From contig NZ_JAVDDV010000004.1 in the NCBI RefSeq assembly GCF_030848565.1, positions 1 to 64,000 of the forward strand: a DNA stretch of 64,000 bases, in the 5' to 3' direction. The stretch comes from Natronolimnohabitans sp. A-GB9. GTDB lineage: Archaea; Halobacteriota; Halobacteria; Halobacteriales; Natrialbaceae. Made by a program: the position numbers and the translations under genes. Within the stretch, counting starts at the first letter, position 1, and each line of letters opens with the position of its first letter. This document shows positions 1-64,000 of this stretch, piece after piece. The notes under the pieces were generated by a model. That model did no database searches and had not been told where the DNA came from. It was given only the letters and a program-made list of their open reading frames with translations.

Positions 1-2
1 TT

Positions 3-443
3 CAAGAAGAAATCGGCCGACGCGGTGCGTCGATGATTTCGGCCGAGTACGACGTAGATGCGGTGCTCGTCGTCGATGCGGGAGTTGCGACGGACTCCCC
101 CAAGGCATCACCGTCGGTTGGCAACCGAATTACGCTCGGCAGTGGACCGATCGTTGCTCGCGGCGGTGGGACACATCACCGGCTGGTTGCCGCTACCAGA
201 TCCGTTGCGGATGCTACCGACCGATCGATTCAATTCCAGGCGACACCGGACGGAACAGGAACGGATGCGGACGTATTCGCCACCGAACACGGTCCGGTTC
301 CGACTTTACATCTCGGCTTTCCGACGCGTAACCTGCATACAACAGTCGAAGTAGTCGACGCCGATGACGTCGAAGCGACGATCGGGTTACTAACTGATCT
401 CCTTTCGAAGATCGGGGACGCCGGGACGATCGATCGATTGTAG
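3..443 (+). CDS. M42 family metallo-aminopeptidase, C-terminal part (5' truncated by window edge)
   Basis: The frame is open from the first bases and starts inside the protein, so the true start lies before the window. The visible 146 residues begin with QEEIGRRGA, the M42 signature that holds the general-base glutamate and a metal-ligand glutamate. VVDAG supplies a metal-ligand aspartate and GTGTDAD follows the usual substrate-binding stretch. The C-terminal FPTRNLHTTVE contains the last metal-ligand histidine. M42 enzymes are cytosolic, tetrahedral, two-metal aminopeptidases that degrade peptides. The gene is convergent with the radical SAM cluster, with only four bases between the stops. 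A role in trimming the modified peptide of that cluster is possible but is only suggested by position. Confidence 0.85.
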   Translation, partial: QEEIGRRGASMISAEYDVDAVLVVDAGVATDSPKASPSVGNRITLGSGPIVARGGGTHHRLVAATRSVADATDRSIQFQATPDGTGTDADVFATEHGPVPTLHLGFPTRNLHTTVEVVDADDVEATIGLLTDLLSKIGDAGTIDRL

Positions 444-447
444 CACC

Positions 448-1416
448 TCACGAGGAACAGGCACACCGGTTACAGACCGGCAACAGCCCCTCTTTCGACA
501 GCTGTTCGCGGAATTGACTTATTTCTCGTCCCGTCCAGATGTCGGCGAGCCGATCGTCGCGAACATTTCCCATCGGTTGTCGGACGAACGGACAGGGATA
601 GACGTCACCTTCAGGACCGATAAGCGGTCGACGGTAGATCGCTTCACACCCCCGCCGGTGATCGCGCTCTCCGTCGTCGAACCACTCGTCAACGGTGGAC
701 TCGGAAGCGCCTGGCGGAAATACCTGTACGGTTGCCGGTGACTGTTCGGCACGCTCTCGAACGTCCCGCAACCCCTCGTTGACGGCCGCCGTATTCGCCG
801 GATGTTCGGGCAAGACTGGCAACATCATCACCCCTTCATCACAACCCAGTCGCTCGGCCGAACGGGCTACGTCGCTCGGTCGACCCCAGGTCTGAAGCTG
901 AAACCCGACCTTATCGGCGAATGGCTCGACCACCTCGAGAAGGTCCGAAAACCGATCTTCGTTGTACGACGAAACCACACAGTTGAGATAGAATTCGTCC
1001 AGACAGGTACGGTCGATACGTCGCAGGTTTTCGAGGACGCGGTCGAACGTTCCGTTGCCCCTGATGGCGTCGTGTGTCTGTCGTGGCCCGTCTACTGAGA
1101 CGCTGAGCGCGTCTATTGGAAGATCGTTGACTCTCGACGCGGCTTCTGGCGTCGATAATGACGTCAGGAGCCGCAACTCGTCGACGTGTCGAGACACAAT
1201 CTCACAGATCTCGTCGGTGTCCGGTCGAAGAAGGGCTTCACCACCCGTAATCACGAACGATTCGATATCGTACTCCCGTAGATGTGGGAGTAAATTCGTC
1301 TCTATCTCGGCGACCGAAAGTTCATCGAGGCCGCGATTCGTTTCGAGATAGCAATGAGAACACTCCAAGTGACAGCGATTGGTCACCTCGAGCGTAATAT
1401 GGTTCGGTTCGCGCAT
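448..1416 (-). CDS. Radical SAM/SPASM enzyme, second of a pair in a candidate RiPP cluster
   Basis: This is a 322-residue radical SAM protein. The cluster-binding CxxxCxxC lies near residues 15-22 (CHLECSHC), GGEA follows at about 58-61, and the C-terminal quarter has a short SPASM-like cysteine set (CEAIYRR, YPCPF, CNRCACSS) expected to hold an auxiliary Fe-S cluster. The frame is open for 45 more codons upstream, but those codons overlap the preceding gene. The ATG chosen lies two bases after that gene's TAA, which implies translational coupling. Family knowledge: SPASM enzymes modify peptides or small proteins. The substrate is inferred to be the 35-residue peptide encoded first in this cluster. 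The exact reaction cannot be read from the sequence. Confidence 0.85.
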   Translation of the reverse strand: MREPNHITLEVTNRCHLECSHCYLETNRGLDELSVAEIETNLLPHLREYDIESFVITGGEALLRPDTDEICEIVSRHVDELRLLTSLSTPEAASRVNDLPIDALSVSVDGPRQTHDAIRGNGTFDRVLENLRRIDRTCLDEFYLNCVVSSYNEDRFSDLLEVVEPFADKVGFQLQTWGRPSDVARSAERLGCDEGVMMLPVLPEHPANTAAVNEGLRDVRERAEQSPATVQVFPPGASESTVDEWFDDGERDHRRGCEAIYRRPLIGPEGDVYPCPFVRQPMGNVRDDRLADIWTGREISQFREQLSKEGLLPVCNRCACSS

Positions 1417-1418
1417 GA

Positions 1419-2783
1419 TTAGAGCGGCGTCGGTTTCGTTTCGGTTCGCTCTTCGACCATCGGAAGAATTTCGTCGACGAAATATTGCATATTCTGGCAG
1501 AATCGTGGATCGCGTCCGGCCAGGGTATCGTCGACGTTCCAGGACCACCATCGACAGCCGCCGCCACAGTACTCCAGGGCGTCACACGTCCGGCAGTCCT
1601 CCGGAATTACTTCGGAAACTGTCGTCTGTTTGAACTCTCGCATGGTATCACCAGTCCAGACGTCCTCGAGTTGTTCATCGGTTACGTCCCCACACTCGTA
1701 GTCGTGAAGGAGCGTACACGGCGTCACAGTGCCGTCCGGTTTCACACAGCAACTTCGTTCGTTGTACCGGCAGATGATCGAGTCCGGTTCGTACTTCGAG
1801 TAGCCGAACTCGAACACCTCTTCTTTGAAGATCCCCTCGATATTGATTCTCATGTCGGTCTCCGTTTCGAGGTGTTTCTCGACGATCTCTCTACTGACGG
1901 ACTGGTACTCGTCGAGGTCGATATCGAAGTGTCCCTCCTCAGTGGTGTCGGGTTCGACCTGTGCAAGTCCGACTCGCCACCGTTTCACTCCGAGATCCAT
2001 CAGGTACTCGTACATCTCGGGCAGTTCCTCGAGGTTTACCGTCGTAGCGACGCTACAGACGTGTGCTTCGATGTCCGAGTCAGCGACCCGTTCGAGTCCG
2101 CGCTTGCAGGCTTCGTTCGTACCTTGGCCTCTGATTTCGTCGTCGGAATCGGGGGTGAGGCCGTTGAGCGATACGACGATGTTCGGCGAACTCCGAAGCG
2201 ACCGGATTTTTTCGATCGTTTCTTCGGTAATCAACATCCCATTCGTCAGGATGTCTTGAACGCGAATGTACCGTTGTTCGATCAGATCGATAATCTCGAA
2301 GAGGTCCGGTCTCGTCAATGGTTCGCCACCGGAGACGATGACCGACTCGACGTTCATCCAGTACAACTCGTTTACGATCCGTCTGATCTGGTCTATCGAC
2401 AGCCCCTCGCCCTGGTGGAGGTACGGCTCCTGATAGCAGTGCGTACAGGCGATGTTGCAGCCCTCGGTAACGTCGAGATGGGCCAATTTGAGACGGGGTT
2501 CGTCGACTGGTGGCGGGACCTCTTGGGGCACAGCCTCACTCTCTTCAAGGACGTTTTCTCTCCGGAGGAACTCGAGAAACTCTCTAACGTGGTCTCGGCT
2601 TTCGCGGTCGAATCCGTCTAACACCGAATCGACGGGTGTGCCTAACTGGAGCTGTCGTAACACCTCGTATTGGCTCTGCGTAAGTTGTTTCGTCTCTTCC
2701 TCGTCGAAGTGGAAGAGGACGAACTCGTCGCCGCCGGCCTTCAGGAAGTATTCGTCCGTGAGTTGGAGGTGTGTCTGGGTCAT
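1419..2783 (-). CDS. Radical SAM/SPASM peptide-modifying enzyme with N-terminal PqqD-like recognition domain
   Basis: This 454-residue protein has three parts. Residues 1-80 resemble a PqqD-like winged-helix RiPP recognition element (LTDEYFLKAGGDEFVLFHF followed by a helical LTQSQYEVLRQL segment). Residues 100-300 form the radical SAM barrel with CNIACTHC at 109-116 and GGEP at 152-155. The C-terminus is a full SPASM domain with many cysteines, ending in CRTCDALEYCGGGCRWW. This architecture matches PqqE/MftC-like peptide-modifying enzymes, with the leader-binding domain fused. A 35-residue peptide gene lies 55 bases upstream on the same strand and a second radical SAM gene follows after two bases. 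The peptide is the most likely substrate. The product is unknown. Confidence 0.9.
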   Translation of the reverse strand: MTQTHLQLTDEYFLKAGGDEFVLFHFDEEETKQLTQSQYEVLRQLQLGTPVDSVLDGFDRESRDHVREFLEFLRRENVLEESEAVPQEVPPPVDEPRLKLAHLDVTEGCNIACTHCYQEPYLHQGEGLSIDQIRRIVNELYWMNVESVIVSGGEPLTRPDLFEIIDLIEQRYIRVQDILTNGMLITEETIEKIRSLRSSPNIVVSLNGLTPDSDDEIRGQGTNEACKRGLERVADSDIEAHVCSVATTVNLEELPEMYEYLMDLGVKRWRVGLAQVEPDTTEEGHFDIDLDEYQSVSREIVEKHLETETDMRINIEGIFKEEVFEFGYSKYEPDSIICRYNERSCCVKPDGTVTPCTLLHDYECGDVTDEQLEDVWTGDTMREFKQTTVSEVIPEDCRTCDALEYCGGGCRWWSWNVDDTLAGRDPRFCQNMQYFVDEILPMVEERTETKPTPL

Positions 2784-2838
2784 TGGATCGAAATAATAGG
2801 GTGTACAGTTGGCTATCGGTACGGTCGGGAATCGATCC

Positions 2839-2946
2839 TTAGTAGAATGTCACCGGAAGTTTCGCCTGATGGTCCGCAGCCTCTTTTTTGGCTTCGCTGA
2901 ACGACTCGTCCACGAACTCGGTTTCGCTCGCATCGAACCCTGACAT
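2839..2946 (-). CDS. Candidate RiPP precursor peptide (35 aa)
   Basis: An ATG at 2946 opens a 35-residue frame that ends with TAA at 2839. The first 29 residues are acidic and helical in character (FDASETEFVDESFSEAKKE), as expected of a leader. The tail is KLPVTFY, ending in two aromatic residues. The gene lies directly upstream of, and on the same strand as, two radical SAM/SPASM genes, the first of which carries a PqqD-like recognition domain. This is the layout of PqqA-PqqD-PqqE and MftA-MftB-MftC systems. No cysteine is present, so sactipeptide thioether chemistry is excluded. A modification on the aromatic C-terminus is an inference. Assignment rests on size, position and composition, not on a database match. 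Confidence 0.7.
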   Translation of the reverse strand: MSGFDASETEFVDESFSEAKKEAADHQAKLPVTFY

Positions 2947-3153
2947 GGGCAAGCGAATATAGCAGGCAATAGGAATTGGTTATTTCTGAAAATAATCCAC
3001 CGTTTTATTTACGTCCCCTCAGAGGGTTGTATTCACTCGTTGGAGACGAGTGCGTTCAGCGGGGATCGTCCGATACTCGCTCGGCCACTGATGACGAAAA
3101 CTGGGTGACCACCCGACTCGGCTACGGAGACGGGGCCGAGACGGAACCGACGA

Positions 3154-3813
3154 TTACGTATCCACCGGATACAGGGAGTCGAACAGGTTTCCGAGTGCGG
3201 CGACGAGGTGTTTGTGGACCGTACTCGTGGCGATATCGAGCGCGTCGGCGATCTCCTCGGCGGTCGTCTCACGCGGATACGAGAAGTACCCCATCCGGTG
3301 CGCAGTTCGAAGGACTTCCCGCTGTCGTTCGGTCAAGCGGTTCATATCGATAGTGTTGTACGAGGTCTCCTCACCGACCGTTGTATCGGCAGTGAGCTGA
3401 ACGAGCTGGACCGATTCTGCACACTTTCGAAGTCTCGCCAAAACTGTTCGCAATTCGTCGCGCGAGGACGGATAGACGGTATAGTACAGACCATCCTCAT
3501 CGATATCGACGCATTCGATCGGTATTCCGGAACATTCGACGGTTCGACAGATACAGTCGTTCGTGTCGGTTTCTACCCGATAGATGGTCGTCGCGCCGTC
3601 CGTGAACTCGGAACTGATCGCATCGTGTTCGGTCGGGATGTCGCGTTTCGACGCGAGCAGATCTATTCGCTTCCCGGCGTGATCGATCGTTCGCGAAAGC
3701 AACTGAACGTGGTCAGTATCGACTTCGAGTGATGTGAGCGGGCAACCGGACGGGGCGCGTACTTTGATTCGTGCTCGGAGTTGCGAACACATGCTATGAC
3801 GTGTCTCCCCCAT
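3154..3813 (-). CDS. HTH_10 (Bat-like) transcriptional regulator
   Basis: This is a 219-residue protein with a C-terminal HTH_10 domain (LTERQREVLRTAHRMGYFSY, then EEIADALDIATSTVHKHL), the DNA-binding module of bacterio-opsin-activator-type haloarchaeal regulators. The N-terminal 140 residues form the usual family sensor domain and carry several cysteines (GCPL, CICRTVEC, RKCAES), which could sense redox or metal. An alternative start at 3792 would remove seven residues. It is followed on the same strand by the 35-residue peptide and two radical SAM genes after a 207-base gap. It is therefore the probable local regulator of that cluster. The gap is AT-rich near 2975-3015 and probably holds the peptide promoter. 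Confidence 0.85.
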   Translation of the reverse strand: MGETRHSMCSQLRARIKVRAPSGCPLTSLEVDTDHVQLLSRTIDHAGKRIDLLASKRDIPTEHDAISSEFTDGATTIYRVETDTNDCICRTVECSGIPIECVDIDEDGLYYTVYPSSRDELRTVLARLRKCAESVQLVQLTADTTVGEETSYNTIDMNRLTERQREVLRTAHRMGYFSYPRETTAEEIADALDIATSTVHKHLVAALGNLFDSLYPVDT

Positions 3814-4147
3814 GATCGATTGTCGAACTGTAACCAGGAAATGTAATCAGCCCTATATCTTGCGTGCACATACACCGTATTAGCAAATAAGCATTTCTAT
3901 TGGTAGGAAATGTGTCACATACAGGTGCGTCTCGAACCTGAATACGTGTTTCAGCGACTCAAGCGGCGGACGACTTCGGTATCGATCTACGACCGATGCA
4001 GCGGACTCGGCGCAGCCGACCGTGTCGGTCCGCTCGAGGTGTTCAGCGGCGATTTGTGTTTGGCTGAAAACACCCGTCTTATGCGTGTGTCCGTTCGATC
4101 AGTGCACGACCACATTCCATTTATCCCCGGAGTGATAACAGACATAC
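3814..4147. promoter_or_regulatory. Divergent intergenic region between HTH regulator and ileS
   Basis: No credible gene is seen in these 334 bases. On the minus side, an AT-rich patch at about 3852-3890 could serve the HTH regulator. On the plus side, ATTTATCC at about 4117-4124 and GGAGTGA just after it precede the ileS start and may act as TATA-like element and ribosome binding site. Confidence 0.4.
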
Positions 4148-7100
4148 ATGTACTCACTCGACGATATTGGCGACCAGTACGACGCCCACGAGTTAGAGCA
4201 GCGGGTGTTCGAGTATTGGGACGACGTCGACGCCTACGAGCAAACGGTCGAGCACCGATCCGACGGTGAATCGTTCTTCTTCGTCGACGGACCGCCGTAC
4301 ACGTCGGGATCGGCCCACATGGGGACGACCTGGAACAAGACGCTGAAAGACGTCTATCTCCGCTTCTGGCGGATGCAGGGATACGACGTCACCGACCGCC
4401 CGGGCTACGACATGCACGGGCTCCCGATCGAGACCCGGGTCGAGGAGAAACTCGGCTTCGAGAACAAACAGGACATCGAGGAGTTCGGCGAGGAGAACTT
4501 CGTCGAGGCCTGCAAAGAGTACGCCGAGGAGCAACTCGAGGGGCTGCAGGAGGACTTCCAGGATTTCGGCGTCTGGATGGACTGGTCGGATCCCTACAAG
4601 ACCCTCTCACCGGAGTACATGGAGGCCGCCTGGTGGGGGTTTTCGAAGGCCGCCGAGCGCGGCCTCGTCGAGAAGGGCCACCGCTCGATCTCGCAGTGTC
4701 CGCGGTGTGAGACGGCGATCGCGAACAACGAGGTCGAGTACGAGGACGTCGAGGATCACTCTGTCTACGTCAAATTCGACCTGGAGGACCGAGATGGAAA
4801 GATCGTCATCTGGACGACTACCCCGTGGACGATCCCGGCGAACACCTTCGTTGCCGTCGACGAGGACGGCGATTACGTCGGCGTTCGCGCCCAGAAGAAC
4901 GGCGAAGAAGAGCTACTCTACCTCGCCGAGGCCAAACACGAGGAAGTGCTGCGCGAGGGTCGCTACGAGGAGTACGAGATCGTCGAGGAATTCACCGGCG
5001 AAGACCTGATCGGCTGGTCCTACGAGCACCCGCTGGCCGAAGAAGTCCCCGACCACGTCGACGCAGAGGGCACGCACGAGATCTACGCCGCCGACTACGT
5101 CGACACGGGCGGCGACGGGACCGGCCTCGTCCACTCCGCACCGGGCCATGGTGAGGAGGACTTCGAGCGCGGGCGCGAACTCGGCTTCTCGATCTTCTGT
5201 CCCGTCGACGGCGATGGCGTCTACACCGACGAGGCCGGCAAGTACGCGGGGGAGTTCGTCAAAGACGCCGACGACGAGATCATCGCGGACTTAGACGACA
5301 ACGGTGCCTTACTCGCCTCGGGTACCGTCCAGCACAGCTACGGCCACTGCTGGCGCTGCGACACGGGCATTCTCCAGATCGTCACCGACCAATGGTTCAT
5401 CACGACGGCGGAGATCAAGAACGAGCTACTGGCGAACATCGCGGACAGCGAGTGGGCCCCCGACTGGGCCCGCGATAATCGCTTCCGGGACTTCGTCGAG
5501 GAAGCGCCGGACTGGAACGTCTCGCGACAGCGCTACTGGGGGACACCATTACCGGTCTGGACCCCTGAGAACCGCGACGACGGGACGGGTACCGCCGCCA
5601 GTACAGAGCGCGCCAGCGGGCGCGCGAACGAGGACATGATCGTCATCAGCGACCGCGAGGAACTCGCCGAGCGGGTCGACCAGGACGTCGATCCCGAGAC
5701 CGTCGACCTCCACAAGAACACGGTCGATGAGTTGACGATCACCGAGGACGGCACCACCTACACCCGCGTCCCCGACGTCTTCGACGTTTGGCTCGACGCG
5801 GCGGTCGCATCGTGGGGCACACTGAACTACCCCGAAGACGACAGCCAGTTCGACGAACTCTGGCCCGCCGACTTCATCCTCGAGGCCCACGACCAGACCC
5901 GTGGCTGGTTCTGGTCCCAGCTCGGGATGGGAACCGCCGCTATCGGCGAGATCCCCTACGAAGAGGTCCTGATGCACGGCCACGCGCTGATGCCCGACGG
6001 CCGCGCGATGTCCAAGTCCAAGGACATCCTCATCGATCCCCACGAGGCCATCGACCGCCACGGCCGAGACGTCATGCGCATGTTCCTGTTATCGAACAAC
6101 CCGCAGGGCGAGGACATGCGCTTTGACTGGGACGGGATGCAGACGATGGAGAACCACCTCCGCACCCTGTGGAACGTCTTCCGGTTCCCGCTGCCGTACA
6201 TGCGCTTAGACGGCTTCGATCCCCAGGAAACTACCTTAGCAGAGGTCGACGACGATCTCGAGTTGATCGACGAGTGGGTGCTCGCCCGCCTGCAGTCGAC
6301 GAAAGCCGAGATGACCGACCACTTCGAGGATCGGCGCCAGGACAAGGCTCTGGACGCGCTCGTCGACTTCGTCGTCGAAGACGTCTCCCGCTTCTACGTC
6401 CAGGCCGTCCGCGAGCGTATGTGGGAGGAAGAGGACAGCGCCTCCAAGACGGCCGCCTACGCGACGATCTACCGCGTGCTGCGGGAGACGGTCGCCCTGC
6501 TCGCCCCTTACGCGCCGTTTATCTCCGAGGAGATCTACGGCACCCTCACGGGCGACGCCGAGCACGCCACCGTCCACATGTGTGACTGGCCGACGGTCGA
6601 GGAGTTCTGGGTCGACGAACAACTCGAGGACGACGTCGCCTTCCTGCGGGCGATCGAGGAAGCAGGCGCGAACGCCCGCCAGCAGGCCGGCCGCAAACTT
6701 CGCTGGCCCGTCCCGCGGGTCGTCGTCGCCGCCGACGACGACCGCGTCGCCGAAGCCGTTTCCCGTCACACCGACCTGCTCGCCGACCGGCTCAACGCCC
6801 GCGAGATCGAACTCGTCTCGGCCGAAGACCGCTGGGAAGAGCTCCAGTACAGCGCCGAGGCCGATATGAGCGAACTCGGGCCGGCCTTCGGCGGCCGCGC
6901 CGGGCAGGTCATGAACGCACTCAACGAGGCCCGTATCGACGAGCCGAGCCTCGAGGCGCTCGAGGCGGCCGTCGCCGACCACCTCGAAGACGACGAGTCC
7001 CTCGAGGAGTCGATGGTGTCGTTCGTCACGGAGACCCCCGACGACATCGCGGGGACCGCGTTCGGCCTGAACGGCGACGACCGCGGCGTCGCCTACGTCG

Positions 7101-7405
7101 ACGCGTCGCTGACCGAGGACATCGAAAGCGAGGGCTACGCCCGCGAGGTCATTCGCCGCGTCCAGGAGATGCGCAAGGATCTCGACTTAGACGTCGAGGA
7201 ACGCATCGCACTCGAGATCGAGATCGACGACGACCGCGTCGCCGACCTCGTCGCCGAACGCGAGGACCTGATCCGTGAGGAGGTCCGTGCCGACGAGATC
7301 GGTTCCCTCGAGGTCGATGACGGCGAGCGAAAGGAGTGGGAGGTCGAAAACGTGACGATGGAGATCGCACTCGAGCCGCTGGCGGCCGCGGAAGCGTCGG
7401 ACTAA
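4148..7405 (+). CDS. ileS: Isoleucyl-tRNA synthetase
   Basis: This 1085-residue class I aminoacyl-tRNA synthetase charges tRNA-Ile in the cytosol. The HIGH motif is HMGT at residues 57-60 in the context DGPPYTSGSAHMGT. The KMSKS loop is AMSKSKD at about 620-625. The WCRCDTGI-type zinc-knuckle region, the editing insertion with TTPWTIPAN and the long C-terminal anticodon-binding region are all present, and the length is normal for an archaeal IleRS. The protein is rich in glutamate and aspartate, as expected for a salt-in archaeon. It stands alone, and the next plus-strand gene is more than 300 bases downstream. The start MYSLDDIGDQYDAHELEQRV matches the family's N-terminus. Confidence 0.97.
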   Translation: MYSLDDIGDQYDAHELEQRVFEYWDDVDAYEQTVEHRSDGESFFFVDGPPYTSGSAHMGTTWNKTLKDVYLRFWRMQGYDVTDRPGYDMHGLPIETRVEEKLGFENKQDIEEFGEENFVEACKEYAEEQLEGLQEDFQDFGVWMDWSDPYKTLSPEYMEAAWWGFSKAAERGLVEKGHRSISQCPRCETAIANNEVEYEDVEDHSVYVKFDLEDRDGKIVIWTTTPWTIPANTFVAVDEDGDYVGVRAQKNGEEELLYLAEAKHEEVLREGRYEEYEIVEEFTGEDLIGWSYEHPLAEEVPDHVDAEGTHEIYAADYVDTGGDGTGLVHSAPGHGEEDFERGRELGFSIFCPVDGDGVYTDEAGKYAGEFVKDADDEIIADLDDNGALLASGTVQHSYGHCWRCDTGILQIVTDQWFITTAEIKNELLANIADSEWAPDWARDNRFRDFVEEAPDWNVSRQRYWGTPLPVWTPENRDDGTGTAASTERASGRANEDMIVISDREELAERVDQDVDPETVDLHKNTVDELTITEDGTTYTRVPDVFDVWLDAAVASWGTLNYPEDDSQFDELWPADFILEAHDQTRGWFWSQLGMGTAAIGEIPYEEVLMHGHALMPDGRAMSKSKDILIDPHEAIDRHGRDVMRMFLLSNNPQGEDMRFDWDGMQTMENHLRTLWNVFRFPLPYMRLDGFDPQETTLAEVDDDLELIDEWVLARLQSTKAEMTDHFEDRRQDKALDALVDFVVEDVSRFYVQAVRERMWEEEDSASKTAAYATIYRVLRETVALLAPYAPFISEEIYGTLTGDAEHATVHMCDWPTVEEFWVDEQLEDDVAFLRAIEEAGANARQQAGRKLRWPVPRVVVAADDDRVAEAVSRHTDLLADRLNAREIELVSAEDRWEELQYSAEADMSELGPAFGGRAGQVMNALNEARIDEPSLEALEAAVADHLEDDESLEESMVSFVTETPDDIAGTAFGLNGDDRGVAYVDASLTEDIESEGYAREVIRRVQEMRKDLDLDVEERIALEIEIDDDRVADLVAEREDLIREEVRADEIGSLEVDDGERKEWEVENVTMEIALEPLAAAEASD

Positions 7406-7719
7406 CACTCACGAACGCTCGTTTTTCCGGACGGGACGACTCGAATCGGTACCGTACTCGAGAGCAACTGCTTCGAGCGTCGCCCGGTGACACCAATCGA
7501 AATAGTTCGAATCGAATATTCTCGATTCGAGGAGTTCTTCGAGACGACGACGGTGTCTCGACCACTCGAGGGTGGATGCTGATCCTGAACGATACCCGCT
7601 CCGACGACCGTCTTCGAAAGACGTACTAAAACCCAGGCGGTGATCCCACCGACGAATCCGTCTCGAACCGTATCGCTTCGAGCGAAACGGTTAAGCCGGA
7701 TCGGACTTTCTCGATATGT
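7406..7719. other. Gene-free spacer after ileS
   Basis: Nothing coding is supported in these 314 bases. The last 30 bases include GGTTAAGCC (about 7689-7697), placed where a TATA-like element for a leaderless transcript of the following microprotein gene would lie. Confidence 0.35.
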
Positions 7720-7824
7720 ATGGGACTGATCGATCGCATACTCGGCCGTGACTCGGACGAATCGAACGACGACTGTTGCTGTGGTGTCGAGATCGAAGAA
7801 ATCGACTCGAGCGACGAGGACTGA
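7720..7824 (+). CDS. Cys-rich acidic microprotein (34 aa) upstream of arsR-like gene
   Basis: The reading frame from ATG 7720 gives 34 residues: a hydrophobic start (GLIDRILG), then DDCCCGVEIEEID and an acidic tail. The three adjacent cysteines are typical of a metal-binding or metal-carrying microprotein. It sits six bases before an ArsR-type regulator that overlaps a metal(loid) permease gene, so the three probably form one operon. An ATG four bases earlier gives only an 11-residue frame and is rejected. The function is not established. A soft-metal or arsenic ligand role is inferred from the cysteines and neighbours. Confidence 0.65.
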   Translation: MGLIDRILGRDSDESNDDCCCGVEIEEIDSSDED

Positions 7825-7830
7825 TCGACG

Positions 7831-8229
7831 ATGACTGATCGAGCCAGAATCGACGACGGAACGACTGAATCGGCAAGCAAGACGATCAACCGGATGAGCG
7901 AAGGGGCCTGCTGTGAGGAGGCCTTTCCGGCAAACCGCAGGATCAGCGACGAGGAAATCGACGGAGAGCTATCCGTTTTCAAGGCGCTCGCGAACGAAAA
8001 ACGGCTCCGGATCATCGAGGCGCTCCGCGACGGCGAGCTGTGTGCCTGCGAACTGGAGACGATCCTCGATGCACCGCAGTCGACCGTCGGAACCCACCTC
8101 TCGCGACTCCGCGAGGCCGGCATCGTTCGAACTCGTAAAGACGGGAAATGGACCTACTATCGAATCGCGGACACGGCGAGCCTCCAGTTGCTTGATCTCG
8201 CCAGGGCGCTGAGTGAGTCCGACCGATGA
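7831..8229 (+). CDS. ArsR/SmtB family metal-responsive transcriptional repressor
   Basis: This is a 132-residue winged-helix protein. LSVFKALANEKRLRIIEAL is the classic ArsR helix, ELCACELETIL carries the ArsR-type metal-binding cysteine pair, and QSTVGTHLSRLREAGIV is the recognition helix. An extra N-terminal pair CC at about residues 27-28 could add metal ligands. Its TGA overlaps the ATG of the following permease by four bases, so the two are co-translated. By family analogy it represses this operon until an arsenical or soft metal binds. The regulated target is most likely the permease and the upstream Cys-rich microprotein. Confidence 0.9.
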   Translation: MTDRARIDDGTTESASKTINRMSEGACCEEAFPANRRISDEEIDGELSVFKALANEKRLRIIEALRDGELCACELETILDAPQSTVGTHLSRLREAGIVRTRKDGKWTYYRIADTASLQLLDLARALSESDR

Positions 8230-9197
8230 TCCCCACCGGCTACGAGACGGCACTGGTCGACTCCGCCGAGTATTTCGTCCATCTAGCGATCGTCCTCGCC
8301 CCGCTGTTCGTCGGGGCGTCGTTTCTCGTCGGCCTCGCACAGGAGTATCTGCCACCGGAACGAGTCGAGGCGATGCTTCGCTCTCGAGACCACGGAAGCG
8401 GAAACGTCCTCGCTGCTGGCCTCGGTGCAGTAACCCCGTTTTGTTCGTGTTCGACGGTGCCGATCCTCGCGGGCTTGCTCGGTGCCGGAGCGCCGACCGG
8501 CCTCGCATTTTCGTTTCTGCTCGCATCGCCGATCGTCAACTGGATCGCCGTCGTACTGCTGTTCGGGCTCTTCGGGACCAGCGTGACCGTCGCCTACGTC
8601 GTAACGGCACTGTTCGCGGCGATCGTCGGTGGCATAATTATCGGCACACTGAATCTGGATAACTACGTCAAAGACGTTCGAATCACTGCTGGCGGACGCG
8701 AGATTACGACCGACGGTGGATCGGCGGCTGGCGCGTCGAGCTGTGCGTGTCGTGGCTCTGCCACGCGGTCCCACCGAGAGCGGATCGTTGCAGCCGGACG
8801 TGGATCGCTGTCGTTTTTCTGGGATACGCTTCCGTACATCGTCGTCGGAATCACGATCGGGGCGCTTATCCACGGTGCCGTTCCGGAGACGCTTCTCCAG
8901 CGGATCGCCGGGCCGGAGAATCCGCTCGCGACGCCGATGGCCGCACTGGCTGGCGCACCGATTTACGTGAGTATCAGCGGCATGTTGCCGATCGCCCACT
9001 CGCTGGCCGAACAGGGAATCCCCATCGGGACGGTGATCGCGTTCGTCATCGGTGGCGCCGGGATCAGCATTCCGAACCTGATCCTGTTGAACAAACTCTT
9101 CGAACGACGCCTCCTTGCGATCTATGCCGGCACCGTCGTGGCGATTGGAATTACCGTCGGTGTGCTGTTCAACACGGTTCTGGCTGGCGTGCTCTGA
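8226..9197 (+). CDS. ArsP-type (COG0701/DUF318) metal or organoarsenical efflux permease
   Basis: This 323-residue polytopic membrane protein has about eight to nine helices in two bundles separated by a Cys-containing cytosolic loop (GASSCACRGS, near residue 175). The signature TPFCSCSTVP near residue 70 holds the paired cysteines conserved in ArsP and related Cu/Zn/As efflux permeases. A second family motif appears in the C-terminal half (GAPIYVSISGMLPI). The family exports trivalent organoarsenicals or soft metals. The overlap with the arsR gene and the presence of a Cys-rich microprotein support a metal(loid) resistance operon. Which substrate is exported cannot be decided from the sequence. 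Confidence 0.85.
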   Translation: MIPTGYETALVDSAEYFVHLAIVLAPLFVGASFLVGLAQEYLPPERVEAMLRSRDHGSGNVLAAGLGAVTPFCSCSTVPILAGLLGAGAPTGLAFSFLLASPIVNWIAVVLLFGLFGTSVTVAYVVTALFAAIVGGIIIGTLNLDNYVKDVRITAGGREITTDGGSAAGASSCACRGSATRSHRERIVAAGRGSLSFFWDTLPYIVVGITIGALIHGAVPETLLQRIAGPENPLATPMAALAGAPIYVSISGMLPIAHSLAEQGIPIGTVIAFVIGGAGISIPNLILLNKLFERRLLAIYAGTVVAIGITVGVLFNTVLAGVL

Positions 9198-9303
9198 TAC
9201 CAGCCACATCGACAGCAGTTCGAACAGCAGGCGACAGCGCCGATCGTGGCGGCGACTACCCGTTCGGTACGTATTCGTCGTAGCGTGACAGTACCGATGT
9301 CAC

Positions 9304-9314
9304 AAAAGTCATAA
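9304..9314 (+). promoter_or_regulatory. Candidate TATA-like element of secreted protease gene
   Basis: AAAAGTCATAA is centred about 29 bases before the GTG at 9339. This spacing fits a leaderless haloarchaeal transcript. A perfect GGAGGT (9332-9337) is too close to the GTG to serve as a ribosome binding site. Confidence 0.35.
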
Positions 9315-9338
9315 CCGCTGATTCACCAGCGGGAGGTA

Positions 9339-11426
9339 GTGAACGCCCGGATCGCCACGCTCGTTATCGTCGTGTTGCTGGTCGGGAGCCTACCGGCGGG
9401 AATCGCCGGCGCGAGCGCCGCGGCGCCGTCGATCGATACCGACGCCGGCACCGACGGCCTCGAGTCGACCGCGTCGACGAGTGATCACGACGCGGCGACA
9501 GCCCTGACCGACGCCGACGACGTCATCTATCGGACGACGGAGTTGCGCCACCGTCCGGATCGGCCGGGCGAGTTCGAGGCCGAGGTGAGGGTCGCGGTTC
9601 CCGACGCGGTGAGCGGACTGGCGGTCGTTCTCGAGTCGGATGCCGACGTTGCAGCGACTGAGGGCTTCGAATCGGTTGGGGATGGCAGATACGAGTGGAC
9701 CGAAGACGTCGACGAGCCGTCGATCCGATTTACGATGCCGGCCGACCGAACGGGACTCGCCGACCGCGACCGCCACGAGACCGTCGACGGCTACACCTTC
9801 CACGACGCCGGCGACTGGGCGATCGTCCGGGTCCCCTTCGTCGGCCTCTCCTACCAGCAACCCGAATCCGTCGACGTCGGCGTCGAGGAGACGACCACCG
9901 TCGACGGGGCTGGCGCGACCGGCGGCGACATCGCCGTCTTCGGGCCGGTCGAAGAACACGAACGGACCGTAGACGGGGAGACGATCAGGCTGGCCGTTCC
10001 CCACGACGCCGCCCTCTACGAGGACCCGGACGACGTCCTCGAGGCGCTTGCGGCCGCGAGCGAGCGACTCGCGGTCGGCGACCGAAACGCCGAAACGTTC
10101 GTCGTCGCCGCACCTGGAGACGCCGACTGGGGGCCACGCGGCGTCCAGTACGGTGATGGCGACGCCTGGGTCGTCGACGACGCCCCGCTCGAGGCAGCCG
10201 ACAACGTCTGGCTCCACGAGTACGTCCACACCCGACAGGGCTTTGCGGGCGGCGACACGGCAACCGACGCCGCGTGGATAGTCGAGGCCCAGGCCGAGTA
10301 CTACGCCGGCCTGCTCGCCAAAGAGCAGGGGCTGATCTCGTTTAGCGAGTTTCGGACTGCCCTCGAGCGCGGCGAGCGCTCGCCGTACGCCGACGGGATC
10401 CTCGCCGAGCCGGCGACCTGGACCGACGTCGAGACCGACTACGTGAAAGGGCCGCTCGTCTACGGCGAACTCGACCGAAAGCTACGGCTGGCGAGCGACG
10501 GGGACCGAACGCTCGACGACGTCTTCCGACAGTTGAACGCCCAGGACGACAGCGTGACCGGGACGGACCTCCTCGAGGCGATCGAACGTGCAGGCGGGAC
10601 GGAGCTGCGAGACAGCGCCGAACGGTATACGGAGACGACGGCGACACCCGACGCGTGGAACCGGTTCGAACACCGGGCAGCGTTCGGACCGTCGGGTGCG
10701 ACCGTCACGTACGGCCTCGGCGACGATCCACCCGCGGTCACAGGCCAGGAGTGGGACGTCTGGGACCGTGACGCGCTGACGGGCCCGAGTGCCGACCTCG
10801 CTCGAGAAAAGGTGCTGGCAGTCCCGGCCGGTGAACGTGTCGACGCCCCAGTCGTGGTCGCGAACGTCGACGACCGCTCGGGGACTGCCGACGCCACGCT
10901 ACAGGTCGACGGCGAAATCGTCGACTCCGATCGGCACGTCCTCGAGGGCGGCGAGCGAGCGACGACGACGCTTTCGTGGGTGCCGCCGGCACCCGGCGTC
11001 TACGACGTCCGGGTCGGCAAGGACCGGGCGACGGTGTACGTCCGATCGACGCCGAGCCTCCACGTCACGGAGCTACGGGCAGAGCCCGATAGCGTCGGTC
11101 CCGGTGACGAGGTGACGGTGATGGCGACGGTGACGACCGCCGACGAACTGCCCGCGGCCGGTACTCTCGAGGTCCGAAACGCGGCGGGGACGACGGCCGC
11201 CGAGCCGATCGCGCTCGCGCCGGGCGAGACGGAACGCCTCGAGACGGAACTCACGTTCGACGACGACGGCGAGTACGAGGTTACTGTCGGCGGGGAATCG
11301 ACGACGATCACCGTCGGCGGGCTCCGCTCGAAACTCGAGTCGATGCCTGGTTTCGGCGTCGGGGTCGCGGTCGTCGCTGCCGGTCTCGCAGTGCTGGTTG
11401 GACTCGGGCGGCGACGCCGACAATAG
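9339..11426 (+). CDS. Secreted gluzincin-like metalloprotease with PGF-CTERM anchor
   Basis: This is a 695-residue exported protein. The first 27 residues are a Sec-type signal (RIATLVIVVLLVGSLPAGIAG). The central domain has HEYVH at about residue 293 and a downstream WIVEAQAEYYAG, the HExxH plus distal glutamate arrangement of gluzincin (MA clan) zinc peptidases. Two CARDB-like beta domains follow. The end SMPGFGVGVAVVAAGLAVLV and RRRR is a PGF-CTERM sorting signal, processed by archaeosortase A with lipid attachment. The start is GTG, because the frame closes upstream and no in-frame ATG is near. It is therefore a cell-surface peptidase with unknown substrate. It is transcribed alone, 141 bases after the permease. 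Confidence 0.85.
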   Translation: MNARIATLVIVVLLVGSLPAGIAGASAAAPSIDTDAGTDGLESTASTSDHDAATALTDADDVIYRTTELRHRPDRPGEFEAEVRVAVPDAVSGLAVVLESDADVAATEGFESVGDGRYEWTEDVDEPSIRFTMPADRTGLADRDRHETVDGYTFHDAGDWAIVRVPFVGLSYQQPESVDVGVEETTTVDGAGATGGDIAVFGPVEEHERTVDGETIRLAVPHDAALYEDPDDVLEALAAASERLAVGDRNAETFVVAAPGDADWGPRGVQYGDGDAWVVDDAPLEAADNVWLHEYVHTRQGFAGGDTATDAAWIVEAQAEYYAGLLAKEQGLISFSEFRTALERGERSPYADGILAEPATWTDVETDYVKGPLVYGELDRKLRLASDGDRTLDDVFRQLNAQDDSVTGTDLLEAIERAGGTELRDSAERYTETTATPDAWNRFEHRAAFGPSGATVTYGLGDDPPAVTGQEWDVWDRDALTGPSADLAREKVLAVPAGERVDAPVVVANVDDRSGTADATLQVDGEIVDSDRHVLEGGERATTTLSWVPPAPGVYDVRVGKDRATVYVRSTPSLHVTELRAEPDSVGPGDEVTVMATVTTADELPAAGTLEVRNAAGTTAAEPIALAPGETERLETELTFDDDGEYEVTVGGESTTITVGGLRSKLESMPGFGVGVAVVAAGLAVLVGLGRRRRQ

Positions 11427-11452
11427 AACGCGAGAGCGAAACGGTCGGACGG

Positions 11453-12307
11453 CTACAGTTCGGCGGCGAGGGTCGGCGCGACCGAGACCGTACTCGTCTG
11501 CCCCTCGATCGTGTCGGTCCCGTAGATCGCTTCGACGCCGGCCCGCCGGAGCTTCGTGACGGCGTTGCGGGCGAGCAGCGGGTGGACGCAGGTGACGAAG
11601 ACGCGGCCGACGCCTCGCTCCTGGAGAACGCCGACGGCCTCGCTCATCGTCGAGCCCGTCGCGATGATGTCGTCGGCGACGACGACGTCCCGGTCGGTCA
11701 CGTCGACGTCGCTGGGTGTGATCTCGACGTCGGTCCCCGAGTGACGGACCTTCTCGAAGTAATCCGTCTCGCCGTCGCCGTAGGCGTCACGGACCGTCTC
11801 GGCGAGGTCGATCGCGCCTTCGTCCGGCGAGAGGAAGACCGGCTCCTCGAGGTCGTCCGGCAGCGGTTCGGCGAGTCGGTCGGCCGCGCCGACGGCCGTC
11901 GCCGTCGGTTCGAAGAACTCACAGACCGCTTCCTCGTGGGGTGTGACCGTCAGCACGCGGTCGGCACCGGTCGAGAGCGCGCGTGCGACCGCTCGTGCAG
12001 AAACGGGATGGCCCGACTCGAAGGGTTTGTCCTGGCGTGCGTATCCCATGTACGGGATCACGGTGACGACCTCTTCGGCGCCGGCCTCGCGAACGGCGTC
12101 TTGCAGTTGCAAAAGCTCGAGGTGGGTGTCGCTCGAGACGGTCGAGGCGACGACGATCGCGCGATCGTCGTCGAAATCCGGCGCGGCGGCGAGCAGTTCG
12201 CCGTCGGGAAACCGGTCGTACTCGACGGCTGCGAGTGGTACCTCGAGTTCGCGTGCGAGCCTGGCCGAAAGCGTCTGCGACGCCGACCCGCTGACGATCG
12301 TGGTCAT
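11453..12307 (-). CDS. prs: Ribose-phosphate pyrophosphokinase
   Basis: This 284-residue cytosolic enzyme makes PRPP from ribose 5-phosphate and ATP for nucleotide, histidine and related synthesis. The family N-terminus (IVSGSASQTLSARLARELE) and FPDGEL are present, YARQDKPFESGHPVSA is the ATP-binding loop, and VVVADDIIATGSTM is the PRPP-binding motif near the C-terminus. The start at 12307 matches the family length, and an upstream in-frame extension of 19 residues is not family-like. It is convergent with the protease gene. hisI, which uses a PRPP-derived intermediate, lies 5 kb away but not in the same transcript. Confidence 0.95.
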   Translation of the reverse strand: MTTIVSGSASQTLSARLARELEVPLAAVEYDRFPDGELLAAAPDFDDDRAIVVASTVSSDTHLELLQLQDAVREAGAEEVVTVIPYMGYARQDKPFESGHPVSARAVARALSTGADRVLTVTPHEEAVCEFFEPTATAVGAADRLAEPLPDDLEEPVFLSPDEGAIDLAETVRDAYGDGETDYFEKVRHSGTDVEITPSDVDVTDRDVVVADDIIATGSTMSEAVGVLQERGVGRVFVTCVHPLLARNAVTKLRRAGVEAIYGTDTIEGQTSTVSVAPTLAAEL

Positions 12308-12421
12308 ACTCGAGTGGAAAGCGTGCGGGCTAAACCCGTTTTCGTTCTCGCCGTCCCAGACCATCGGCAGAAATGGTGCTAAAGGACAATTCCGGCGCGG
12401 CCGCAGCCAGCGGCGATCTGA

Positions 12422-12943
12422 CTACGCCGCCCCGCTCTCACCACAAGGACCGCCGTCGGTATTGCTATGCAGTTCTACCTCGCTGTCCCCGTCGCCATCG
12501 TTGTCGATCCGCACCAGGAGATTGAGACAGTCCGGATCGTTCCACTGTGCCGGCGTCACCTGAACCGGTTCGTTCTGGTCGAGCCGTGCGGTCACACGGA
12601 CCTGACCTGAATCGGTCGGCCAGCTTCGCTCGAGTGTGACGTCCTCGTAGGCTGCTAGTTCTCTCGTCTCCCACTCTTCGATCTCGCTATCGAACTCGAC
12701 AAGAACGTCGACCGCGTGAGCCGTGTCGGTCGAGTTGGCGACGGTGATCTCGCCGAGAATCGTACTGATTTCGGTCGTTCCTTCGGTTTCTACCTCCTCA
12801 CCGTTCTCTTCGTCGTTTTCCTCGCCGTTTTCGGCGGCGTTCTCGTCGTCGTTTTCCTCATCGCTACTCGAGCAGCCGGCGACGGTACCGGCGAGAGCAG
12901 TTGCTCCTCCTGCGAGTAGTTGTCGACGTGATAGTCCACTCAT
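12422..12943 (-). CDS. Tat-exported lipoprotein of unknown function
   Basis: The 173-residue product begins SRRQLLAGGATALAGTVAGC, a twin-arginine signal directly followed by a lipobox cysteine. A low-complexity linker of Glu, Asp and Asn follows (about residues 26-52). The remaining 115 residues look like a beta-rich domain of the FxxL/CARDB-like type, with two cysteines (CLNLLV, GGPCGESG) that could form a disulfide. No enzymatic motif is visible. Expected location is the outer face of the membrane, lipid-anchored. It is transcribed alone, away from prs. Confidence 0.8.
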   Translation of the reverse strand: MSGLSRRQLLAGGATALAGTVAGCSSSDEENDDENAAENGEENDEENGEEVETEGTTEISTILGEITVANSTDTAHAVDVLVEFDSEIEEWETRELAAYEDVTLERSWPTDSGQVRVTARLDQNEPVQVTPAQWNDPDCLNLLVRIDNDGDGDSEVELHSNTDGGPCGESGAA

Positions 12944-13049
12944 ATCGGATAGAAAGAGATACAGGGATAATTAAACGTTCGACAGAAACGTCGAGAGACG
13001 AACGTCACTGCCGTACTTACTGTGGACTCGTAGTTCATCGGCGACACGT

Positions 13050-13132
13050 CATACGGACAACTGTACGTCGGTACCGGCGCAACCGCGACCCGGGCTGCGG
13101 TTGCACCGGAACTGACCGACAGCAGTTCGTAT
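13050..13132. repeat. Palindromic intergenic element, copy 1 (ATACGG tips)
   Basis: The element has inverted tips (ATACGGACAACTGT on the left, ACAGCAGTTCGTAT on the right) and an inner stem in which CAACCGC pairs with GCGGTTG. The right tip overlaps the TGA stop of the beta-propeller gene. The core is nearly the same as in the copy after glmM. Confidence 0.75.
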
Positions 13133-14019
13133 CACTTCGGTGTCGGAATCGCCAGTCCCGTCACGTCGCCGACACCGAGCGTTCGCGATCGCCAGGACCC
13201 GGTGTCGTCCTCGGGTGTCGCCGAGAGGAACGTCCCTCGTTCGGTGACGGCGTAGACCGTCCGTCCGTAGCCGACGCCGACGATCGGGTCGGTCGAGTGG
13301 TCGTAGGCCATCCAGGATTCGTCGTCGGGATCGTATGCGTAGATCGTCTCACCCGAGACAGCGTTGGCACGGGCCAGTCGTCCGGGCTCGCTTTGTGGAT
13401 CCGCGGCGACGGTCTCGAACTCGCCCTCGAGGACTTCCATCCAGCCGTTGCCGAGCTTGTAGAGGCCGTCTTCGGTCCCAGCGAGCGGGACACCGGCCGC
13501 GGAGACATCGTGGACGTCCGTGAGGCCGGCGTGATCGAGCCCGCCGTCGTGGACGCGGTAGACGCCCGCATCGGTGCCGACGAGATCGCCGTCGATCGCC
13601 CGGACCGTCGCGACGTCGTCGGTCTCGAGGGGCGTCCACTCGGCGTCAGTTGCGTCGGACACCGACGTCGTCGGGAGACGTGCCACCTCGCCGTCGGGAC
13701 CGGCAGCGATCAATCCGGTGTCGTCGGCGCCGACCGCGACGGCGGGCCCGAAGCCGGCGTCGCTTACGGTCGCGTCGGTAACGCCTTCGTTCCCGGTCGG
13801 ATCCGTCCGCTCGATCAGTCGGACGTCCTCGTCGGTCGCGACTGCGACTGCGCCATCCGTAGAAGCGATATCACGAGCGGTACAACGATCACAGAGACCG
13901 AACTCGCCGACGGTATCGTCGGCGACCCGAACGCGAACGACGCCGATCGAACTGCTGACGTAGGCCTCGAGGGCCCCCTGTCGGTCGCCGTAGATGCGTT
14001 TCTCCTCGATAGACTGCAT
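13132..14019 (-). CDS. Conserved haloarchaeal beta-propeller-like protein (HVO_0234-like)
   Basis: This is a 295-residue soluble protein without signal peptide or membrane segment. It is built from repeated short strands around motifs such as DGDLVGTDAGVYRVHDGG, DGLYKLGNGW and ERGTFLSATP, which read like propeller blades. It starts MQSIEEKRIYG and is divergent from glmM, a pairing I recall from other haloarchaea as the HVO_0234 family. The shared divergent region of 145 bases would hold both promoters. A CxxC pair (LCDRC, near residue 43) is present. No function is assigned, and enzyme motifs are not seen. Confidence 0.75.
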   Translation of the reverse strand: MQSIEEKRIYGDRQGALEAYVSSSIGVVRVRVADDTVGEFGLCDRCTARDIASTDGAVAVATDEDVRLIERTDPTGNEGVTDATVSDAGFGPAVAVGADDTGLIAAGPDGEVARLPTTSVSDATDAEWTPLETDDVATVRAIDGDLVGTDAGVYRVHDGGLDHAGLTDVHDVSAAGVPLAGTEDGLYKLGNGWMEVLEGEFETVAADPQSEPGRLARANAVSGETIYAYDPDDESWMAYDHSTDPIVGVGYGRTVYAVTERGTFLSATPEDDTGSWRSRTLGVGDVTGLAIPTPK

Positions 14020-14164
14020 ACGTATCCGATGGTGATCGGGTGCCGAAAGCGTTCTGTCTGCGCCGACGGCGAACTGCCGGCTACTCGAAACGACGTCTCG
14101 GCCGTGTTCGGCCGCGATGTCGGTTACGCAATCCCTTTGAGGGAACCGCTACGACTAGTGTGTG

Positions 14165-15529
14165 ATGCAAGTGTTCGGATCGAGCGGGACGCGGGGCGTC
14201 GCCAACGAGGAACTGACGCCCGAGTTCGTCCTGCGCGTCGCGAAGGCGGCCGGAACGGCCTGGGGGGTCGACCGGGTCGGTATCGCACGCGACACGCGAT
14301 ACACGGGGCGGATGCTGGCCGATGCGGCCGCAAGCGGGCTCGCCAGCACGGGAACGGACGTCGACCGTCTGGGAATCGTCCCGACGCCGGGTGCACAGGC
14401 CTACGCCGAACGGGAGGGGGTCCCCATTATGGTGATCACGGCGTCGCACAACCCACCCCAGTACAACGGCGTCAAACTCGTCGGTGCCGACGGGATCGAA
14501 CTCGCCGTCTCGGACCTCGAGGACATCGAGGAGGTGTTGCTCGCAGAGGGGTTCGAGGTCGCAGCCTGGGACGAGACCGGCCGCGTCCGTGAGGTCGACG
14601 GCGTCAAGCGAACGTACGTCGACGAACTGCTCGCGGCGGCCGACCGAGAAACCATCGCCGACGCCGAGTTGACGGTCGCGCTCGATCCAGGCCACGGCGC
14701 TGGCACGCTGACGAGCCCCGAATTCTTCCGCGAACTAGGCTGTCGCGTCGTGACCGTCAACAGCCAGCCCGACGGCCACTTCCCCGGCCGCGATCCCGAA
14801 CCCGTCCGGGACAACCTCGAGGACCTCGGGCAGCTGGTGCGTGCGACCGACGCCGATATCGGCATCGCCCACGACGGCGACGCCGACCGCGCGATTTTCT
14901 TCGACGAGAACGGCGAGTACGTCTCCGGCGACGCCGCACTGGCCGCACTCGCGGCAGCCGAACTCGAGAAAGGAGACACGACCGTCTCCGCAGTCAACGT
15001 CTCCCAGCGACTCGTCGACGTCGTCGGCGAGGTCGGCGCCGACCTCGAGCTTACTCCCATCGGCTCGACGAACATCATCACCCGGATCGAAGAACTCGAG
15101 GCGAACGGCGAACACGTCCCGATCGCCGGCGAGGGCAACGGCGGGATCTTCTTCCCGTCGTACCGACTGACCCGCGACGGCGCCTTCACCGCGGCCCGCT
15201 TTCTCGAACTCGTCGCCGAGCAGCCGGTCAGCGAGGTCGTCGCCCCCTATGGCGGCTACGCAAACGTTCGACACAACATCGCCTACGAGTCGACGGCCGA
15301 ACGCGACGCGATGTTAGACGCCGCGGCGAACCACGCCCACGCCGCGGATGCCGAACTCAACACCCGTGACGGCTACCGACTGGACTACGGCGACGCCTGG
15401 GTGCTTGCCCGTCCCTCCGGCACCGAGCCGCTGGTCCGGATCTACGCCGAGGCCCGAAACGACGACCGTGCCGGCGAACTCGCCGACGAGATGTACGAGA
15501 CGCTGGCCGAGGCGAAAGCCGACGCCTGA
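14165..15529 (+). CDS. glmM: Phosphoglucosamine mutase / phosphohexomutase
   Basis: The 454-residue enzyme interconverts glucosamine 6- and 1-phosphate (or related hexose phosphates) for activated sugar synthesis. MQVFGSSGTRG is the family start, ITASHNPPQYNG holds the phosphoserine, DGDADRAIF binds the metal, and RPSGTEPLVRIYAEA binds the substrate phosphate. A GTG one codon earlier (14162) is possible, but the ATG at 14165 gives the canonical N-terminus. The gene is divergent from the HVO_0234-like gene. Its TGA overlaps the tip of a palindromic intergenic element. Whether the physiological substrate is glucosamine phosphate, mannose phosphate or both is not resolved by sequence. Confidence 0.92.
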   Translation: MQVFGSSGTRGVANEELTPEFVLRVAKAAGTAWGVDRVGIARDTRYTGRMLADAAASGLASTGTDVDRLGIVPTPGAQAYAEREGVPIMVITASHNPPQYNGVKLVGADGIELAVSDLEDIEEVLLAEGFEVAAWDETGRVREVDGVKRTYVDELLAAADRETIADAELTVALDPGHGAGTLTSPEFFRELGCRVVTVNSQPDGHFPGRDPEPVRDNLEDLGQLVRATDADIGIAHDGDADRAIFFDENGEYVSGDAALAALAAAELEKGDTTVSAVNVSQRLVDVVGEVGADLELTPIGSTNIITRIEELEANGEHVPIAGEGNGGIFFPSYRLTRDGAFTAARFLELVAEQPVSEVVAPYGGYANVRHNIAYESTAERDAMLDAAANHAHAADAELNTRDGYRLDYGDAWVLARPSGTEPLVRIYAEARNDDRAGELADEMYETLAEAKADA

Positions 15530-15610
15530 TACGGTCCGCTGTCGCGAGTCGCCGGTACAACCGCGACCCGACCTGCGGTTGCACCGGAAATGACGTCCAG
15601 TAGTCCGTAT
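15527..15610. repeat. Palindromic intergenic element, copy 2 (ATACGG tips)
   Basis: It begins TGATACGGTCCGCTGT, where TGA is the glmM stop codon, and ends CAGTAGTCCGTAT. The core CAACCGCGACCCG plus CTGCGGTTGCACCGGAA is nearly identical to that of the copy at 13050-13132. Confidence 0.8.
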
Positions 15611-15645
15611 GTTCTGGGATGCGCCGCATTTGGGGGAATCACAGC

Positions 15646-15973
15646 TTAGAGAGCCTCTACTCCGACGAGCAGCAGCCGGTGTGTGCCGACCAGTACGAGC
15701 ACCGCGAGAACGATCAACACACCCTCGAGAAGCGTCGACAGCAACCCAAGCGAGACGATCAGCGTCGTCGCGCAGGCCGGCAACGACGCCGATGATGTGA
15801 CCGCCGATCACCCGCCGGGGAGCGGTCGCCTCACCCTCCTGAAACAGCGCCAGTACGAACGCCGATGGGCCGAGGCTCGGGAAGAGCAGCGGCAGTCCGG
15901 TGAGCCACGCCAGCACCGCGGTCGTCGAAAGCAAGAGGGCGGTGTGGAGCGTCGTCCCAGTCCGATCGTCCAT
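15646..15973 (-). pseudogene. HPP family membrane protein, broken by internal deletion
   Basis: From 15973 the frame encodes a typical HPP start: a first membrane helix, then PSLGPSAFVLALFQEGEATA and PRRVIGGHIIGVVAGL. The reading then continues out of frame. In another frame the sequence resumes as PACATTLIVSLGLLS and TLLEGVLIVLAVLVLV, the last helices of the same family, and stops at 15646. About 60-70 central residues are missing. The junction CCGGCCTG can be read both as the end of VAGL and as the start of PAC, so a deletion between short direct repeats is likely. It lies 18 bases after a UspA gene on the same strand, a common pairing for HPP genes. Confidence 0.75.
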
Positions 15974-15991
15974 AGTGTCACGAACGGCCGA

Positions 15992-16402
15992 TCACGGGAC
16001 GATCGTCACTGGAACCGACGCCCGCCGTGTGACTGCTTCCGCGACGCTGCCCAACAGCACTCGAGAGACGCCCGACCGTCCCTCGCTTCCCATGACGATC
16101 CCGTCGACTGCCTCCGCCTCGGCGTACTCGAGGATTGCGTCGGCCGCCGTTCCCTCGACGACGATCGTCTCGACGGGACGGTCGTCGTCGGCGAGCTCCC
16201 GGACGTCGTCGAAGAACGCCAGTTCCTCGTCCTCGTCGTCGGGTCCAGCCACAGCCGGCGGTCGGCCGCCGTAGGTCGACTCGAGGTCGTCGACAGCGTG
16301 GAGTACCGTTATCTCGGCCTCCGGGAAGACCGAGAGCGCGTACTCGAGGGCCGTCCGTGCCGGCTCGGAGTCGTCCATCGGCACGAGCAGATGGTCGATC
16401 AT
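15992..16402 (-). CDS. Universal stress protein (UspA family)
   Basis: The 136-residue protein starts MIDHLLVPMDDSEPARTALEYAL, a standard Usp N-terminus. It ends with VMGSEGRSGVSRVLLGSVAEAV and VPVTIVP, the nucleotide-binding G-2x-G-9x-G(S/T) motif. It is cytosolic, probably ATP-binding and dimeric. The frame stays open upstream, but the family start fixes the ATG at 16402. The HPP-family pseudogene follows 18 bases downstream on the same strand, so the pair was once probably a transporter plus its Usp regulator. Confidence 0.9.
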   Translation of the reverse strand: MIDHLLVPMDDSEPARTALEYALSVFPEAEITVLHAVDDLESTYGGRPPAVAGPDDEDEELAFFDDVRELADDDRPVETIVVEGTAADAILEYAEAEAVDGIVMGSEGRSGVSRVLLGSVAEAVTRRASVPVTIVP

Positions 16403-16472
16403 ACGGCCGATACGACGGGCCGAACCTTCATACGGCCGGCTGTTCCTGCCTGTGTGCTGACTGTTTTTAGTG

Positions 16473-17636
16473 TTAGACCGGGTCGTCGACCTCGAGTGCG
16501 TCCTCGAGTCGCTCCCGTTCGGTCCGGAGGGCCTGGAGTTCGTCGGCGACCTGTCCGTCGGTGAGCCGCTCGCGTTCCTCGGGCGTGAGCTGGTCGACCG
16601 CCTGGGCTGCGGTCTGCAATCGCTCGTAGTCGAAGTCGGGATCGGTCGTGAGCCGACGGATCGAACGCAGCTTCTCGACGACGTCCTCGTCGGCGACGCG
16701 CTCGACGAACGGGCGGTACTCCCGCGCACGTCGACGGAGCACGCCCGCCTCCGCCGGCGGCCACGGAATCGTCAGCGGCTCGGCGTCGATCCCGTCGAGG
16801 AACGTCTGCTGGGTCGCGACCTTCCGTTTGAGTTCGTCCGCGCTCTCGACGTAGTGTGCGAGTTTCGACCGCGAGTAGTCGGCGTACTCGAGCAGTTCCG
16901 GAATCGTGTACTCGCCGGCCGGGTTCTCCTGAACATAGCGTCGGAGGTCGTCGGGTGGCCGTTCGAAGTCGACGAACGGGTACCAGCGGCTCCGCTCGAG
17001 GAGGTCGAACACCTCCTGGGCCGACGCCTCGAGGCGGTACTCCTCGACGGCGGTCTCGATCGCGTCGTTGTACGCCTCGATCGGCTCCCGAAGGTCCTCG
17101 ACGGGTGCCTCGAGGTCGGCGTTTGCGAGTTCGAGCAGCCGTTCGCGGTCCGGAATCTCGTCGTCGAGCTCTCGCAGGCGCTTGGCGGCGGCGGTCCGAG
17201 CGTCGTCGAGTGCCTCGCGGGCGGCCTCGCGCTCCGCTAAGAGGTCGGCGTACTGGGCTGCTGGCTCGAGTGCTTCGTGGGCGCGCTCGAAGTCGGACTC
17301 GCTGAGTCGGCGCTTGTCGATCGCGTCGAGGGCGTCCTCGAACGCCTCGCGACCCCGCAGGTCGTCGGGGAGTCCCGAGACCAGCGAGTCGAACTTCCCC
17401 TCGAGTTCGACGTAGGCCTTGAAGTTCTCCCGGCCGGTTCCGGTCGCTCGGTCGACGTAGGAGTCGAGCAACTCCGTCGCCTCGCGGTAGGCTTCGGCGG
17501 CTTCAGTGACGGCCTCGCCGCCGTGGTCGTCGATCCGTTCTTCGGCCCGCTCGAAGCGCCCGCGGGCCGCCTCGAGGGCCTCGAGTGGGGACGTCGCACT
17601 CGAGTTCGCGCTGGGATTCGTAACGCGCTCGCTCAT
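16473..17636 (-). CDS. Conserved haloarchaeal coiled-coil protein
   Basis: The 387-residue product is almost entirely helical and highly charged, with long heptad-like stretches (residues 18-110, 130-200 and 330-385) typical of coiled coils. A short proline-bearing segment (WYPFVDFERPPDDLRRYV, near 240) separates the halves. There is no signal peptide, membrane helix or nucleotide motif. It is followed downstream by no same-strand gene and preceded, six bases away, by hisI, so both probably share a transcript. I do not recognise a function. A structural or DNA-associated role is possible but only guesswork. Confidence 0.8.
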   Translation of the reverse strand: MSERVTNPSANSSATSPLEALEAARGRFERAEERIDDHGGEAVTEAAEAYREATELLDSYVDRATGTGRENFKAYVELEGKFDSLVSGLPDDLRGREAFEDALDAIDKRRLSESDFERAHEALEPAAQYADLLAEREAAREALDDARTAAAKRLRELDDEIPDRERLLELANADLEAPVEDLREPIEAYNDAIETAVEEYRLEASAQEVFDLLERSRWYPFVDFERPPDDLRRYVQENPAGEYTIPELLEYADYSRSKLAHYVESADELKRKVATQQTFLDGIDAEPLTIPWPPAEAGVLRRRAREYRPFVERVADEDVVEKLRSIRRLTTDPDFDYERLQTAAQAVDQLTPEERERLTDGQVADELQALRTERERLEDALEVDDPV

Positions 17637-17642
17637 CGATGG

Positions 17643-18014
17643 TCAGTCGTCGTAAATGGCGTCGGGATCGAAGACCCGTTCGCCGACGTTTTCGCCCTCG
17701 ACCGTGCGATAGAAACACGACCGGTGGCCGGTGTGGCAGGCCCCACCTTCCTGCTCGACGAGATAGAGCAGCGTGTCGGCGTCACAGTCGACCCGAACCT
17801 CCTCGACGTGCTGAACGTGGCCACTCGTCTTGCCCTTTTGCCACAGTTCCTCCCGGCTCCGGGAGTAGTAGTGGGCCATGCCGGTTTCGCGCGTTCGCTC
17901 GAGGGCCTCCGGGGAGACGTAGGCGAGCATGAGCACCTCGCCGGACTCTGCGTCCTGTGCGACGGCGGGGACGAGTCCGTCCTCGCCGAAGTCGACTGCA
18001 ACGTCGTCGTTCAT
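17643..18014 (-). CDS. hisI: Phosphoribosyl-AMP cyclohydrolase
   Basis: This 123-residue enzyme catalyses the third step of histidine synthesis, opening the adenine ring of phosphoribosyl-AMP. [18 protein letters not shown] is the family signature, [10 protein letters not shown] supplies metal-binding aspartate and cysteine residues, and [11 protein letters not shown] supplies the remaining zinc-binding cysteine and histidine. Length is normal for a monofunctional HisI. The start at 18014 gives [18 protein letters not shown], and a longer frame of 24 codons is not family-like. The next gene starts six bases beyond its stop. Confidence 0.96.
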
Positions 18015-18148
18015 ACATAAACGGATGGACGACGGAGCGATAGGTCTTTTGCCGAGAGGGTCACCTCGACGACGACGAATCGACACCTGCCGACCCGCTC
18101 ACGGGTGGCGTCAACATTTATCACTCCTGGAGTGGGCAGGAGACAGCG

Positions 18149-18469
18149 ATGGCTGACTACACCAAGACGAACTACCGCGACGTCGAGGATCAAAACGGGA
18201 TGCATTTCCTGCGTGACGAACTGAACTGCGAGCATATGGGCGTCACCGTCGTCGAGTGTGAGCCCGGCTGGGAGGGCAAAGAACACGATCACGAGGCGGA
18301 CGGACACGAGGAGATCTACCTGTTGGTCGAGGGCGAAGCGACGGTCACCGTCGAAGACGAATCGATCGACATGGCTGAGGGCGACGCGATCCGAATCCCG
18401 CCGGATGCGACCCACCAGATCCACAACGGCGACACCGAAAGTCGGTTCGTGCTGATGGGCGCACCCTAA
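18149..18469 (+). CDS. Small cupin-domain protein
   Basis: This is a 106-residue single-domain beta-barrel. The first cupin motif, about residues 40-62 (PGWEGKEHDHEADGHEEIYLL), carries the usual histidine, histidine and glutamate metal ligands. The second motif is IPPDATHQIHN (about 83-93) with the last histidine. It is cytosolic. The specific reaction cannot be assigned, since many such proteins bind sugars or act as isomerases or regulators. Its TAA overlaps the stop of the convergent gene by four bases. An AT-rich patch ACATTTATCA about 28-37 bases before the ATG fits a leaderless promoter. Confidence 0.88.
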   Translation: MADYTKTNYRDVEDQNGMHFLRDELNCEHMGVTVVECEPGWEGKEHDHEADGHEEIYLLVEGEATVTVEDESIDMAEGDAIRIPPDATHQIHNGDTESRFVLMGAP

Positions 18470-19233
18470 AACCGTTCGTAGGTGACGCCGTCGGCCGTCG
18501 CGACAGCAAGTGTCGCGCTACGAGCCAGTCGCCCACCCGTTCTGACGTGCTGTTCGGGCACCAGCGGCATCGCAACCGGCCGATAGGCGTTTGCGCGCAT
18601 CGCCGCGATACCGGCGTAGCGACCGACCTCGCGGTCCCGGTCGAAGACGTGGATGCGCTTGTCCGGGCCGCGACCGTATCGATAGGGGAACGCCGCCGGG
18701 TCGGGACCGGGACAGGTCAGCGCATCGGTCGACTCGAGGACGGCCTGGATCGAGCCGTCGGCCTCGAGCAGGAGCCGCGGGTCGTCCGTGTCCGTCCTGT
18801 CGCGGCCGGTCGCGGTCGTCGACGCGTCCTCTCGCCACTGGGGTTCCGTATCGGTTCGCACGCAGGCATACCGCCCGTCGGACAACGCGATCCGGTCGGG
18901 AATCGAGTAGAACTGGCGGCGGTCGTCGACACGGTCGCGCAGCAAGAACGACTCGCCGAGGACGGCCCGCACGTCCTCGAGTCCCCACTCGTCGACGACG
19001 AGAACCGGTGCCCGGCCGGCGTGAGCGGCGGTTGCGATACGACCGGTGATCGTCAGCGGCGTGACCGCCCGGAGCCGATCGATCGACAGTGCCACGTCCG
19101 GGCCGCCGGTCGGGTGGTCGCCGCCGGTCGCCACGACCGGTGTCTCGTCCTCGATCGGGTCCGGACAGCAGTAGCCACGATCACGGAGGTCCGCGAGGAC
19201 GGCCTCGAGCCGCGAGGGATTGTGGGGCGTCAT
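18466..19233 (-). CDS. Conserved haloarchaeal protein of unknown function (255 aa)
   Basis: The product starts MTPHNPSRLEAVLADLRDRGYCCPDP and has no signal peptide. A central VLVVDEWGLEDVRAVLGESFLL and ADGSIQAVLESTDALTCPG suggest an alpha/beta fold. CCPDP and TCPGPDP are the only cysteine sites. Conserved-looking short blocks (GPDPAAFPYRYGRGPDKRIHVF) do not match a family I can name. The frame extends 81 codons upstream of the chosen ATG at 19233, but that part is arginine-rich and looks like a shadow. It is convergent with, and overlaps, the cupin gene. Confidence 0.7.
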   Translation of the reverse strand: MTPHNPSRLEAVLADLRDRGYCCPDPIEDETPVVATGGDHPTGGPDVALSIDRLRAVTPLTITGRIATAAHAGRAPVLVVDEWGLEDVRAVLGESFLLRDRVDDRRQFYSIPDRIALSDGRYACVRTDTEPQWREDASTTATGRDRTDTDDPRLLLEADGSIQAVLESTDALTCPGPDPAAFPYRYGRGPDKRIHVFDRDREVGRYAGIAAMRANAYRPVAMPLVPEQHVRTGGRLARSATLAVATADGVTYERF

Positions 19234-19364
19234 CGTGGAACGTACGTTCCCGACGGCCAAGAGCGTATTCCCCGTCGGAGAAACACGATCTGAGCGCCCG
19301 TTCGGCCAGGGCAGAGGGCAGCGTTTGGGACTACCATTGTATCTGTAGGCCGCCTTCGGACCCC

Positions 19365-19979
19365 ATGGACCGACGAGAGCTACGACGGGCGTGGGACGCC
19401 GTCGCCGACACCTACGCCGCGAACCGACGTGCCGACGGGGACGACGCCGCGCTACTCGACGAGTTGGTGACGACACTGCCCGAGGACGTGACCGTGACCG
19501 TCCTCGACGTCGGCTGTGGCGACGGGATGCGAACGCTTGCGAACCTCGAAGACGTCGAGCGGATCGGGCTCGACCTCTCGAGTCGACAACTCGAACTCGC
19601 AGCCGATAACGTCCCCGATGCGTCCCTCCTCCAGGGGGAGATGACGAATCTACCGCTCGCCGCGGACTCGGTCGACGCGATCACCGCCTACCACGCCGTC
19701 TTCCACGTCCCCCGAAACGAGCACCCGGCCGTCTACGCGGAGTTCGCCCGCGTCCTCAAGCCGAGCGGACGGCTCCTCGCGACGATCGGCTCGAGAGGGT
19801 ACGAGACGGTCCAGCGCGACTGGCTCGGGAGCGGCCGATCGATGTTCTTCAGTACGCCCGGTCGCCGCCGAACCCGCGACAACCTCACGGCAGCGGGATT
19901 CGAGATCGTCTGGGAGCGGGTCGTCGACGATCCGCTCGGGAGTTCCGTGCCGTTCGTACTGGCCGAGTACCGCGGGTAG
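19365..19979 (+). CDS. Class I SAM-dependent methyltransferase
   Basis: This 204-residue protein has the Rossmann-type methyltransferase core. Motif I VLDVGCGDGMRT lies at about residues 46-57, IGLDLSSRQLELA is motif II, and ADSVDAITAYHAVFHVP is the UbiE-like motif IV region. The ending, VLKPSGRLLATIGS and the C-terminal strand FVLAEYRG, fits the Methyltransf_11 group. The substrate is unknown. The start at 19365 (MDRRELRRAWDAVADTYAANR) is canonical, and 92 upstream in-frame codons are discarded as shadow of the opposite-strand gene. The zinc-ribbon microprotein gene begins 72 bases downstream. Confidence 0.88.
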   Translation: MDRRELRRAWDAVADTYAANRRADGDDAALLDELVTTLPEDVTVTVLDVGCGDGMRTLANLEDVERIGLDLSSRQLELAADNVPDASLLQGEMTNLPLAADSVDAITAYHAVFHVPRNEHPAVYAEFARVLKPSGRLLATIGSRGYETVQRDWLGSGRSMFFSTPGRRRTRDNLTAAGFEIVWERVVDDPLGSSVPFVLAEYRG

Positions 19980-20051
19980 CGGGCCGGCACAGTCGGAACC
20001 TTGCAAACGTCAGCGGGGTGTGTATGTGACTCGAGGACGAAGATACCGACG

Positions 20052-20180
20052 ATGAGTTCCTCGCCACGAACCGAACAGCCGGTGACCTGCCGGTCGTGTG
20101 GGACGGAAAACGACCACTTCTATACGTACTGTCGGAACTGTCTCCAGACGCTTCCCTCGAGGCCCGACGCGAAGGGGTAA
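20052..20180 (+). CDS. Zinc-ribbon microprotein (42 aa)
   Basis: ATG 20052 opens a 42-residue frame containing CRSCGT and YCRNC, two CxxC knuckles 14 residues apart. This is a typical single zinc ribbon of the small zinc-finger proteins common in haloarchaea. It follows the methyltransferase gene on the same strand. The coding frame is clear but no role can be assigned. Confidence 0.7.
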   Translation: MSSSPRTEQPVTCRSCGTENDHFYTYCRNCLQTLPSRPDAKG

Positions 20181-20192
20181 GCTAACCAACGG

Positions 20193-20438
20193 CTAAAGCC
20201 GTTGCCCAGTGTCCGAGTACTGCTGGCCGAGATCGCGAACGAATACGGACTGCTGTACCGACCGGGGATGACTCGAGCTCCGCAACGGTTCGCTACAGGT
20301 CGGACACGGGACCACGATATCGACAGCAACCGAGTCCTCGGCCGGAGCGATTTCGACCACCGTGGCGTCGGACGGTGAAAGATTCGGCTTCCAGCTCGTG
20401 TTCGTGCTCCCGTTCGGGATCAGGTGCCATCGGTCCAC
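20193..20438 (-). CDS. Possible small protein with one CxxC motif (uncertain)
   Basis: A GTG at 20438 opens an 81-residue frame ending at 20193. The part from residue 25 on (DATVVEIAPAEDSVAVDIVV and PCPTCSEPLR) is protein-like, with one CxxC. In the first 20 codons a neighbouring frame (MAPDPEREHEHELEAESFTV) looks more plausible, so the true gene may start there and be frameshifted near 20380. It lies downstream of the end of serA on the same strand. Confidence is low, and it could be a decayed zinc-finger gene. Confidence 0.3.
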   Translation of the reverse strand: MDRWHLIPNGSTNTSWKPNLSPSDATVVEIAPAEDSVAVDIVVPCPTCSEPLRSSSHPRSVQQSVFVRDLGQQYSDTGQRL

Positions 20439-20483
20439 CTAGACCACTCCGCTATGAGAGCGTTGTGCCGGCAGCTCTTACTG

Positions 20484-20502
20484 ACTGCTGTCCGGTAGTA
20501 TG
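20484..20502. repeat. Half-site of ATACTG-CGGACAGCAGT repeat
   Basis: ACTGCTGTCCGGTAGTATG is the reverse complement of the tip seen at 23138 and 39321. Only one arm is clear here. It lies 17 bases beyond the serA stop. Confidence 0.5.
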
Positions 20503-20518
20503 AAAACTGACCGCCGAC

Positions 20519-22105
20519 CTACGCCTGTCCGTTCAGCGTGATGTAGTTGATGCCGATGATCCGCTCGTCGGACTCGAGTTCCTCTTTCGCTGCCTCTGGA
20601 ACCTCGCTGTCGACGTTGTAGACGGTCAACGCTTCGCCGCCGTGAGCTTCACGGGCGTTGAACATGCCGGCGATGTTGACGTCGTGGTTGCCCATCACGG
20701 AGCCGATGAGCCCGATGACGCCGGGTTCGTCGGTGTTGCGCGTGACGACCATCTTTCCGTGGGGGATCGCGTCGACGCGGTAGCCGTCGACACGGACGAT
20801 ACGCGGGTCGTCACCCGCAAAGAGGGTCCCGTCGACGGAGACCTCGTCGTCGTCGTTGCTGACGGTCACGGAGATGAGACTCTGGAAGTCCTCGGCCTGG
20901 CGGGTCTTGGATTCGGTGACGTCGACGCCCCGGTCCTCGGCGATCTGGGGCGCATTGACCGCGTTGACCTGCCACTCGAGGGGTTCGAAGACACCCTTCA
21001 GGCCGCTTGCCGTCACGAACTCGACGTCCTCGTCGGCGATGTCCCCTTCGTAGGTGATCTCGACGTTCTCGATGCGGCCCTCGAGCAGCTGTGCGGCGAC
21101 CTTGCCAGCGGTCTCGGCGATGTCGATGTAGGGTTCGACGCGGGGGAACGCGCTCTCGTCGATCGAGGGGGCGTTCAACGCGTTCGCGACGGGTTCCTGT
21201 TCGAGTGCAGCGTTGACCTGTTCGGCGGTGGAGGTCGCGACGTTTTCCTGGGCGGCCTCGGTCGAGGCACCAAGGTGGGGCGTGACGATGACGTCGTCGT
21301 GCTCGAGCAGCGGCGAGTCAGCGGACAGGGGCTCCTCGGCGAAGACGTCGAGTGCGGCGCCAGCAAGGGTGCCGTCCTCGACTTTTGTCGCGAGTGCATC
21401 CTCCTGGACGATGCCGCCACGACCGACGTTGACGAGATACCCGCCCTCGAGGAGGTCGAGTTCCTCGGGGCCGATCATCCCCTCTGTTTCGGGGGTCAGC
21501 GGCGTGTGGATCGTCAGGAAGTCGGCACGCTCGAGACACGCCTCGAACTCGACGAGTTCGGCGCCGAGCCGGTCGGCGCGTTCCTCGGAGATGTAGGGGT
21601 CGAACGCGACGATGTCCATGCCCAGCGAGTCGAGTTTCTTGGCGACCTCCTGGCCGACGCGGCCGAGGCCGACGACGCCCAGCGTCTTGCCGTTGAGTTC
21701 GGCGCCCAGATAATCGCTTTTGGCCCACTCGCCGTCTTTCAGACGGATGTGTGCCTGCGGGATCGAGCGGGCGGTCGCAAACGCCATCGCGACGGTGTGT
21801 TCGGCGGCGGCGCGAACGTTGCCTTCGGGGGCGTTGGCGACGATGACGCCCTCGTCCGTGGCGGCGTCGATGTCGATGTTGTCGACGCCGATCCCCGCAC
21901 GGCCGACGATGACGAGTTCCTCGGCGGCCTCGAGGACCTCTGCGGTGACCTCCGTCCCGGAGCGGACGATCATGCCGTGTGCGTCCGATACCGCCTCGAG
22001 GAGGTCTTCGCCTTCGAGGTCGTAGCCTGTTTCGACGTCGTGGCCGGCGTCTCTGAGAACGTCCAGCCCCGCGTCGGCGATCGGGTCCGTGACCAGTACC
22101 TTCAT
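20519..22105 (-). CDS. serA: D-3-phosphoglycerate dehydrogenase
   Basis: The 528-residue enzyme oxidises 3-phosphoglycerate to phosphohydroxypyruvate, the entry step to serine. The N-terminus is MKVLVTDPIADAGLDVL. GRAGIGVDNIDIDAATDEGV and LGVVGLGRVGQEVA are the substrate- and NAD-binding signatures, and VTPHLGASTEAAQ carries the catalytic histidine. An allosteric substrate-binding domain and a C-terminal ACT domain (VIGLIGSVMGNHDVNIAGMF) complete the long type I form, which is often feedback-regulated by serine. The frame is open for 135 codons further upstream, but the ATG at 22105 matches the family. serB lies about 5 kb away on the other strand. Confidence 0.96.
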   Translation of the reverse strand: MKVLVTDPIADAGLDVLRDAGHDVETGYDLEGEDLLEAVSDAHGMIVRSGTEVTAEVLEAAEELVIVGRAGIGVDNIDIDAATDEGVIVANAPEGNVRAAAEHTVAMAFATARSIPQAHIRLKDGEWAKSDYLGAELNGKTLGVVGLGRVGQEVAKKLDSLGMDIVAFDPYISEERADRLGAELVEFEACLERADFLTIHTPLTPETEGMIGPEELDLLEGGYLVNVGRGGIVQEDALATKVEDGTLAGAALDVFAEEPLSADSPLLEHDDVIVTPHLGASTEAAQENVATSTAEQVNAALEQEPVANALNAPSIDESAFPRVEPYIDIAETAGKVAAQLLEGRIENVEITYEGDIADEDVEFVTASGLKGVFEPLEWQVNAVNAPQIAEDRGVDVTESKTRQAEDFQSLISVTVSNDDDEVSVDGTLFAGDDPRIVRVDGYRVDAIPHGKMVVTRNTDEPGVIGLIGSVMGNHDVNIAGMFNAREAHGGEALTVYNVDSEVPEAAKEELESDERIIGINYITLNGQA

Positions 22106-22294
22106 GCGCGAGACAATCGTGTGGAGCAGGTAAACCCTTCCGTTGTTCCAGTCGAAGGCAAAAACTACCACTATCAGCCTCTCGGACACGACGATGCACT
22201 GACCGTCAGCCGACAGGAGACCGAAATCCGGATCGAGCGGCGACAGCCGGCAGTATCGAATACCTATTTGTCTCGCACGGCGAACAGGGACCCC

Positions 22295-23122
22295 ATGCCA
22301 CGGCTGGACCGACTCAGGGTGTATCCGGTAAAGAGCCTCAACGGTATCGACCTCGAGGCAGCCGACGTCCTCGACGGCGGGACGCTGGCTCACGACCGCG
22401 AGTTCGCCCTGTTCGACCGCGACGCGCTTCGTTCGACGGCCGACGGGACCGATCCGGATCCCGCCGACAGCGACGTCGTGATCAACGGAAAACGGACGGC
22501 ACGCGTCCACGACCTACGGACCGATTTCGATCCCGAGACGGGGGTACTCGTAGTCGAACCGACGGACGGCGAGACCGCCAGCTTCGACCTCGAGTCGGCC
22601 GCCGGCCGCGACCGTGCGGCGTCGTGGTTCGGCGAGTTCTTCGACGAAGACGTCTCCCTCGAGCGCAATCGAACGTGTGGCTACGTCGACCGTCCCGGAA
22701 CGGGGCCGTCGGTGATCAGCACGGCGACTCTCGAGACGGTCGCCGACTGGTTCGACGACGTCACGGTCGAGGGCGCGCGCCGCCGACTGCGACCGAACCT
22801 CGAGATCAGCGGCGTCGAGCCGTTCTGGGAGGATCGATTCGTCGGGGCGGACGCCCCCGCCTTCGAGATCGGCGGCGTTCGCCTCGAGGGCGTCACGCCC
22901 TGCAATCGCTGTGTCGTCCCCGAACGCGATCCCGATACGGGCGACGCGACACCCCAGTTCCGGGAGCGATTCGTCGAGAAGCGTCGTGAGACGTTCCCCG
23001 ACTGGGCCGACGAAGACGCCTTCGACCACTACTACGCGACGATGCTCATCGCACGGGTTCCCGAGTCCGACCGAGGGAAAACAGTGCGGAGCGGCGACCC
23101 AGTCGACGTCGTCGACTCCTGA
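22295..23122 (+). CDS. MOSC domain protein (molybdenum cofactor sulfurase-like)
   Basis: This 275-residue cytosolic protein has an N-terminal MOSC_N domain (RLRVYPVKSLNGIDLEAADV) and a C-terminal MOSC domain. The latter contains RRLRPNLEI and EGVTPCNRCVVPERDPDTGD, the conserved cysteine region of the YcbX/mARC type. The family binds molybdenum cofactor and transfers sulfur or reduces N-hydroxylated compounds. The start at 22295 follows a short AT-rich patch (CTATTTGTC) about 30 bases upstream. A palindromic repeat follows its stop. Confidence 0.9.
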   Translation: MPRLDRLRVYPVKSLNGIDLEAADVLDGGTLAHDREFALFDRDALRSTADGTDPDPADSDVVINGKRTARVHDLRTDFDPETGVLVVEPTDGETASFDLESAAGRDRAASWFGEFFDEDVSLERNRTCGYVDRPGTGPSVISTATLETVADWFDDVTVEGARRRLRPNLEISGVEPFWEDRFVGADAPAFEIGGVRLEGVTPCNRCVVPERDPDTGDATPQFRERFVEKRRETFPDWADEDAFDHYYATMLIARVPESDRGKTVRSGDPVDVVDS

Positions 23123-23137
23123 AACGGAACGCAAGTC

Positions 23138-23178
23138 ATACTGCCGGACAGCAGTCTGTGACTCCTATCCGGCAGTAT
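23138..23178. repeat. ATACTGCCGGA inverted repeat
   Basis: ATACTGCCGGA (23138-23148) pairs perfectly with TCCGGCAGTAT (23168-23178), and CAGCAGT follows the left arm. It is the same family as at 39321-39376 and could form a hairpin after the MOSC gene. Confidence 0.65.
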
Positions 23179-23254
23179 CGTCGCGGACTCGAGAGACGAC
23201 CAGTCGGTCGTGGCGACGGCACACGATCCGTTCCGGACCGGGTTTCGTCCATCG

Positions 23255-24594
23255 CTACGTCCCGTCGGAACAGGCCCACTTCCAGAGTCCCACCGGGAGG
23301 AGCATGAGAAACGGCGCGTACACGACCGCGTTGAAGCGAGTGTCCAGCGACAGACCGGGGGCGACAAGCACGACGATAGCACCGAGGGCGATCGAATTCC
23401 GGTCGTCACACGGACCGTCCAGGTATCCAGCAGTCGGTCGACGAACCGGCCGTGCTCGAGACGTACGTTCCGGAGCCGATAGACCGACTCAGCCCACTGC
23501 GGCTCCTCGAGCAGTCGGTCGTAAGCGACGATGTGGTCCCCGCGACGCCGGTACTCAAGCGTGCCGTGCTCGAGGTAGTGGGTGGCGACCTGGATCGCGA
23601 GTGTGAGCGCCAGCAAAACGGCAGAGGCAGCGACGCCGAGCCAAAAGAGGAGGACAGAGCCAGACCAGGCGACGACCGCGATGACGGCAAGAAGCCAGAC
23701 GACACCGAAAAACGGCAGGAAGAAGGCCATCCCCCAGATCGAGTGGACGACTCCTTCGAGGAGGACGGCGGTCCGGTCGACTGAAATCCGGTCGACCGGA
23801 TCCAGCTCCGAGTCGGTCTCCGGAACACGAACGGGGCCAGGAGTCTCGGTCGATTCGGACGGGCCGGCAAACCAGCCGACGAACCGATCGACGAACCGGC
23901 TTGCGTCGGTCTCCGCCCGGGCCGCGCGGTACGACGACCACTCGACGAACAGCTTCACACAGACGACAAGGACGAGCGATCCAAGCGCGCCCAGAAAGAG
24001 GCCAAGGAAGGCAAGGAGAAACAAGAGGACGAACAGCTGTCGAACCGGCGCTTCGACGACGGCGTATGGCGAAACGCGTTCGTACTCCCGCTTTCGGAAG
24101 TACTGTCGGCTCGTCTCCGCGAGCTGGCCGACGACGAGAGTGAGGACGCTCGCCAGAACGGACGGTTCTATGACGCTCCCGTCGGGCTGAAAGATCGCGA
24201 AGACGACAACTCCGAAGAAGACCGAATACATCACCAGCCCGGCGACCACACCGAGAGCGAACGGGACGTTTCGAGGGTAGATCGGCGGCAGCGCGCCGTG
24301 GATCTGAACGCGGCCGCGTTTCTCGGCCAACAGCGATTCCGAAGCAGTCACCACACCGTCTCGTTCCGTCGGCGGCGGCCGCTGAGCGAACAGCGCCTTC
24401 ACGCCAGCTAGCAGAATCGACACCACGAGTTCGACGCCGTAGATGAGCACGAGCGCCACCGGTTCCCAGCCGAGCCAGACGACGCCGACGAGCGGCAGCA
24501 GATTCGCCAGGAGGAGCGGCACGAAGCCGGCTCTGTCGTCGGTTTGGTCTGGAGGGCGTAAGGGCAGCATCGGAATGTGACTCCGTCTGGACAT
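23255..24594 (-). pseudogene. DUF6498-like membrane protein, frameshifted near its C-terminus
   Basis: From 24594 the frame encodes a polytopic protein. Helices include FVPLLLANLLPLVGVVWLG, VALVLIYGVELVVSILLAG, NVPFALGVVAGLVMYSVFFG and three more, with basic loops. After DTWTVRV, near 23405-23411, the frame turns into low-quality arginine- and serine-rich sequence. A neighbouring frame instead continues DDRNSIALGAIVVLVAPGL, LDTRFNAVVYAPFLMLLPVG and LWKW, a good last pair of helices, and stops at 23255. Restoring one C in GTGTGAC would join the two parts. Either a recent mutation or a sequencing error explains this. The function of the family is unknown. Confidence 0.7.
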
Positions 24595-24746
24595 CTCTCC
24601 GGAAATAGATAAGCAATATGATTACTCTGTCAGCTGCTGGGCCTGGATCGTCGGTCGGCCAATGTGTCGACGGTCGGGTACGTAGCTGACACTGTCGGCC
24701 AGCAGTCAGTGAAAATTGCGAACGGTGGCGGATCGTACTGGTCCGA

Positions 24747-25154
24747 CTATGCCCCGGCGTCGGCGTACAGATAGAGGGCACAGACTGCGAGGATGGCCTC
24801 GGCAGCCTTCGTGATTACCGCCAGCGGATTGAGGTTCCCGTCCATGTAGAACGCCTCGAGGCCCCACCCCTGGACCGGGAAGAGCGCGAGGATCGTGACG
24901 ATCGAGTACGCCGCTGCGACGAGAAACAGTTCTCGTCGCCAGTAGCGGGTGAGATAGAGGACCGAGCCGCCGATGAATCCGAGTCCGTTCAAGATAAATA
25001 GGATCGCGAGCACCTCGCTGAACTCGATCGCGTTCGTCGACGCTACCAGATGCAAGATACCCGTCACGAGCGCCATGAGTATCGCGACGTACCCGATCGG
25101 GTTCGACGGTCGAACGAAACGGCTCTCTGCACCGGTTGTGGGACTTGCGCACAT
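24747..25154 (-). CDS. Small four-helix membrane protein
   Basis: The 135-residue product has four clear hydrophobic helices: IGYVAILMALVTGILHLVAS, VLAILFILNGLGFIGGSVLY, ELFLVAAAYSIVTILALF and ITKAAEAILAVCALYLY. A conserved-looking FYMDGNLNPLAV loop precedes the last helix. This pattern occurs in a haloarchaeal family of unknown function. No enzymatic residues are visible. It stands alone between a frameshifted membrane gene and an EamA transporter, all on the minus strand. Confidence 0.75.
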   Translation of the reverse strand: MCASPTTGAESRFVRPSNPIGYVAILMALVTGILHLVASTNAIEFSEVLAILFILNGLGFIGGSVLYLTRYWRRELFLVAAAYSIVTILALFPVQGWGLEAFYMDGNLNPLAVITKAAEAILAVCALYLYADAGA

Positions 25155-25226
25155 ATCCGTGACGTCTGCAAGATCCCTGAAAAGCAGTCTGGTAGGTTTG
25201 TCGAATGTAACGGCGCGAACGGGCGT

Positions 25227-26123
25227 TCAAACCGTGATTAACACGGCACCGACGACGACCAGCGCCGCGCCCGCGACGACGCCTTTCGTCACTCGCTCGA
25301 GGTCACGCAACAGGACGGCGGCGAACACGAGCGTAAACAGCGGCGCGGTCGCGACCAGCGGATCGACGATGGCGATTCGACCCTCCTCTAAGCCGAGTGC
25401 GGCCATCAGTGAGAGCATCGCGACGGTCGTCAGCAGGCCGCTACCGGCGAAGTACGCGTACGACGCGCGCGGTCGCTCGAGGACGTCGCGACCACCGACC
25501 GCGGCGACGTAAGCGAGCAGTGCGATCAGACCGGCCGTCTCGTTCAAGGCGACGGCCTCGAGCGCCGAGATCGGCGTCTCGAGCATGCCGTACCGACGGC
25601 TGACGTTCGCGACGGCGAAGGTAGCCGCGGCGGCAATGGGCCACAGCAGGTGACGGGGTTGCCAGCCGCCGAGGTCGCCACCTTTCGAGGCCGTCAGGAC
25701 GGCCAGTCCGGCGACGAGGATGACGATTCCGACCCCCGTCACAGGCCCGAGTGGCTCGCCGAGCCAGACGAGCGCGATCAGTGTCGCAAACAGCGGTCGC
25801 GTACTGAGGATCGTACTGTTGAGGCTCGCACCGACCTTATCGACGCCGACGAAGATCGTGATCCGACCCAGGGCCGTCCCGACGACGCCCGCGAAGGCAA
25901 AGATCGCGAGCACCTCGAGGGTTAGCCCGGAAAACGCCGACCGGCCGTAGAGCGCGGCGATGACGAGCCAGTAGATCGCCGAGTCGACGACGACCACGAC
26001 CAGCGACGCCTGCACGGAGCCGCCACCCGCGGCCATGCCCCGCTTGTCGAATATCGGCGTAAAGCCCCAGAAGATCGCCGGGATCAACGCGAGAACGAGC
26101 ACCTCGAGGGTCGCACTCGTCAT
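25227..26123 (-). CDS. EamA (DMT) family transporter
   Basis: This 298-residue protein has ten transmembrane helices in two five-helix EamA repeats, about residues 5-140 and 160-298. Each repeat ends with the family's conserved pattern (STILSTRPLFATLIALVWLGE in the first, IVDPLVATAPLFTLVFAAVL in the second). The family exports or imports small metabolites in the inner membrane. The substrate is not predictable. The start at 26123 places the first helix at once (TLEVLVLALIPAIFWGFTPIF). Confidence 0.9.
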   Translation of the reverse strand: MTSATLEVLVLALIPAIFWGFTPIFDKRGMAAGGGSVQASLVVVVVDSAIYWLVIAALYGRSAFSGLTLEVLAIFAFAGVVGTALGRITIFVGVDKVGASLNSTILSTRPLFATLIALVWLGEPLGPVTGVGIVILVAGLAVLTASKGGDLGGWQPRHLLWPIAAAATFAVANVSRRYGMLETPISALEAVALNETAGLIALLAYVAAVGGRDVLERPRASYAYFAGSGLLTTVAMLSLMAALGLEEGRIAIVDPLVATAPLFTLVFAAVLLRDLERVTKGVVAGAALVVVGAVLITV

Positions 26124-26282
26124 CGGCTCGACTCACCGGGTCCGGGCCGTCGTCGCCGCGTCATTCGATGAGAGGTGAGGACGACGAACGGGTCAACGTT
26201 GCGATACCGGTTAGCTACCGACTCTTTTCAGAGACGTGGAACACCGGCGACTATTATGGGCAGTGCCGGCGTATCGACAGCT

Positions 26283-26744
26283 ATGTACGACCGAATACTC
26301 CTCCCAACCGACGCGGAGAAAGGCGCCGAACTGGCGACCGAACACGCGATCACTGTCGCCGAGTCGACCGGCGCGGAGCTACACTTGCTGTACGTCGTCG
26401 ACAGCGACGTCTACAGCTCCTACTCAGGTGACGAATACGTCCACGAGTTCGAGGGCCTCGAGTCGGCCTTAGAGTCGATCGGCGAGGAGACCCTCGAGGA
26501 AGCCACAGAGCAAGCCAACGAGGCCGGACTCGATCCGGCGACGACGGTCCGTCACGGTCGACCCGCCGAAGAGATCCTCGCCTACGCCGACGAAGAAGAC
26601 GTCGACCTGCTGATCATGGGCTCGAAGGAGCGACCCGGCGAGTACCGCCAGCTGCTCGGAAGCGTCACCGAACGGGTCTCGCGGCTGGCCTCGCGACCGG
26701 TGACCATCGTCAAGACGCCGGTCGAGGCGGAAGCGGAAACCTGA
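26283..26744 (+). CDS. Universal stress protein (UspA family)
   Basis: This is a 153-residue Usp with the canonical MYDRILLPTDAEKGAELATEHA start, a central loop insertion around DVYSSYSGDEYVHEFEG, and the nucleotide-binding end LIMGSKERPGEYRQLLGSV followed by VTIVKTP. The ATG at 26283 is chosen because the upstream frame lacks family similarity. serB begins 34 bases downstream on the same strand, so a common transcript is possible. ACTATTATGG about 28-35 bases upstream could be the TATA-like element. Confidence 0.9.
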   Translation: MYDRILLPTDAEKGAELATEHAITVAESTGAELHLLYVVDSDVYSSYSGDEYVHEFEGLESALESIGEETLEEATEQANEAGLDPATTVRHGRPAEEILAYADEEDVDLLIMGSKERPGEYRQLLGSVTERVSRLASRPVTIVKTPVEAEAET

Positions 26745-26778
26745 ACTGGTTTATTCGGGGGGCCACAATCGGCGGGCG

Positions 26779-27429
26779 ATGACAGTCGTCGCTTTCGACT
26801 TCGACGGGACGCTTTCCGACTCCGAGATGACCGTGTTGCTCGGTGACCGCTGTGGCGTCGCCGACGACATGGCCGAGATCACCGAACGCTCGATGAACGA
26901 CGAGATCGACTACGCCGAGAGCCTCCGCAAGCGCGCGGCGCTGCTCGAAGGGCTCCCCGCCGAGGACGCCCGCGCCGCCTTCGACGAGGTCGAACTCCGC
27001 GACGGTGCGGCCGACCTCATCGAAGAGTTAAACGACGCCGGCGTCACGACCGCGATCCTCACCGGCGGCTTCGAACGCGGCGTCGCCGCCGCCCTCGAAG
27101 CGGAGGACGCCTCCGTCGATCACATCGTCTCGAACCGACTGCCGATGAACGACGAGGAGACCGAACTGACCGGTGACGTCGAAGGGCCACTCATCGAGGG
27201 CACCAAAGACGACGCTCTCGAGAACCTCGCCGACGAGGTCGGCGTCGACCTCGAGGACACCGTCGCCGTCGGCGATGGTGCCAACGACCTGCCGATGTTG
27301 CAAGTCGCCGGCCTCTCGATCGGGTTCGAGCCGAAACCGGCCGTCGAACCGCACTGTGAGGTCGTCGTCACCTCGATGGACGAAGCCCGCGAAGTGCTCG
27401 TCGAGGACGGCGTGCTGGCCGACGCGTAG
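26779..27429 (+). CDS. serB: Phosphoserine phosphatase (HAD family)
   Basis: The 216-residue HAD phosphatase has DFDGTLSDSE with the nucleophile aspartate (motif I), ILTGGF (motif II), KDDALENL with the lysine (motif III) and VGDGANDLPML (motif IV), all in the SerB pattern. It catalyses the last step of serine synthesis, hydrolysing phosphoserine. It lies downstream of a UspA gene and ends before an 8-bp stem hairpin. serA is about 5 kb away on the other strand. A dedicated phosphoserine aminotransferase is not present nearby. Confidence 0.9.
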   Translation: MTVVAFDFDGTLSDSEMTVLLGDRCGVADDMAEITERSMNDEIDYAESLRKRAALLEGLPAEDARAAFDEVELRDGAADLIEELNDAGVTTAILTGGFERGVAAALEAEDASVDHIVSNRLPMNDEETELTGDVEGPLIEGTKDDALENLADEVGVDLEDTVAVGDGANDLPMLQVAGLSIGFEPKPAVEPHCEVVVTSMDEAREVLVEDGVLADA

Positions 27430-27456
27430 CGGTCGACCTGTTGTACGGGTTTTGCC

Positions 27457-27480
27457 ACGGCCACAGGAGGTCGTGGCCGT
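27457..27480 (+). terminator. Hairpin after serB
   Basis: ACGGCCAC (27457-27464) and GTGGCCGT (27473-27480) form a perfect 8-bp stem with an 8-base loop, 27 bases after the serB stop. A terminator or RNA-stability role is inferred from position. Confidence 0.45.
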
Positions 27481-27519
27481 AGCGAGACTAACCGACAGTT
27501 AACGGGTCGCGATTCGTCT

Positions 27520-27603
27520 CATACGGTCTCCTGTCGTCAATTACCGCCGATCGCCAGGATGGGGTCGGCGATCGGCGGTACATCGGTACAGCAGTCCGTA
27601 TCA
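27520..27603. repeat. Palindromic intergenic element, copy 3 (ATACGG tips)
   Basis: The left tip is CATACGGTCTCCTGTC and the right tip reads TGATACGGACTGCTGT on the minus strand, where TGA is the stop of the GalT-like gene. The centre is a strong hairpin, ACCGCCGATCGCC (27543) with GGCGATCGGCGGT (27567). The core differs from copies 1 and 2, so the tips are the conserved part. Confidence 0.75.
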
Positions 27604-28602
27604 GAAGAACTCGGCAGCCTCCGAGGCGTACGCTTCGGGTGCAACGTCGACGACGCGTTCGTCGTGGAGCGTCTGAAGGAAGAACGCGTCCGAGACGTAG
27701 TGGTCGTCGAACGGCGATCGAGCGACGACGTCGACGACGACGGGCGAAGCGTCTCCCTCGTTCAGGTGTATCGAGAAGTTGTGGGCGTTGAGCCCGAGCG
27801 AGCCGTAGTAGGACAGCACGTTCTCGAGGCCGGCCGCGAGGTCGGCGACCACGTCGTCGTTGGGTGCAGGTCGATCGGTCACGTCGGTAATGCCCACGAC
27901 GTGGTAGTGGTGGGTCGGCGCGAACGGGGCGAGCCACTCGACGTCGCCGGTTGCGCCGACGTGTCGTGGCCCGTCCCGTTCCTCCTCGAGCAGGGCTTCC
28001 CAGTAGGTGCTGTCGTGGTCGTCGGCGAACGCACGCTCGGCGTCGACGCGGCGTCTGGCCGCGTTCGTGCCGTGGTCGTCGAGGATCGTCTGGAGGTGTG
28101 GGTGGACGACGCTGCTTCCCGAGGAGGGGAGCAAGTTCATGTTGATCGAGGCGTAGGGGGGGTCCTCGTGGTCCGTGACCGCGTGGACGTACTCGAGGGC
28201 GTTCTCGAGGCCATCGGCGAGCAGGTCAGCGGAGAACTCGTCGTTTGGCACGAAGTGGTCCTCGGTGAGAACGACGACGTTTGCGTGTTTGGCGTACGGA
28301 AACAGGTTCGGAAACGAAACTGATTCGCCGACGGTTCCGCGATCGACCTCGACGAAGTCGGGGTACTCTGGCGTCGCGTCGTGGACCATCTCCGGACAGA
28401 AGAAACAGTCTCCGTCGTCGTCGACGAACGACGAGATATCCGGTCGCTCGTCGGGATGAGGGAACACGTCCTCGACGAGACGGGTCTGCTGTCCGGTCAG
28501 CGGATCCTCACGCAGTTCGACCTCGACAGTGTCTTCCTCGAAGTCGGCCATCGGACTGTAGAAGCGCGCCCGGTCAGTGTGTGCGGTGAACTCGATGGAC
28601 AT
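27601..28602 (-). CDS. GalT/HIT-superfamily nucleotidyltransferase-like protein
   Basis: This 333-residue cytosolic protein resembles galactose-1-phosphate uridylyltransferase. CFFCPEM near residue 68 is a zinc-type knuckle, and SSGSSVVHPHLQTILD contains the HPHxQ active-site motif whose first histidine is nucleotidylated in GalT. THHYHVVG near residue 235 gives further histidines. The C-terminal half has the second HIT-like fold. The frame is open far upstream of the ATG at 28602, but the MSIEFTAHTDRARFY start fits the family. The true sugar substrate is not known, and haloarchaeal members may act on other sugar phosphates. Confidence 0.75.
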   Translation of the reverse strand: MSIEFTAHTDRARFYSPMADFEEDTVEVELREDPLTGQQTRLVEDVFPHPDERPDISSFVDDDGDCFFCPEMVHDATPEYPDFVEVDRGTVGESVSFPNLFPYAKHANVVVLTEDHFVPNDEFSADLLADGLENALEYVHAVTDHEDPPYASINMNLLPSSGSSVVHPHLQTILDDHGTNAARRRVDAERAFADDHDSTYWEALLEEERDGPRHVGATGDVEWLAPFAPTHHYHVVGITDVTDRPAPNDDVVADLAAGLENVLSYYGSLGLNAHNFSIHLNEGDASPVVVDVVARSPFDDHYVSDAFFLQTLHDERVVDVAPEAYASEAAEFF

Positions 28603-28689
28603 CACGCGTCGATTCGTTGACCAGTGACAAAGATCCTCTGGCAAGTTCACAGCAGTGTGTTCTTGTGCGCACTCGTCGACGGGTACCGT

Positions 28690-29451
28690 ATGCGGGAGTT
28701 CGCGTTTACGATCACCTACGAGCGCGGTGTGGACCACCTCATGGACGTCTTCATCGACCACCCCGGGCTCTACGCACGGACCGTCTCCTGTCACGCCACG
28801 ACGGACACGATGTGGCGTCTCGACGAAGCTACCGGGCCGCGAGAGGCGCTTGCGGATTACGACGAGTGTCTCGAGGGAATCGAACGCTGTTCGAGCCTCC
28901 GAGGGATGGGCGGCTGTGAGATCGACTGGACTTGCGAGACCCTCGCCGAGCGGCCGACGAGCCGACTCGTCTACTCGCGCCAGTCGGAAGGCGAGGGCTG
29001 TCGGTCGGTGCCGTACCTGGCCGCGACACACCTCGGTGACGGCGTACTCTGTCGCGCCGAACAACACGGTCACGAGTACAGGTGGTGTATCCTCGCCGAC
29101 GACGATGCTGCGGTCAGAGAGATCTACGAGGAACTCGAGGGGAACCTCCGAGACGGACTCTCCCTCGAATTCGAGCGCCTCGGCGAGCCGACCGAGTGGG
29201 TCGGGTACCACGCGGATCGCGGAGGGCTCCCAGACAAGCAGTGCGAAACACTCGAGTTGGCCGTCGAGTACGGCTACTACGACGATCCGCGCTGCGCGTC
29301 CGTCCAAGAGAGCGCCGAGGCCGAGGGGATTCCGACGTCGACGCTCCAGTGCCCGGCTGACTCGGGCCGAATCGTGGCTCGCAAATCCTTCGTCTCGACC
29401 GAGACGGGCGATCCCGTCGTGCGAGCGAGGGGTGCGACAGCCGACGACTGA
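28690..29451 (+). CDS. HTH_10 family regulator with probable frameshift in the DNA-binding helix
   Basis: The 253-residue frame starts MREFAFTITYERGVDHLMDVF, the standard N-terminus of a large haloarchaeal sensor/HTH_10 family. LPDKQCETLELAVEYGYYDD then starts the HTH_10 domain. After EGIPTSTLQ, near 29349, the expected recognition helix is lost in this frame (CPADSGRIVA). In the next frame the sequence reads RLTRAESWLAN, which fits the family. One extra C in the CCC run at 29352-29354 would explain this. The product as read would have a damaged HTH. It is divergent from the GalT-like gene, with an 87-base gap. An earlier ATG 22 codons upstream is less likely. Confidence 0.65.
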   Translation: MREFAFTITYERGVDHLMDVFIDHPGLYARTVSCHATTDTMWRLDEATGPREALADYDECLEGIERCSSLRGMGGCEIDWTCETLAERPTSRLVYSRQSEGEGCRSVPYLAATHLGDGVLCRAEQHGHEYRWCILADDDAAVREIYEELEGNLRDGLSLEFERLGEPTEWVGYHADRGGLPDKQCETLELAVEYGYYDDPRCASVQESAEAEGIPTSTLQCPADSGRIVARKSFVSTETGDPVVRARGATADD

Positions 29452-29491
29452 TAGGGATCAGCAGACTAGTTCATAGGTTCTCTCGTCATGC

Positions 29492-29524
29492 GGTTCTCAC
29501 GGGAACGGTTTTCGCGTGAGAACC
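29492..29524. terminator. Hairpin downstream of HTH_10 gene
   Basis: GGTTCTCACG (29492-29501) and CGTGAGAACC (29515-29524) form a perfect 10-bp stem with a 13-base loop, 40 bases after the regulator stop. It may be a terminator or an operator-type dyad for the next gene. Confidence 0.45.
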
Positions 29525-29670
29525 TTCGAATATCAGTGCTAATCAGTATGAGTCGACCGACACACGCTAGCCGAACATAGTCGGCTATTCGTCCGAAACG
29601 GAGAATATCCGCTATGAGAGCCGTTTTCGCGATCGAGAGACTTTTAACTCGATCTCGAGTAAGGAGTTGC

Positions 29671-30078
29671 ATGATGTGGCAAGACCTCGTCTTCATGGTT
29701 GGCAGCAGTCTCTCGATCGTCTTCCTCGCACCGACCTTACGCGATGCGACCGCGCGGGTTCCGCTCGGAACGAGTCTTCCGTCGATGGCGATCGGGCTGG
29801 TCTACGGCGCGACCTTCCTCACGCTCGGAATGAGTTTCTCCGCAGTCGGCTCGCTGGCAGCCGGAACGATGTGGGCTCTCATTGCCGCGATCCGTTCGCC
29901 GACCGGTAAACACCTCACCGGCCGACTCCTCCGCCTCGAGAGTCCCTCGTTGTTCGCGACCGATCTCCACCGATGGCTCGCGAGTTTCCGAACCTCGGTC
30001 AGCGCCGATCAGTACGCCTCGTTCGACGCTGTCCACGACCGGGCCTACCGACAGACGGCAGATCAGGCGGCCGACTGA
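29671..30078 (+). CDS. Small conserved membrane protein (135 aa)
   Basis: The product starts MMWQDLVFMVGSSLSIVFLAPTL and has three hydrophobic segments (about residues 5-22, 36-60 and 62-75), then a charged 60-residue C-terminal tail ending in repeated DRAYRQTADQAAD. No known domain is recognised, but the pattern occurs as a haloarchaeal conserved membrane protein. AAGGAG lies ten bases before the ATG and TTTTAA about 28 bases before it, so both leaderless and leadered starts are possible. It is transcribed alone. Confidence 0.7.
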   Translation: MMWQDLVFMVGSSLSIVFLAPTLRDATARVPLGTSLPSMAIGLVYGATFLTLGMSFSAVGSLAAGTMWALIAAIRSPTGKHLTGRLLRLESPSLFATDLHRWLASFRTSVSADQYASFDAVHDRAYRQTADQAAD

Positions 30079-30213
30079 TTTTCCTTCCCAGTTTTCCGTG
30101 ACTTCGACTTCCCGCCGGACGCCGAACGCGATCGCTCGCGATCAGTGCAACGAAAACGTCCAACCGAACCACTCGAGGAACCCACCTCGTGGTCCGGAGA
30201 TCTTCGATCGGCG

Positions 30214-30996
30214 TTAGCGGTCTTCGACCTGTGCCATCAGCGTTGCGAGAGCGTCGCGGCGCTGTGTCAGCACGCCGCCGATCGCCGCGAGAACGGCAGG
30301 GACGAGGATTCCGGCGAAGAGAATCGCGCCGGATGTCGTGGGAGCGAACTCGACCGAGCCGGTAATCTCCATCTCGTCGTTCAGGTAGGGCTCGGCTTCG
30401 AGCGTGCCGGCGCTATCGATCAGGCTACCGACGAGTTCGGGATCCGAGTAGGTGTTCGTCATCAGGAACGCGACGACGGCTGCAATTACCAGATACGCCG
30501 GAACGACCGTTACGCTGGCTTTCACCGCTTCGACGGCGTCGTCGGCGTCGGTGTAATTCGCGATCGCGTACCCCGCGGCGACGACCAGTCCGAGCGTAAG
30601 CACGAACAGCGCCGTATCGACCAGGAAAAACGGCGGTGAAGCGGCCGCAGCGGCGTGGTTTGGTGCGTCTCCGAGCGTCGCGGGTTCACCGTCGGCTTCG
30701 AACCCCGTTCCGAACGCGGCGAGGTAACTCCAGCCGGCGGCCTCCCAGGAGGCCACCATGTCTGTGACGACCACCGACCCGTCGTCAGTGTAAGTCGTGG
30801 GCGTTGTCTGTGCCGTCGCGACGAGCGTCGCGAGCAGATGTGCGAAGTAGGTCGCGATCGCTGCGATCGCACCGAACACCGCACCCTGCTTGAACGGGAG
30901 ATCGCTGCCGGTGTCCTGTACCGCCGCCGGTCGCTGTGTCCGCTGCTCGTCGTCCTGTTCGTCCTCGTACTCGAGTTGACTTTCTTCTGTCATCAC
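30214..30996 (-). CDS. Conserved haloarchaeal membrane protein (260 aa)
   Basis: An acidic N-terminal tail (EDEQDDEQRTQRPAAVQD) precedes four transmembrane helices: about residues 36-60 (FGAIAAIATYFAHLLATLVA), 122-145, 155-175 and 222-243. Between the first and second helices is a roughly 60-residue outer domain with WSYLAAFGTGFEADGE. No enzymatic motif is seen. It lies alone, 117 bases before metX on the same strand, with an AT-rich 31.0-31.1 kb gap between them. Confidence 0.75.
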   Translation of the reverse strand: MMTEESQLEYEDEQDDEQRTQRPAAVQDTGSDLPFKQGAVFGAIAAIATYFAHLLATLVATAQTTPTTYTDDGSVVVTDMVASWEAAGWSYLAAFGTGFEADGEPATLGDAPNHAAAAASPPFFLVDTALFVLTLGLVVAAGYAIANYTDADDAVEAVKASVTVVPAYLVIAAVVAFLMTNTYSDPELVGSLIDSAGTLEAEPYLNDEMEITGSVEFAPTTSGAILFAGILVPAVLAAIGGVLTQRRDALATLMAQVEDR

Positions 30997-31112
30997 CGAT
31001 AGGTAAGCTAGAGTGATATTATAATTTCCGGAACAATTGTTACAGTAGAAATGGAGAACGTTCTTCTATCAACTGTTTGTAATTCATCCAATTACATCTA
31101 TAAATAAACGTG

Positions 31113-32318
31113 TTACTCGCCGAACAGACTCGTGTGTACTGGCGCAAACGAGTCGGACTCGACCGGCTCCGACTCGGTGTCGGTGATCGTCCGTCCCGAC
31201 AGCCCCGTCTCGAGTAGGTCCGACAGCGGCGGTCCGACCTTCTCTGGTTCGACGAGGAAAGCGTCGTGGCCGTGGTCGGACTCGACGACGTGGTGGGCGA
31301 CGTCGACGTCTGCCTCGCGACAGGCCTCTGCCACCGACTCGGACTGTTCGACGGTGAAATGCCAGTCGCCGGTAAACGACAGCAAGAGGAGTTCGCCCTC
31401 GAACGCCGCCAGCGCGTCGGCGTCTGACTCGTACCCGGACGACAGGTCGAAGTCGTCCATCGCGCGGATCATGTAGAGATAGCTGTTGGCGTCGAAGCGG
31501 TCGACGAACTTGTCGGCCTGGTAGTCGAGATAGGACTCGACCTCTCGATACGGGAAGAAGGCGGCCGCGGGATCCGGCGGCTCCTCGCGGACCGTCTCCC
31601 GGCCCGCCGAGCGACGCCCGAACTTGCGGGCCATCGAGGCTTTCGAGAGATACATAATGTGGCCGATCTGGCGCGCTCGAGCGAGCCCGTCGTCGGGTTC
31701 GGGACCGCCGTAGTAGTGGCCGCCGTTCCAGTTGGGATCGCTGGTGATCGCCCGTCGCGCGACCGTATCGAGCGCGAGACACTGTGCATCGAGGCGGGCG
31801 GCGGCCGCGACCACTCCGGCGCAGTCGACGTCGTCCGGATATCGGCGCAGCCAATCGAGGACGTTCATCCCGCCGACGCTGCCGCCGATGACAGCATGAA
31901 GGCGACCGATACCGAGTTCGTCGAGGAGTCGTCGTTGCGCGCGGGTCCAGTCGCCGACAGTGACCGGCGGGAAGTCGGTGCCGTAGGGCTCGCCCGTCTC
32001 CGGGTTCTCGCTTGCTGGTCCCGTCGTGCCGTAACAGGAGCCGGGCGTGTTCGCACAGACGACGAAGTACTCGGTGGTGTCGACGGCCTTGCCGGGCCCG
32101 ACGACGTCACCCCACCAGGCACGTGCCTGACCGGCCGTCTCGTCGCCCGCATCGGGTCTGCGAGCGACGTGAGAGCTGCCGGTCAGCGCGTGACAGACGA
32201 GCACCGCGTTGTCGCCGGTGAACTCGCCGTACGTTTCGTACGCTACCTCGAGGTTCGGGATCGACTCCCCCGAGAGGAACTGGAACTCGCCGAGATCGAC
32301 TGTGTCTTTGCTTGTCAT
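31113..32318 (-). CDS. metX: Homoserine O-acetyltransferase
   Basis: This 401-residue alpha/beta hydrolase transfers acetyl from acetyl-CoA to homoserine, the activation step of methionine synthesis. [14 protein letters not shown] is the oxyanion region, [14 protein letters not shown] carries the nucleophile serine, and [13 protein letters not shown] carries the C-terminal catalytic histidine. It follows metY on the same strand with a six-base gap, so the two are one operon and successive steps of direct sulfhydrylation. A C-terminal extension after DLLETGL (about 30 residues) is acidic and probably flexible. Confidence 0.94.
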
Positions 32319-32324
32319 GGGTAT

Positions 32325-33659
32325 CTAGTCGTCACTCGCAGCGCGAGAGGCCGTCTCGATCGCTTGCTCGAGGTCGGCCAAGATGTCCTCAGGGTTCTCG
32401 ATGCCGACCGACATTCGTACGAGGTCGTCGGTTACGCCCGCCTCGGCGCGCTCTTCCGGCGACAGCTGTCCGTGCGTGGTGCTCGCGGGGTGGATCACGA
32501 GCGTCTTCGCGTCGCCGATATTCGCGAGGAACTGGGCGAGGTCGACTTCCTCGCAGAAGACCTTGCCCGCCTCGAAGCCACCCTCGAGTCCGAACGCGAC
32601 CATGCCGCCGAAGTCCTCGAGATACTGTCGGGCGTTGTCGTGGGTCGGGTGGTCCTCGAGACCAGGGTGGGTGACCCAGGCGACGTCCTCGTGGTCCGCG
32701 AGGTACTCCGCGACGATAGCCGCGTTCTCGCAGTGTTTTTCGACGCGCAAGGGCAACGACTCGAGGCCCTGCAGCGTCTGCCAGGCGTCGAAGGGGGACT
32801 GCTGGTTGCCGAGGCTGCGAAGCGAGCGATAGCGGGCGGTCGCGGCGAAAGGTGCCTCGGGGAAGTCACGCGAAAAGTCGACGTCGTGGTAGGCGTGGTT
32901 CGTTCCGGCGATCTCGTCGTAGCCGTGTTCCCCCCACGGGAACGAGCCACCGTCGACGAGGACGCCGCCGACGGTCGTCCCGGAACCGTGGAGCCACTTG
33001 GTCGTCGACTCCCAGACGACGTCGGCCCCGTGTTCGAGGGGGCGACAGAGCGCCGGCGTCGCGAAGGTGTTGTCGACGACGAGGGGAACGCCATTGTCGT
33101 GGGCGATCTCGGCGATCCGCTCGAAGTCGGGTGTGACCAGGGACGGATTGCCGATCGTCTCGACGTGGACGAACGCGGTGTCGGCGTCGATCGCCGCCTC
33201 GTACTCGTCGTACTCGAGCGTGGGGACAAAGCGCGCCTCGATGTTCCGGCGGGACGCGGTCTTCGAGAGATAGGTCGTCGTTCCGCCGTAGGTATCGGTC
33301 GAACAGACGACGTTGTCGCCCGCCTCGGCGAGGATCAGCGTCGCGGAATCGAGGGCGGCCAGTCCGCTGGCGGTCGCGACCGCGCCCGTGCCGCCTTCGA
33401 GGTCGGCAAGCCGATCCTCGAGGATCCGGACGGTCGGGTTGGCGATCCGGGAGTAGATGTATCCCTCTTCCTCGAGGGCGTAGAGATCGGCGGCAGTATC
33501 GGTGTCGTCGAAGACGTAAGAGGTGGTCTGATAGATCGGTGGGGCCATCGCCCCCGTGTCCGGATCGGGCGATTGGCCGGCGTGGACGCTTCGTGTCCCG
33601 AGGCCGTCGCCGGGACAGTCCGACTCGTCGGCGGTCCCGTCGCTCGCGTCGTCACTCAT
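32325..33659 (-). CDS. metY: O-acetylhomoserine sulfhydrylase
   Basis: The 444-residue PLP enzyme converts O-acetylhomoserine and sulfide into homocysteine. GTRSVHAGQSPDPDTGAMA is the family start, WESTTKWLHGSGTTVGG carries the PLP lysine, and HPASTTHGQLSPEERAEAGV is the C-terminal signature of Cys/Met metabolism enzymes. Length and motifs fit MetY rather than MetB or MetC. It is the first gene of the metY-metX operon. A perfect 12-bp palindrome lies five bases before its ATG and may be a regulatory site. Confidence 0.93.
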   Translation of the reverse strand: MSDDASDGTADESDCPGDGLGTRSVHAGQSPDPDTGAMAPPIYQTTSYVFDDTDTAADLYALEEEGYIYSRIANPTVRILEDRLADLEGGTGAVATASGLAALDSATLILAEAGDNVVCSTDTYGGTTTYLSKTASRRNIEARFVPTLEYDEYEAAIDADTAFVHVETIGNPSLVTPDFERIAEIAHDNGVPLVVDNTFATPALCRPLEHGADVVWESTTKWLHGSGTTVGGVLVDGGSFPWGEHGYDEIAGTNHAYHDVDFSRDFPEAPFAATARYRSLRSLGNQQSPFDAWQTLQGLESLPLRVEKHCENAAIVAEYLADHEDVAWVTHPGLEDHPTHDNARQYLEDFGGMVAFGLEGGFEAGKVFCEEVDLAQFLANIGDAKTLVIHPASTTHGQLSPEERAEAGVTDDLVRMSVGIENPEDILADLEQAIETASRAASDD

Positions 33660-33663
33660 GTTT

Positions 33664-33675
33664 AGTATGCATACT
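33664..33675. promoter_or_regulatory. Perfect palindrome AGTATGCATACT before metY
   Basis: The 12-bp perfect dyad starts five bases upstream of the metY ATG. If the transcript is leaderless or has a short leader, the dyad covers the transcription start, a typical place for a repressor operator. The factor is unknown. Confidence 0.4.
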
Positions 33676-33869
33676 ACTCGAGACTCATATGCGTCTCAGT
33701 AACGGCAAAAACCGCAGTCGATTCGTGGGAATTCACACACGACGTGCGGGCGGTGAGTGGCTCGGGCGGCACGTTCGAAGCGCTCGAGCCGTGGCCGGAC
33801 GACGTGCGACGACCACCGAGCAACCTGGCGTCGATCGAGACGGACGACTTGATAGTTCCGTAGCCGAAA

Positions 33870-35111
33870 GTGGCGGCTGTGCACTCGAGCGACCGGGATC
33901 GAATCGTGCTCGCCGGCGTCGTCTTCGCCGTCCTCTTCTCGCAGCTGTTGCTCTATCCGGGGATCGGAGCCCTCGTCACCGCTCTGGGGGCGGACGTCTC
34001 GCCGTCGGGCCTGGCCGCGAGCGAACTCGACGCCAGCATGTGGTTTCTCGTCGCCGAGTTCGTCGGCTACGTTGCCTTCGTCGGCGTCTGGGGGACGGTA
34101 AGCGACGTGACCGGCCGCCGGACGCCGTTTATCGTCGCCGGCGCGCTCGCCGGCGCGGTCGGCTACGCCACCCTCGCGGCCGTCCCAGCGATCGGCTCGA
34201 TTCCGTTCGAGGGCGTACTCGTCCTGCGATTCTTCCAGGGCGCGATGACTATCGGCGCGTTCTCGCTGACGATCACCATGCTGATGGACCTCGAGGGCGG
34301 CCACGGCCGGAACATGGGCGCAGCCGGCATCGCCATCGGGCTTGGGGCGGCACTCGGCGCGCCGGTCGGCGGGCAACTCTCGGAGGTCGACCCGATCGCG
34401 CCGCTTGTCGCCGCCGCCGCGTTGCTCGTCGTCGTCGGGACGCTCGTCTCGACGCTCCAGGACCGCGCGCCAACACACCGACGCACCGCGCGGGCCCTGC
34501 TCGAGGGCGTCCGTCGGCGGCCGACACTCTCGATCCCCTACGCCTTCGGCTTCGTCGACCGCATGACGGCCGGCTTCTTCGCGCTGGTCGGGACGCGGTA
34601 CTTCCAGGACGCCTTCGAGATCGGTCCCGCGACGACCGGAATCCTGCTCGCGTGCTTTTTCGCCCCCTTCGCCCTCCTGCAGTATCCGATGGGGGCACTG
34701 TCGGATCGGATCGGACGGACGATCCCGATCGTCGTCGGCTCGCTGTGTTACGGCGGTGGCATCCTCGCGGTCGGCGCCGCACCCACGGTCACGACGGCCG
34801 CGATCGCGATGATCGGCGTCGGCGTCCTCGGCGCGCTCGTCTCGCCGGCGACGATGGCGCTTGTCACCGACATCGCCGCCGAAAACGAACGCGGGCTCGC
34901 TATGGCCGGCTTCAACGTCGCCGGCAGCCTCGGCTTCCTCGGCGGCTTTCTCGTCGGCGGCCTCGTCGCCGGAAGCTACGGCTACGACCCCGCGTTCCTC
35001 GCCGTCGGCGGCCTCGAGATCGTGATCGCGCTGATCGCCGTGCCGATATTCCTGCGGCTCTCGGTCGGTCCACACGGACGCTTCGCGACCGAGGACCATG
35101 ACCGAACATGA
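33870..35111 (+). CDS. MFS transporter
   Basis: The 413-residue protein has twelve hydrophobic helices. WGTVSDVTGRRTPFIVAGAL is the MFS loop 2-3 motif (G-x-x-x-D-x-x-G-R-R), and YPMGALSDRIGRTIPIVVG is the equivalent between helices 8 and 9. The pattern is of the multidrug/sugar-type DHA1 group. The substrate is unknown. A GTG start at 33870 is used because it leads directly to the first helix. The gene is divergent from metY with a 210-base gap. An alternative GTG four codons later cannot be excluded. Confidence 0.9.
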   Translation: MAAVHSSDRDRIVLAGVVFAVLFSQLLLYPGIGALVTALGADVSPSGLAASELDASMWFLVAEFVGYVAFVGVWGTVSDVTGRRTPFIVAGALAGAVGYATLAAVPAIGSIPFEGVLVLRFFQGAMTIGAFSLTITMLMDLEGGHGRNMGAAGIAIGLGAALGAPVGGQLSEVDPIAPLVAAAALLVVVGTLVSTLQDRAPTHRRTARALLEGVRRRPTLSIPYAFGFVDRMTAGFFALVGTRYFQDAFEIGPATTGILLACFFAPFALLQYPMGALSDRIGRTIPIVVGSLCYGGGILAVGAAPTVTTAAIAMIGVGVLGALVSPATMALVTDIAAENERGLAMAGFNVAGSLGFLGGFLVGGLVAGSYGYDPAFLAVGGLEIVIALIAVPIFLRLSVGPHGRFATEDHDRT

Positions 35112-35205
35112 TCGTTAATGTTTTGTTCTCCTTTTTATGCTAAGAAATAATTAGTGGAAAGGAATGGTGTGTAATCGCATAACAGTGTCACGATAGAGGG
35201 TATCA

Positions 35206-35215
35206 ATTTTTATGT
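35206..35215 (+). promoter_or_regulatory. TATA-like element of blue-copper gene 1
   Basis: ATTTTTATGT is centred 28 bases before the ATG at 35238, matching a leaderless haloarchaeal promoter. The same string precedes the second blue-copper gene. Confidence 0.5.
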
Positions 35216-35237
35216 ACTCAATCCCAATGCTCTATCG

Positions 35238-35747
35238 ATGGCACGAGATAACCCCATTTCGCGGCGGACAGCGCTGAAGGTCACGGGTGCGGCGGCGGCG
35301 ACGGCACTCGTCGCTGGCTGTAACGACGACGACAACGGCGACGACGACGACGACGGCGTCGAGGAGTACGAAGCCGAGCCTGGCGAGGAGATCGTCTTCT
35401 ACGGCGACCAGGCTTACTGGGAAGGCAAAGAGCCAAGCGAGATCGAGGGCGCCGAAAACCCGACGCTCATCCTCGAGGAAGGCGAAGAGTACACGATCGG
35501 CTGGGACGAAGGCGACGGCGTCGACCACAACATCGAGATCCGCAACGAGGACGACGAAGTCGTCGATGATCTCCAGACCGACATCGTCACCGAGCCCGAC
35601 GAGGACCAGTTCCTCACCTTCGATGCCTCCGAGGAGATGGCCTACTACATCTGTGAGCCCCACGCGACCAACATGCGTGGCGAGATCGACGTCGTCGAGG
35701 GCGACAACGGCGACGAAGAGAACGGCGAAGAAGAGAACGACGAGTAA
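35238..35747 (+). CDS. Halocyanin-like blue copper lipoprotein, copy 1
   Basis: The 169-residue protein starts ISRRTALKVTGAAAATALVAGC, a Tat signal with lipobox. A short Asp-rich linker follows, then a cupredoxin domain of about 100 residues. The type 1 copper ligands are visible: histidine in GVDHNIEI, then cysteine, histidine and methionine in YYICEPHATNM. An acidic Glu/Asn tail ends the protein. It is predicted to be anchored outside the membrane and to carry electrons. A paralogue lies 275 bases downstream on the same strand, with GEEIVFYGDQAYWEGKEP shared almost exactly, so the pair arose by tandem duplication. Confidence 0.9.
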   Translation: MARDNPISRRTALKVTGAAAATALVAGCNDDDNGDDDDDGVEEYEAEPGEEIVFYGDQAYWEGKEPSEIEGAENPTLILEEGEEYTIGWDEGDGVDHNIEIRNEDDEVVDDLQTDIVTEPDEDQFLTFDASEEMAYYICEPHATNMRGEIDVVEGDNGDEENGEEENDE

Positions 35748-35990
35748 CGACGTCGTCCGAGCGTAGCGATCTTTCGCCGCGACTCGATCGACGCTGATCT
35801 TTTGGCGACCGGTTACCGCCCATCCCGGGGTTTCGTTCTCCCCATATGTCAATTTTACATCATTTATAGGTGGATCCACGAGGGTGTCGGCAAGCGACGT
35901 ATTCACCGTCCGGCCGAAGCCGGACTATGAGTTTTGACGATCGACGCTCGCCGTTGTCGGTATCCGTATCAGATACCACTAGACTCAACT

Positions 35991-36000
35991 ATTTTTATGT
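35991..36000 (+). promoter_or_regulatory. TATA-like element of blue-copper gene 2
   Basis: ATTTTTATGT is centred about 27 bases before the ATG at 36023. It is the same string at the same spacing as for the upstream paralogue, so the promoter was duplicated with the gene. Confidence 0.5.
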
Positions 36001-36022
36001 GTCACGCACGACAGATTCTGGT

Positions 36023-36580
36023 ATGAACGACGACCGACTCACGCGACGAACGATCCTGCGAGTCGGCACCACCGTGGCCTCGGCTGGTGTGCTCGCAGGC
36101 TGTCTCGAGGAGGCCGGCACCGATAGCGAACTGGACGACTCGTCCGACGACGAGTCGAACGGAACCGACGCGGACGAGGCCACCGAAGGTGATGCCGACG
36201 CCGATGCGGACGACGTCGCCGACGAGAGCGACAACGGCCGCAACGAGTACGAAGCCGCGCCCGGCGAGGAGATCGTCTTCTACGGTGACCAGGCCTACTG
36301 GGAAGGCAAAGAGCCACGCGACATCGAAGGGAAAGCGAACCCGACGCTGGTCCTCGAGGAAGGCAAAGCGTACACGATCGGCTGGGACGAAGGCGACGGC
36401 GTCGCTCACAACATCGAACTCAGAGACGAAGACGACGCGGTCGTCGACGACTACGCGACCGATATCACCGACGACCCCGGGGACGACCAGTTCATCGAGT
36501 TCGAGGCCACCGAAGAGCTCGCCACCTACGTCTGTGCACCCCACGCTGCCATCATGCGAGGGGAGATTCGAATCGAGTAA
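36023..36580 (+). CDS. Halocyanin-like blue copper lipoprotein, copy 2
   Basis: The 185-residue protein has a Tat signal with lipobox (TRRTILRVGTTVASAGVLAGC), a longer Asp/Glu/Ala linker than copy 1 (about residues 28-73), and the cupredoxin domain. Copper ligands are histidine in GVAHNIEL, and cysteine, histidine and methionine in TYVCAPHAAIM. It lacks the acidic tail of copy 1. The shared block GEEIVFYGDQAYWEGKEP identifies it as a tandem paralogue. The upstream frame is open, but the ATG at 36023 gives the signal peptide. It is predicted to be an external electron carrier, with partners not visible in the window. Confidence 0.9.
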   Translation: MNDDRLTRRTILRVGTTVASAGVLAGCLEEAGTDSELDDSSDDESNGTDADEATEGDADADADDVADESDNGRNEYEAAPGEEIVFYGDQAYWEGKEPRDIEGKANPTLVLEEGKAYTIGWDEGDGVAHNIELRDEDDAVVDDYATDITDDPGDDQFIEFEATEELATYVCAPHAAIMRGEIRIE

Positions 36581-36676
36581 TCGAGACCTGTCGATCCTCG
36601 AGGGACGATCGAGCAGTGGGGCATCAAAAGTACCATACCCTCTCGTTTCCCAGTAGGACGTACTCAGGTGGTTTGC

Positions 36677-37789
36677 GTGACCGAAAAACGCGAATACAAA
36701 GACGACTATCCCGACAAGACGCTGTACATTCCGGGCCCGACCGAAGTACGCGAGGACGTCATCGAGGCGATGTGCGAGCCGATGTTCGGCCACCGCATGG
36801 ACCGGATGACCGACCTCTATACGACCATCGTCGAGGACACGAAGGAGTTCCTCGGCACCGACAACGACGTCGTTGTCCTCACTGGCTCCGGCACGGAGTT
36901 CATGGAGAGTTCGATCCTCAATCTCGTCGACGAGAACGTCCTCGTGACGACCTGTGGGAGTTTCAGCGAACGACAGGCAAACGTCGCCGAGCGACTCGGC
37001 AAAACCGTCGACACCCTCGAGTACGAGTGGGGGAAGGCGGTCAAACCCGAGGACGTCCGTGACCGACTCGAGAAAAGCGAGACTGACTACGACGTCGTCA
37101 CGTGCGTGATGAACGAGTCCTCGACCGGCGTCCGCAATCCGATCGAGGAGATCGGCGACGTCGTCGCCGAGTACCCGGACACCTACTTCGTCGTCGACGC
37201 CGTCTCCTCGCTCGGCGGGGATTACGTCGACATCGACGAGCACAACATCGACGTCATCTTCACGTCGGTGCAGAAAGCCTTCGCGATGCCGCCGGGACTG
37301 GGCGTCTGTGTCGTCAGCGAGGACGCCTACGAACGCGAACTCGAGTCGGATTCCGCCTCGTGGTACGGCGGTTTCCAGCGGACGCTCGACTACTACGACC
37401 GAAAGGGCCAGACCCACTCCACGCCGGCGATCCCCATCATGCTCGCCTACCGCAAGCAGATGAAACACATGCTCTCTGAGGGTCACGAGGCTCGCGACCA
37501 GCGCCACCGGGAGATGGCCGAATATACGCGCGAGTGGGCCCGCGAGCACTTCGAGATGTTCCCCGAGGAGGGCTACGAGTCCCAGACGGTCGCCTGTATC
37601 GAGAACACGCAAGGGATCGACGTCGCCGAAACCATCACCGCCGTCGACGAGCAGTACGACATGGTCTTCTCGAACGGCTACGGCTCACAGCTCGGCGAGA
37701 AGACGTTCCGCATCGGTCACATGGGCGAACACGACCTCGAGTCGATCAAAGCGTTGACCGACGCGATCGAGGACGTCGCAGACCTGTAA
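36677..37789 (+). CDS. Class V aminotransferase (alanine/serine-glyoxylate type)
   Basis: This 370-residue PLP enzyme of fold type I has LYIPGPTEVREDVIEAM at the N-terminus. FGHRMDRMTDLY and VVLTGSGTEFMESS bind cofactor, FVVDAVSSLGGDYVDID carries the PLP-binding aspartate, and TSVQKAFAMPPG carries the lysine. The group includes alanine-glyoxylate, serine-pyruvate and archaeal phosphoserine aminotransferases, so a serine-pathway role with serA and serB is possible but not shown. GTG 36677 is preferred over GTG 36668, because AGGTGG lies 6-11 bases before it. It stands alone on its strand. Confidence 0.85.
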   Translation: MTEKREYKDDYPDKTLYIPGPTEVREDVIEAMCEPMFGHRMDRMTDLYTTIVEDTKEFLGTDNDVVVLTGSGTEFMESSILNLVDENVLVTTCGSFSERQANVAERLGKTVDTLEYEWGKAVKPEDVRDRLEKSETDYDVVTCVMNESSTGVRNPIEEIGDVVAEYPDTYFVVDAVSSLGGDYVDIDEHNIDVIFTSVQKAFAMPPGLGVCVVSEDAYERELESDSASWYGGFQRTLDYYDRKGQTHSTPAIPIMLAYRKQMKHMLSEGHEARDQRHREMAEYTREWAREHFEMFPEEGYESQTVACIENTQGIDVAETITAVDEQYDMVFSNGYGSQLGEKTFRIGHMGEHDLESIKALTDAIEDVADL

Positions 37790-37825
37790 GGGACAGTCAC
37801 GGCCCCACACCGGACTCGCCGCCGG

Positions 37826-39175
37826 TTAACTGAACAGTCCGCGGATCCAGTCGACGATACCCGCGATCAGATCCGTGACCCACTCGACGACCGAGCCGAT
37901 CGCACCGCCGTCCGTGAGTCCGCCGGTCAGACCGGTGTCGTCGTCGCCGCCGTCGGTCGAGCGGTCGTCGCCGACCGCCGCGCGGGCGTCGACGATCCCG
38001 TGGCCCTCCGCACAGGACTCGAGGACTGGCTCTGCCGTGTCGGCGAGGATCCCCCGGACCGCCTCGTTCGGCCCCGGTCCGTCCTCCGCTCTGGTCTCCC
38101 AGACCAGCGCCGCGACGCCGGTGACGAACGGACAGGCGATACTCGTCCCGCTCGCCTCGGCGTACTCGTTGTTGGCGTAGGTCGAATTGACATCCGTTCC
38201 CGGTGCCAGCAGATCGATCGCGGAGCCGACGCTGCTGTAGGACGCCAGCGTGTCGTCCTCGTTCATCGCGGCGACCGCGACGACGTCTTCGTGGGTCGCC
38301 GGGTAGGTCATCGTCTCCTCGTCGCAGGTGTCGGCACCGTTGTTCCCCTGGTTCCCGGCCGCCGAGAGAAGGAGATGTCCCGCCGCGTGGGCAGTCTCGA
38401 TCGCCTCGTCGACCGCGGGATGGGAGTCCGTGCCGCCGAGGCTCATCGAGATGAGTTCGACGTCGTGCTCTATACACCAGTCGATCCCGGCGATCAGTTC
38501 GCTATACCAGCCGTTGCCCTCATCGTCGAGTACCTTGACCGCGTACAGGTTCGCGTCCGGGGCCGCACCGACGACGCCGAGGTCGTTGTCCGCGCCAGCG
38601 GCGACGCCCGCGACGTGCGTCCCGTGGCCGTGACGGTCCTCGTAGTCGCCGGGCGGCCCGGACGAGGTGACGTTCCGCCCGCCGGCGACCTCGAGACTAC
38701 AGTGGTCGGTCTGAATGCCTGTATCGAGAATGCCGATATCGACGTCGGCACCGGTGGGGTCGACATCGCCGACGCCGATCCGATCGTGGCCCCACGACGA
38801 CTCCTGGTCCGGATGGGTCGAACAGTCTTCGCCCGGGGGACGCAGCAAGTCGAGCAAGGAGGGCGACCAGTCGTCGGGAATCCCTGTGTTTTCGTCGTCC
38901 TCGACGGACGCGATAGGGGACAGAGCGCGCAGTTCGTCCAGTCGGTCAGTCGGCACCTCCGCGACCACGAAGTCGAAGCTCTCGTACTCGAGGACCGTCG
39001 TCCCGCCGACGGCCTCGACCGCGTCGAGGAGGTTACCGACCAACCCGTTCCGCGGGTGGACGAACACCCTGCGGGTCTCCGTCGTCGAGGCGGCCGCCGA
39101 CGTCGAGACGCCGACCAGTCCCGCGGCAGTGCCGGCACCGACACCCCGCAAGAGTTGACGCCGACTGAGAGTCAT
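37826..39175 (-). CDS. Halolysin-type subtilase (S8 serine protease)
   Basis: The 449-residue protease has a Tat signal (SRRQLLRGVGAGTAAGLVG), a propeptide (about residues 35-110) and a subtilisin domain. The catalytic triad is visible as aspartate in GILDTGIQTDH, histidine in RHGHGTHVAGV and serine in EASGTSIACPF. A Gly/Asp-rich linker and a short amphipathic end (VTDLIAGIVDWIRGLFS) replace the larger C-terminal extension of some halolysins. It is expected to be exported folded and then autoprocessed. The ATG at 39175 fits the Tat start; an in-frame extension to 39496 is not supported. It is convergent with the aminotransferase gene. Confidence 0.93.
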   Translation of the reverse strand: MTLSRRQLLRGVGAGTAAGLVGVSTSAAASTTETRRVFVHPRNGLVGNLLDAVEAVGGTTVLEYESFDFVVAEVPTDRLDELRALSPIASVEDDENTGIPDDWSPSLLDLLRPPGEDCSTHPDQESSWGHDRIGVGDVDPTGADVDIGILDTGIQTDHCSLEVAGGRNVTSSGPPGDYEDRHGHGTHVAGVAAGADNDLGVVGAAPDANLYAVKVLDDEGNGWYSELIAGIDWCIEHDVELISMSLGGTDSHPAVDEAIETAHAAGHLLLSAAGNQGNNGADTCDEETMTYPATHEDVVAVAAMNEDDTLASYSSVGSAIDLLAPGTDVNSTYANNEYAEASGTSIACPFVTGVAALVWETRAEDGPGPNEAVRGILADTAEPVLESCAEGHGIVDARAAVGDDRSTDGGDDDTGLTGGLTDGGAIGSVVEWVTDLIAGIVDWIRGLFS

Positions 39176-39320
39176 GTTTTCTGGAACGTATACCGGCGAG
39201 ATAAGCGTTCCGTACGTCAGTGGCCCCGCTGTCGAGAGTCGTCGATCGGCGTACTCATGGTCCCGGATCTCGGCATCGTCCGAAATCCCGTCACCCCAGC
39301 TACCGGTCGTCACGACAGTC

Positions 39321-39376
39321 ATACTGGCGGACAGCAGTCGCGCGACCGATCGCCGAATCGTGCTGTCCGACAGTAT
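39321..39376. repeat. ATACTG-GCGGACAGCA inverted repeat
   Basis: ATACTGGCGGACAGCA (39321) and TGCTGTCCGACAGTAT (39361) are imperfect inverted arms about 24 bases apart. It is the same family as at 23138-23178 and 20484-20502. Confidence 0.65.
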
Positions 39377-39466
39377 CAGTCCGTCCAGCGGCCGACCGAC
39401 CACCTCGAACGGAAGCGGAGAACTCGAACGAGGTGTGAGATCCACGGCTCGAGCGGTCGGTGTCGG

Positions 39467-39568
39467 AACCGTTTCAGTTGGTACTATAGTAGCCACTGCA
39501 AGTCATTGCACACCTGATCGCCAGACGGATCAGCGATCAGTGTGTAAACCGTTGCAGTTGTTACTATA
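39467..39568. repeat. Direct repeats flanking a hairpin (AACCGTTxCAGTTG family)
   Basis: AACCGTTTCAGTTGGTACTA (39467) and AACCGTTGCAGTTGTTACTA (39547) match at 18 of 20 bases, and TA follows both. Between them CTGATCGC (39514) pairs with GCGATCAG (39533), and the arms CACTGCAA and TTGCAGTTG extend the dyad. It is probably a palindromic intergenic element. Confidence 0.55.
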
Positions 39569-39630
39569 TCGGCGGACAGTGGAGCCTGTTTGCTCGAGGT
39601 TAACGAGCGAACAGCAGCGCACAGCGGCGC

Positions 39631-39938
39631 CTTGACATCCTCCACACGAACTTTAGTCCTGTCTTTTACCCAGACGTCCACGGCGTTCCAAACGAGCGTT
39701 GCAGCCGCTCTCGAACTCGAGTTGTGATCGGACACTCGAGGTGTGGAGCGATTCGAGCGATGATGCCAGTGTTGGGGTGGATGAACACCGGGAGGCGAGA
39801 TCGACGAAATCGCTCCTCGAGGATGACTGTGCCCGTGAAAACCGGGCGTTTCGGTTGCATTCCTCGATCTTGTTCACTCACGACAGCGGCTCCAGTTGTG
39901 GGTAAGAGACAGGGCTACAGCCGTGGGCTTTCTCCTGT
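39631..39938. mobile_element. Possible eroded IS200/IS605-type element ends
   Basis: CTTGACATCCTCC (39631) and CTACAGCCGTGGGCTTTCTC (ends near 39935) resemble the left and right ends of TnpB-type haloarchaeal elements. No TnpB coding sequence is present between them. The likeness is from memory, so confidence is low. Confidence 0.25.
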
Positions 39939-39967
39939 ATCCGTGTAAGCGCAACGCAGAACGTCGA

Positions 39968-40258
39968 CTACTGGATGTGGCCTTCCTCGCGGAGTTGGTC
40001 GGCTTCGCTCTTCTCGTAGCGCCAGGTGATGTCGGCCTTCTCGTCTTGCCAGTCCCAGGGTTCGACGAGCACGACGTCGTCCTCACGGATCCAGATGCGT
40101 TTTTGCATCTTGCCGGGGATGCGCGCGGTGCGTTCTTTCCCGTCGGCACAACGTACTTTCACCCGGTTCGCCCCGAGCATGTCCGTGACGGTCGCGAAGA
40201 CCTCGTCGTCCTCTGGCATTCGGAGGTTCTTCCGACCGCCATCGCCGTCGTCACTCAT
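39968..40258 (-). CDS. eif1A: Translation initiation factor eIF-1A
   Basis: This 96-residue S1/OB-fold protein is present in all archaea and helps place initiator tRNA and mRNA on the small ribosomal subunit. [28 protein letters not shown] is the OB core, present here as residues 19-46, followed by [28 protein letters not shown] about 26-33 bases before the ATG at 40258 fits a leaderless promoter. It is transcribed alone. Confidence 0.97.
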
Positions 40259-40558
40259 GGGTGACGTTTTGAAGCCGAGGCGTTTAACCCTTTTTCAACT
40301 CGTTTCGAGACGGAGTTCCTTCACCCAAGAAGCAAGGTAGGCCGAATGCTCACAGTAGATAAGACAGCTGCAGCATATGAGTTTCGAATGACACGTAACA
40401 ATTCCACCTCTCAAAAGAAATTGAAATTTCGGAAATCGTAATTTCCAAGTTTGGCAGTTTTATCTTGATACAGAGCTTCCAGGTAGTATTTGGAGTGTCA
40501 ACCGGACTCGAGGTTCGAAGCGACGAGATCGTACCACTCTTCGAAACGGGGCAGTCGG
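40259..40558. other. AT-rich spacer between eIF-1A and GLUG gene
   Basis: About 300 bases with no supported gene. The part 40380-40480 is markedly AT-rich (for example AAAGAAATTGAAATTTCGG). It holds the eIF-1A promoter at its left and possibly the end signals of the GLUG gene at its right. Confidence 0.4.
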
Positions 40559-42688
40559 TCACGGGTCTTGCCACTGGAGTTCGGGGTAGTCGTCGGGATC
40601 TTCGACCGTCCGCCAGACGTCGTCGAAATCGAATTCACCCATGTTATCTTTGGCTTCGGAACCTTGCATTTCGTCGGTCTCGAGTCCCTCAATCTCCTCG
40701 TCGTTGGTCGCCTCCCCGACCCCGTCGTCCTGGGTCGTCGATTCAGTGTCCCAGTAGGAGTCCTCGAGGACGCCATCTGACTCGAGAAATCCGCCTTCTT
40801 CGTTTTCGCCGACGAGTCCCCCAACGATGTCGTCGCCCGTTACTTCGCCCGTCGCATACGTTCGATAGATTTCTCCTTCCTCGTCACCACCGATGAGTCC
40901 GAGGAAACTCCCTTCGGACAGATTGATGCCTGCGAGGCCGCCGACCCACTTGTCACCAGTGACGTCCCCTCTGGCGTAGGCATCCTCGACGATCCCGCCG
41001 TTCGAGCCGACGAGTCCGCCGACGTTATCGTCACCGGTGACGTCACCCGTCGCGAACGACTCGAGGATCTCACCGGGGTCGTCGCCGCCGAGTCCGAGTA
41101 GCCCGGTTCCTGCGGCCAGGTTGGTACCGACGAGCCCACCGACGAACTGTTCGCCGATGACCTCGCATTCGGCGTACGACTCCGTGATAACGCTTCCGTC
41201 ACCATTCGAACCGACGAGTCCGCCAACAGCTGACTCCTCCTGATCGAATCCTTCGACCGTCACGCCGGTAGTCACGTGTGAACCGACAACCACGCCGACG
41301 TCGTCGTCGCCCTCGAAGTTCAACCCGACCAGCCCACCAACGACGGTTTCACCGACGATGGTCGCGTCACCAGTCACGTGTGAGTCGGTGACCGTTCCGA
41401 CGTCCTCTTCACCCGTGTTATGGCCGACGAGACCGCCAGCAGCGGAGTACTCATCATCGGGATGTACATCGTTAGCCGTCACATCACTTTCCGCGTGTGA
41501 ATCCGAGACACCACCTTCATTGAAACCGACGAGACCGCCAACAGTGTGGTCTGCAGTTACCTCACCGGTCGCATACGACCCAGAGACGACCCCGCTTTCG
41601 AAGTTATGCCCGACGAGTCCGCCCACGTCGTTTGGCCCCTCTACCATGCCGGCCGCGTGCGAACTGATCACTTCGCCGCTGTTGTAGCCGACCAAGCCGC
41701 CCACGAACTCCACATCCCCGTCGACGTCGACCGCCGCACTCGAGTCTTCTACCGGACGGGAGTCGTGGTTGTACCCAACCAGTCCACCGACGGAGTACTG
41801 CCCCGTTACCGATCCTGTGGCATCCGCTCCGATCACCTCTGCATCTACCATACCTTCGCCTGAGAGACCGGTCTCGCCGACGAGTGCGCCGACGTTTCCG
41901 TTTCCAGTCACATCGACGTGTGTGACCGTGACGTTCTCGAGTACTCCATCGATTGTCCCGAACATGCCGACACCATCGTCATTGCGGTCGATCGTTATCC
42001 CACAGATTTCGTATCCATTCCCGTCGAACGAGCCCGTAAACGGATTATTCCTGTCGCCAATCGGATCGAACCCGGCCCCATTGTTCCACTGATCGGTCTC
42101 GCTGGCGTCGATGTTCCGTCCGAGTTCGTAGTGGGCCCCAAGTTCGCCGGCTATCGCCTGGAGTTCCTGGTCGTCGGTAATCACGTACGGGTCGTCCTCG
42201 GTACCGTCCCCGTCCATGTCGTTGAGAAGGTCGTCGTAATCGTCCGGTTCCTCCTCAGTGGGGGTGCTCCAGTCTTCGAGTTCGGCCTCCCTCATGACGG
42301 TGGCCTCGATGCTCGCCGGCTCGGTGATCGCCTCGATTTCGATCTCTCCGGTTTCCCCCTCGTCGACGCTGACGGTCACTGTCTCCGATTCACCGACCTC
42401 GAGGTCGAAGACGTCGGGATCGAACTCGAACACGTCGGAGGACAACACTACGTCAGCATTCTCGCCCAGTTGGTTCGTGATCGTAAACTCGTTGACGACG
42501 CCGCAGTCGTCGACATCGTCGCCGAGTTCGTCGATACCCTCGAGTGCGAGATAGGCGTCTTCGTCCTCGACGGCGCTGATATCGGTAATCCGGTTGACTT
42601 CAGTCCGTGAGAACCCCAGGGTATCCGTCACGAGCACAGCTCCGGAACCGGCCATCACCACCAGTGCGCCGCGACGGGTTACGTTCAC
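40559..42688 (-). CDS. GLUG-repeat surface adhesin with TasA/DUF1102-like N-terminus
   Basis: The 709-residue protein begins with a twin-arginine-like signal (NVTRRGALVVMAGSGAVLV). FSRTEVNRITDIS then DEDAYLALEG matches the start of the three fibre-like proteins encoded just upstream. The second third and the remainder contain about ten GLUG repeats (core VGGLVGYN, VGGLVGHN, VGGLVGTN), each with a serine-tyrosine or serine-histidine stretch and ATGEVT/ATGDVTG. It ends with DSYWDTESTTQ and a short tail. GLUG repeats form beta-helices in bacterial and archaeal adhesins. Divergent transcription from the fibre cluster and the shared N-terminal domain suggest a fibre tip or cell-contact component. 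That role is inferred. Confidence 0.85.
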   Translation of the reverse strand: MNVTRRGALVVMAGSGAVLVTDTLGFSRTEVNRITDISAVEDEDAYLALEGIDELGDDVDDCGVVNEFTITNQLGENADVVLSSDVFEFDPDVFDLEVGESETVTVSVDEGETGEIEIEAITEPASIEATVMREAELEDWSTPTEEEPDDYDDLLNDMDGDGTEDDPYVITDDQELQAIAGELGAHYELGRNIDASETDQWNNGAGFDPIGDRNNPFTGSFDGNGYEICGITIDRNDDGVGMFGTIDGVLENVTVTHVDVTGNGNVGALVGETGLSGEGMVDAEVIGADATGSVTGQYSVGGLVGYNHDSRPVEDSSAAVDVDGDVEFVGGLVGYNSGEVISSHAAGMVEGPNDVGGLVGHNFESGVVSGSYATGEVTADHTVGGLVGFNEGGVSDSHAESDVTANDVHPDDEYSAAGGLVGHNTGEEDVGTVTDSHVTGDATIVGETVVGGLVGLNFEGDDDVGVVVGSHVTTGVTVEGFDQEESAVGGLVGSNGDGSVITESYAECEVIGEQFVGGLVGTNLAAGTGLLGLGGDDPGEILESFATGDVTGDDNVGGLVGSNGGIVEDAYARGDVTGDKWVGGLAGINLSEGSFLGLIGGDEEGEIYRTYATGEVTGDDIVGGLVGENEEGGFLESDGVLEDSYWDTESTTQDDGVGEATNDEEIEGLETDEMQGSEAKDNMGEFDFDDVWRTVEDPDDYPELQWQDP

Positions 42689-42885
42689 GACGAGGAATGT
42701 CTCTCTGCATCTAACTAAAGCTACCTTTCGAGCATCGGCCAGGGACTTCCCCGACGTTCGCAGTCAGTGTGGACCGACGGCGCGGTTTTAGTGAGTCCGG
42801 GTGGTTACAGCCAGTACCGGACGCGGGGGCGTCCACGATCCGAAACGCTGCACCGAGACATGAGCTCCAGACACCGGTCCCAGCT

Positions 42886-43491
42886 ATGGAACCGACCAGA
42901 CGGAAGCTCATCAGCGGCACAGGAATCCTCGTATCGGGGCTCGCAGTCGCGATCAGTACCGGCGCGTTCAGCAGCGTCCGGATCGATCGACAGGTAACGG
43001 TCTCCGTCAAGGAAGACGACGACGCGTACCTGCAACTGACGCCCCTCGACGACGACATCGCCGAACTCGTCGACGGCAACCTCGAGCTCGGCTTCGGGGA
43101 ACTCGCCCCCGACGACGCGGTCGACCTCGGACGAGGGATCAACCAGCAGTCGACGACGGAGTTCACCGACGTGTTCGCGGTCACGAACCTGGGTCGACAG
43201 AAGGTTCGGCTCGTCGTCGACGCGGACACGGCGAGCGCGCCCGGCGAGTGGGAACTCCGGTTCTACGCCGACGACGAGAAACGAACGTTGCTCAACGCGG
43301 ACACCGACACACCGATCGGGACGGACGACGGGATCACGCTGGTCGCCGGTGCCGGCGTCGACGTCGACATCGTCATCGAACACACGGCCAAGGCAGCAAG
43401 CGACCCAGCCGACATCGAGGCGGCCGCCACGCTCGTTGCCGTGACCGGCGACACCGACGCGTACGAGTACGACGCCGACGTGAAGAAGTAG
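42886..43491 (+). CDS. TasA/DUF1102-like secreted beta-fibre protein, copy 1
   Basis: This is a 201-residue exported protein. The signal is RRKLISGTGILVSGLAVAIS, of Tat type. The mature part begins FSSVRIDRQVTVSVKEDDDAYLQL, matching a free N-terminal strand followed by the first strands of a jelly-roll domain. INQQSTTEFTDVFAVTNLG is the most conserved block of the group. The C-terminal half (AGVDVDIVIEHTAK) has the alternating strands. The family includes Bacillus TasA and camelysin and the archaeal bundling pilin, which polymerise by donor-strand exchange. It is followed by two paralogues and a signal peptidase gene. Fibre assembly is inferred from family and context. Confidence 0.8.
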   Translation: MEPTRRKLISGTGILVSGLAVAISTGAFSSVRIDRQVTVSVKEDDDAYLQLTPLDDDIAELVDGNLELGFGELAPDDAVDLGRGINQQSTTEFTDVFAVTNLGRQKVRLVVDADTASAPGEWELRFYADDEKRTLLNADTDTPIGTDDGITLVAGAGVDVDIVIEHTAKAASDPADIEAAATLVAVTGDTDAYEYDADVKK

Positions 43492-43684
43492 GCGACCCGA
43501 TCGTGGGTCGGCGTCGTTCCCTCGAGTGGGTTTCGTGATAGGATGTCCTCGTGATCGACTCGATGGGACATTCTATTTATATGATAAATAATGACCAAAC
43601 AAAGTGGGCGTATTTAAGATTCGTTTATTATCAATTGGTGTGATTTTACCGGAAGAGTTTATGTTCAAGAGAACAACACCCGCT

Positions 43685-44314
43685 ATGAACAGACGGAAAG
43701 TCATTATCGGCACGGGAGTTGCCGCGTCGGGTCTCGCGATGGCAGTCGGTGCTGGTGCGTTCAGTAGTGTCAGTGTCGAACGCAGTGTGACGGTCAACGT
43801 CGAAGGCGACGATGCGGACGCGTATCTGCTGCTCGAGCCTAAAGACGACGACATTGCCGAAATCGAGAACGGCAAACTCGAGCTCGCGTTCGACGAACTT
43901 GAGGATGATGAGAATAATGTTCGTGGATCAGGCGTCAACGAACAATCGACGACGGAGTTCACCGACGTCTTTTCGATCACCAATCAGGGTCGAGATGAAG
44001 CCCGACTGGTCGTCGACGAAGCTACTGCAGAAGAGTCAGATACAGATCCCGATTGGGAGCTTATCTTCTACGCCGTCAACGGCAACGACGACGAGAGAAC
44101 GGAGCTAAATGCGGACGTGAGCGGCGAAGAACTCGGAGAGGCCGGCATTACGTTAACTCCCGGAGAGAGCACGGACGTTGACGTTGTCATCGAAAACAAT
44201 GAGATCGAAGCAGATGATGATGGTGATGATGGTCAGTTTGACACAGAAATCGATATCATCGCTGCCACGGACGACTCCCGAACGTACGATGCCGACGGTC
44301 TAAACGGAGACTGA
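43685..44314 (+). CDS. TasA/DUF1102-like secreted beta-fibre protein, copy 2
   Basis: The 209-residue product has the signal NRRKVIIGTGVAASGLAMAV and mature start FSSVSVERSVTVNVEGDDAD, then AYLLLEP. VNEQSTTEFTDVFSITNQG is shared nearly exactly with copy 1, and ERTELNADVSG corresponds to KRTLLNADTDT. It carries an extra Asp/Glu-rich insert near residues 180-195. An AT-rich upstream segment (43565-43640, with GTTTATTATC) probably holds its own promoter. It is expected to be exported by Tat and processed by the signal peptidase of this cluster. It ends 12 bases before copy 3. Confidence 0.8.
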   Translation: MNRRKVIIGTGVAASGLAMAVGAGAFSSVSVERSVTVNVEGDDADAYLLLEPKDDDIAEIENGKLELAFDELEDDENNVRGSGVNEQSTTEFTDVFSITNQGRDEARLVVDEATAEESDTDPDWELIFYAVNGNDDERTELNADVSGEELGEAGITLTPGESTDVDVVIENNEIEADDDGDDGQFDTEIDIIAATDDSRTYDADGLNGD

Positions 44315-44326
44315 GATAGATCAACC

Positions 44327-44842
44327 GTGACCTCGAGTCGACGAACACTGCTGGTCAGTGGCGGTGCGATAGCTGCCAGTACGTTCGTCGGCGCGTCGGC
44401 GTTCAGCAGCACCGCGGCCGAGCGATCGGTCGCGGTTGCCGTCGATATCGACACCGATGCCTATCTCGGCCTCGAGCCGGCCTCGCCGTTCGCGACCCTC
44501 GTCGACGGCCGCCTCGAGTTGACCATCGACGAGACGGTCGAGGGGGTCCCCGGGGACGGCATCAACACGGACAGCGAATACGTGTTCGTCGAGGCGTTCG
44601 AGCTCATCAACCAGGGCAGGGAGACCGTCACCCTCGAGGTGGCCGTCGACAATCCGGACCCGGATCCCGGCTCCGAACCGCTCGAGGTGACGTTCTACGC
44701 AGAGAACGAACAGCGGGTGCCACTCGAGGAGAGCGACCCCCTCGAGTCCGGCGACTCCGTTGGCGTCACGGTCGAGATCATCGTCGGTGACATCGATCAC
44801 GAGGTGTACGAACTCCCGGTTACCGTCTATGCAAGTTCGTAA
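44327..44842 (+). CDS. TasA/DUF1102-like secreted beta-fibre protein, copy 3
   Basis: The 171-residue product has the signal SRRTLLVSGGAIAASTFVG and mature start FSSTAAERSVAVAVDIDTDA, then YLGLEP. The conserved middle is FVEAFELINQGRETVTLEV, more divergent than in copies 1 and 2. It starts with GTG 12 bases after copy 2 and ends six bases before the signal peptidase gene, so the three are one operon. The shorter C-terminus lacks the last strands of the paralogues. It could be a minor subunit or anchor of the same fibre. Confidence 0.8.
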   Translation: MTSSRRTLLVSGGAIAASTFVGASAFSSTAAERSVAVAVDIDTDAYLGLEPASPFATLVDGRLELTIDETVEGVPGDGINTDSEYVFVEAFELINQGRETVTLEVAVDNPDPDPGSEPLEVTFYAENEQRVPLEESDPLESGDSVGVTVEIIVGDIDHEVYELPVTVYASS

Positions 44843-44848
44843 CTACCG

Positions 44849-46033
44849 ATGGTACGTCTCTTCGCCACCGCACGTACGCTGGTTATACGCGGGCTGCAGG
44901 TCGCGATCGTCGTCGTAGTTCTGGTACTCGCTGCCGGATACCTTCTCGGGCAGCCGATCCTGTTCGGATACGTGGCGACCGACAGTATGGAGCCGACGAT
45001 CGACGCCGGCGACGGGTACGTGGCGATTCCGGCCGCACTGACTGGAACTCCTGAGTCTGGAGACGTCGTCGTCTTCGAGGCAGAAACGCTCGACGACGAC
45101 TTGGCAACCCACCGGATCGTCGACGAAGGGGAGGTCGGCTACGTGACTCAGGGGGACGCGAACCCGTCGCCCGATCAAGAGAGCGGCGAACCGCCGGTCA
45201 GAGAGAGCCAGATCGTTGCAACGGCCGTTCAGGTCGACGGCGAGGTAGTTACGATCCCCGGCCTCGGCACCGCGGCCGCCGAAGCCGAGCACACGGCCGA
45301 GCAAGTCCAGCATTGGGTCGCGGTTACGCTCGGAATTCGGTGGCTGTCCGGCGCGAGTAGTCTCGCGTTCGTCGTTTTGATCGCCTCGAGCACCCTGTAC
45401 CTCGCCGAAACGATCCGCGAGCGACGGTCGTCACCCCAGCCGATGGATGCCAACGAGAAAGCGGACTCGGCGGGGATCGACCCTCGATACATCTGTGGTG
45501 GACTGGCAGTGCTGGTCGCGGCAGCGGCCCTGGCTGCGATGATCGTTCCGGTCGGGGCCCAGCCAATTGAGGTCGTGAGCTCCGAGCAGCCGTCGGAACG
45601 ATCGACGGTGATCGAGGCTGGCACGACGGCGGAGGCGACGTACGAAACGACGAACACCGGTCCCGTGCCCGTCGTCTCCTATCTCGAGACCGACGGCGAC
45701 GGTGTGACAGTCGACACCGAGGAGTTCTCGCTGGGCTATCGCGAGGAACTCGAGACCACCGTCGAACTCACGGCACCGGAGGAAACAGGCTACTACCGGG
45801 TGTTCGTAGTCGAACATCGATACCTGTACGTGCTCCCGGCACCGGTGATCGAGACGCTACACGGGATTCACCCGTGGGTAGCACGCGGGACGATCGTCGG
45901 GATCCTCGGGGGAGTGACGTATGTCCTCTCCCGATCGCTGATCGGCTCCGGGCCTGTTCACTCGCCGTTGAACCGCTCGTCAACGCCTACGACCGGCTCA
46001 CCACTCCGTCGACTCCTCCGACGGCTCTATTGA
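44849..46033 (+). CDS. Signal peptidase I of SipW/Sec11 type with C-terminal extension
   Basis: The 394-residue membrane protease has an N-terminal helix (about residues 13-33). The nucleophile serine 46 lies in ATDSMEPTI and the histidine near 88 in LATHRIVDE. A histidine instead of lysine is the ER/archaeal S26B pattern, shared with Bacillus SipW. YVTQGDANPSPDQ supplies the aspartate region. A second hydrophobic segment (about 150-180) and a beta domain with further helices (about 205-230 and 350-370) extend the usual length. It follows three fibre-like genes and precedes a DUF5305 gene, the grouping seen for dedicated TasA-processing peptidases. The last helix ends in a basic tail. Confidence 0.88.
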   Translation: MVRLFATARTLVIRGLQVAIVVVVLVLAAGYLLGQPILFGYVATDSMEPTIDAGDGYVAIPAALTGTPESGDVVVFEAETLDDDLATHRIVDEGEVGYVTQGDANPSPDQESGEPPVRESQIVATAVQVDGEVVTIPGLGTAAAEAEHTAEQVQHWVAVTLGIRWLSGASSLAFVVLIASSTLYLAETIRERRSSPQPMDANEKADSAGIDPRYICGGLAVLVAAAALAAMIVPVGAQPIEVVSSEQPSERSTVIEAGTTAEATYETTNTGPVPVVSYLETDGDGVTVDTEEFSLGYREELETTVELTAPEETGYYRVFVVEHRYLYVLPAPVIETLHGIHPWVARGTIVGILGGVTYVLSRSLIGSGPVHSPLNRSSTPTTGSPLRRLLRRLY

Positions 46034-46049
46034 CACTGAGTACTACATC

Positions 46050-47267
46050 ATGACAGAACGTTTCCTCCGAATTCGCGGTGCAGTGATGAAGTATCATCGC
46101 CTATTGCTGGTCCTGTCCATTCTTGCAGTAGCAGCCGGACTCTGGATCGGATACGGTGCGTACGTTGCCCCTGGCGAAGCCACCGAAGAGCGGACGGTCC
46201 TGACGACGTCGGGGGAGATCGAACATCAGGCGGTCGTTAGCGAGCCGAACGCGCTGTATCCAACCGATACCGTGTTGGAGAACGAGCCACTATACTATAC
46301 CACGATCGCGCCGACCGTCGAAGGAGAGTACCACAGCCGCTACGGTGCCGTCCAGGAAGGGGATGGTGATGCGACGGTGGTACACGAACTCGAGCTCGTG
46401 ATACGGTCGGTGGACGGCGACGAGACGTACTGGATGACGAGATCGGCGCTCGGAAACAACACCAAACAAGGCGTCGCCCCCGGCGAAGAGACGACGACCG
46501 CCTTCGAGATTAACGTTACCGAAGTTCAAGATCGAATCAATGAAATCGAGAGCGATCTCGAGGACGACCCCGGTGAACCGTCCGCCACCGTCGAAGCAAC
46601 GGTCACACTCGAGGGCGTCTTCGACGGCGAGGAGCGAACGGTGACGACGACGAATCAGATCCCAATTCAACTCACCGGCGGCACGTACAGCATCGATGAG
46701 GACGAGCTGTCCGAGGAACAGATTACCGAACACGAGACCGAGACCGCCACTCCTGGTCCGACGCGAACAATCGGTGGGCCGCTGTTGCTGATCGTGGGCC
46801 TCGTCGGGACTGGCGGGCTGGTGGTTTTCCGACCTGACGAGTACGGCCTGTCGGCGACCGAACGCGCCTGGCTCGCCTATCGCGACGATCGGGCCGAGTT
46901 CGATGCGATCATCGCGACCCTCTCCACTCCAGAGGAGGCGTTCGACCGTCCTCGCACCTCGGTGGATTCACTCGCGAAGCTCGTTCAGATTGGTTCCAAC
47001 ACCGACTCGACGGTCGGCTACGACCCGTTCCGTGAGATGTACGTCGTCGTCGACGAGTTCCTGTACGTGTTCGAACCACCTCAGAAACCGGACAGCGCCG
47101 AACGAGGATCCGACTGGTTTGCGGAATGGCGCGAATCTAGCGAAACGAAATCCAACCAGGATGACGATCCGGATCGGGGCGAGGATCAGGACGTCCTTGC
47201 TCTTCCGGCGCATGACGTCAGTTCCACCACAAAGACGACTGTCGACCAGGATACGGACGAATCGTGA
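46050..47267 (+). CDS. DUF5305-like membrane protein of the fibre cluster
   Basis: The 405-residue product has an N-terminal anchor helix (LLLVLSILAVAAGLWIGYGA) and an outer domain of about 200 residues. That domain contains YYTTIAPTVEGEYHSRYGA and SALGNNTKQGVAPGEETTTAFEINV, the pattern of the haloarchaeal DUF5305 family. A second helix (GGPLLLIVGLVGTGGLVVF) is followed by a cytosolic tail (LSATERAWLAYRDDRAEFD) and a low-complexity end. It begins 16 bases after the signal peptidase gene, so it is in the same operon. Family members are repeatedly found with SipW-like peptidases. Their role is not established, and fibre export or anchoring is inferred. An ATG 12 codons later is also possible. 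Confidence 0.8.
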   Translation: MTERFLRIRGAVMKYHRLLLVLSILAVAAGLWIGYGAYVAPGEATEERTVLTTSGEIEHQAVVSEPNALYPTDTVLENEPLYYTTIAPTVEGEYHSRYGAVQEGDGDATVVHELELVIRSVDGDETYWMTRSALGNNTKQGVAPGEETTTAFEINVTEVQDRINEIESDLEDDPGEPSATVEATVTLEGVFDGEERTVTTTNQIPIQLTGGTYSIDEDELSEEQITEHETETATPGPTRTIGGPLLLIVGLVGTGGLVVFRPDEYGLSATERAWLAYRDDRAEFDAIIATLSTPEEAFDRPRTSVDSLAKLVQIGSNTDSTVGYDPFREMYVVVDEFLYVFEPPQKPDSAERGSDWFAEWRESSETKSNQDDDPDRGEDQDVLALPAHDVSSTTKTTVDQDTDES

Positions 47268-47583
47268 ACTGGTCGGCAGTAGTTGTAACGGTTCTCGTCA
47301 CCACTACTCGGGTTGAATGCCTCGAATTGCGAGCTGATTGACGAAAATGACGGGTGCTTCATGATCTTATTGCAGGGAGTAGAAACGGGGTGCTAGATCG
47401 CTGTTGGCAAGCAGAGAAGCGACGTTCCTTCCATGGACAAGCCTCTTCCCAAACGAATCGAGTGGACGTCAGTCCCAATCGAGTTGAGTGTCAGTTGACA
47501 AAAACAATGGCAGCCACACCGGCATTGAGCCGCGAAACCGGAAAACCACGCCGTTTATTTCCCTTGGCTGGACAGTCGTAGGT
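47268..47583. other. Spacer before the 59-aa membrane protein gene
   Basis: No supported gene lies in these 316 bases. GTTTATTTCCC (47552-47562) is centred about 27 bases before the ATG at 47584, a good leaderless promoter position. Short frames here do not look like proteins. Confidence 0.4.
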
Positions 47584-47763
47584 ATGTTGCAGCAGCTCGG
47601 CCCACTCGGAATTGTCGGTCTCGTGATCGTTCTTCTTGGAATCGCGCTCATCGCCTCTCAGAGTCTCCTGATCGCCGCCGGGATGGCCCTGATCCTCGCC
47701 GGACTCGGACTGATCGTCAAGGCGCTGGTCTCCGGACTGCTCCAGAGCTTCGGAATGTTCTGA
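47584..47763 (+). CDS. Small two-helix membrane protein (59 aa)
   Basis: The 59-residue product is almost wholly hydrophobic: LGIVGLVIVLLGIALIAS, a polar break, then LLIAAGMALILAGLGLIVKA. It ends LVSGLLQSFGMF. It belongs to a haloarchaeal group of tiny membrane proteins of unknown role. GTTTATTT about 27 bases before the ATG supports a leaderless start. The frame is open further upstream, but that part lacks hydrophobic or family-like sequence. It is convergent with the DUF460 gene. Confidence 0.7.
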   Translation: MLQQLGPLGIVGLVIVLLGIALIASQSLLIAAGMALILAGLGLIVKALVSGLLQSFGMF

Positions 47764-47843
47764 GATCGCCGATCGCACTCGTCTGCCGGCGTTCCGAGGG
47801 GCCGACGGCGGCGCTCGGCCGGCACGTGACGACAGCTGACCTC

Positions 47844-49817
47844 TCACACCCCGTTGTTCCCGGCTCGGTGCTCGCTGATGAGTTGGTCGACCATCGCGGC
47901 CTTGCGATCGCGTTCGCGTTCTTTCGCCCGCTCGTGCCAGTCGTCGATGACCGCCTCGACGTCGTCCTCGCGGGCGACGGCGAGCTCGTCGACTTCCTGC
48001 ATGGCAACGTCGTCGGCCGGGCCGACGGGAATCTCGGCGTCGAAGAGGATCTCGTCGGCGATCTCCGAAAGACCGCCTTCCTTCAAGACCACCCGCGGTT
48101 CGAATTCGGCGAGCAGTTCGGCCGTCGACTTGCCGGCACCGCTTGCGTCACGCAGGTAGACGACGTCGCCGGGGGCGATCCCGTACTGATCGTTGGCCTC
48201 CCGGATCGCGCCTTTCGTGAACTTCTCGACGACCTTGACGGGAACCAGCCCCTCCTTCTCCGCGGAGACGTCACTGAAATTCGAGTGGTCGAGCTTCCAG
48301 AGGGCCTTCATCCGATCGACCTTCTTCTCGAGTTGTTCGACCTCCTCGCGAGCCTCGTCGCGCTCGTGCTCGAGTCGCTCGGCTTTGCGCCGGTAGCGGG
48401 TCACCTCCCGGTCGCGGCGGACCTCCTTGCGTTCCTCGCGGCGGGCGGCCTCGAGTTCGGACTCGAGTTCGTCGATCCGATCGTCTTTCTCCTCGAGCCG
48501 TCCCTCGAGGGTCTCGACGTGTGACTGGAGTCGCTCGACCTGGCGCTCGAGGCTCTTGATCCGCTTCTCTTCGGCGGTGAGTTCCCGGGGTTCGTGTTCG
48601 GTCGACTCCGCTTCGCTCTCCTCGTCGTCGTCCAGATCCGTGAGGACGGCTTCGACGCTTTCCTCGCCGGCGACGACGCGGGCGGTTACCTCGCCGCGAT
48701 CGACACCCGGCGGGAGTTTGCTCGCGATCCGCTCGAACTGATCCTCGTGGGCGTCGACGGCGTACAGCGCCGCGGCCATCGCATCACGCTGATGGTCGTC
48801 GTCGTACTGGTGGTCACGCGTTCGGTGTTGTTTCTCGTCGATCGGGAGGTCATTGCGGGGCGTCCACCCCGCCGCGTCGAAGCTGCGGCGGAACTTCTCG
48901 ACCGTCTCGGGGATCGGCGTCACGTCCGCTGCCACGATGATCGGTCGTCCCCGCTCGACGATCCACTCGATCACCTCGGCGGTGTCGCTGGTTCGCGAAC
49001 TCCAGACGTCCAGGACCTCGCCCTCCAGAGAGACGATCGCGACCGCGGTCGTCGTCCCGGGGTCGATGCCGACGACGACGTGGTCACGCCGTTTCGCAAG
49101 CGGCCGGAACTCGATGCCGTCCCGGCGCTGGCGTTCGATCTCGACGCGGACGTCGCCCGCCCGCGACCGTGAGACCGGGATGTCGCTGGGTCGGGCCTCG
49201 ACGGTGAAGACGGCGTTGGCGTAGCCGCCGTAGGACTCGCGAACGTCTTTCTCGTAGTCGAGGTTCGCATCCTCGAGTTCGGACTCGACCTCGCGGGCTC
49301 GGCGTTTGACCGAGCCGTGGATGCGGCGGGTGTACCGGTCCTCGCTCCAGCCGCCGCTGCCCGTCGAGCGGCCTCGAGCGACCTTCACTTCGGTCGTGTC
49401 GGTAAATGCTGAGACCTCGTGGCCGACGCTGTGGGCAGCCAGTCGAGCCGCCGCTTCGGCTTCCTGCATCGGCTCTTTGCCGTAGGGAACGCCGTGGCGT
49501 TTCGCGACACGTGAGAGTGGCTCGGGCTGCTCGGCACCCGTCACCTGGACGAGTTTCGTCCCAGTCGGGAGCGAGCCGAGGAAGTGGATGAGCTGGTCTT
49601 TGTCGGCCGCCAGCTCGTACATGTTGTCCGTCGCGACGATCGCCGGCTCCTCGTCGTCGATCAGTCGTCGGAGTTTCCGATGGGTGACGACGTCTCGGTC
49701 GACGTCCTCGCCGTCGTAGACAGCCAACGCGTACGACGGGGCGTCGCCGCGCACGTCACCGCTCTGGATGTCGACTCCGAAGACGACTGCATCGAGCGCA
49801 CTGGTTCGCGTGCTCAC
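47844..49817 (-). CDS. DUF460 archaeal protein with RuvC-like (RNase H fold) and coiled-coil regions
   Basis: The 657-residue cytosolic protein has an N-terminal RNase-H-like half (VVFGVDIQSGDVRGDAPSYA) and, in the middle, VVVGIDPGTTTAVAIVSLEGE, the RuvC-type DxG motif near residue 250. It has a long Glu/Arg-rich coiled coil (about residues 420-520) and a C-terminal domain (GDVVYLRDASGAGKSTAELL). This is the DUF460 family, found across archaea and predicted to be a nuclease acting on nucleic acid. A GTG at 49817 is preferred; the 20 codons upstream are rejected as non-family. It is transcribed alone. Confidence 0.85.
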   Translation of the reverse strand: MSTRTSALDAVVFGVDIQSGDVRGDAPSYALAVYDGEDVDRDVVTHRKLRRLIDDEEPAIVATDNMYELAADKDQLIHFLGSLPTGTKLVQVTGAEQPEPLSRVAKRHGVPYGKEPMQEAEAAARLAAHSVGHEVSAFTDTTEVKVARGRSTGSGGWSEDRYTRRIHGSVKRRAREVESELEDANLDYEKDVRESYGGYANAVFTVEARPSDIPVSRSRAGDVRVEIERQRRDGIEFRPLAKRRDHVVVGIDPGTTTAVAIVSLEGEVLDVWSSRTSDTAEVIEWIVERGRPIIVAADVTPIPETVEKFRRSFDAAGWTPRNDLPIDEKQHRTRDHQYDDDHQRDAMAAALYAVDAHEDQFERIASKLPPGVDRGEVTARVVAGEESVEAVLTDLDDDEESEAESTEHEPRELTAEEKRIKSLERQVERLQSHVETLEGRLEEKDDRIDELESELEAARREERKEVRRDREVTRYRRKAERLEHERDEAREEVEQLEKKVDRMKALWKLDHSNFSDVSAEKEGLVPVKVVEKFTKGAIREANDQYGIAPGDVVYLRDASGAGKSTAELLAEFEPRVVLKEGGLSEIADEILFDAEIPVGPADDVAMQEVDELAVAREDDVEAVIDDWHERAKERERDRKAAMVDQLISEHRAGNNGV

Positions 49818-49968
49818 GGGCGCCCCTAGGGGCGAGTTGGGTATAAATCCGGCGCGGGTTCGAAGTCCGGATTCCAACCGCTACGAGAACGCGCCATCCC
49901 CGAGAGCGCGCCGCCGACGGGGAGTCGATCACCGAACCGCGAGCCTGGCTGGCCCGACAAAGCCCCGG

Positions 49969-51225
49969 TTAGGGCTGGTCCGCCTCGAGCGAACAGACGA
50001 AGTGGCGGCTCCGATTGCGGGCGACGTACTCGTAGACGCGGGTCCCGACGGCCCTGACCGGCGACAGCGCCATCAGGGCCGTCACCGGTGTGAAGATCCG
50101 GAACTGCCTGAACAGCTGTCGGAACGCCTCGTAGCCGCCGTAGACCTCGCCGTCACGGAAGACGTACATCTCCGACTCGAGATCGACGCCGTCGCGGTCG
50201 ATCAGTTCGGCGGGGACGTCCGATTGCGAGTAGAACTGCACCGAGTCGTTGACGTCGAGATGCGCGAAGAGATAGAGACTCCGCGCACAGAAATAACAAC
50301 GCTCGTCGTAGACCAGCCGGATCGCGTCGTCCTCGTCGGCCGCGAGACGCCGGTAAGCGACGTCCCAGGCGACGAACAGCGAGAGCACGAGGATCATATC
50401 CACGAAGTAGAGTCCGAGCGTGGCGATCACGGCGACGTGGAACCCGATCAGGCCGAGAACCGACAGCGTGATCGGCAGCCCCAGCACGACAGCGACGAGC
50501 AGCGAGACCTGTACCAGCGCGGTGCCGACGAAGCCGAGCCACGCCAGCGTATCGGACGCGAGGATCGGCGCGGCAAACGTCCGTTCGACGCCGAGTAGTT
50601 CCTGGTTGAACAGGATATCGCGCTGAAGCTCGGTCCCGGTGAACCAGATCTCGATCGGACCGTTCAACACCTTCCCCCAGGCCGAGCCGAGGTAGAGCAA
50701 TCCGACGGCGAGCAGTCCCCACTTGAGCGCGCGCACCCGGTACTCTCGGTCGGGACCCTCCTTTAGCACCGCGTTCAGCTCGTCGATGGAGCGGTCTTTC
50801 GTCCGGCGGACGCCGTCCAGCGAGAGCACGTCGTCCTCGGCGAAAAGCGCGAACAGGAAGACGAAATAGGCGCTGGCAAACAGCGACTCGACGGTGCCGG
50901 CGTGGTAGATCGTCGTCTTGACCGACAGCATGTGCATCAGCAAAAGCGCTGCGAGTCCGCCGGTCCAGCGCGTCCGGTAGCCGACGATGAATCCAACCAG
51001 GAGCGCGGCGACGACCCACTGCTGGGAGGGGAGAAGCGCGAGCAAGACGTCCTCGTGGAGGAAGGCAACGGGCGGGTTGAAGTGGCGGGGCCACTCCTGG
51101 TAGAACCCCCAGTCGAGCGAGACTACCCGCCAGAGGAGCCACGTCCCGAGCAGGATCCGGACGACGGCGAGGTTGATCGGAGACGAGCGGGCGTCGTCGG
51201 CGACGTAGTTTACGAAGGCGTTCAT
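49969..51225 (-). CDS. HTTM-domain membrane protein fused to a DCC (DUF393) thiol domain
   Basis: The 418-residue protein has an HTTM (vitamin-K-carboxylase-like) membrane region with about eight helices (residues 15-285): VVRILLGTWLLWRVVSLDW, LLLMHMLSVKTTIYHAG, and LLYLGSAWGKVLNG are family-like. After the last helix, LVYDERCYFCARSLYLFAHLD carries the CxxC of the DCC thiol-disulfide oxidoreductase family. The order HTTM then DCC suggests a membrane enzyme coupled to a redox thiol. Its stop is followed by no close same-strand gene. The preceding 213-aa membrane gene ends three bases upstream of its start, so the two form one operon. The substrate is unknown. Confidence 0.85.
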   Translation of the reverse strand: MNAFVNYVADDARSSPINLAVVRILLGTWLLWRVVSLDWGFYQEWPRHFNPPVAFLHEDVLLALLPSQQWVVAALLVGFIVGYRTRWTGGLAALLLMHMLSVKTTIYHAGTVESLFASAYFVFLFALFAEDDVLSLDGVRRTKDRSIDELNAVLKEGPDREYRVRALKWGLLAVGLLYLGSAWGKVLNGPIEIWFTGTELQRDILFNQELLGVERTFAAPILASDTLAWLGFVGTALVQVSLLVAVVLGLPITLSVLGLIGFHVAVIATLGLYFVDMILVLSLFVAWDVAYRRLAADEDDAIRLVYDERCYFCARSLYLFAHLDVNDSVQFYSQSDVPAELIDRDGVDLESEMYVFRDGEVYGGYEAFRQLFRQFRIFTPVTALMALSPVRAVGTRVYEYVARNRSRHFVCSLEADQP

Positions 51226-51228
51226 GGA

Positions 51229-51870
51229 TTACGTGTGTTCGATGACTTCGTCGTCAGCCACGTCGACCGTGAGCCGGAGTCGTTTCTCGTTCGATTCTAC
51301 CGACGAGTCGTCCTCGGCGTAGATCACCGTCCGCTCGTAGACTCGAATCGACTCGAACGCCTCGTACTCCGAGAGCTGGTCTGTGGTCCACGCCGGATCG
51401 TCGACGTACCGCGGCGGCTGGAGCCGTTCGGTCACGGAGCGGTCGCCGGATTCGACCGCCTGACGATACTCCCTGACGTGCTCAAGGTAGAACTCGCCCA
51501 TCTCCATTCGCTCCGCGTCGCTGTACTCCTCTGCCAGCTCGCCGCCGACGGAGGAGGTCCGCGTGCCGGTCAGCGGCGGCGTGGCACGGTCGTCGAGTTC
51601 GATCTCCTGGCCGTCGGCGTCGACGACGTGAATCTCGTAGTAGGTCATCTCCTCCTCGGAAGGCTGGGCGAACTTGTGCATCTCCACGACGGGCAACAAC
51701 GGCATCCCGACCGCGGTCACGACCAGCAGCGTCGAGAAAAAGCCCACGAGCCAGATCCGTCGCAAGACGGACCGGTTTGCCAGCGCAAGAGCGCCGAGGC
51801 TTCCGAGAAAGAAGAGCACGTAGACGGAGACGAAGATCACGTCTCTGAACTGCGCTATCGCATCGATCAC
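51229..51870 (-). CDS. Membrane protein partner of the HTTM protein
   Basis: The 213-residue product has two N-terminal helices (VIFVSVYVLFFLGSLGALALA and IWLVGFFSTLLVVTAVGMPLL) and an outer domain of about 150 residues. EMTYYEIHVVDADGQEIELDDRA and the C-terminal strand KRLRLTVDV look beta-rich. No known motif is recognised. Stop and next start are separated by only three bases, so it is co-translated with the HTTM-DCC gene and probably acts with it. Confidence 0.75.
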   Translation of the reverse strand: MIDAIAQFRDVIFVSVYVLFFLGSLGALALANRSVLRRIWLVGFFSTLLVVTAVGMPLLPVVEMHKFAQPSEEEMTYYEIHVVDADGQEIELDDRATPPLTGTRTSSVGGELAEEYSDAERMEMGEFYLEHVREYRQAVESGDRSVTERLQPPRYVDDPAWTTDQLSEYEAFESIRVYERTVIYAEDDSSVESNEKRLRLTVDVADDEVIEHT

Positions 51871-51983
51871 TCTGATGTCACCTATCCGACCCGACAGCCG
51901 TCACCGGTTTTGCTACCGTCCCGTTAAGACGGTTTCACACGCTGAGAACGTGGCACTCGAGCCGGCCCAATCCCTTTCAGCGC

Positions 51984-52199
51984 GTGGCCCGTGGCACGAA
52001 CGTGCGCGGAACGTATCGGTGCGACGACTGCGGTACCCACTTCAAGGCGTCCCGGCAACAGTGCGGTGTGTGTGGCACGGCCGGGATCGAAACGGACCGC
52101 GAGATGTGCCCGAGCTGTGGGACGAGCTTCGACGACTCCGCCCACCAGCAGTGTCCACGGTGTGGCTCGGACGAGGTCGACCTCGTCAACCGGATGTAA
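51984..52199 (+). CDS. Small double zinc-ribbon protein (71 aa)
   Basis: The 71-residue protein has four CxxC knuckles: CDDCGT, CGVCGT, CPSCGT and CPRCGS. This gives two complete zinc sites. Such proteins are common, unnamed haloarchaeal zinc ribbons, often linked to nucleic-acid or protein binding. The GTG at 51984 is used; a GTG at 52002 (VRGTYRCDDC) would remove six residues and is equally possible. Its TAA touches the tip of a palindromic intergenic element. Confidence 0.75.
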   Translation: MARGTNVRGTYRCDDCGTHFKASRQQCGVCGTAGIETDREMCPSCGTSFDDSAHQQCPRCGSDEVDLVNRM

Positions 52200-52271
52200 G
52201 GTCTGCTGTACCAATCACTGGCAAGAGACGCTCGTCTGTGGTCTCGCCGGCTACTATAGCAGTCCGTATCA
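52199..52271. repeat. Palindromic intergenic element, copy 4 (ATACGG tips)
   Basis: The left tip GGTCTGCTGTACC starts at the zinc-ribbon stop codon. The right tip reads TGATACGGACTGCTATAG on the minus strand, where TGA is the stop of the DUF389 fragment. It fills exactly the gap between two convergent stops. Confidence 0.7.
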
Positions 52272-52511
52272 GACGTCGGGCTCTGCATCGTCGACGTCCG
52301 TCGGCTCCCCGAGTTCGGCTCCACCAGTCGTCACGAACCGGATCTGGACGTCGGTCTCGCCGGCGTTTGTCGGCACCGGAAACGACACCACGGCGTCGTA
52401 CTCACGACTGCTGCTCTCGTCGGTGACGACGTACTCGATCCCCTCCTCGTATAACAGGTCGAGTACTGTCTCCCGCTTTCCGATCGGGATGGTGACCTGA
52501 ATGTGACGCAT
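52269..52511 (-). pseudogene. N-terminal fragment of a DUF389 (TIGR00341-like) membrane protein
   Basis: From ATG 52511 the frame reads MRHIQVTIPIGKRETVLDLL, then YEEGIEYVVTDESSSREYDA and VVSFPVPTNA. This is the well-known cytosolic N-terminus of the haloarchaeal DUF389 family, whose members continue with a long membrane region to about 430 residues. Here similarity stops after PTNA and the frame ends 32 residues later in unrelated acidic sequence with no helix. The gene therefore appears truncated, with a palindromic element at the broken end. The short product could still be expressed, but it lacks the membrane part. Confidence 0.65.
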
Positions 52512-52617
52512 CCCATGCATCTAGTCCGCTGACACGAAAACAGCTGGGCGGACACTGCTTGCACGGGCGCGTGCGAGCGCACTGCCTTCGAGCGAGTCGC
52601 CAACGTAGCTGCTCGCG

Positions 52618-53544
52618 TTACTCGTCCGGATACGGTATCTCGAGTTCGATGCCGTCGTCGGGGACGAAGACCTCACCGTCGAAGACGTCGCGTGCCTGAG
52701 CCTCGTGGTCGTCGGTGTGGCCGGCATACCGCGAGGAGATGTGCATCAGGGCGAGCCGTTTCGCACCGGCCCGGGAGGCGATTTCGCCGGCCCCACGAGC
52801 CGTCGAGTGGGCCGTCTTCGTCGCCCGATCGGCCCGGTCGTCGGCGAACGTGGCGTCGTGGATGAGCAGATCGGGTTCGTCGGCGGCCTCGATCGTCGCC
52901 GTCGTCGGCCGCGTATCACCGGTGTATACGATCGATCGGCCCGGTCGCGGCTCGCCGACGACTTGGTCGGGCTCGACGACGGTACCGTCCTCGAGTTCGA
53001 CCGGCTCGCCCTCGTGGAGTTTCGAGAACTTCGGCCCCACCGGGACGCCCAGTTCCTCTGCGCGTTCGCGGTCGAACCGACCTTTGCGCTCGTCCTCGAC
53101 GAGGGCGTAGCCGACCGCGCGTGCGTCGTGGTCGGTCTCGAACGCCCGAACCTCGTACTCGTCGGCACGGTAGGCGACGTCGCCGTCGCCGACCTCGTTG
53201 ATCCGGACCGGAAACGAGGGACGGTTGTCCAGGGCATTGATCAGCGATTTCAGCTCGGTCCGGGTCCCGTAGGGGGTGTGGATCGACAGCGGGTCCTCGC
53301 GGTCGTTGAAGTCCATCGTCTGGAGCAGTCCCGGAATCCCGAGGACGTGATCGCCGTGGAGATGCGTGACGAACAGATGGGAGATCGCAAAGCCGGTGCC
53401 AAAGCGCATCATCTGGCGCTGTGTTCCCTCACCGGCATCGAACAACAGCCCGTCTCCCTCTCGAGTAACGAAGATGCTACTCGGGTTCCGCTCGGTCGTC
53501 GGAATCGCCCCAGCCGTCCCCAGAAACGTCACGCGCAGTGGCAT
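52618..53544 (-). CDS. rnz: Ribonuclease Z (tRNA 3' endonuclease)
   Basis: The 308-residue metallo-beta-lactamase-fold enzyme cuts the 3' trailer from pre-tRNA. RVTFLGTAGAIPTTERNPSS is the family N-terminus, and FVTHLHGDHVLGIPGLLQTM holds the HxHxDH zinc motif. An exosite arm follows (KGRFDRERAEELGVPVGPKF). IVYTGDTRP and LMHISSRY complete the metal-binding set. Length and motifs match the archaeal short form. It is transcribed alone on the minus strand, 86 bases after the stop of the PGA-hydrolase operon. Confidence 0.96.
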   Translation of the reverse strand: MPLRVTFLGTAGAIPTTERNPSSIFVTREGDGLLFDAGEGTQRQMMRFGTGFAISHLFVTHLHGDHVLGIPGLLQTMDFNDREDPLSIHTPYGTRTELKSLINALDNRPSFPVRINEVGDGDVAYRADEYEVRAFETDHDARAVGYALVEDERKGRFDRERAEELGVPVGPKFSKLHEGEPVELEDGTVVEPDQVVGEPRPGRSIVYTGDTRPTTATIEAADEPDLLIHDATFADDRADRATKTAHSTARGAGEIASRAGAKRLALMHISSRYAGHTDDHEAQARDVFDGEVFVPDDGIELEIPYPDE

Positions 53545-53630
53545 CGACTACTGTTCGGCCTGGGTACGGTATACCGCCTTCGGATCGCGTCGAAAAAATC
53601 GAATCGTCGTGATCGGTGGTGCCGGTGTCG

Positions 53631-54770
53631 CTACCGATTCTGTGGGTTACCTGGCGGACGGGATCGGCGACGGCCACGTCCCGGCGGCTGTTGTGCACCC
53701 GGATCGAGATCGTCGTCGAGTGCAGCAGCGACGCCGTAGGCGATCTCTTCGTGGTAGGCCAGCCGCGTCGTGTAGCTCTGGGAGAGGAAGATACCGTCGT
53801 CGCCCAGGCGGTTGACCAGCATCGAGTCGGCGGCGCCGGTCGGATCATCCGATAGCTCTGCTTCGAGGACCCGGCTCGGCAGGGCCTCGTTGATCGAGTC
53901 ACGGACCGCAATGCGGAGCGATTCGTCGGCGTTCCCGCCGACTTCGATACCGCGTTCGCAGACGCCACCGAAGTCGACGGCGACGTCGAACTCGGTATCG
54001 GCGATTTGCTCGAGTTTGGGGTACGACGCCGGATCGATCTCGGTCGACGGAACGTACCAGCGCTGGAACGCCCCGCTTGCAGGGGTCGGCCCCCATCCGA
54101 GTGCACGCCAACTCGTCGCCGACGTGAGATCGGCCGCGTAGGCCGCTTGTTCGTCGGTCCATGGCTGCATTCCGCCGCCGTGGGGTGCGATCATAACGAG
54201 GGAACTGTCGCGCTCGTCGAGTTGTTCGACGAGTTCACCCTCGCGGCGTGCATCTCTCGCCGAGAGGTCGGACGCAGGAACGGTCGAGGAGATCTCCGCT
54301 TCGAACTCGTCGTCGAGCGAGTGGTCGGTCACGGGCCCGGGACAGCCGTTTCGGTCGTCCGATGGCGTCCGTCCCGAGGGACCGAGATCGAGTCGGGACT
54401 TCCCGCTGTCGGGCATTCGAACGCTTTCTTCGGTCGATTCCGGTCGCTCTTCGGTGATCGTATACGCGGCGAACTCCCCGTCCGTCCGGGTGAGTCGAAT
54501 CTGCTGACCGACCGAGAGATCCCAGTCGGAAAGCAGCCGTGGATCGGCCGAGACCGCCGTCTGATCGAGAACGAGATCGTCCTGACCGTCGGCGAGATCA
54601 CGGACCAGAGCGGTGTCGTACGATCCGTCGTGTCGCGTCGCGGCCTCGTAGGAACCGACCCCGAGCCCGAGTAACGCGGGCGAGGCGAGGGTTGCTCCGA
54701 GGAACTTCCGTCGGGATGAACTGGAACGATGCTGCTCGTCGGTGTCGTCGGATGTCGTGTCGTCTGTCAT
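53631..54770 (-). CDS. Poly-gamma-glutamate hydrolase family protein, Tat-exported
   Basis: The 379-residue protein has a Tat signal (SSRRKFLGATLASPALLGLG). The region from about residue 190, SLVMIAPHGGGMQPWTDEQA, is the zinc-binding hallmark of the poly-gamma-glutamate hydrolase (PghP-like) family. FDVAVDFGGVCERGIEVGGN and LAYHEEIAYG follow. It ends in a short arginine/proline-rich tail. Its start overlaps the pgsB stop by four bases, so it is the last gene of the pgsC-pgsB operon. It probably trims or releases the extracellular polymer. It takes the position that PgsA/CapA occupies in Bacillus operons. Confidence 0.8.
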   Translation of the reverse strand: MTDDTTSDDTDEQHRSSSSRRKFLGATLASPALLGLGVGSYEAATRHDGSYDTALVRDLADGQDDLVLDQTAVSADPRLLSDWDLSVGQQIRLTRTDGEFAAYTITEERPESTEESVRMPDSGKSRLDLGPSGRTPSDDRNGCPGPVTDHSLDDEFEAEISSTVPASDLSARDARREGELVEQLDERDSSLVMIAPHGGGMQPWTDEQAAYAADLTSATSWRALGWGPTPASGAFQRWYVPSTEIDPASYPKLEQIADTEFDVAVDFGGVCERGIEVGGNADESLRIAVRDSINEALPSRVLEAELSDDPTGAADSMLVNRLGDDGIFLSQSYTTRLAYHEEIAYGVAAALDDDLDPGAQQPPGRGRRRSRPPGNPQNR

Positions 54771-55969
54771 TGGTTCGTAGCAGTCGGTTTCGGTTTCGAT
54801 TCGTCACTGTCGGTTTGGCGTTGCTGGCGCTGTTCGAACGCCTCGTGTCGGCGCTGAATTTCGTCGTCGAGATCGCGCATGAACCCCGCAACCGTGTTCC
54901 CCATGATGAGGACCGGCCAGCCGTCGGCCATCGCATCGTCGAGGACGTCCCCAGCGTACTCCCGCTCGTCGTCGTGGACGACGACGGGGAAACTCGTCTT
55001 CTGGGCGAACAGTTCGGCGTGGCCGCCCGCGACGCGTGCCTGTTCGATCGCTCCCTGATCAGCGAGCGACTCGAGGTAGTCACGGAACGACGCCGTCCGA
55101 GCGCGACGGTCACGTCGCAGATAGACGAACGGCTGGATCAACTCGCCGTCGTCGACGAGTGACTGTCTGACGAGCTCCGTACTCTCGACGTCGTTGACGT
55201 CGGCGGCGTTGAACGCCTTGCCGTCTGGAAGCGGCTTCCAGTCGATGCGAAACTCGTCGAGCATCTCCCCGATCACGTGCTCCGACAGCGGCGGTTCGTC
55301 GATCGCCTCGAGAACCTCGTTGACGCCATAAACCGTCTCTGCACCCGGCAGATCGTCGTGTTCATCGGGAACGTCGACGTGTGAGATCGTCGCACCGACG
55401 GTCTCGAGTTCGCGCTCGAGATACGTCTGCAGGCGAGGATCCTGTTCGCCGCTGACGACGTGGGTACCCTCGGGCGTCGCTCGAGCGAACGCACGAGCGA
55501 TGTCGGCACGGCTGCCGCCCAGGGTGTCCCGGTGGTCTTGACGAACGTTGGTGACGACGAGAACGTCGGGTTTCCCGAACGTCTCGTTCATCATCCGCGT
55601 CGTGTAATCCGTGATACCCTGATTCTCGAGAATCAGGGCGTCCGCAGGCGTATACTTGCGGAGTTCACGGACGTTCTCGTAGAGCGTGACTCGCTCACCA
55701 CGACTGATGTCGTTTTCCTCGCCGTCGTACAGCGACAGCGGGTGATTGCCGGTGATCTTCGCGTAGGCGTCGTATCCGCGAGACCGAAGCACCCGATACA
55801 GGCGTTCGGTCGTCCCGGATTTGCCGCGGGTCCCGGAGACGACGATACGGACGTCGATCTCCGCTAACCGTTTCCGGTGTTCGACGCCGCGGTTGAGCGG
55901 CTCCGTGAGGCGTTTCGTGATCCGTGTGAGCGGTTCCGTCACTGGTGGTTTCAGATTTGGATATGACAT
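54767..55969 (-). CDS. pgsB: Poly-gamma-glutamate synthase subunit PgsB/CapB
   Basis: The 400-residue protein belongs to the Mur-ligase-like amide ligases. IVVSGTRGKSGTTERLYRVL (P-loop at residues 46-54), ITGNHPLSLYDGEENDISRG, ILENQGITDYTTRMMNETF and VVTNVRQDHRDTLG match PgsB. It uses ATP to join glutamates through the gamma-carboxyl. The ending is Gln/Arg-rich and hydrophilic. It lies 10 bases after pgsC and overlaps the hydrolase gene by four, so the three are one transcript. The polymer could serve as a capsule or for water retention in a salt lake. Confidence 0.92.
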   Translation of the reverse strand: MSYPNLKPPVTEPLTRITKRLTEPLNRGVEHRKRLAEIDVRIVVSGTRGKSGTTERLYRVLRSRGYDAYAKITGNHPLSLYDGEENDISRGERVTLYENVRELRKYTPADALILENQGITDYTTRMMNETFGKPDVLVVTNVRQDHRDTLGGSRADIARAFARATPEGTHVVSGEQDPRLQTYLERELETVGATISHVDVPDEHDDLPGAETVYGVNEVLEAIDEPPLSEHVIGEMLDEFRIDWKPLPDGKAFNAADVNDVESTELVRQSLVDDGELIQPFVYLRRDRRARTASFRDYLESLADQGAIEQARVAGGHAELFAQKTSFPVVVHDDEREYAGDVLDDAMADGWPVLIMGNTVAGFMRDLDDEIQRRHEAFEQRQQRQTDSDESKPKPTATNQ

Positions 55970-55979
55970 GGTCGGAGAG

Positions 55980-57149
55980 TTAGGTGTGATCGTGAGAGGC
56001 GATGCGTCGACGTTCTGCCGCGCTCGGCCGGAGTCGTTCGAGTCGAATCGCCGTTACGGCGCCGACGGCGAGCACTGCGACAGCAACTCCGAACTCGAGG
56101 AGGCCGGGATCGACGAGGAGCCCTGCCCGTGTTGGCTCGATCAGCAGTCGCAGCCCACCGAGGAATCCGACGAACGCACTCGCGGAGAGTGCGATCGACG
56201 TCGATCGGTGTTCGGGTGGCATTCGGTGAAGGTTGTACGCACCGATACCGACCAGAACCGCTGTAAAGAACAGGTGAAGGCCCGTGGAGACCGGGACAAC
56301 GATCGCAACCGGAACGAAGCCAGCAACCGCGATCGCCAGTCCGATCGCGAGCAACACCCGTCCGTACAGGAGCGTCCGTCGATGGATCTGTGTTATCGAC
56401 CAGTAGACGACTGCGAGTCCTGCGACGTACAGGGGAAGTACTGCAGCCGACTGGAGCGAGAACAGTGCCAACAACGGAAGTGCGATAAGTCCGTTGAGTC
56501 TAATTCCCCAGCGGAAGTACGCGCCCTCGGAGACGAGCAATCCGACGAGGATCGCTCCAAGAACCAACGAGAGCGACGCACCGAGGGTAAACGACGAGTC
56601 GCTTACCACTGCTTGCTGAAGCACCGCGATATCGGAGCCATCGCTGTACAACACTGGTGGCGTGAGCTGTCCGAGGTATGGAGCCAGACTGAGATTGACG
56701 AGCCCCACACCAAGCCCGGTCAAGCCGATCAGGGTCGCAACACTCAACAACACGTCTTCGCGACGGCGATCCGCCTCGAGTTGGTGGTAATTGTAGGCGG
56801 CGACCCCCGGGAGGATGCTCCCGACGAACGTGACCTCCGAGAACGTAAGGCCAGGGACGCCGATCAGTGAGAGTCCGCCGAAAACACCGAGCGGGACGGT
56901 CGTGCTGAGCCCCATACTGGCCAGCAGAAGCTGGCGGCCGAACAGGAACGTTCGACGCTGCAGGACGATCAGCCCGACGTAGGCAGCGACGGTTCCGAGC
57001 GTGAACGCAGGGATCGCGACGAAGTCGTACAGCGCATACACCGCAAACAGCGGAACCACGAGGACTCCGGAGAGTCGAAGTCCGTACTGCTGTACGATCC
57101 CGACCCCGATCAACAATCCGAGTACCGTCAGTATCGCAGCAACAATCAT
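55980..57149 (-). CDS. pgsC: Poly-gamma-glutamate synthase membrane subunit PgsC, internally duplicated
   Basis: The 389-residue membrane protein has about twelve helices arranged as two similar halves. GLRLSGVLVVPLFAVYALYD near residue 25 and GIRLNGLIALPLLALFSLQS near residue 215 are the same family block. Likewise RRTFLFGRQLLLASMGLS near 66 and RRTLLYGRVLLAIGLAIAV near 255, and PGVAAYNYHQLEADRR near 115 and VGIGAYNLHRMPPEHRS near 301. Bacillus PgsC has one such unit of about 150 residues. It is the first gene of the operon, and a long AT-rich region lies upstream. The duplicated form is the expected two-repeat pore or scaffold in one chain. Confidence 0.9.
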   Translation of the reverse strand: MIVAAILTVLGLLIGVGIVQQYGLRLSGVLVVPLFAVYALYDFVAIPAFTLGTVAAYVGLIVLQRRTFLFGRQLLLASMGLSTTVPLGVFGGLSLIGVPGLTFSEVTFVGSILPGVAAYNYHQLEADRRREDVLLSVATLIGLTGLGVGLVNLSLAPYLGQLTPPVLYSDGSDIAVLQQAVVSDSSFTLGASLSLVLGAILVGLLVSEGAYFRWGIRLNGLIALPLLALFSLQSAAVLPLYVAGLAVVYWSITQIHRRTLLYGRVLLAIGLAIAVAGFVPVAIVVPVSTGLHLFFTAVLVGIGAYNLHRMPPEHRSTSIALSASAFVGFLGGLRLLIEPTRAGLLVDPGLLEFGVAVAVLAVGAVTAIRLERLRPSAAERRRIASHDHT

Positions 57150-57700
57150 CGGTTATCGACAGGAGTCATCGTTCGATTTCGATCCTCTCGGACGTCTTCG
57201 TCGCTCAGCACAGCCAACGGCTGATTTCTCGGTGTCGGCGAACCCATACATGAATAGGTGAGTAGTAGATAAATAAACTTTATCTAGAGTGTTTTTTATC
57301 TAGGCCTTGGATTTATTAACTCATAGTAGTTTAATATCTATCATGTGAATCAGATACTATTTATGAATTTTAGATAATCAGAGATCAGGTAGCGAACAGA
57401 GCAGGGTGATAGACGAGCGAAGAACCGATCTAATATTCCAGCACAGTAATATAGATTTAAATCATTATAATCAACACTATGTGATGTGGTTCCAGCTAGG
57501 TCGGGTGTTATTGACACTCTCTTACCGAGACAGTCGACGTCGACTGTCGCGTCCGAAATAATCGACCGATTCCGACCCGATTCGACAGCTCGAGCAAATC
57601 ACCGCGACGTTTTACATCGATGCGCCGCCAAACGTGTCTCAACACCGTTCGACCTAACCGGGTGTCACCTAGTGACGTTCAACGCAACCACCCCCTTACA
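57150..57700. promoter_or_regulatory. AT-rich divergent regulatory region between pgsC and a DUF7282 gene
   Basis: No gene is supported in these 551 bases. TAGATAAA (57266-57273), five bases, then TTTATCTA (57279-57286) form a perfect dyad, and TTTATCTAG returns at 57295-57303. The stretch 57255-57480 is strongly AT-rich, unlike its neighbours. It could hold operators for the poly-gamma-glutamate operon, or be recently acquired DNA. Confidence 0.45.
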
Positions 57701-58846
57701 ATGAGTTCGAGAGTGACGTTCGGAACGATCAAACGCGTCGGCGCGATCCTGATCGCGATCGTGATCGTCCTCGCTGCGGGGATCATCGTCGGTCAGGCCC
57801 CGGCGCTGTTCGGCGTCGAGGACGATCCCGAGGCGTCGATCGAGTTCGAGGATCAGCGAGGAGACGGCGAGGCCGTCGTCATCGACGAGGTCTCACTCTC
57901 CGACGGCGGCTTCGTCGTCCTGACCGACGGCGGCGACGACCCGATCGCGGTCTCGGACTACCTCGAGTCGGGGACCCACGAGAACGTGACCGTCGAACGC
58001 GCCGAGGACGCCGACGAGGAACTCGTCGGCCGACTTACCGCGACGGTCCACCAGGACACGACCGGCGACGGGGAGTACGCCTACGAGGAGACCGACGGCG
58101 AGGAGGATCGGCCCTATCTCGAGGCCGGGTTCCCCGTCTCCGATACCGCGACGGTGACGACCGACGAAGAGGACGTGATCGGGGACTCCTTTGCGGTCGA
58201 GTCGGTCGACGCGCCCGACTCGGCGACCACCGACGAGGAGATCAACGTCACCGCCGAGATATCGAACCCGACCGATCTCGAGACGCAGCAAAACGTCGAC
58301 ATCCGTCTCGACGGGACCGTCCTCGAGCGACAGGCGGTCGAACTCGAGCCCGGAGAGCGCGCCGAGGTCGACTTCGAGATCGAGACGGCTGGGACGCCAC
58401 CCGGCGACCGGATGATCGGCGTCTACACCGAGGGCGACGGCGAACTCGAGTCGATCGAACTCGAGTTCCACACCGAGCCGACGGTCGAGATCGTGGACGC
58501 GAGCGAGGACAACGTCTCGGTCGACGTCGCGACGCCAGTCGACGGCTTCGTCGCCGTCGAGGCGGACAACGAGACCATCGCCACGAGCGAGGCACTCGAG
58601 CCCGGCGAACACAGCAACGTCACTGCGGAGTTCGAGGAGAACGTGACTGTCGAGGACGACGACGAGCTCACGGCCGTCCTCTACGAGGGCGATCCGGACG
58701 ACCTCGAGGCGGCGACGCCGTTCGAGGACGACGACGAACGCGTCGAGACGACGGTTACGCTCGAGGAGATCGAAGCCGAGGCCGACGACGAAGCCGAAAC
58801 CGGCGACGCCGAAGGCGACGCTGCGGGCGACGAAGACGAGACGTAG
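57701..58846 (+). CDS. Envelope protein with DUF7282-like and CARDB-like beta domains
   Basis: The 381-residue protein has an N-terminal anchor (AILIAIVIVLAAGIIVGQAP). The next 110 residues match a haloarchaeal DUF7282-type domain (VVIDEVSLSDGGFVVLTDGG, ATVHQDTTGDGEYAYEETDG). A CARDB-like domain follows (ITAEISNPTDLETQQ-type strands), then a partial second copy of the first domain and a Glu/Asp/Ala-rich tail with no C-terminal anchor. An outside position is expected, bound through the N-terminal helix. No catalytic residues are seen. The frame extends 27 codons upstream, but ATG 57701 leads to the signal-like segment. It precedes an RFC gene by 52 bases. Confidence 0.78.
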   Translation: MSSRVTFGTIKRVGAILIAIVIVLAAGIIVGQAPALFGVEDDPEASIEFEDQRGDGEAVVIDEVSLSDGGFVVLTDGGDDPIAVSDYLESGTHENVTVERAEDADEELVGRLTATVHQDTTGDGEYAYEETDGEEDRPYLEAGFPVSDTATVTTDEEDVIGDSFAVESVDAPDSATTDEEINVTAEISNPTDLETQQNVDIRLDGTVLERQAVELEPGERAEVDFEIETAGTPPGDRMIGVYTEGDGELESIELEFHTEPTVEIVDASEDNVSVDVATPVDGFVAVEADNETIATSEALEPGEHSNVTAEFEENVTVEDDDELTAVLYEGDPDDLEAATPFEDDDERVETTVTLEEIEAEADDEAETGDAEGDAAGDEDET

Positions 58847-58898
58847 CGTCGACTGCCAACCGACCGATTCTTACCCGCCCCGTCCCTATCGACGGGCG

Positions 58899-59957
58899 AT
58901 GGACGCGCCGCTGTGGACCGACACCCACGCCCCCGAGCTGGCCGAGTTGCCACAGGACGACGCTCGCGAGTACCTAGAGCGGGCCGTCGACGAGCCGATC
59001 AACCTCCTCCTGCAGGGCCCGCCCGGTAGCGGAAAGACGGCGGCGGCGCGCGCACTCGCCCGCGAAGCGCACGGGGGTTCCGAATCGTCGTCCGACGATT
59101 CTGAAACACGCCGGACCTCGTCCGGCAGTGGTCCGGACAACGACCTGATCGAGATCAACGTCGCCGACTTCTTCGGCCGGACGAAAACCGAGATCAAGAA
59201 CGATCCCCGCTTCGCCCAGTTCCTCGTCGGTCGTTCCTCGATGTCCAAACGGGACATGATCAACCACGTCCTAAAGGAGTCGGCGAGCTACGCCTCCGTC
59301 TCCGGTGAGTACAAGACGATCCTGCTCGACAACGCAGAAGACGTCCGCGAGGACTTCCAGCAGGCCTTACGGCGGATCATGGAGCAACACCACCGGACGA
59401 CACAGTTTATCATCGCCACTCGCCAGCCGACCAAGCTCATCCCGCCGATCCGTTCGCGGTGTTTCCCCGTCTCCGTGCGAGCGCCCTCGAGTGAAGAGAT
59501 CGTGGGCGTCCTCGAGGATATCGTCAACGCGGAGGACGTCGATTACGACGACGACGGCCTCGAGTTCGTCGCCGGCTACGCGGGCGGTAACCTCCGGCAG
59601 GCGATCCTGGCGGCCCAGACGACCGTCGAGGACGAGGGCGAACTCACGATGCAGGCGGCCTACGAGACCATCGGTGAGGTCGGCCTCGAGGACGAGATCG
59701 AGGAAATGTTAGACGACGCCGAAGCGGGGGAGTTTACGGACGCGCGCAAAGCGCTCGACGACCTGCTCGTCGACGACGGGCTCGACGGCGAGGAGGTCAT
59801 CGACTCGATCCTCGGCGTCGCGCGAAAGCGGTATCAGGGCGAGAAACTGGCCCGGATGCACCGGCTGGCCGCCGACATCGAATTCGAGATGCACGAGGGC
59901 TCGAGCGATCGGATCCACGTCGGTCGATTGCTCGCCGAATTAGGTCGCAACGGATAG
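58899..59957 (+). CDS. rfcC: Replication factor C small subunit (second type)
   Basis: This 352-residue AAA+ clamp-loader subunit loads PCNA on DNA. LLLQGPPGSGKTAAARALAR is the Walker A, ALRRIMEQHHRTTQFIIAT the sensor 1 region, and IRSRCFPV the arginine-finger SRC. Two oddities are visible. The usual DEAD/DEAE Walker B is LLDNAED, with asparagine in place of the hydrolytic glutamate. A Ser/Asp-rich insert (EAHGGSESSSDDSETRRTSS, near residue 60) extends the N-terminal domain. The last 26 codons from residue 327 occur again, partly, at 61772-61852. This suggests the gene end was replaced when an element integrated. Confidence 0.88.
   Translation: MDAPLWTDTHAPELAELPQDDAREYLERAVDEPINLLLQGPPGSGKTAAARALAREAHGGSESSSDDSETRRTSSGSGPDNDLIEINVADFFGRTKTEIKNDPRFAQFLVGRSSMSKRDMINHVLKESASYASVSGEYKTILLDNAEDVREDFQQALRRIMEQHHRTTQFIIATRQPTKLIPPIRSRCFPVSVRAPSSEEIVGVLEDIVNAEDVDYDDDGLEFVAGYAGGNLRQAILAAQTTVEDEGELTMQAAYETIGEVGLEDEIEEMLDDAEAGEFTDARKALDDLLVDDGLDGEEVIDSILGVARKRYQGEKLARMHRLAADIEFEMHEGSSDRIHVGRLLAELGRNG
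59876..59921 (+). repeat. Left att-like direct repeat (within the rfc gene)
   Basis: The 46 bases match 61771-61816 at 45 positions, the exception being A at 59881 against G at 61776. The segment encodes IEFEMHEGSSDRIHV in the gene end. The repeat is consistent with an integration core, and the copies lie 1895 bases apart. Confidence 0.8.
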
Positions 59958-60117
59958 CGTTACAAGAGACGAGTCGCCCGATTGATGCCGTTTTCTGCGT
60001 CGTCTGACCGGGTACGGCGGGCGAGCATCGGTCGGAGGGTCGGATTCCCCGACAGAATACGCAGACGGTCAGTTTTCACTACTCATATATAGAATAATAA
60101 TATAACTGAAATAGACA

Positions 60118-60130
60118 TTTTTATCTATAG
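60118..60130 (+). promoter_or_regulatory. TATA-like element of the halocin-like gene
   Basis: TTTTTATCTATAG is centred about 29 bases before the ATG at 60153 in an otherwise very AT-rich segment (60080-60150). This fits a leaderless promoter. TTTATCTA also occurs in the dyad before pgsC. Confidence 0.5.
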
Positions 60131-60152
60131 TTATTAAAATACTGTCTTATGT

Positions 60153-61262
60153 ATGTCTGGTGGAAAGGGCAGCGACAACGAATTGAATCGGCGAACGATC
60201 TTACGAAGAACTGCCGCGGGAACTGTCGGCACGGGATCAGCGCTGAGCGCGCTTCTCGGGACTGTAAGCGCCGAAAAGACGACTCGGGAAGACCTCGACC
60301 GAATCGAGGACGCACCCGGCGTACAGGAGATTCTCACCGAACTCGGCGTTCATCGACTTCCCGGCCCGGGACGCGCCGAAAAGCGGCGGATCGAAGACGA
60401 CGGATGCCTCACCGAAGGCGAACTCGTCACGTGGAAGATCGAGATTCGCCCGTACGGAATCCTGCACGCGTTCGAATACGAGGAGCGGATCGGTGCGGTA
60501 TTCACGTTCGGCCCCGACACCGCGAAGACCCCGGCGGGATACTCAATGGCAGCCGAAGCGAACGCGTCGTTGGGTACCAGCGGGTCGGATCTCGTCTTCA
60601 GTCGTAACGCCACCGATGCCGAGACCGAACACGTACTATCCGTGATCGACGTCGACGGCGACATCGACAGCGCGAGAGTACACGCCACGACGGCGGCCGA
60701 CGGGTTCCGGGCGACCGTTCAGGTTGCGTCCGAAGAAACGGACGAACTCGATACGCGTGAGTACGTCGTTTCCGTCGGTGCTGACTTCGATCCGCGATCC
60801 GAGTCGCTGTCGGACGTACTCACCGTTGAGGACGATGCGGCGGACATTCTGATACCTGAACCGCTCACCCGGACGGCTGCAATTTCGTTCCCTGATCCCA
60901 AGGATATCGCCCTCGAGGTCATCAAGACCTGGCTCGTCGACAATGTGGTCACGGAAAGCCTCGAGTTCCTGGGGCGCGAATGCGATTCCTGTGGTGACTG
61001 TGCGAACGTCATCATCGACGTTCTGGGCGGTTGTTCCCTGTGTAGACCCCTCATGGGAACAGGTGCATCCGGTGTCGGTGCAATACTGTTCGTGACATGT
61101 TACTACGCGTGGTGTGGCAAAGTGTCGGACAAGGTGGAGTGTGCCGCCTGTTTCGCGTGCCTGCTCACGAACGAAGATCCCGACATCCCCGACGAAGCGG
61201 ACGCGCTCGCGTGGGTGTGGGACGAGCTGCCGTCACCCCCATCGCGCCCCTCTATCCTCTGA
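60153..61262 (+). CDS. Tat-exported halocin C8-like precursor (microhalocin candidate)
   Basis: The 369-residue protein has a Tat signal (ELNRRTILRRTAAGTVGTGS). A middle part of about 230 residues could be an immunity-type domain, as in the halocin C8 precursor. The end is Cys-rich: ten cysteines lie between residues 277 and 336 in the order CDSCGDC, CSLC, TCYYAWC and CAACFAC, around a hydrophobic glycine-rich helix (GTGASGVGAILFV). Halocin C8 also has ten cysteines in a Tat-exported precursor. About 33 residues after the last cysteine are acidic and proline-rich. A secreted peptide antibiotic cleaved from the C-terminal part is inferred from this likeness. The gene lies inside the rfc-end duplication. 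Confidence 0.6.
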   Translation: MSGGKGSDNELNRRTILRRTAAGTVGTGSALSALLGTVSAEKTTREDLDRIEDAPGVQEILTELGVHRLPGPGRAEKRRIEDDGCLTEGELVTWKIEIRPYGILHAFEYEERIGAVFTFGPDTAKTPAGYSMAAEANASLGTSGSDLVFSRNATDAETEHVLSVIDVDGDIDSARVHATTAADGFRATVQVASEETDELDTREYVVSVGADFDPRSESLSDVLTVEDDAADILIPEPLTRTAAISFPDPKDIALEVIKTWLVDNVVTESLEFLGRECDSCGDCANVIIDVLGGCSLCRPLMGTGASGVGAILFVTCYYAWCGKVSDKVECAACFACLLTNEDPDIPDEADALAWVWDELPSPPSRPSIL

Positions 61263-61325
61263 ACGGGAACGGGCGCGACCCTTCTCGGATCGTCTCGATC
61301 GGTTCGCCGGCACCGGCGCGAGAAC

Positions 61326-61679
61326 TCAGTGACTCCGATCGAGGAGATCTGGCTTGACGAGTATCGCCACACCGTAACCGATCGCAAAGAGACCGAGGTA
61401 GATGGTTCCCGAACGGAGATGGCCTGCCGCACCTAACCAGAACGCGATCCCCCCCACCACGGCCAGTAGCGCGCCGACGACTCGATCGTTTTCGGAACTG
61501 TCCATGAGCACGTAGAGCAAGACGAGGAGGAACCCGGCGACGAAGTAGCCGTCTCCGATATCGTACGCTCCCGTTACGAGACCGACCAGCCACGCCAGGG
61601 GGGCGACGAGGAGTACGGCGATGAAGATCCACCCGAGACCGTCGTCAAGCAGACGTTCTCTATCGATCTCCGGTTCCAT
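61326..61679 (-). CDS. Four-helix membrane protein within the island
   Basis: The 117-residue product has four hydrophobic helices: LGWIFIAVLLVAPLAWLVGLV, GYFVAGFLLVLLYVLMD, VVGALLAVVGGIAFWLGAAG and LGLFAIGYGVAILVKP. An acidic N-terminus precedes the first. No known family is recognised. It is convergent with the halocin-like gene, with a 63-base gap, and both lie between the duplicated rfc ends. A role as a self-protection protein would fit this position, but nothing in the sequence proves it. Confidence 0.65.
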   Translation of the reverse strand: MEPEIDRERLLDDGLGWIFIAVLLVAPLAWLVGLVTGAYDIGDGYFVAGFLLVLLYVLMDSSENDRVVGALLAVVGGIAFWLGAAGHLRSGTIYLGLFAIGYGVAILVKPDLLDRSH

Positions 61680-61770
61680 AATTTAACTTTCATAGAACAG
61701 TTGATAACCGTTTCGCCACGACTCGAAACGGCGGTTCCCAATGTCGAACCTACGGCGCTGGTCGTCACGG

Positions 61771-61816
61771 CATCGAGTTCGAGATGCACGAGGGCTCGAG
61801 CGATCGGATCCACGTC
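61771..61816 (+). repeat. Right att-like direct repeat (rfc end copy)
   Basis: A 46-base copy of 59876-59921 with one mismatch. It lies in the same reading frame as in the rfc gene and opens the displaced gene end described next. Confidence 0.8.
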
Positions 61817-61852
61817 TCGCATCTACTGGCGGAGCTGGGACGGGACGCCTGA
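61772..61852 (+). pseudogene. Displaced 3' end of the rfc gene
   Basis: In frame, 26 codons read IEFEMHEGSSDRIHVSHLLA then ELGRDA and stop at 61850-61852. The intact gene ends IEFEMHEGSSDRIHVGRLLA then ELGRNG. The first half is identical as DNA and the second half is similar only as protein (synonymous changes). The upstream 30 bases do not match rfc. This is what is left when an integrated element brings its own gene end and displaces the old one. Confidence 0.8.
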
Positions 61853-61948
61853 CGGCCGTCGGGCTCGTCCTGACGAGTGACGCGATCGACAGCCTCGACT
61901 CGAGGGGGCCGTGGGACCGCGGCGAGGGGTGAATCGGTCATCGTTTTT

Positions 61949-62434
61949 GCGCGCTCGACTTCGTTCGCAGAACAGTTCTCGAACCCGGTCATCGTGTTCG
62001 AGGACATGAGCGGTATCCGTGACGCTATCGAGTACGGGGCGTATATGAACCGCCGGTTGCACAAACTTCCGTTCCACAAGTTCGAGACGTTCGTCTCGTA
62101 CAAGGCGATGTGGCGAGAGATTCCGACGGATGAAGTTGATGCCTACCACAACTCGAAGACGTGTTCGTGCTGTGGAGAACGCGGGTATCGACAAGGTCGG
62201 CGGTTTCGGTGTACGAACGACGAGTGTGATGTGGGGCAAGACCACGCTGACCGGAATGCGTCGGTGAACATCGCGTGGCGTGAGAAGGCGAAACTTGACG
62301 GTAACACGACGGATTACCGGACTCACAGAACCCAGCCGCAGGTTCGGTTGGTGCGTCTGTCCGGGTCGGGGCGTGTAAGCCGCCCAACCTCATCCCGCTC
62401 GCTTGCCGAGCAGGGAGTGCTAGCGCAGGGCTGA
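61949..62434 (+). mobile_element. TnpB C-terminal fragment (IS200/IS605 family remnant)
   Basis: About 160 residues match the second half of TnpB. EQFSNPVIVFEDMSGIRDA holds the RuvC-II glutamate, KTCSCCGERGY and CTNDEC form the zinc ribbon, and GQDHADRNASVNIA is the RuvC-III aspartate block. The N-terminal half with RuvC-I is missing, because the sequence begins abruptly about 100 bases after the displaced rfc end. The protein could not cut DNA as it stands. It is next to the att-like repeat, so it may have entered the island or deleted its right side. Confidence 0.8.
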
Positions 62435-62472
62435 GGGAATTACAAAAGCCTCGGGCCACCGCGCCCGGGTTG
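62435..62472 (+). ncRNA. Possible right-end / omega-RNA hairpin of the TnpB remnant
   Basis: After the TnpB stop, GGGAATTACAAAAGCC leads into a CTCGGGC-GCCCGGG hairpin. This looks like the right-end structure of TnpB elements, which forms the 3' part of the guide RNA. No left end is visible nearby. Confidence 0.35.
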
Positions 62473-62487
62473 TTTACGCGAACACGG

Positions 62488-62889
62488 ATGAACGACTCGT
62501 TCGACACGCTATACGGGGCGCTGAACCGACTCGACGAACTGACCGATCCGATCTATCTGGACGGAGCCGAGGAGAACCTCGGTGCGTGTCTGTACGCGCT
62601 GGACAAGATGGCCGAGTCGGCCATGGAAACAGACGCCCTCGGCGAAGCACACCGCCATCGAAAACTCCGGACCGAGGTGGAAGCTGCCAGCGAGCGGGGT
62701 GAAGTCGTTGCGATTCGCCGATCCGACGCGCTCCGACTGTCGGTAACGCTCCACCGGTACCGGGAGAAGCTTCGCGAGCGCGGCGACACGGCCGGGGCTG
62801 CGGATATCGACCGGACGATTCGCGTTATCGACGGGCAACTCGAGGAGATGGCCGCCGAGACGGCACCGGGAGAGACGAACTGCTCGTAA
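62488..62889 (+). CDS. Small helical haloarchaeal protein of unknown function (133 aa)
   Basis: The product starts MNDSFDTLYGALNRLDELTD and is wholly helical, with charged amphipathic segments (residues 5-25, 31-45, 52-70, 80-100, 105-125). No cysteines except one near the start and one at the end, no signal and no membrane helix. The pattern fits a small four-helix bundle, but I do not recognise a family. A TTG six codons earlier is possible but lacks support. It is the first gene after the TnpB remnant. Confidence 0.6.
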   Translation: MNDSFDTLYGALNRLDELTDPIYLDGAEENLGACLYALDKMAESAMETDALGEAHRHRKLRTEVEAASERGEVVAIRRSDALRLSVTLHRYREKLRERGDTAGAADIDRTIRVIDGQLEEMAAETAPGETNCS

Positions 62890-62979
62890 CTGCCCCTTCG
62901 ACGAGTCTTCCGAAACCGTTGCAGTAGACGCATGCGTTCAGTGAGTGTCTTCTTGACCCCCTCGTGCGAAGTGAGCCGT

Positions 62980-63423
62980 ATGCCGACGATCCTCGAGACG
63001 CACATCGAGAACCGATTTCGCGTCCAGCCAAACCACGCGAACAACAACGACACGCTCCACGGCGGGAACTTGATGAAGTGGCTCGACGAGGTCGCTGCGA
63101 TGTCGGCGATGCGATTCGCCGGCGAGACCTGTGTCACCGCACGCGTCAACGAACTCGACTTCGAGCGCCCGATCGGGATCGGCGATACGGCCGTCGTCGA
63201 GGCCTTCGTCTACGAGGCGGGCCGGACGAGCGTCCACGTCGGTCTTCGAGCCTGGCGCGAAGAACCCAGAAGCGGCGAGACCGAACGGACGACCGAGTCG
63301 TCGTTTACGTTCGTCGCGATCGACGACGACGGCACCGCGGTTCCCGTCCCGGAACTGTCAGTCGAGTCCGAGCGTGGACGGGAGCTTCGAGAGCGAATGC
63401 TCGAGGTCGACGAAAACCTGTAG
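62980..63423 (+). CDS. Acyl-CoA thioesterase (hotdog fold)
   Basis: This is a 147-residue YciA/BFIT-type hotdog thioesterase. HIENRFRVQPNHANNNDTLH is the family start, and HGGNLMKWLDEVAAMSAMRF forms the central helix with the catalytic aspartate or glutamate. VTARVNELDFERPIGIGD and TSVHVGLRAWREE are the following strands. It hydrolyses acyl-CoA esters in the cytosol. The exact substrate is not visible. The frame extends 16 codons upstream, but the ATG at 62980 fits the family. It is convergent with the CorC-like gene, two bases apart at the stops. Confidence 0.9.
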   Translation: MPTILETHIENRFRVQPNHANNNDTLHGGNLMKWLDEVAAMSAMRFAGETCVTARVNELDFERPIGIGDTAVVEAFVYEAGRTSVHVGLRAWREEPRSGETERTTESSFTFVAIDDDGTAVPVPELSVESERGRELRERMLEVDENL

Positions 63424-63425
63424 GA

Positions 63426-64000
63426 TCAGTCCCTCGCCACCGACTCCTCGTCCGCCTCGACTTCCGTTTCGTCGGGCTCGGGCTCGGGTGGCTCCTCGAG
63501 TTTCCGCAGGCGAGCCTTCATGATCCGGGTGTTCTCGACGTTCTCGACGGTGATGCGGACGCCGTCGTAGGTGATCTCCTCGCCCTCCTCGACGAGCCGG
63601 CCCGCGCGGTTGAAGATGAAACCGGCGATGGTCTCGAACTCCTCGCCCTCGGGGAGGTCGATCTCGAGGGATTCGTTGACGTCCTCGATGTTGACCTCGC
63701 CGCGGACGATGACGGTCCGCTCGTCGAGGGACTCGATCGGCTCTTCCTCGCCGGATTTGAGGATCTCGCCGACGATCTCTTCGATCATGTCCTCGACGGT
63801 CACCAGCCCCTCGGTGGTGCCGAACTCGTCGATGACGATCGCCATGTGCATCCGGTTTTCGCGCATCTCGGTCAGCAGTTCGTCGACGTTTTTCGACTCG
63901 GGGACGTGTAACGTCGGCTGAATGAGATCCTCGAGTTCGAGGTCTTCGGCGTCGGTCTCGCCGTAGTTGAGATCACGGACGAGATCGCGGATGTGGACGA
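63426..64000 (-). CDS. CNNM/CorC-HlyC family protein, C-terminal part (5' truncated by window edge)
   Basis: The visible end of the frame runs from the window edge to the stop at 63426. It holds part of a CBS pair (VHIRDLVRDLNYGETDAEDL, and MHMAIVIDEFGTTEGLVTVE) followed by a CorC_HlyC transporter-associated domain (VRGEVNIEDVNESLEIDLPE, FETIAGFIFNRAGRL). It ends in a Glu/Pro-rich tail. Members are membrane proteins thought to export magnesium or related cations, and the cytosolic CBS pair may sense nucleotides. The transmembrane DUF21 domain lies beyond the window. Confidence 0.88.
   Translation of the reverse strand, partial: VHIRDLVRDLNYGETDAEDLELEDLIQPTLHVPESKNVDELLTEMRENRMHMAIVIDEFGTTEGLVTVEDMIEEIVGEILKSGEEEPIESLDERTVIVRGEVNIEDVNESLEIDLPEGEEFETIAGFIFNRAGRLVEEGEEITYDGVRITVENVENTRIMKARLRKLEEPPEPEPDETEVEADEESVARD

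Follow-up and report, generated by a model that had tools for sequence, protein, structure and literature searches.

Genes and Features of the Locus

The window, by which we mean the whole stretch of 64,000 nucleotides analyzed here, is the beginning of contig NZ_JAVDDV010000004.1 of the haloarchaeon Natronolimnohabitans sp. A-GB9. Close to its start lies a cassette of five genes (Table 1). A regulator, a gene of 35 codons and two radical SAM/SPASM enzymes are encoded on the same strand, and the fifth gene, coding for an M42 aminopeptidase, is convergent with these four. A preliminary description of this DNA had listed the four genes on one strand, with enzyme 2 two bases beyond enzyme 1. Gene coordinates and Pfam matches agree with this, and the two enzyme genes are separated by two untranslated bases. 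The stop codons of the M42 and enzyme 2 genes are 4 bases apart. The aminopeptidase was absent from the preliminary description, as was the rarity of the cassette.

Table 1. Features of the cassette and its flank (positions in the window).
Feature	Position	Strand	Remarks
M42 (TET-type) aminopeptidase, C-terminal part, 146 codons + stop	3..443	+	gene cut by contig start
Radical SAM enzyme 2, 322 aa	448..1416	-	Pfam Radical_SAM 70 bits, SPASM 48 bits
Radical SAM/SPASM enzyme 1, 454 aa	1419..2783	-	Pfam Radical_SAM 82 bits, SPASM 45 bits
Enzyme 1 N-terminal domain, residues 12-80	2544..2750	-	predicted beta-beta-alpha(x4) fold
35-aa precursor peptide MSGFDASETEFVDESFSEAKKEAADHQAKLPVTFY	2839..2946	-	acidic leader, conserved C-terminal L-P-x-x-F-Y
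TATA-like sequence ATAAAACGG	3000..3008	-	exactly 62 bases upstream of peptide start in both cassettes
HTH_10 regulator with DmsR_N, DmsR/NarO type	3154..3813	-	Pfam HTH_10 70 bits (E=1e-19), DmsR_N 70 bits (E=3e-19)
ileS	4148..7405	+	housekeeping flank, one cassette border; adjoins cassette in N. ejinorense too

An orthologous cassette is found in Natrinema ejinorense JCM 13890 (genome G226), with the same gene order, spacing and peptide length. There the gap between ileS and a gene which, from reading its sequence, we take to code for uracil-DNA glycosylase (udg) is filled exactly by the five genes and by nothing else. The window shows the ileS border only, the other border being past the contig end. 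Judged by gene order, the arrangement exceeds chance, as the whole order recurs in another genus. The approximate dN/dS values obtained by the Nei-Gojobori method are 0.30 for the peptide (dN 0.17, dS 0.56), 0.10 for enzyme 1, 0.21 for enzyme 2, 0.22 for the regulator and 0.16 for the peptidase part; all cassette genes are under purifying selection.

The 35-Residue Peptide

The N. ejinorense peptide MSGFENAETEFVDEALSETKKEAADHQAKLPTFFY is identical to MSGFDASETEFVDESFSEAKKEAADHQAKLPVTFY in 27 of the 35 residues (77%), the last two included, and the ends of the two peptides read LPVTFY and LPTFFY. Both genes have 35 codons and start 163 bp upstream of the enzyme 1 start, and no other frame of such kind is present in the gap before enzyme 1. 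With two cassettes known, the conserved residues do not separate finely into leader and core. ATAAAACGG, at the same position in both cassettes, is the probable promoter of an operon of peptide and enzymes.

The preliminary description had the peptide free of cysteine, which holds for the window and the N. ejinorense copy alike; Trp is likewise absent from both. Thioether and Lys-Trp products are thereby excluded, and we reject sactipeptides and ranthipeptides for want of Cys in either peptide and a streptide (Lys-Trp) for want of Trp.

It could be argued that the substrate of the enzymes is a small molecule or a protein specified elsewhere in the genome, and that the 35-residue frame is a leader peptide with a regulatory role or a small protein partner; many SPASM enzymes do mature larger proteins. 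We consider this improbable, since the frame has a low dN/dS and a fixed position, as a coding gene would, and is built of leader and tail like a precursor, since the cassette has no other conserved protein gene, and since a dedicated peptidase suits a peptide substrate. The opposite reading, a pathway for modification of the peptide itself, was that of the preliminary description, which had made conservation of the frame upstream of homologous enzyme pairs the check on its proposal. Only one further homologous enzyme pair was found, and the frame does precede it; the place has no gene for a different substrate protein, and the peptide is kept in the orthologous cassette of another genus, so that this reading is now well supported. 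We are confident that the locus is a dedicated peptide-modifying cassette.

The Two Radical SAM Enzymes

Enzyme 1 carries the CxxxCxxC motif at residues 109-116 and the full seven-cysteine SPASM pattern (Cys 338, 356, 397, 400, 406, 410 and 429). In enzyme 2 the motif is at residues 15-22, and the short C-terminus is SPASM/twitch-like (Cys 257, 275, 315, 318 and 320), closing with CxxCxC; this protein is without a recognition domain. The N. ejinorense orthologues are 82% (enzyme 1) and 70% (enzyme 2) identical to the window proteins and retain the radical SAM and SPASM cysteines of both. Of the features generally expected of a radical SAM RiPP locus, a small, conserved precursor gene beside the maturase and the CxxxCxxC and SPASM cysteines are present.

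The AlphaFold2 model of enzyme 1 has a mean pLDDT of 76, the 26 N-terminal residues being poor. Foldseek places SuiB on top (447 columns), followed by CteB, anSME, PqqE and ChlB, although the full-length matches have a high rmsd, which makes the domain placement unreliable. SuiB and CteB are peptide maturases that bind the leader of their substrate. The closest solved relative in sequence is PqqE. For enzyme 2 the best Foldseek match is SkfB, also a peptide maturase.

The N-terminus of enzyme 1 had been called PqqD-like. The predicted fold and the SuiB and CteB matches in Foldseek speak for this, but the support from sequence profiles is weak. Pfam scans of the N-terminal domain were negative; the PqqD profile (PF05402) matched the orthologue only, over residues 20-79 and at full length, with 11.8 bits, which is below the cut-off; and HHalign comparisons with PqqD and MftB, based on profiles comprising two or three sequences, were not significant. 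Because the profile score is below the cut-off and the profile-profile tests are negative, the domain is to be regarded as a probable, not a proven, RiPP recognition element of the PqqD-like kind.

In a tree with MftC, PqqE, TIGR04053 and TIGR04347 proteins both enzymes form long branches outside the named families. They join each other (82/40), which is possibly a long-branch artifact.

The Aminopeptidase and the Regulator

Peptidases of the M42 family also serve general peptide turnover. The N. ejinorense gene codes for a complete protein (P0005, 348 aa, Peptidase_M42 E=1e-61), and the part encoded in the window is 74% identical to its residues 207-347. The N. ejinorense protein carries all of the metal-ligand and catalytic motifs of the family, namely H-x-D, D-N-R, E-E, D and H. 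When the 125 family genomes are compared, the next-best M42 protein reaches no more than 48% identity (mostly 43-46% in the same genera), so that the peptidase is specific to the cassette and not a conserved neighbor.

The regulator orthologue in N. ejinorense is 64% identical and begins at Met8 of the window protein, and the true start of the latter is likely this Met8, at position 3792. DmsR and NarO are haloarchaeal activators of anaerobic respiration (PMC11218638). By analogy, a DmsR_N/HTH_10 regulator like these would suit oxygen-sensitive enzymes.

Distribution and Chromosomal Site

The cassette is rare. Among 391 genomes of the class Halobacteria the only orthologue of enzyme 1 is that of N. 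ejinorense, and when 85,000 species were scanned, in a search that rests on two short patterns, it was again the sole one. Enzyme 2 occurs in the same two of the 391 genomes, and convincing peptide matches come from two genomes only among the 125 of the family; it is in these same two genomes that both enzymes, the peptide and a cassette-type M42 protein are found together. A sample of 393 genomes from the whole phylum held no further cassette. One more peptide-like match (genome G023, E=0.001, 22 bits) is within a frame of 446 codons and was treated as chance. Distant relatives of enzyme 1 in GTDB genomes are about 23-29% identical across most of the core; we rejected them as cassette homologues, as the radical SAM/SPASM part alone was matched and none aligned to the N-terminal domain. 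The long open reading frames around a subset of them, a listing that leaves short peptides out, include no equivalent two-enzyme cassette.

At the chromosomal site itself, the cassette is absent from the other Natrinema genomes examined and from a congener of the window strain (G001). In one genome (G036) the start of ileS is 98.8% identical to its N. ejinorense counterpart, and there the two flank genes are 79 bp apart and the gap is empty. The G+C content of the cassette is below that of its flanks in both genomes (56% vs 63.5% and 62% vs 67%). No transposase or integrase was seen in the cassette, and tRNA-linked integration was rejected since the site has no tRNA. A viral origin was rejected as well, viral contigs holding no relatives. 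Plasmid records matching the radical SAM core number 295, and none of these matches covers 80% of enzyme 1.

The patchy presence of the cassette, its low G+C content relative to the flanks and the vacant site in related genomes are typical of an accessory trait. They would agree with a longer modified peptide, kept in the cell or exported generally, which acts as a signal or as a halocin-like antimicrobial, the M42 peptidase clearing away the leader or giving self-protection. Such a product is also suggested by the wide reports of ranthipeptide and sactipeptide radical SAM RiPP clusters in archaea (PMC12144867). However, the cassette has no exporter or other transporter, no immunity gene and no secretion signal, the bridges of those classes and of streptide are ruled out by the composition of the peptide, and its strongest conservation reaches the final two residues. 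We find a longer peptide rather unlikely.

Comparison with Known Systems

The preliminary description drew a parallel to the biosynthesis of PQQ and mycofactocin. The parallel stands for the logic of the pathway, with its peptide, probable recognition domain, SPASM enzyme and peptidase, and fails for membership in either family.

MftC decarboxylates the C-terminal Tyr of its substrate and links this Tyr to the preceding residue (PMC9062424). It acts on a C-terminal Val-Tyr, and an aminopeptidase is in theory enough to free the core (PMC7491314). Like mycofactocin, the cassette has a short acidic peptide ending in Tyr, an adjoining SPASM radical SAM enzyme and a peptidase which would free the modified C-terminus. 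In NCBIfam, the model that enzyme 1 matches best is that of the mycofactocin maturase (TIGR03962). One could then think of a divergent mycofactocin system with a fusion of MftB and MftC, an MftA with Phe-Tyr for Val-Tyr, and M42 replacing MftE, and the acidic leader, the terminal Tyr and the equal logic of release would fit. But the score of 120 bits stays below the cut-off of 265, and the enzyme, with its probable recognition domain fused, has a branch of its own apart from MftC. Mycofactocin does occur in some haloarchaea (Haloterrigena turkmenica), and true haloarchaeal MftC proteins score 305-307 bits; neither genome with the cassette has an MftC above the cut-off. The peptide has no NCBIfam match (MftA) and lacks the IDGxCGVY end. 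Within the borders of the five-gene cassette there is no mftD, mftE or mftF, the M42 protein stands in place of the creatininase-type MftE, and a second radical SAM enzyme is one too many. By eye, homology between the peptide and MftA is plausible (a TExVxES-like leader and the C-terminal Tyr); it was dropped after shuffle tests, which gave 2.7% for a single comparison out of six and 30-95% for the others. Membership in the mycofactocin family is accordingly rejected, and the divergent variant appears very improbable.

The PQQ pathway (PqqA-E, PqqF/G) shares with the cassette a peptide, a PqqD-like domain (in the cassette a probable one), a SPASM enzyme and a dedicated peptidase. It differs in that the residue four before Tyr35 is Pro31, so that the peptide has no Glu-x3-Tyr, and in that the cassette has no pqqB, pqqC or other pqq partners. 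With enzyme 1 scoring 88 bits against the cut-off of 381 of the PqqE model (TIGR02109), membership is rejected here too.

The domain order of enzyme 1, that is probable recognition domain, radical SAM and SPASM, is the one of the SuiB (streptide-type), CteB and ChlB enzymes. Identity to these is about 17%, the peptide is without the Trp used by SuiB and the Cys used by CteB, and the cassette adds a second enzyme and the M42 peptidase. One small peptide beside two radical SAM enzymes is also the arrangement of ruminococcin C (RumMC1/2). The RumMC enzymes are described as forming Cys thioethers (PMC8188230), unlike anything the cysteine-free cassette peptide would allow.

A Model for the Pathway

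The cassette is best read as a new RiPP-type pathway. The model which we favor postulates C-terminal modification of the peptide and release by an aminopeptidase, and taken in full it seems somewhat more probable than improbable. The DmsR-like regulator would probably switch on the operon headed by the peptide gene. The N-terminal domain of enzyme 1 would hold the acidic leader of the 35-residue peptide, while the L-P-x-x-F-Y end would be modified successively by enzyme 1, which would bear two auxiliary iron-sulfur clusters besides the radical SAM one, and by enzyme 2, whose auxiliary domain is shortened; we infer that the peptide is the substrate of both. The chemistry would most likely be an oxidative decarboxylation, a carbon-carbon or ether cross-link at Phe34-Tyr35, or both. 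The M42 peptidase may then trim the peptide, beginning at its N-terminus and halting at the modified end, a small aromatic product being freed and probably kept in the cell. Such release by M42 closely fits the logic that an aminopeptidase suffices to free a core of the MftC type.

The product may be a redox cofactor or an internal signal. More specifically, PQQ and mycofactocin could have a third counterpart here, a redox cofactor that the two radical SAM enzymes build from the C-terminal Phe-Tyr of the peptide, that a TET-type peptidase frees and that an as yet unrecognized haloarchaeal oxidoreductase uses; in this specific form the proposal is speculative and we think it unlikely to hold. 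A cofactor as product would add to the few redox cofactors of ribosomal origin and would illustrate how an aminopeptidase can take the place of MftE or the PQQ peptidases.

Very little is known of what the radical SAM RiPP clusters of archaea make. A survey of archaeal RiPPs from 2025 describes their characterization as limited and names two haloarchaeal lanthipeptides only (PMC12144867). The cassette may yield an undescribed small molecule of the cofactor or signal type, and it is minimal, sharply bounded and small enough to be rebuilt in vitro or in Haloferax, with a substrate of 35 residues, two enzymes and a peptidase of its own.

Base composition and related sequences

The G+C content of the cassette is about 56% vs. 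63.5% in the remaining window (4148-64000). Enzyme 1, the radical SAM/SPASM protein with a probable PqqD-like N-terminal domain, has its top-ranked plasmid relative in an Indioceanicola profundi plasmid cluster. The cluster encodes three proteins of the radical SAM type together with a chaperone of the PqqD family, and TIR and SIR2 genes adjoin it.

The same assembly holds a partial second ileS, 84% identical in DNA to the ileS bordering the cassette, on a short contig (C41) which has a lower G+C content and is nearer to Natrinema sequences. It is either a true second copy or assembly contamination, which was estimated at 3.94% for this genome. Two 85-bp stretches in the window, short repeats in which ARAGORN found no tRNA genes, share 86-88% identity with a region near ileS in Natrinema ejinorense and with C41 upstream of its ileS.

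Locations of the features discussed
Feature	Sequence	Position	Counterpart
Cassette	window	448-3813 (-)	
Peptide gene	window	2839-2946 (-)	
85-bp stretches	window	39484-39568; 27520-27604	
Partial ileS (L121)	C41 (assembly G000)	5691-7577	window 4148-7405
Radical SAM/PqqD cluster (L125)	I. profundi plasmid	162-4017	

Antisense frame

A 24-codon plus-strand frame runs antisense across the peptide gene and is open in N. ejinorense too; judged by eye the two are about 63% identical. The open antisense frame is probably a side effect of conservation in the sense frame.
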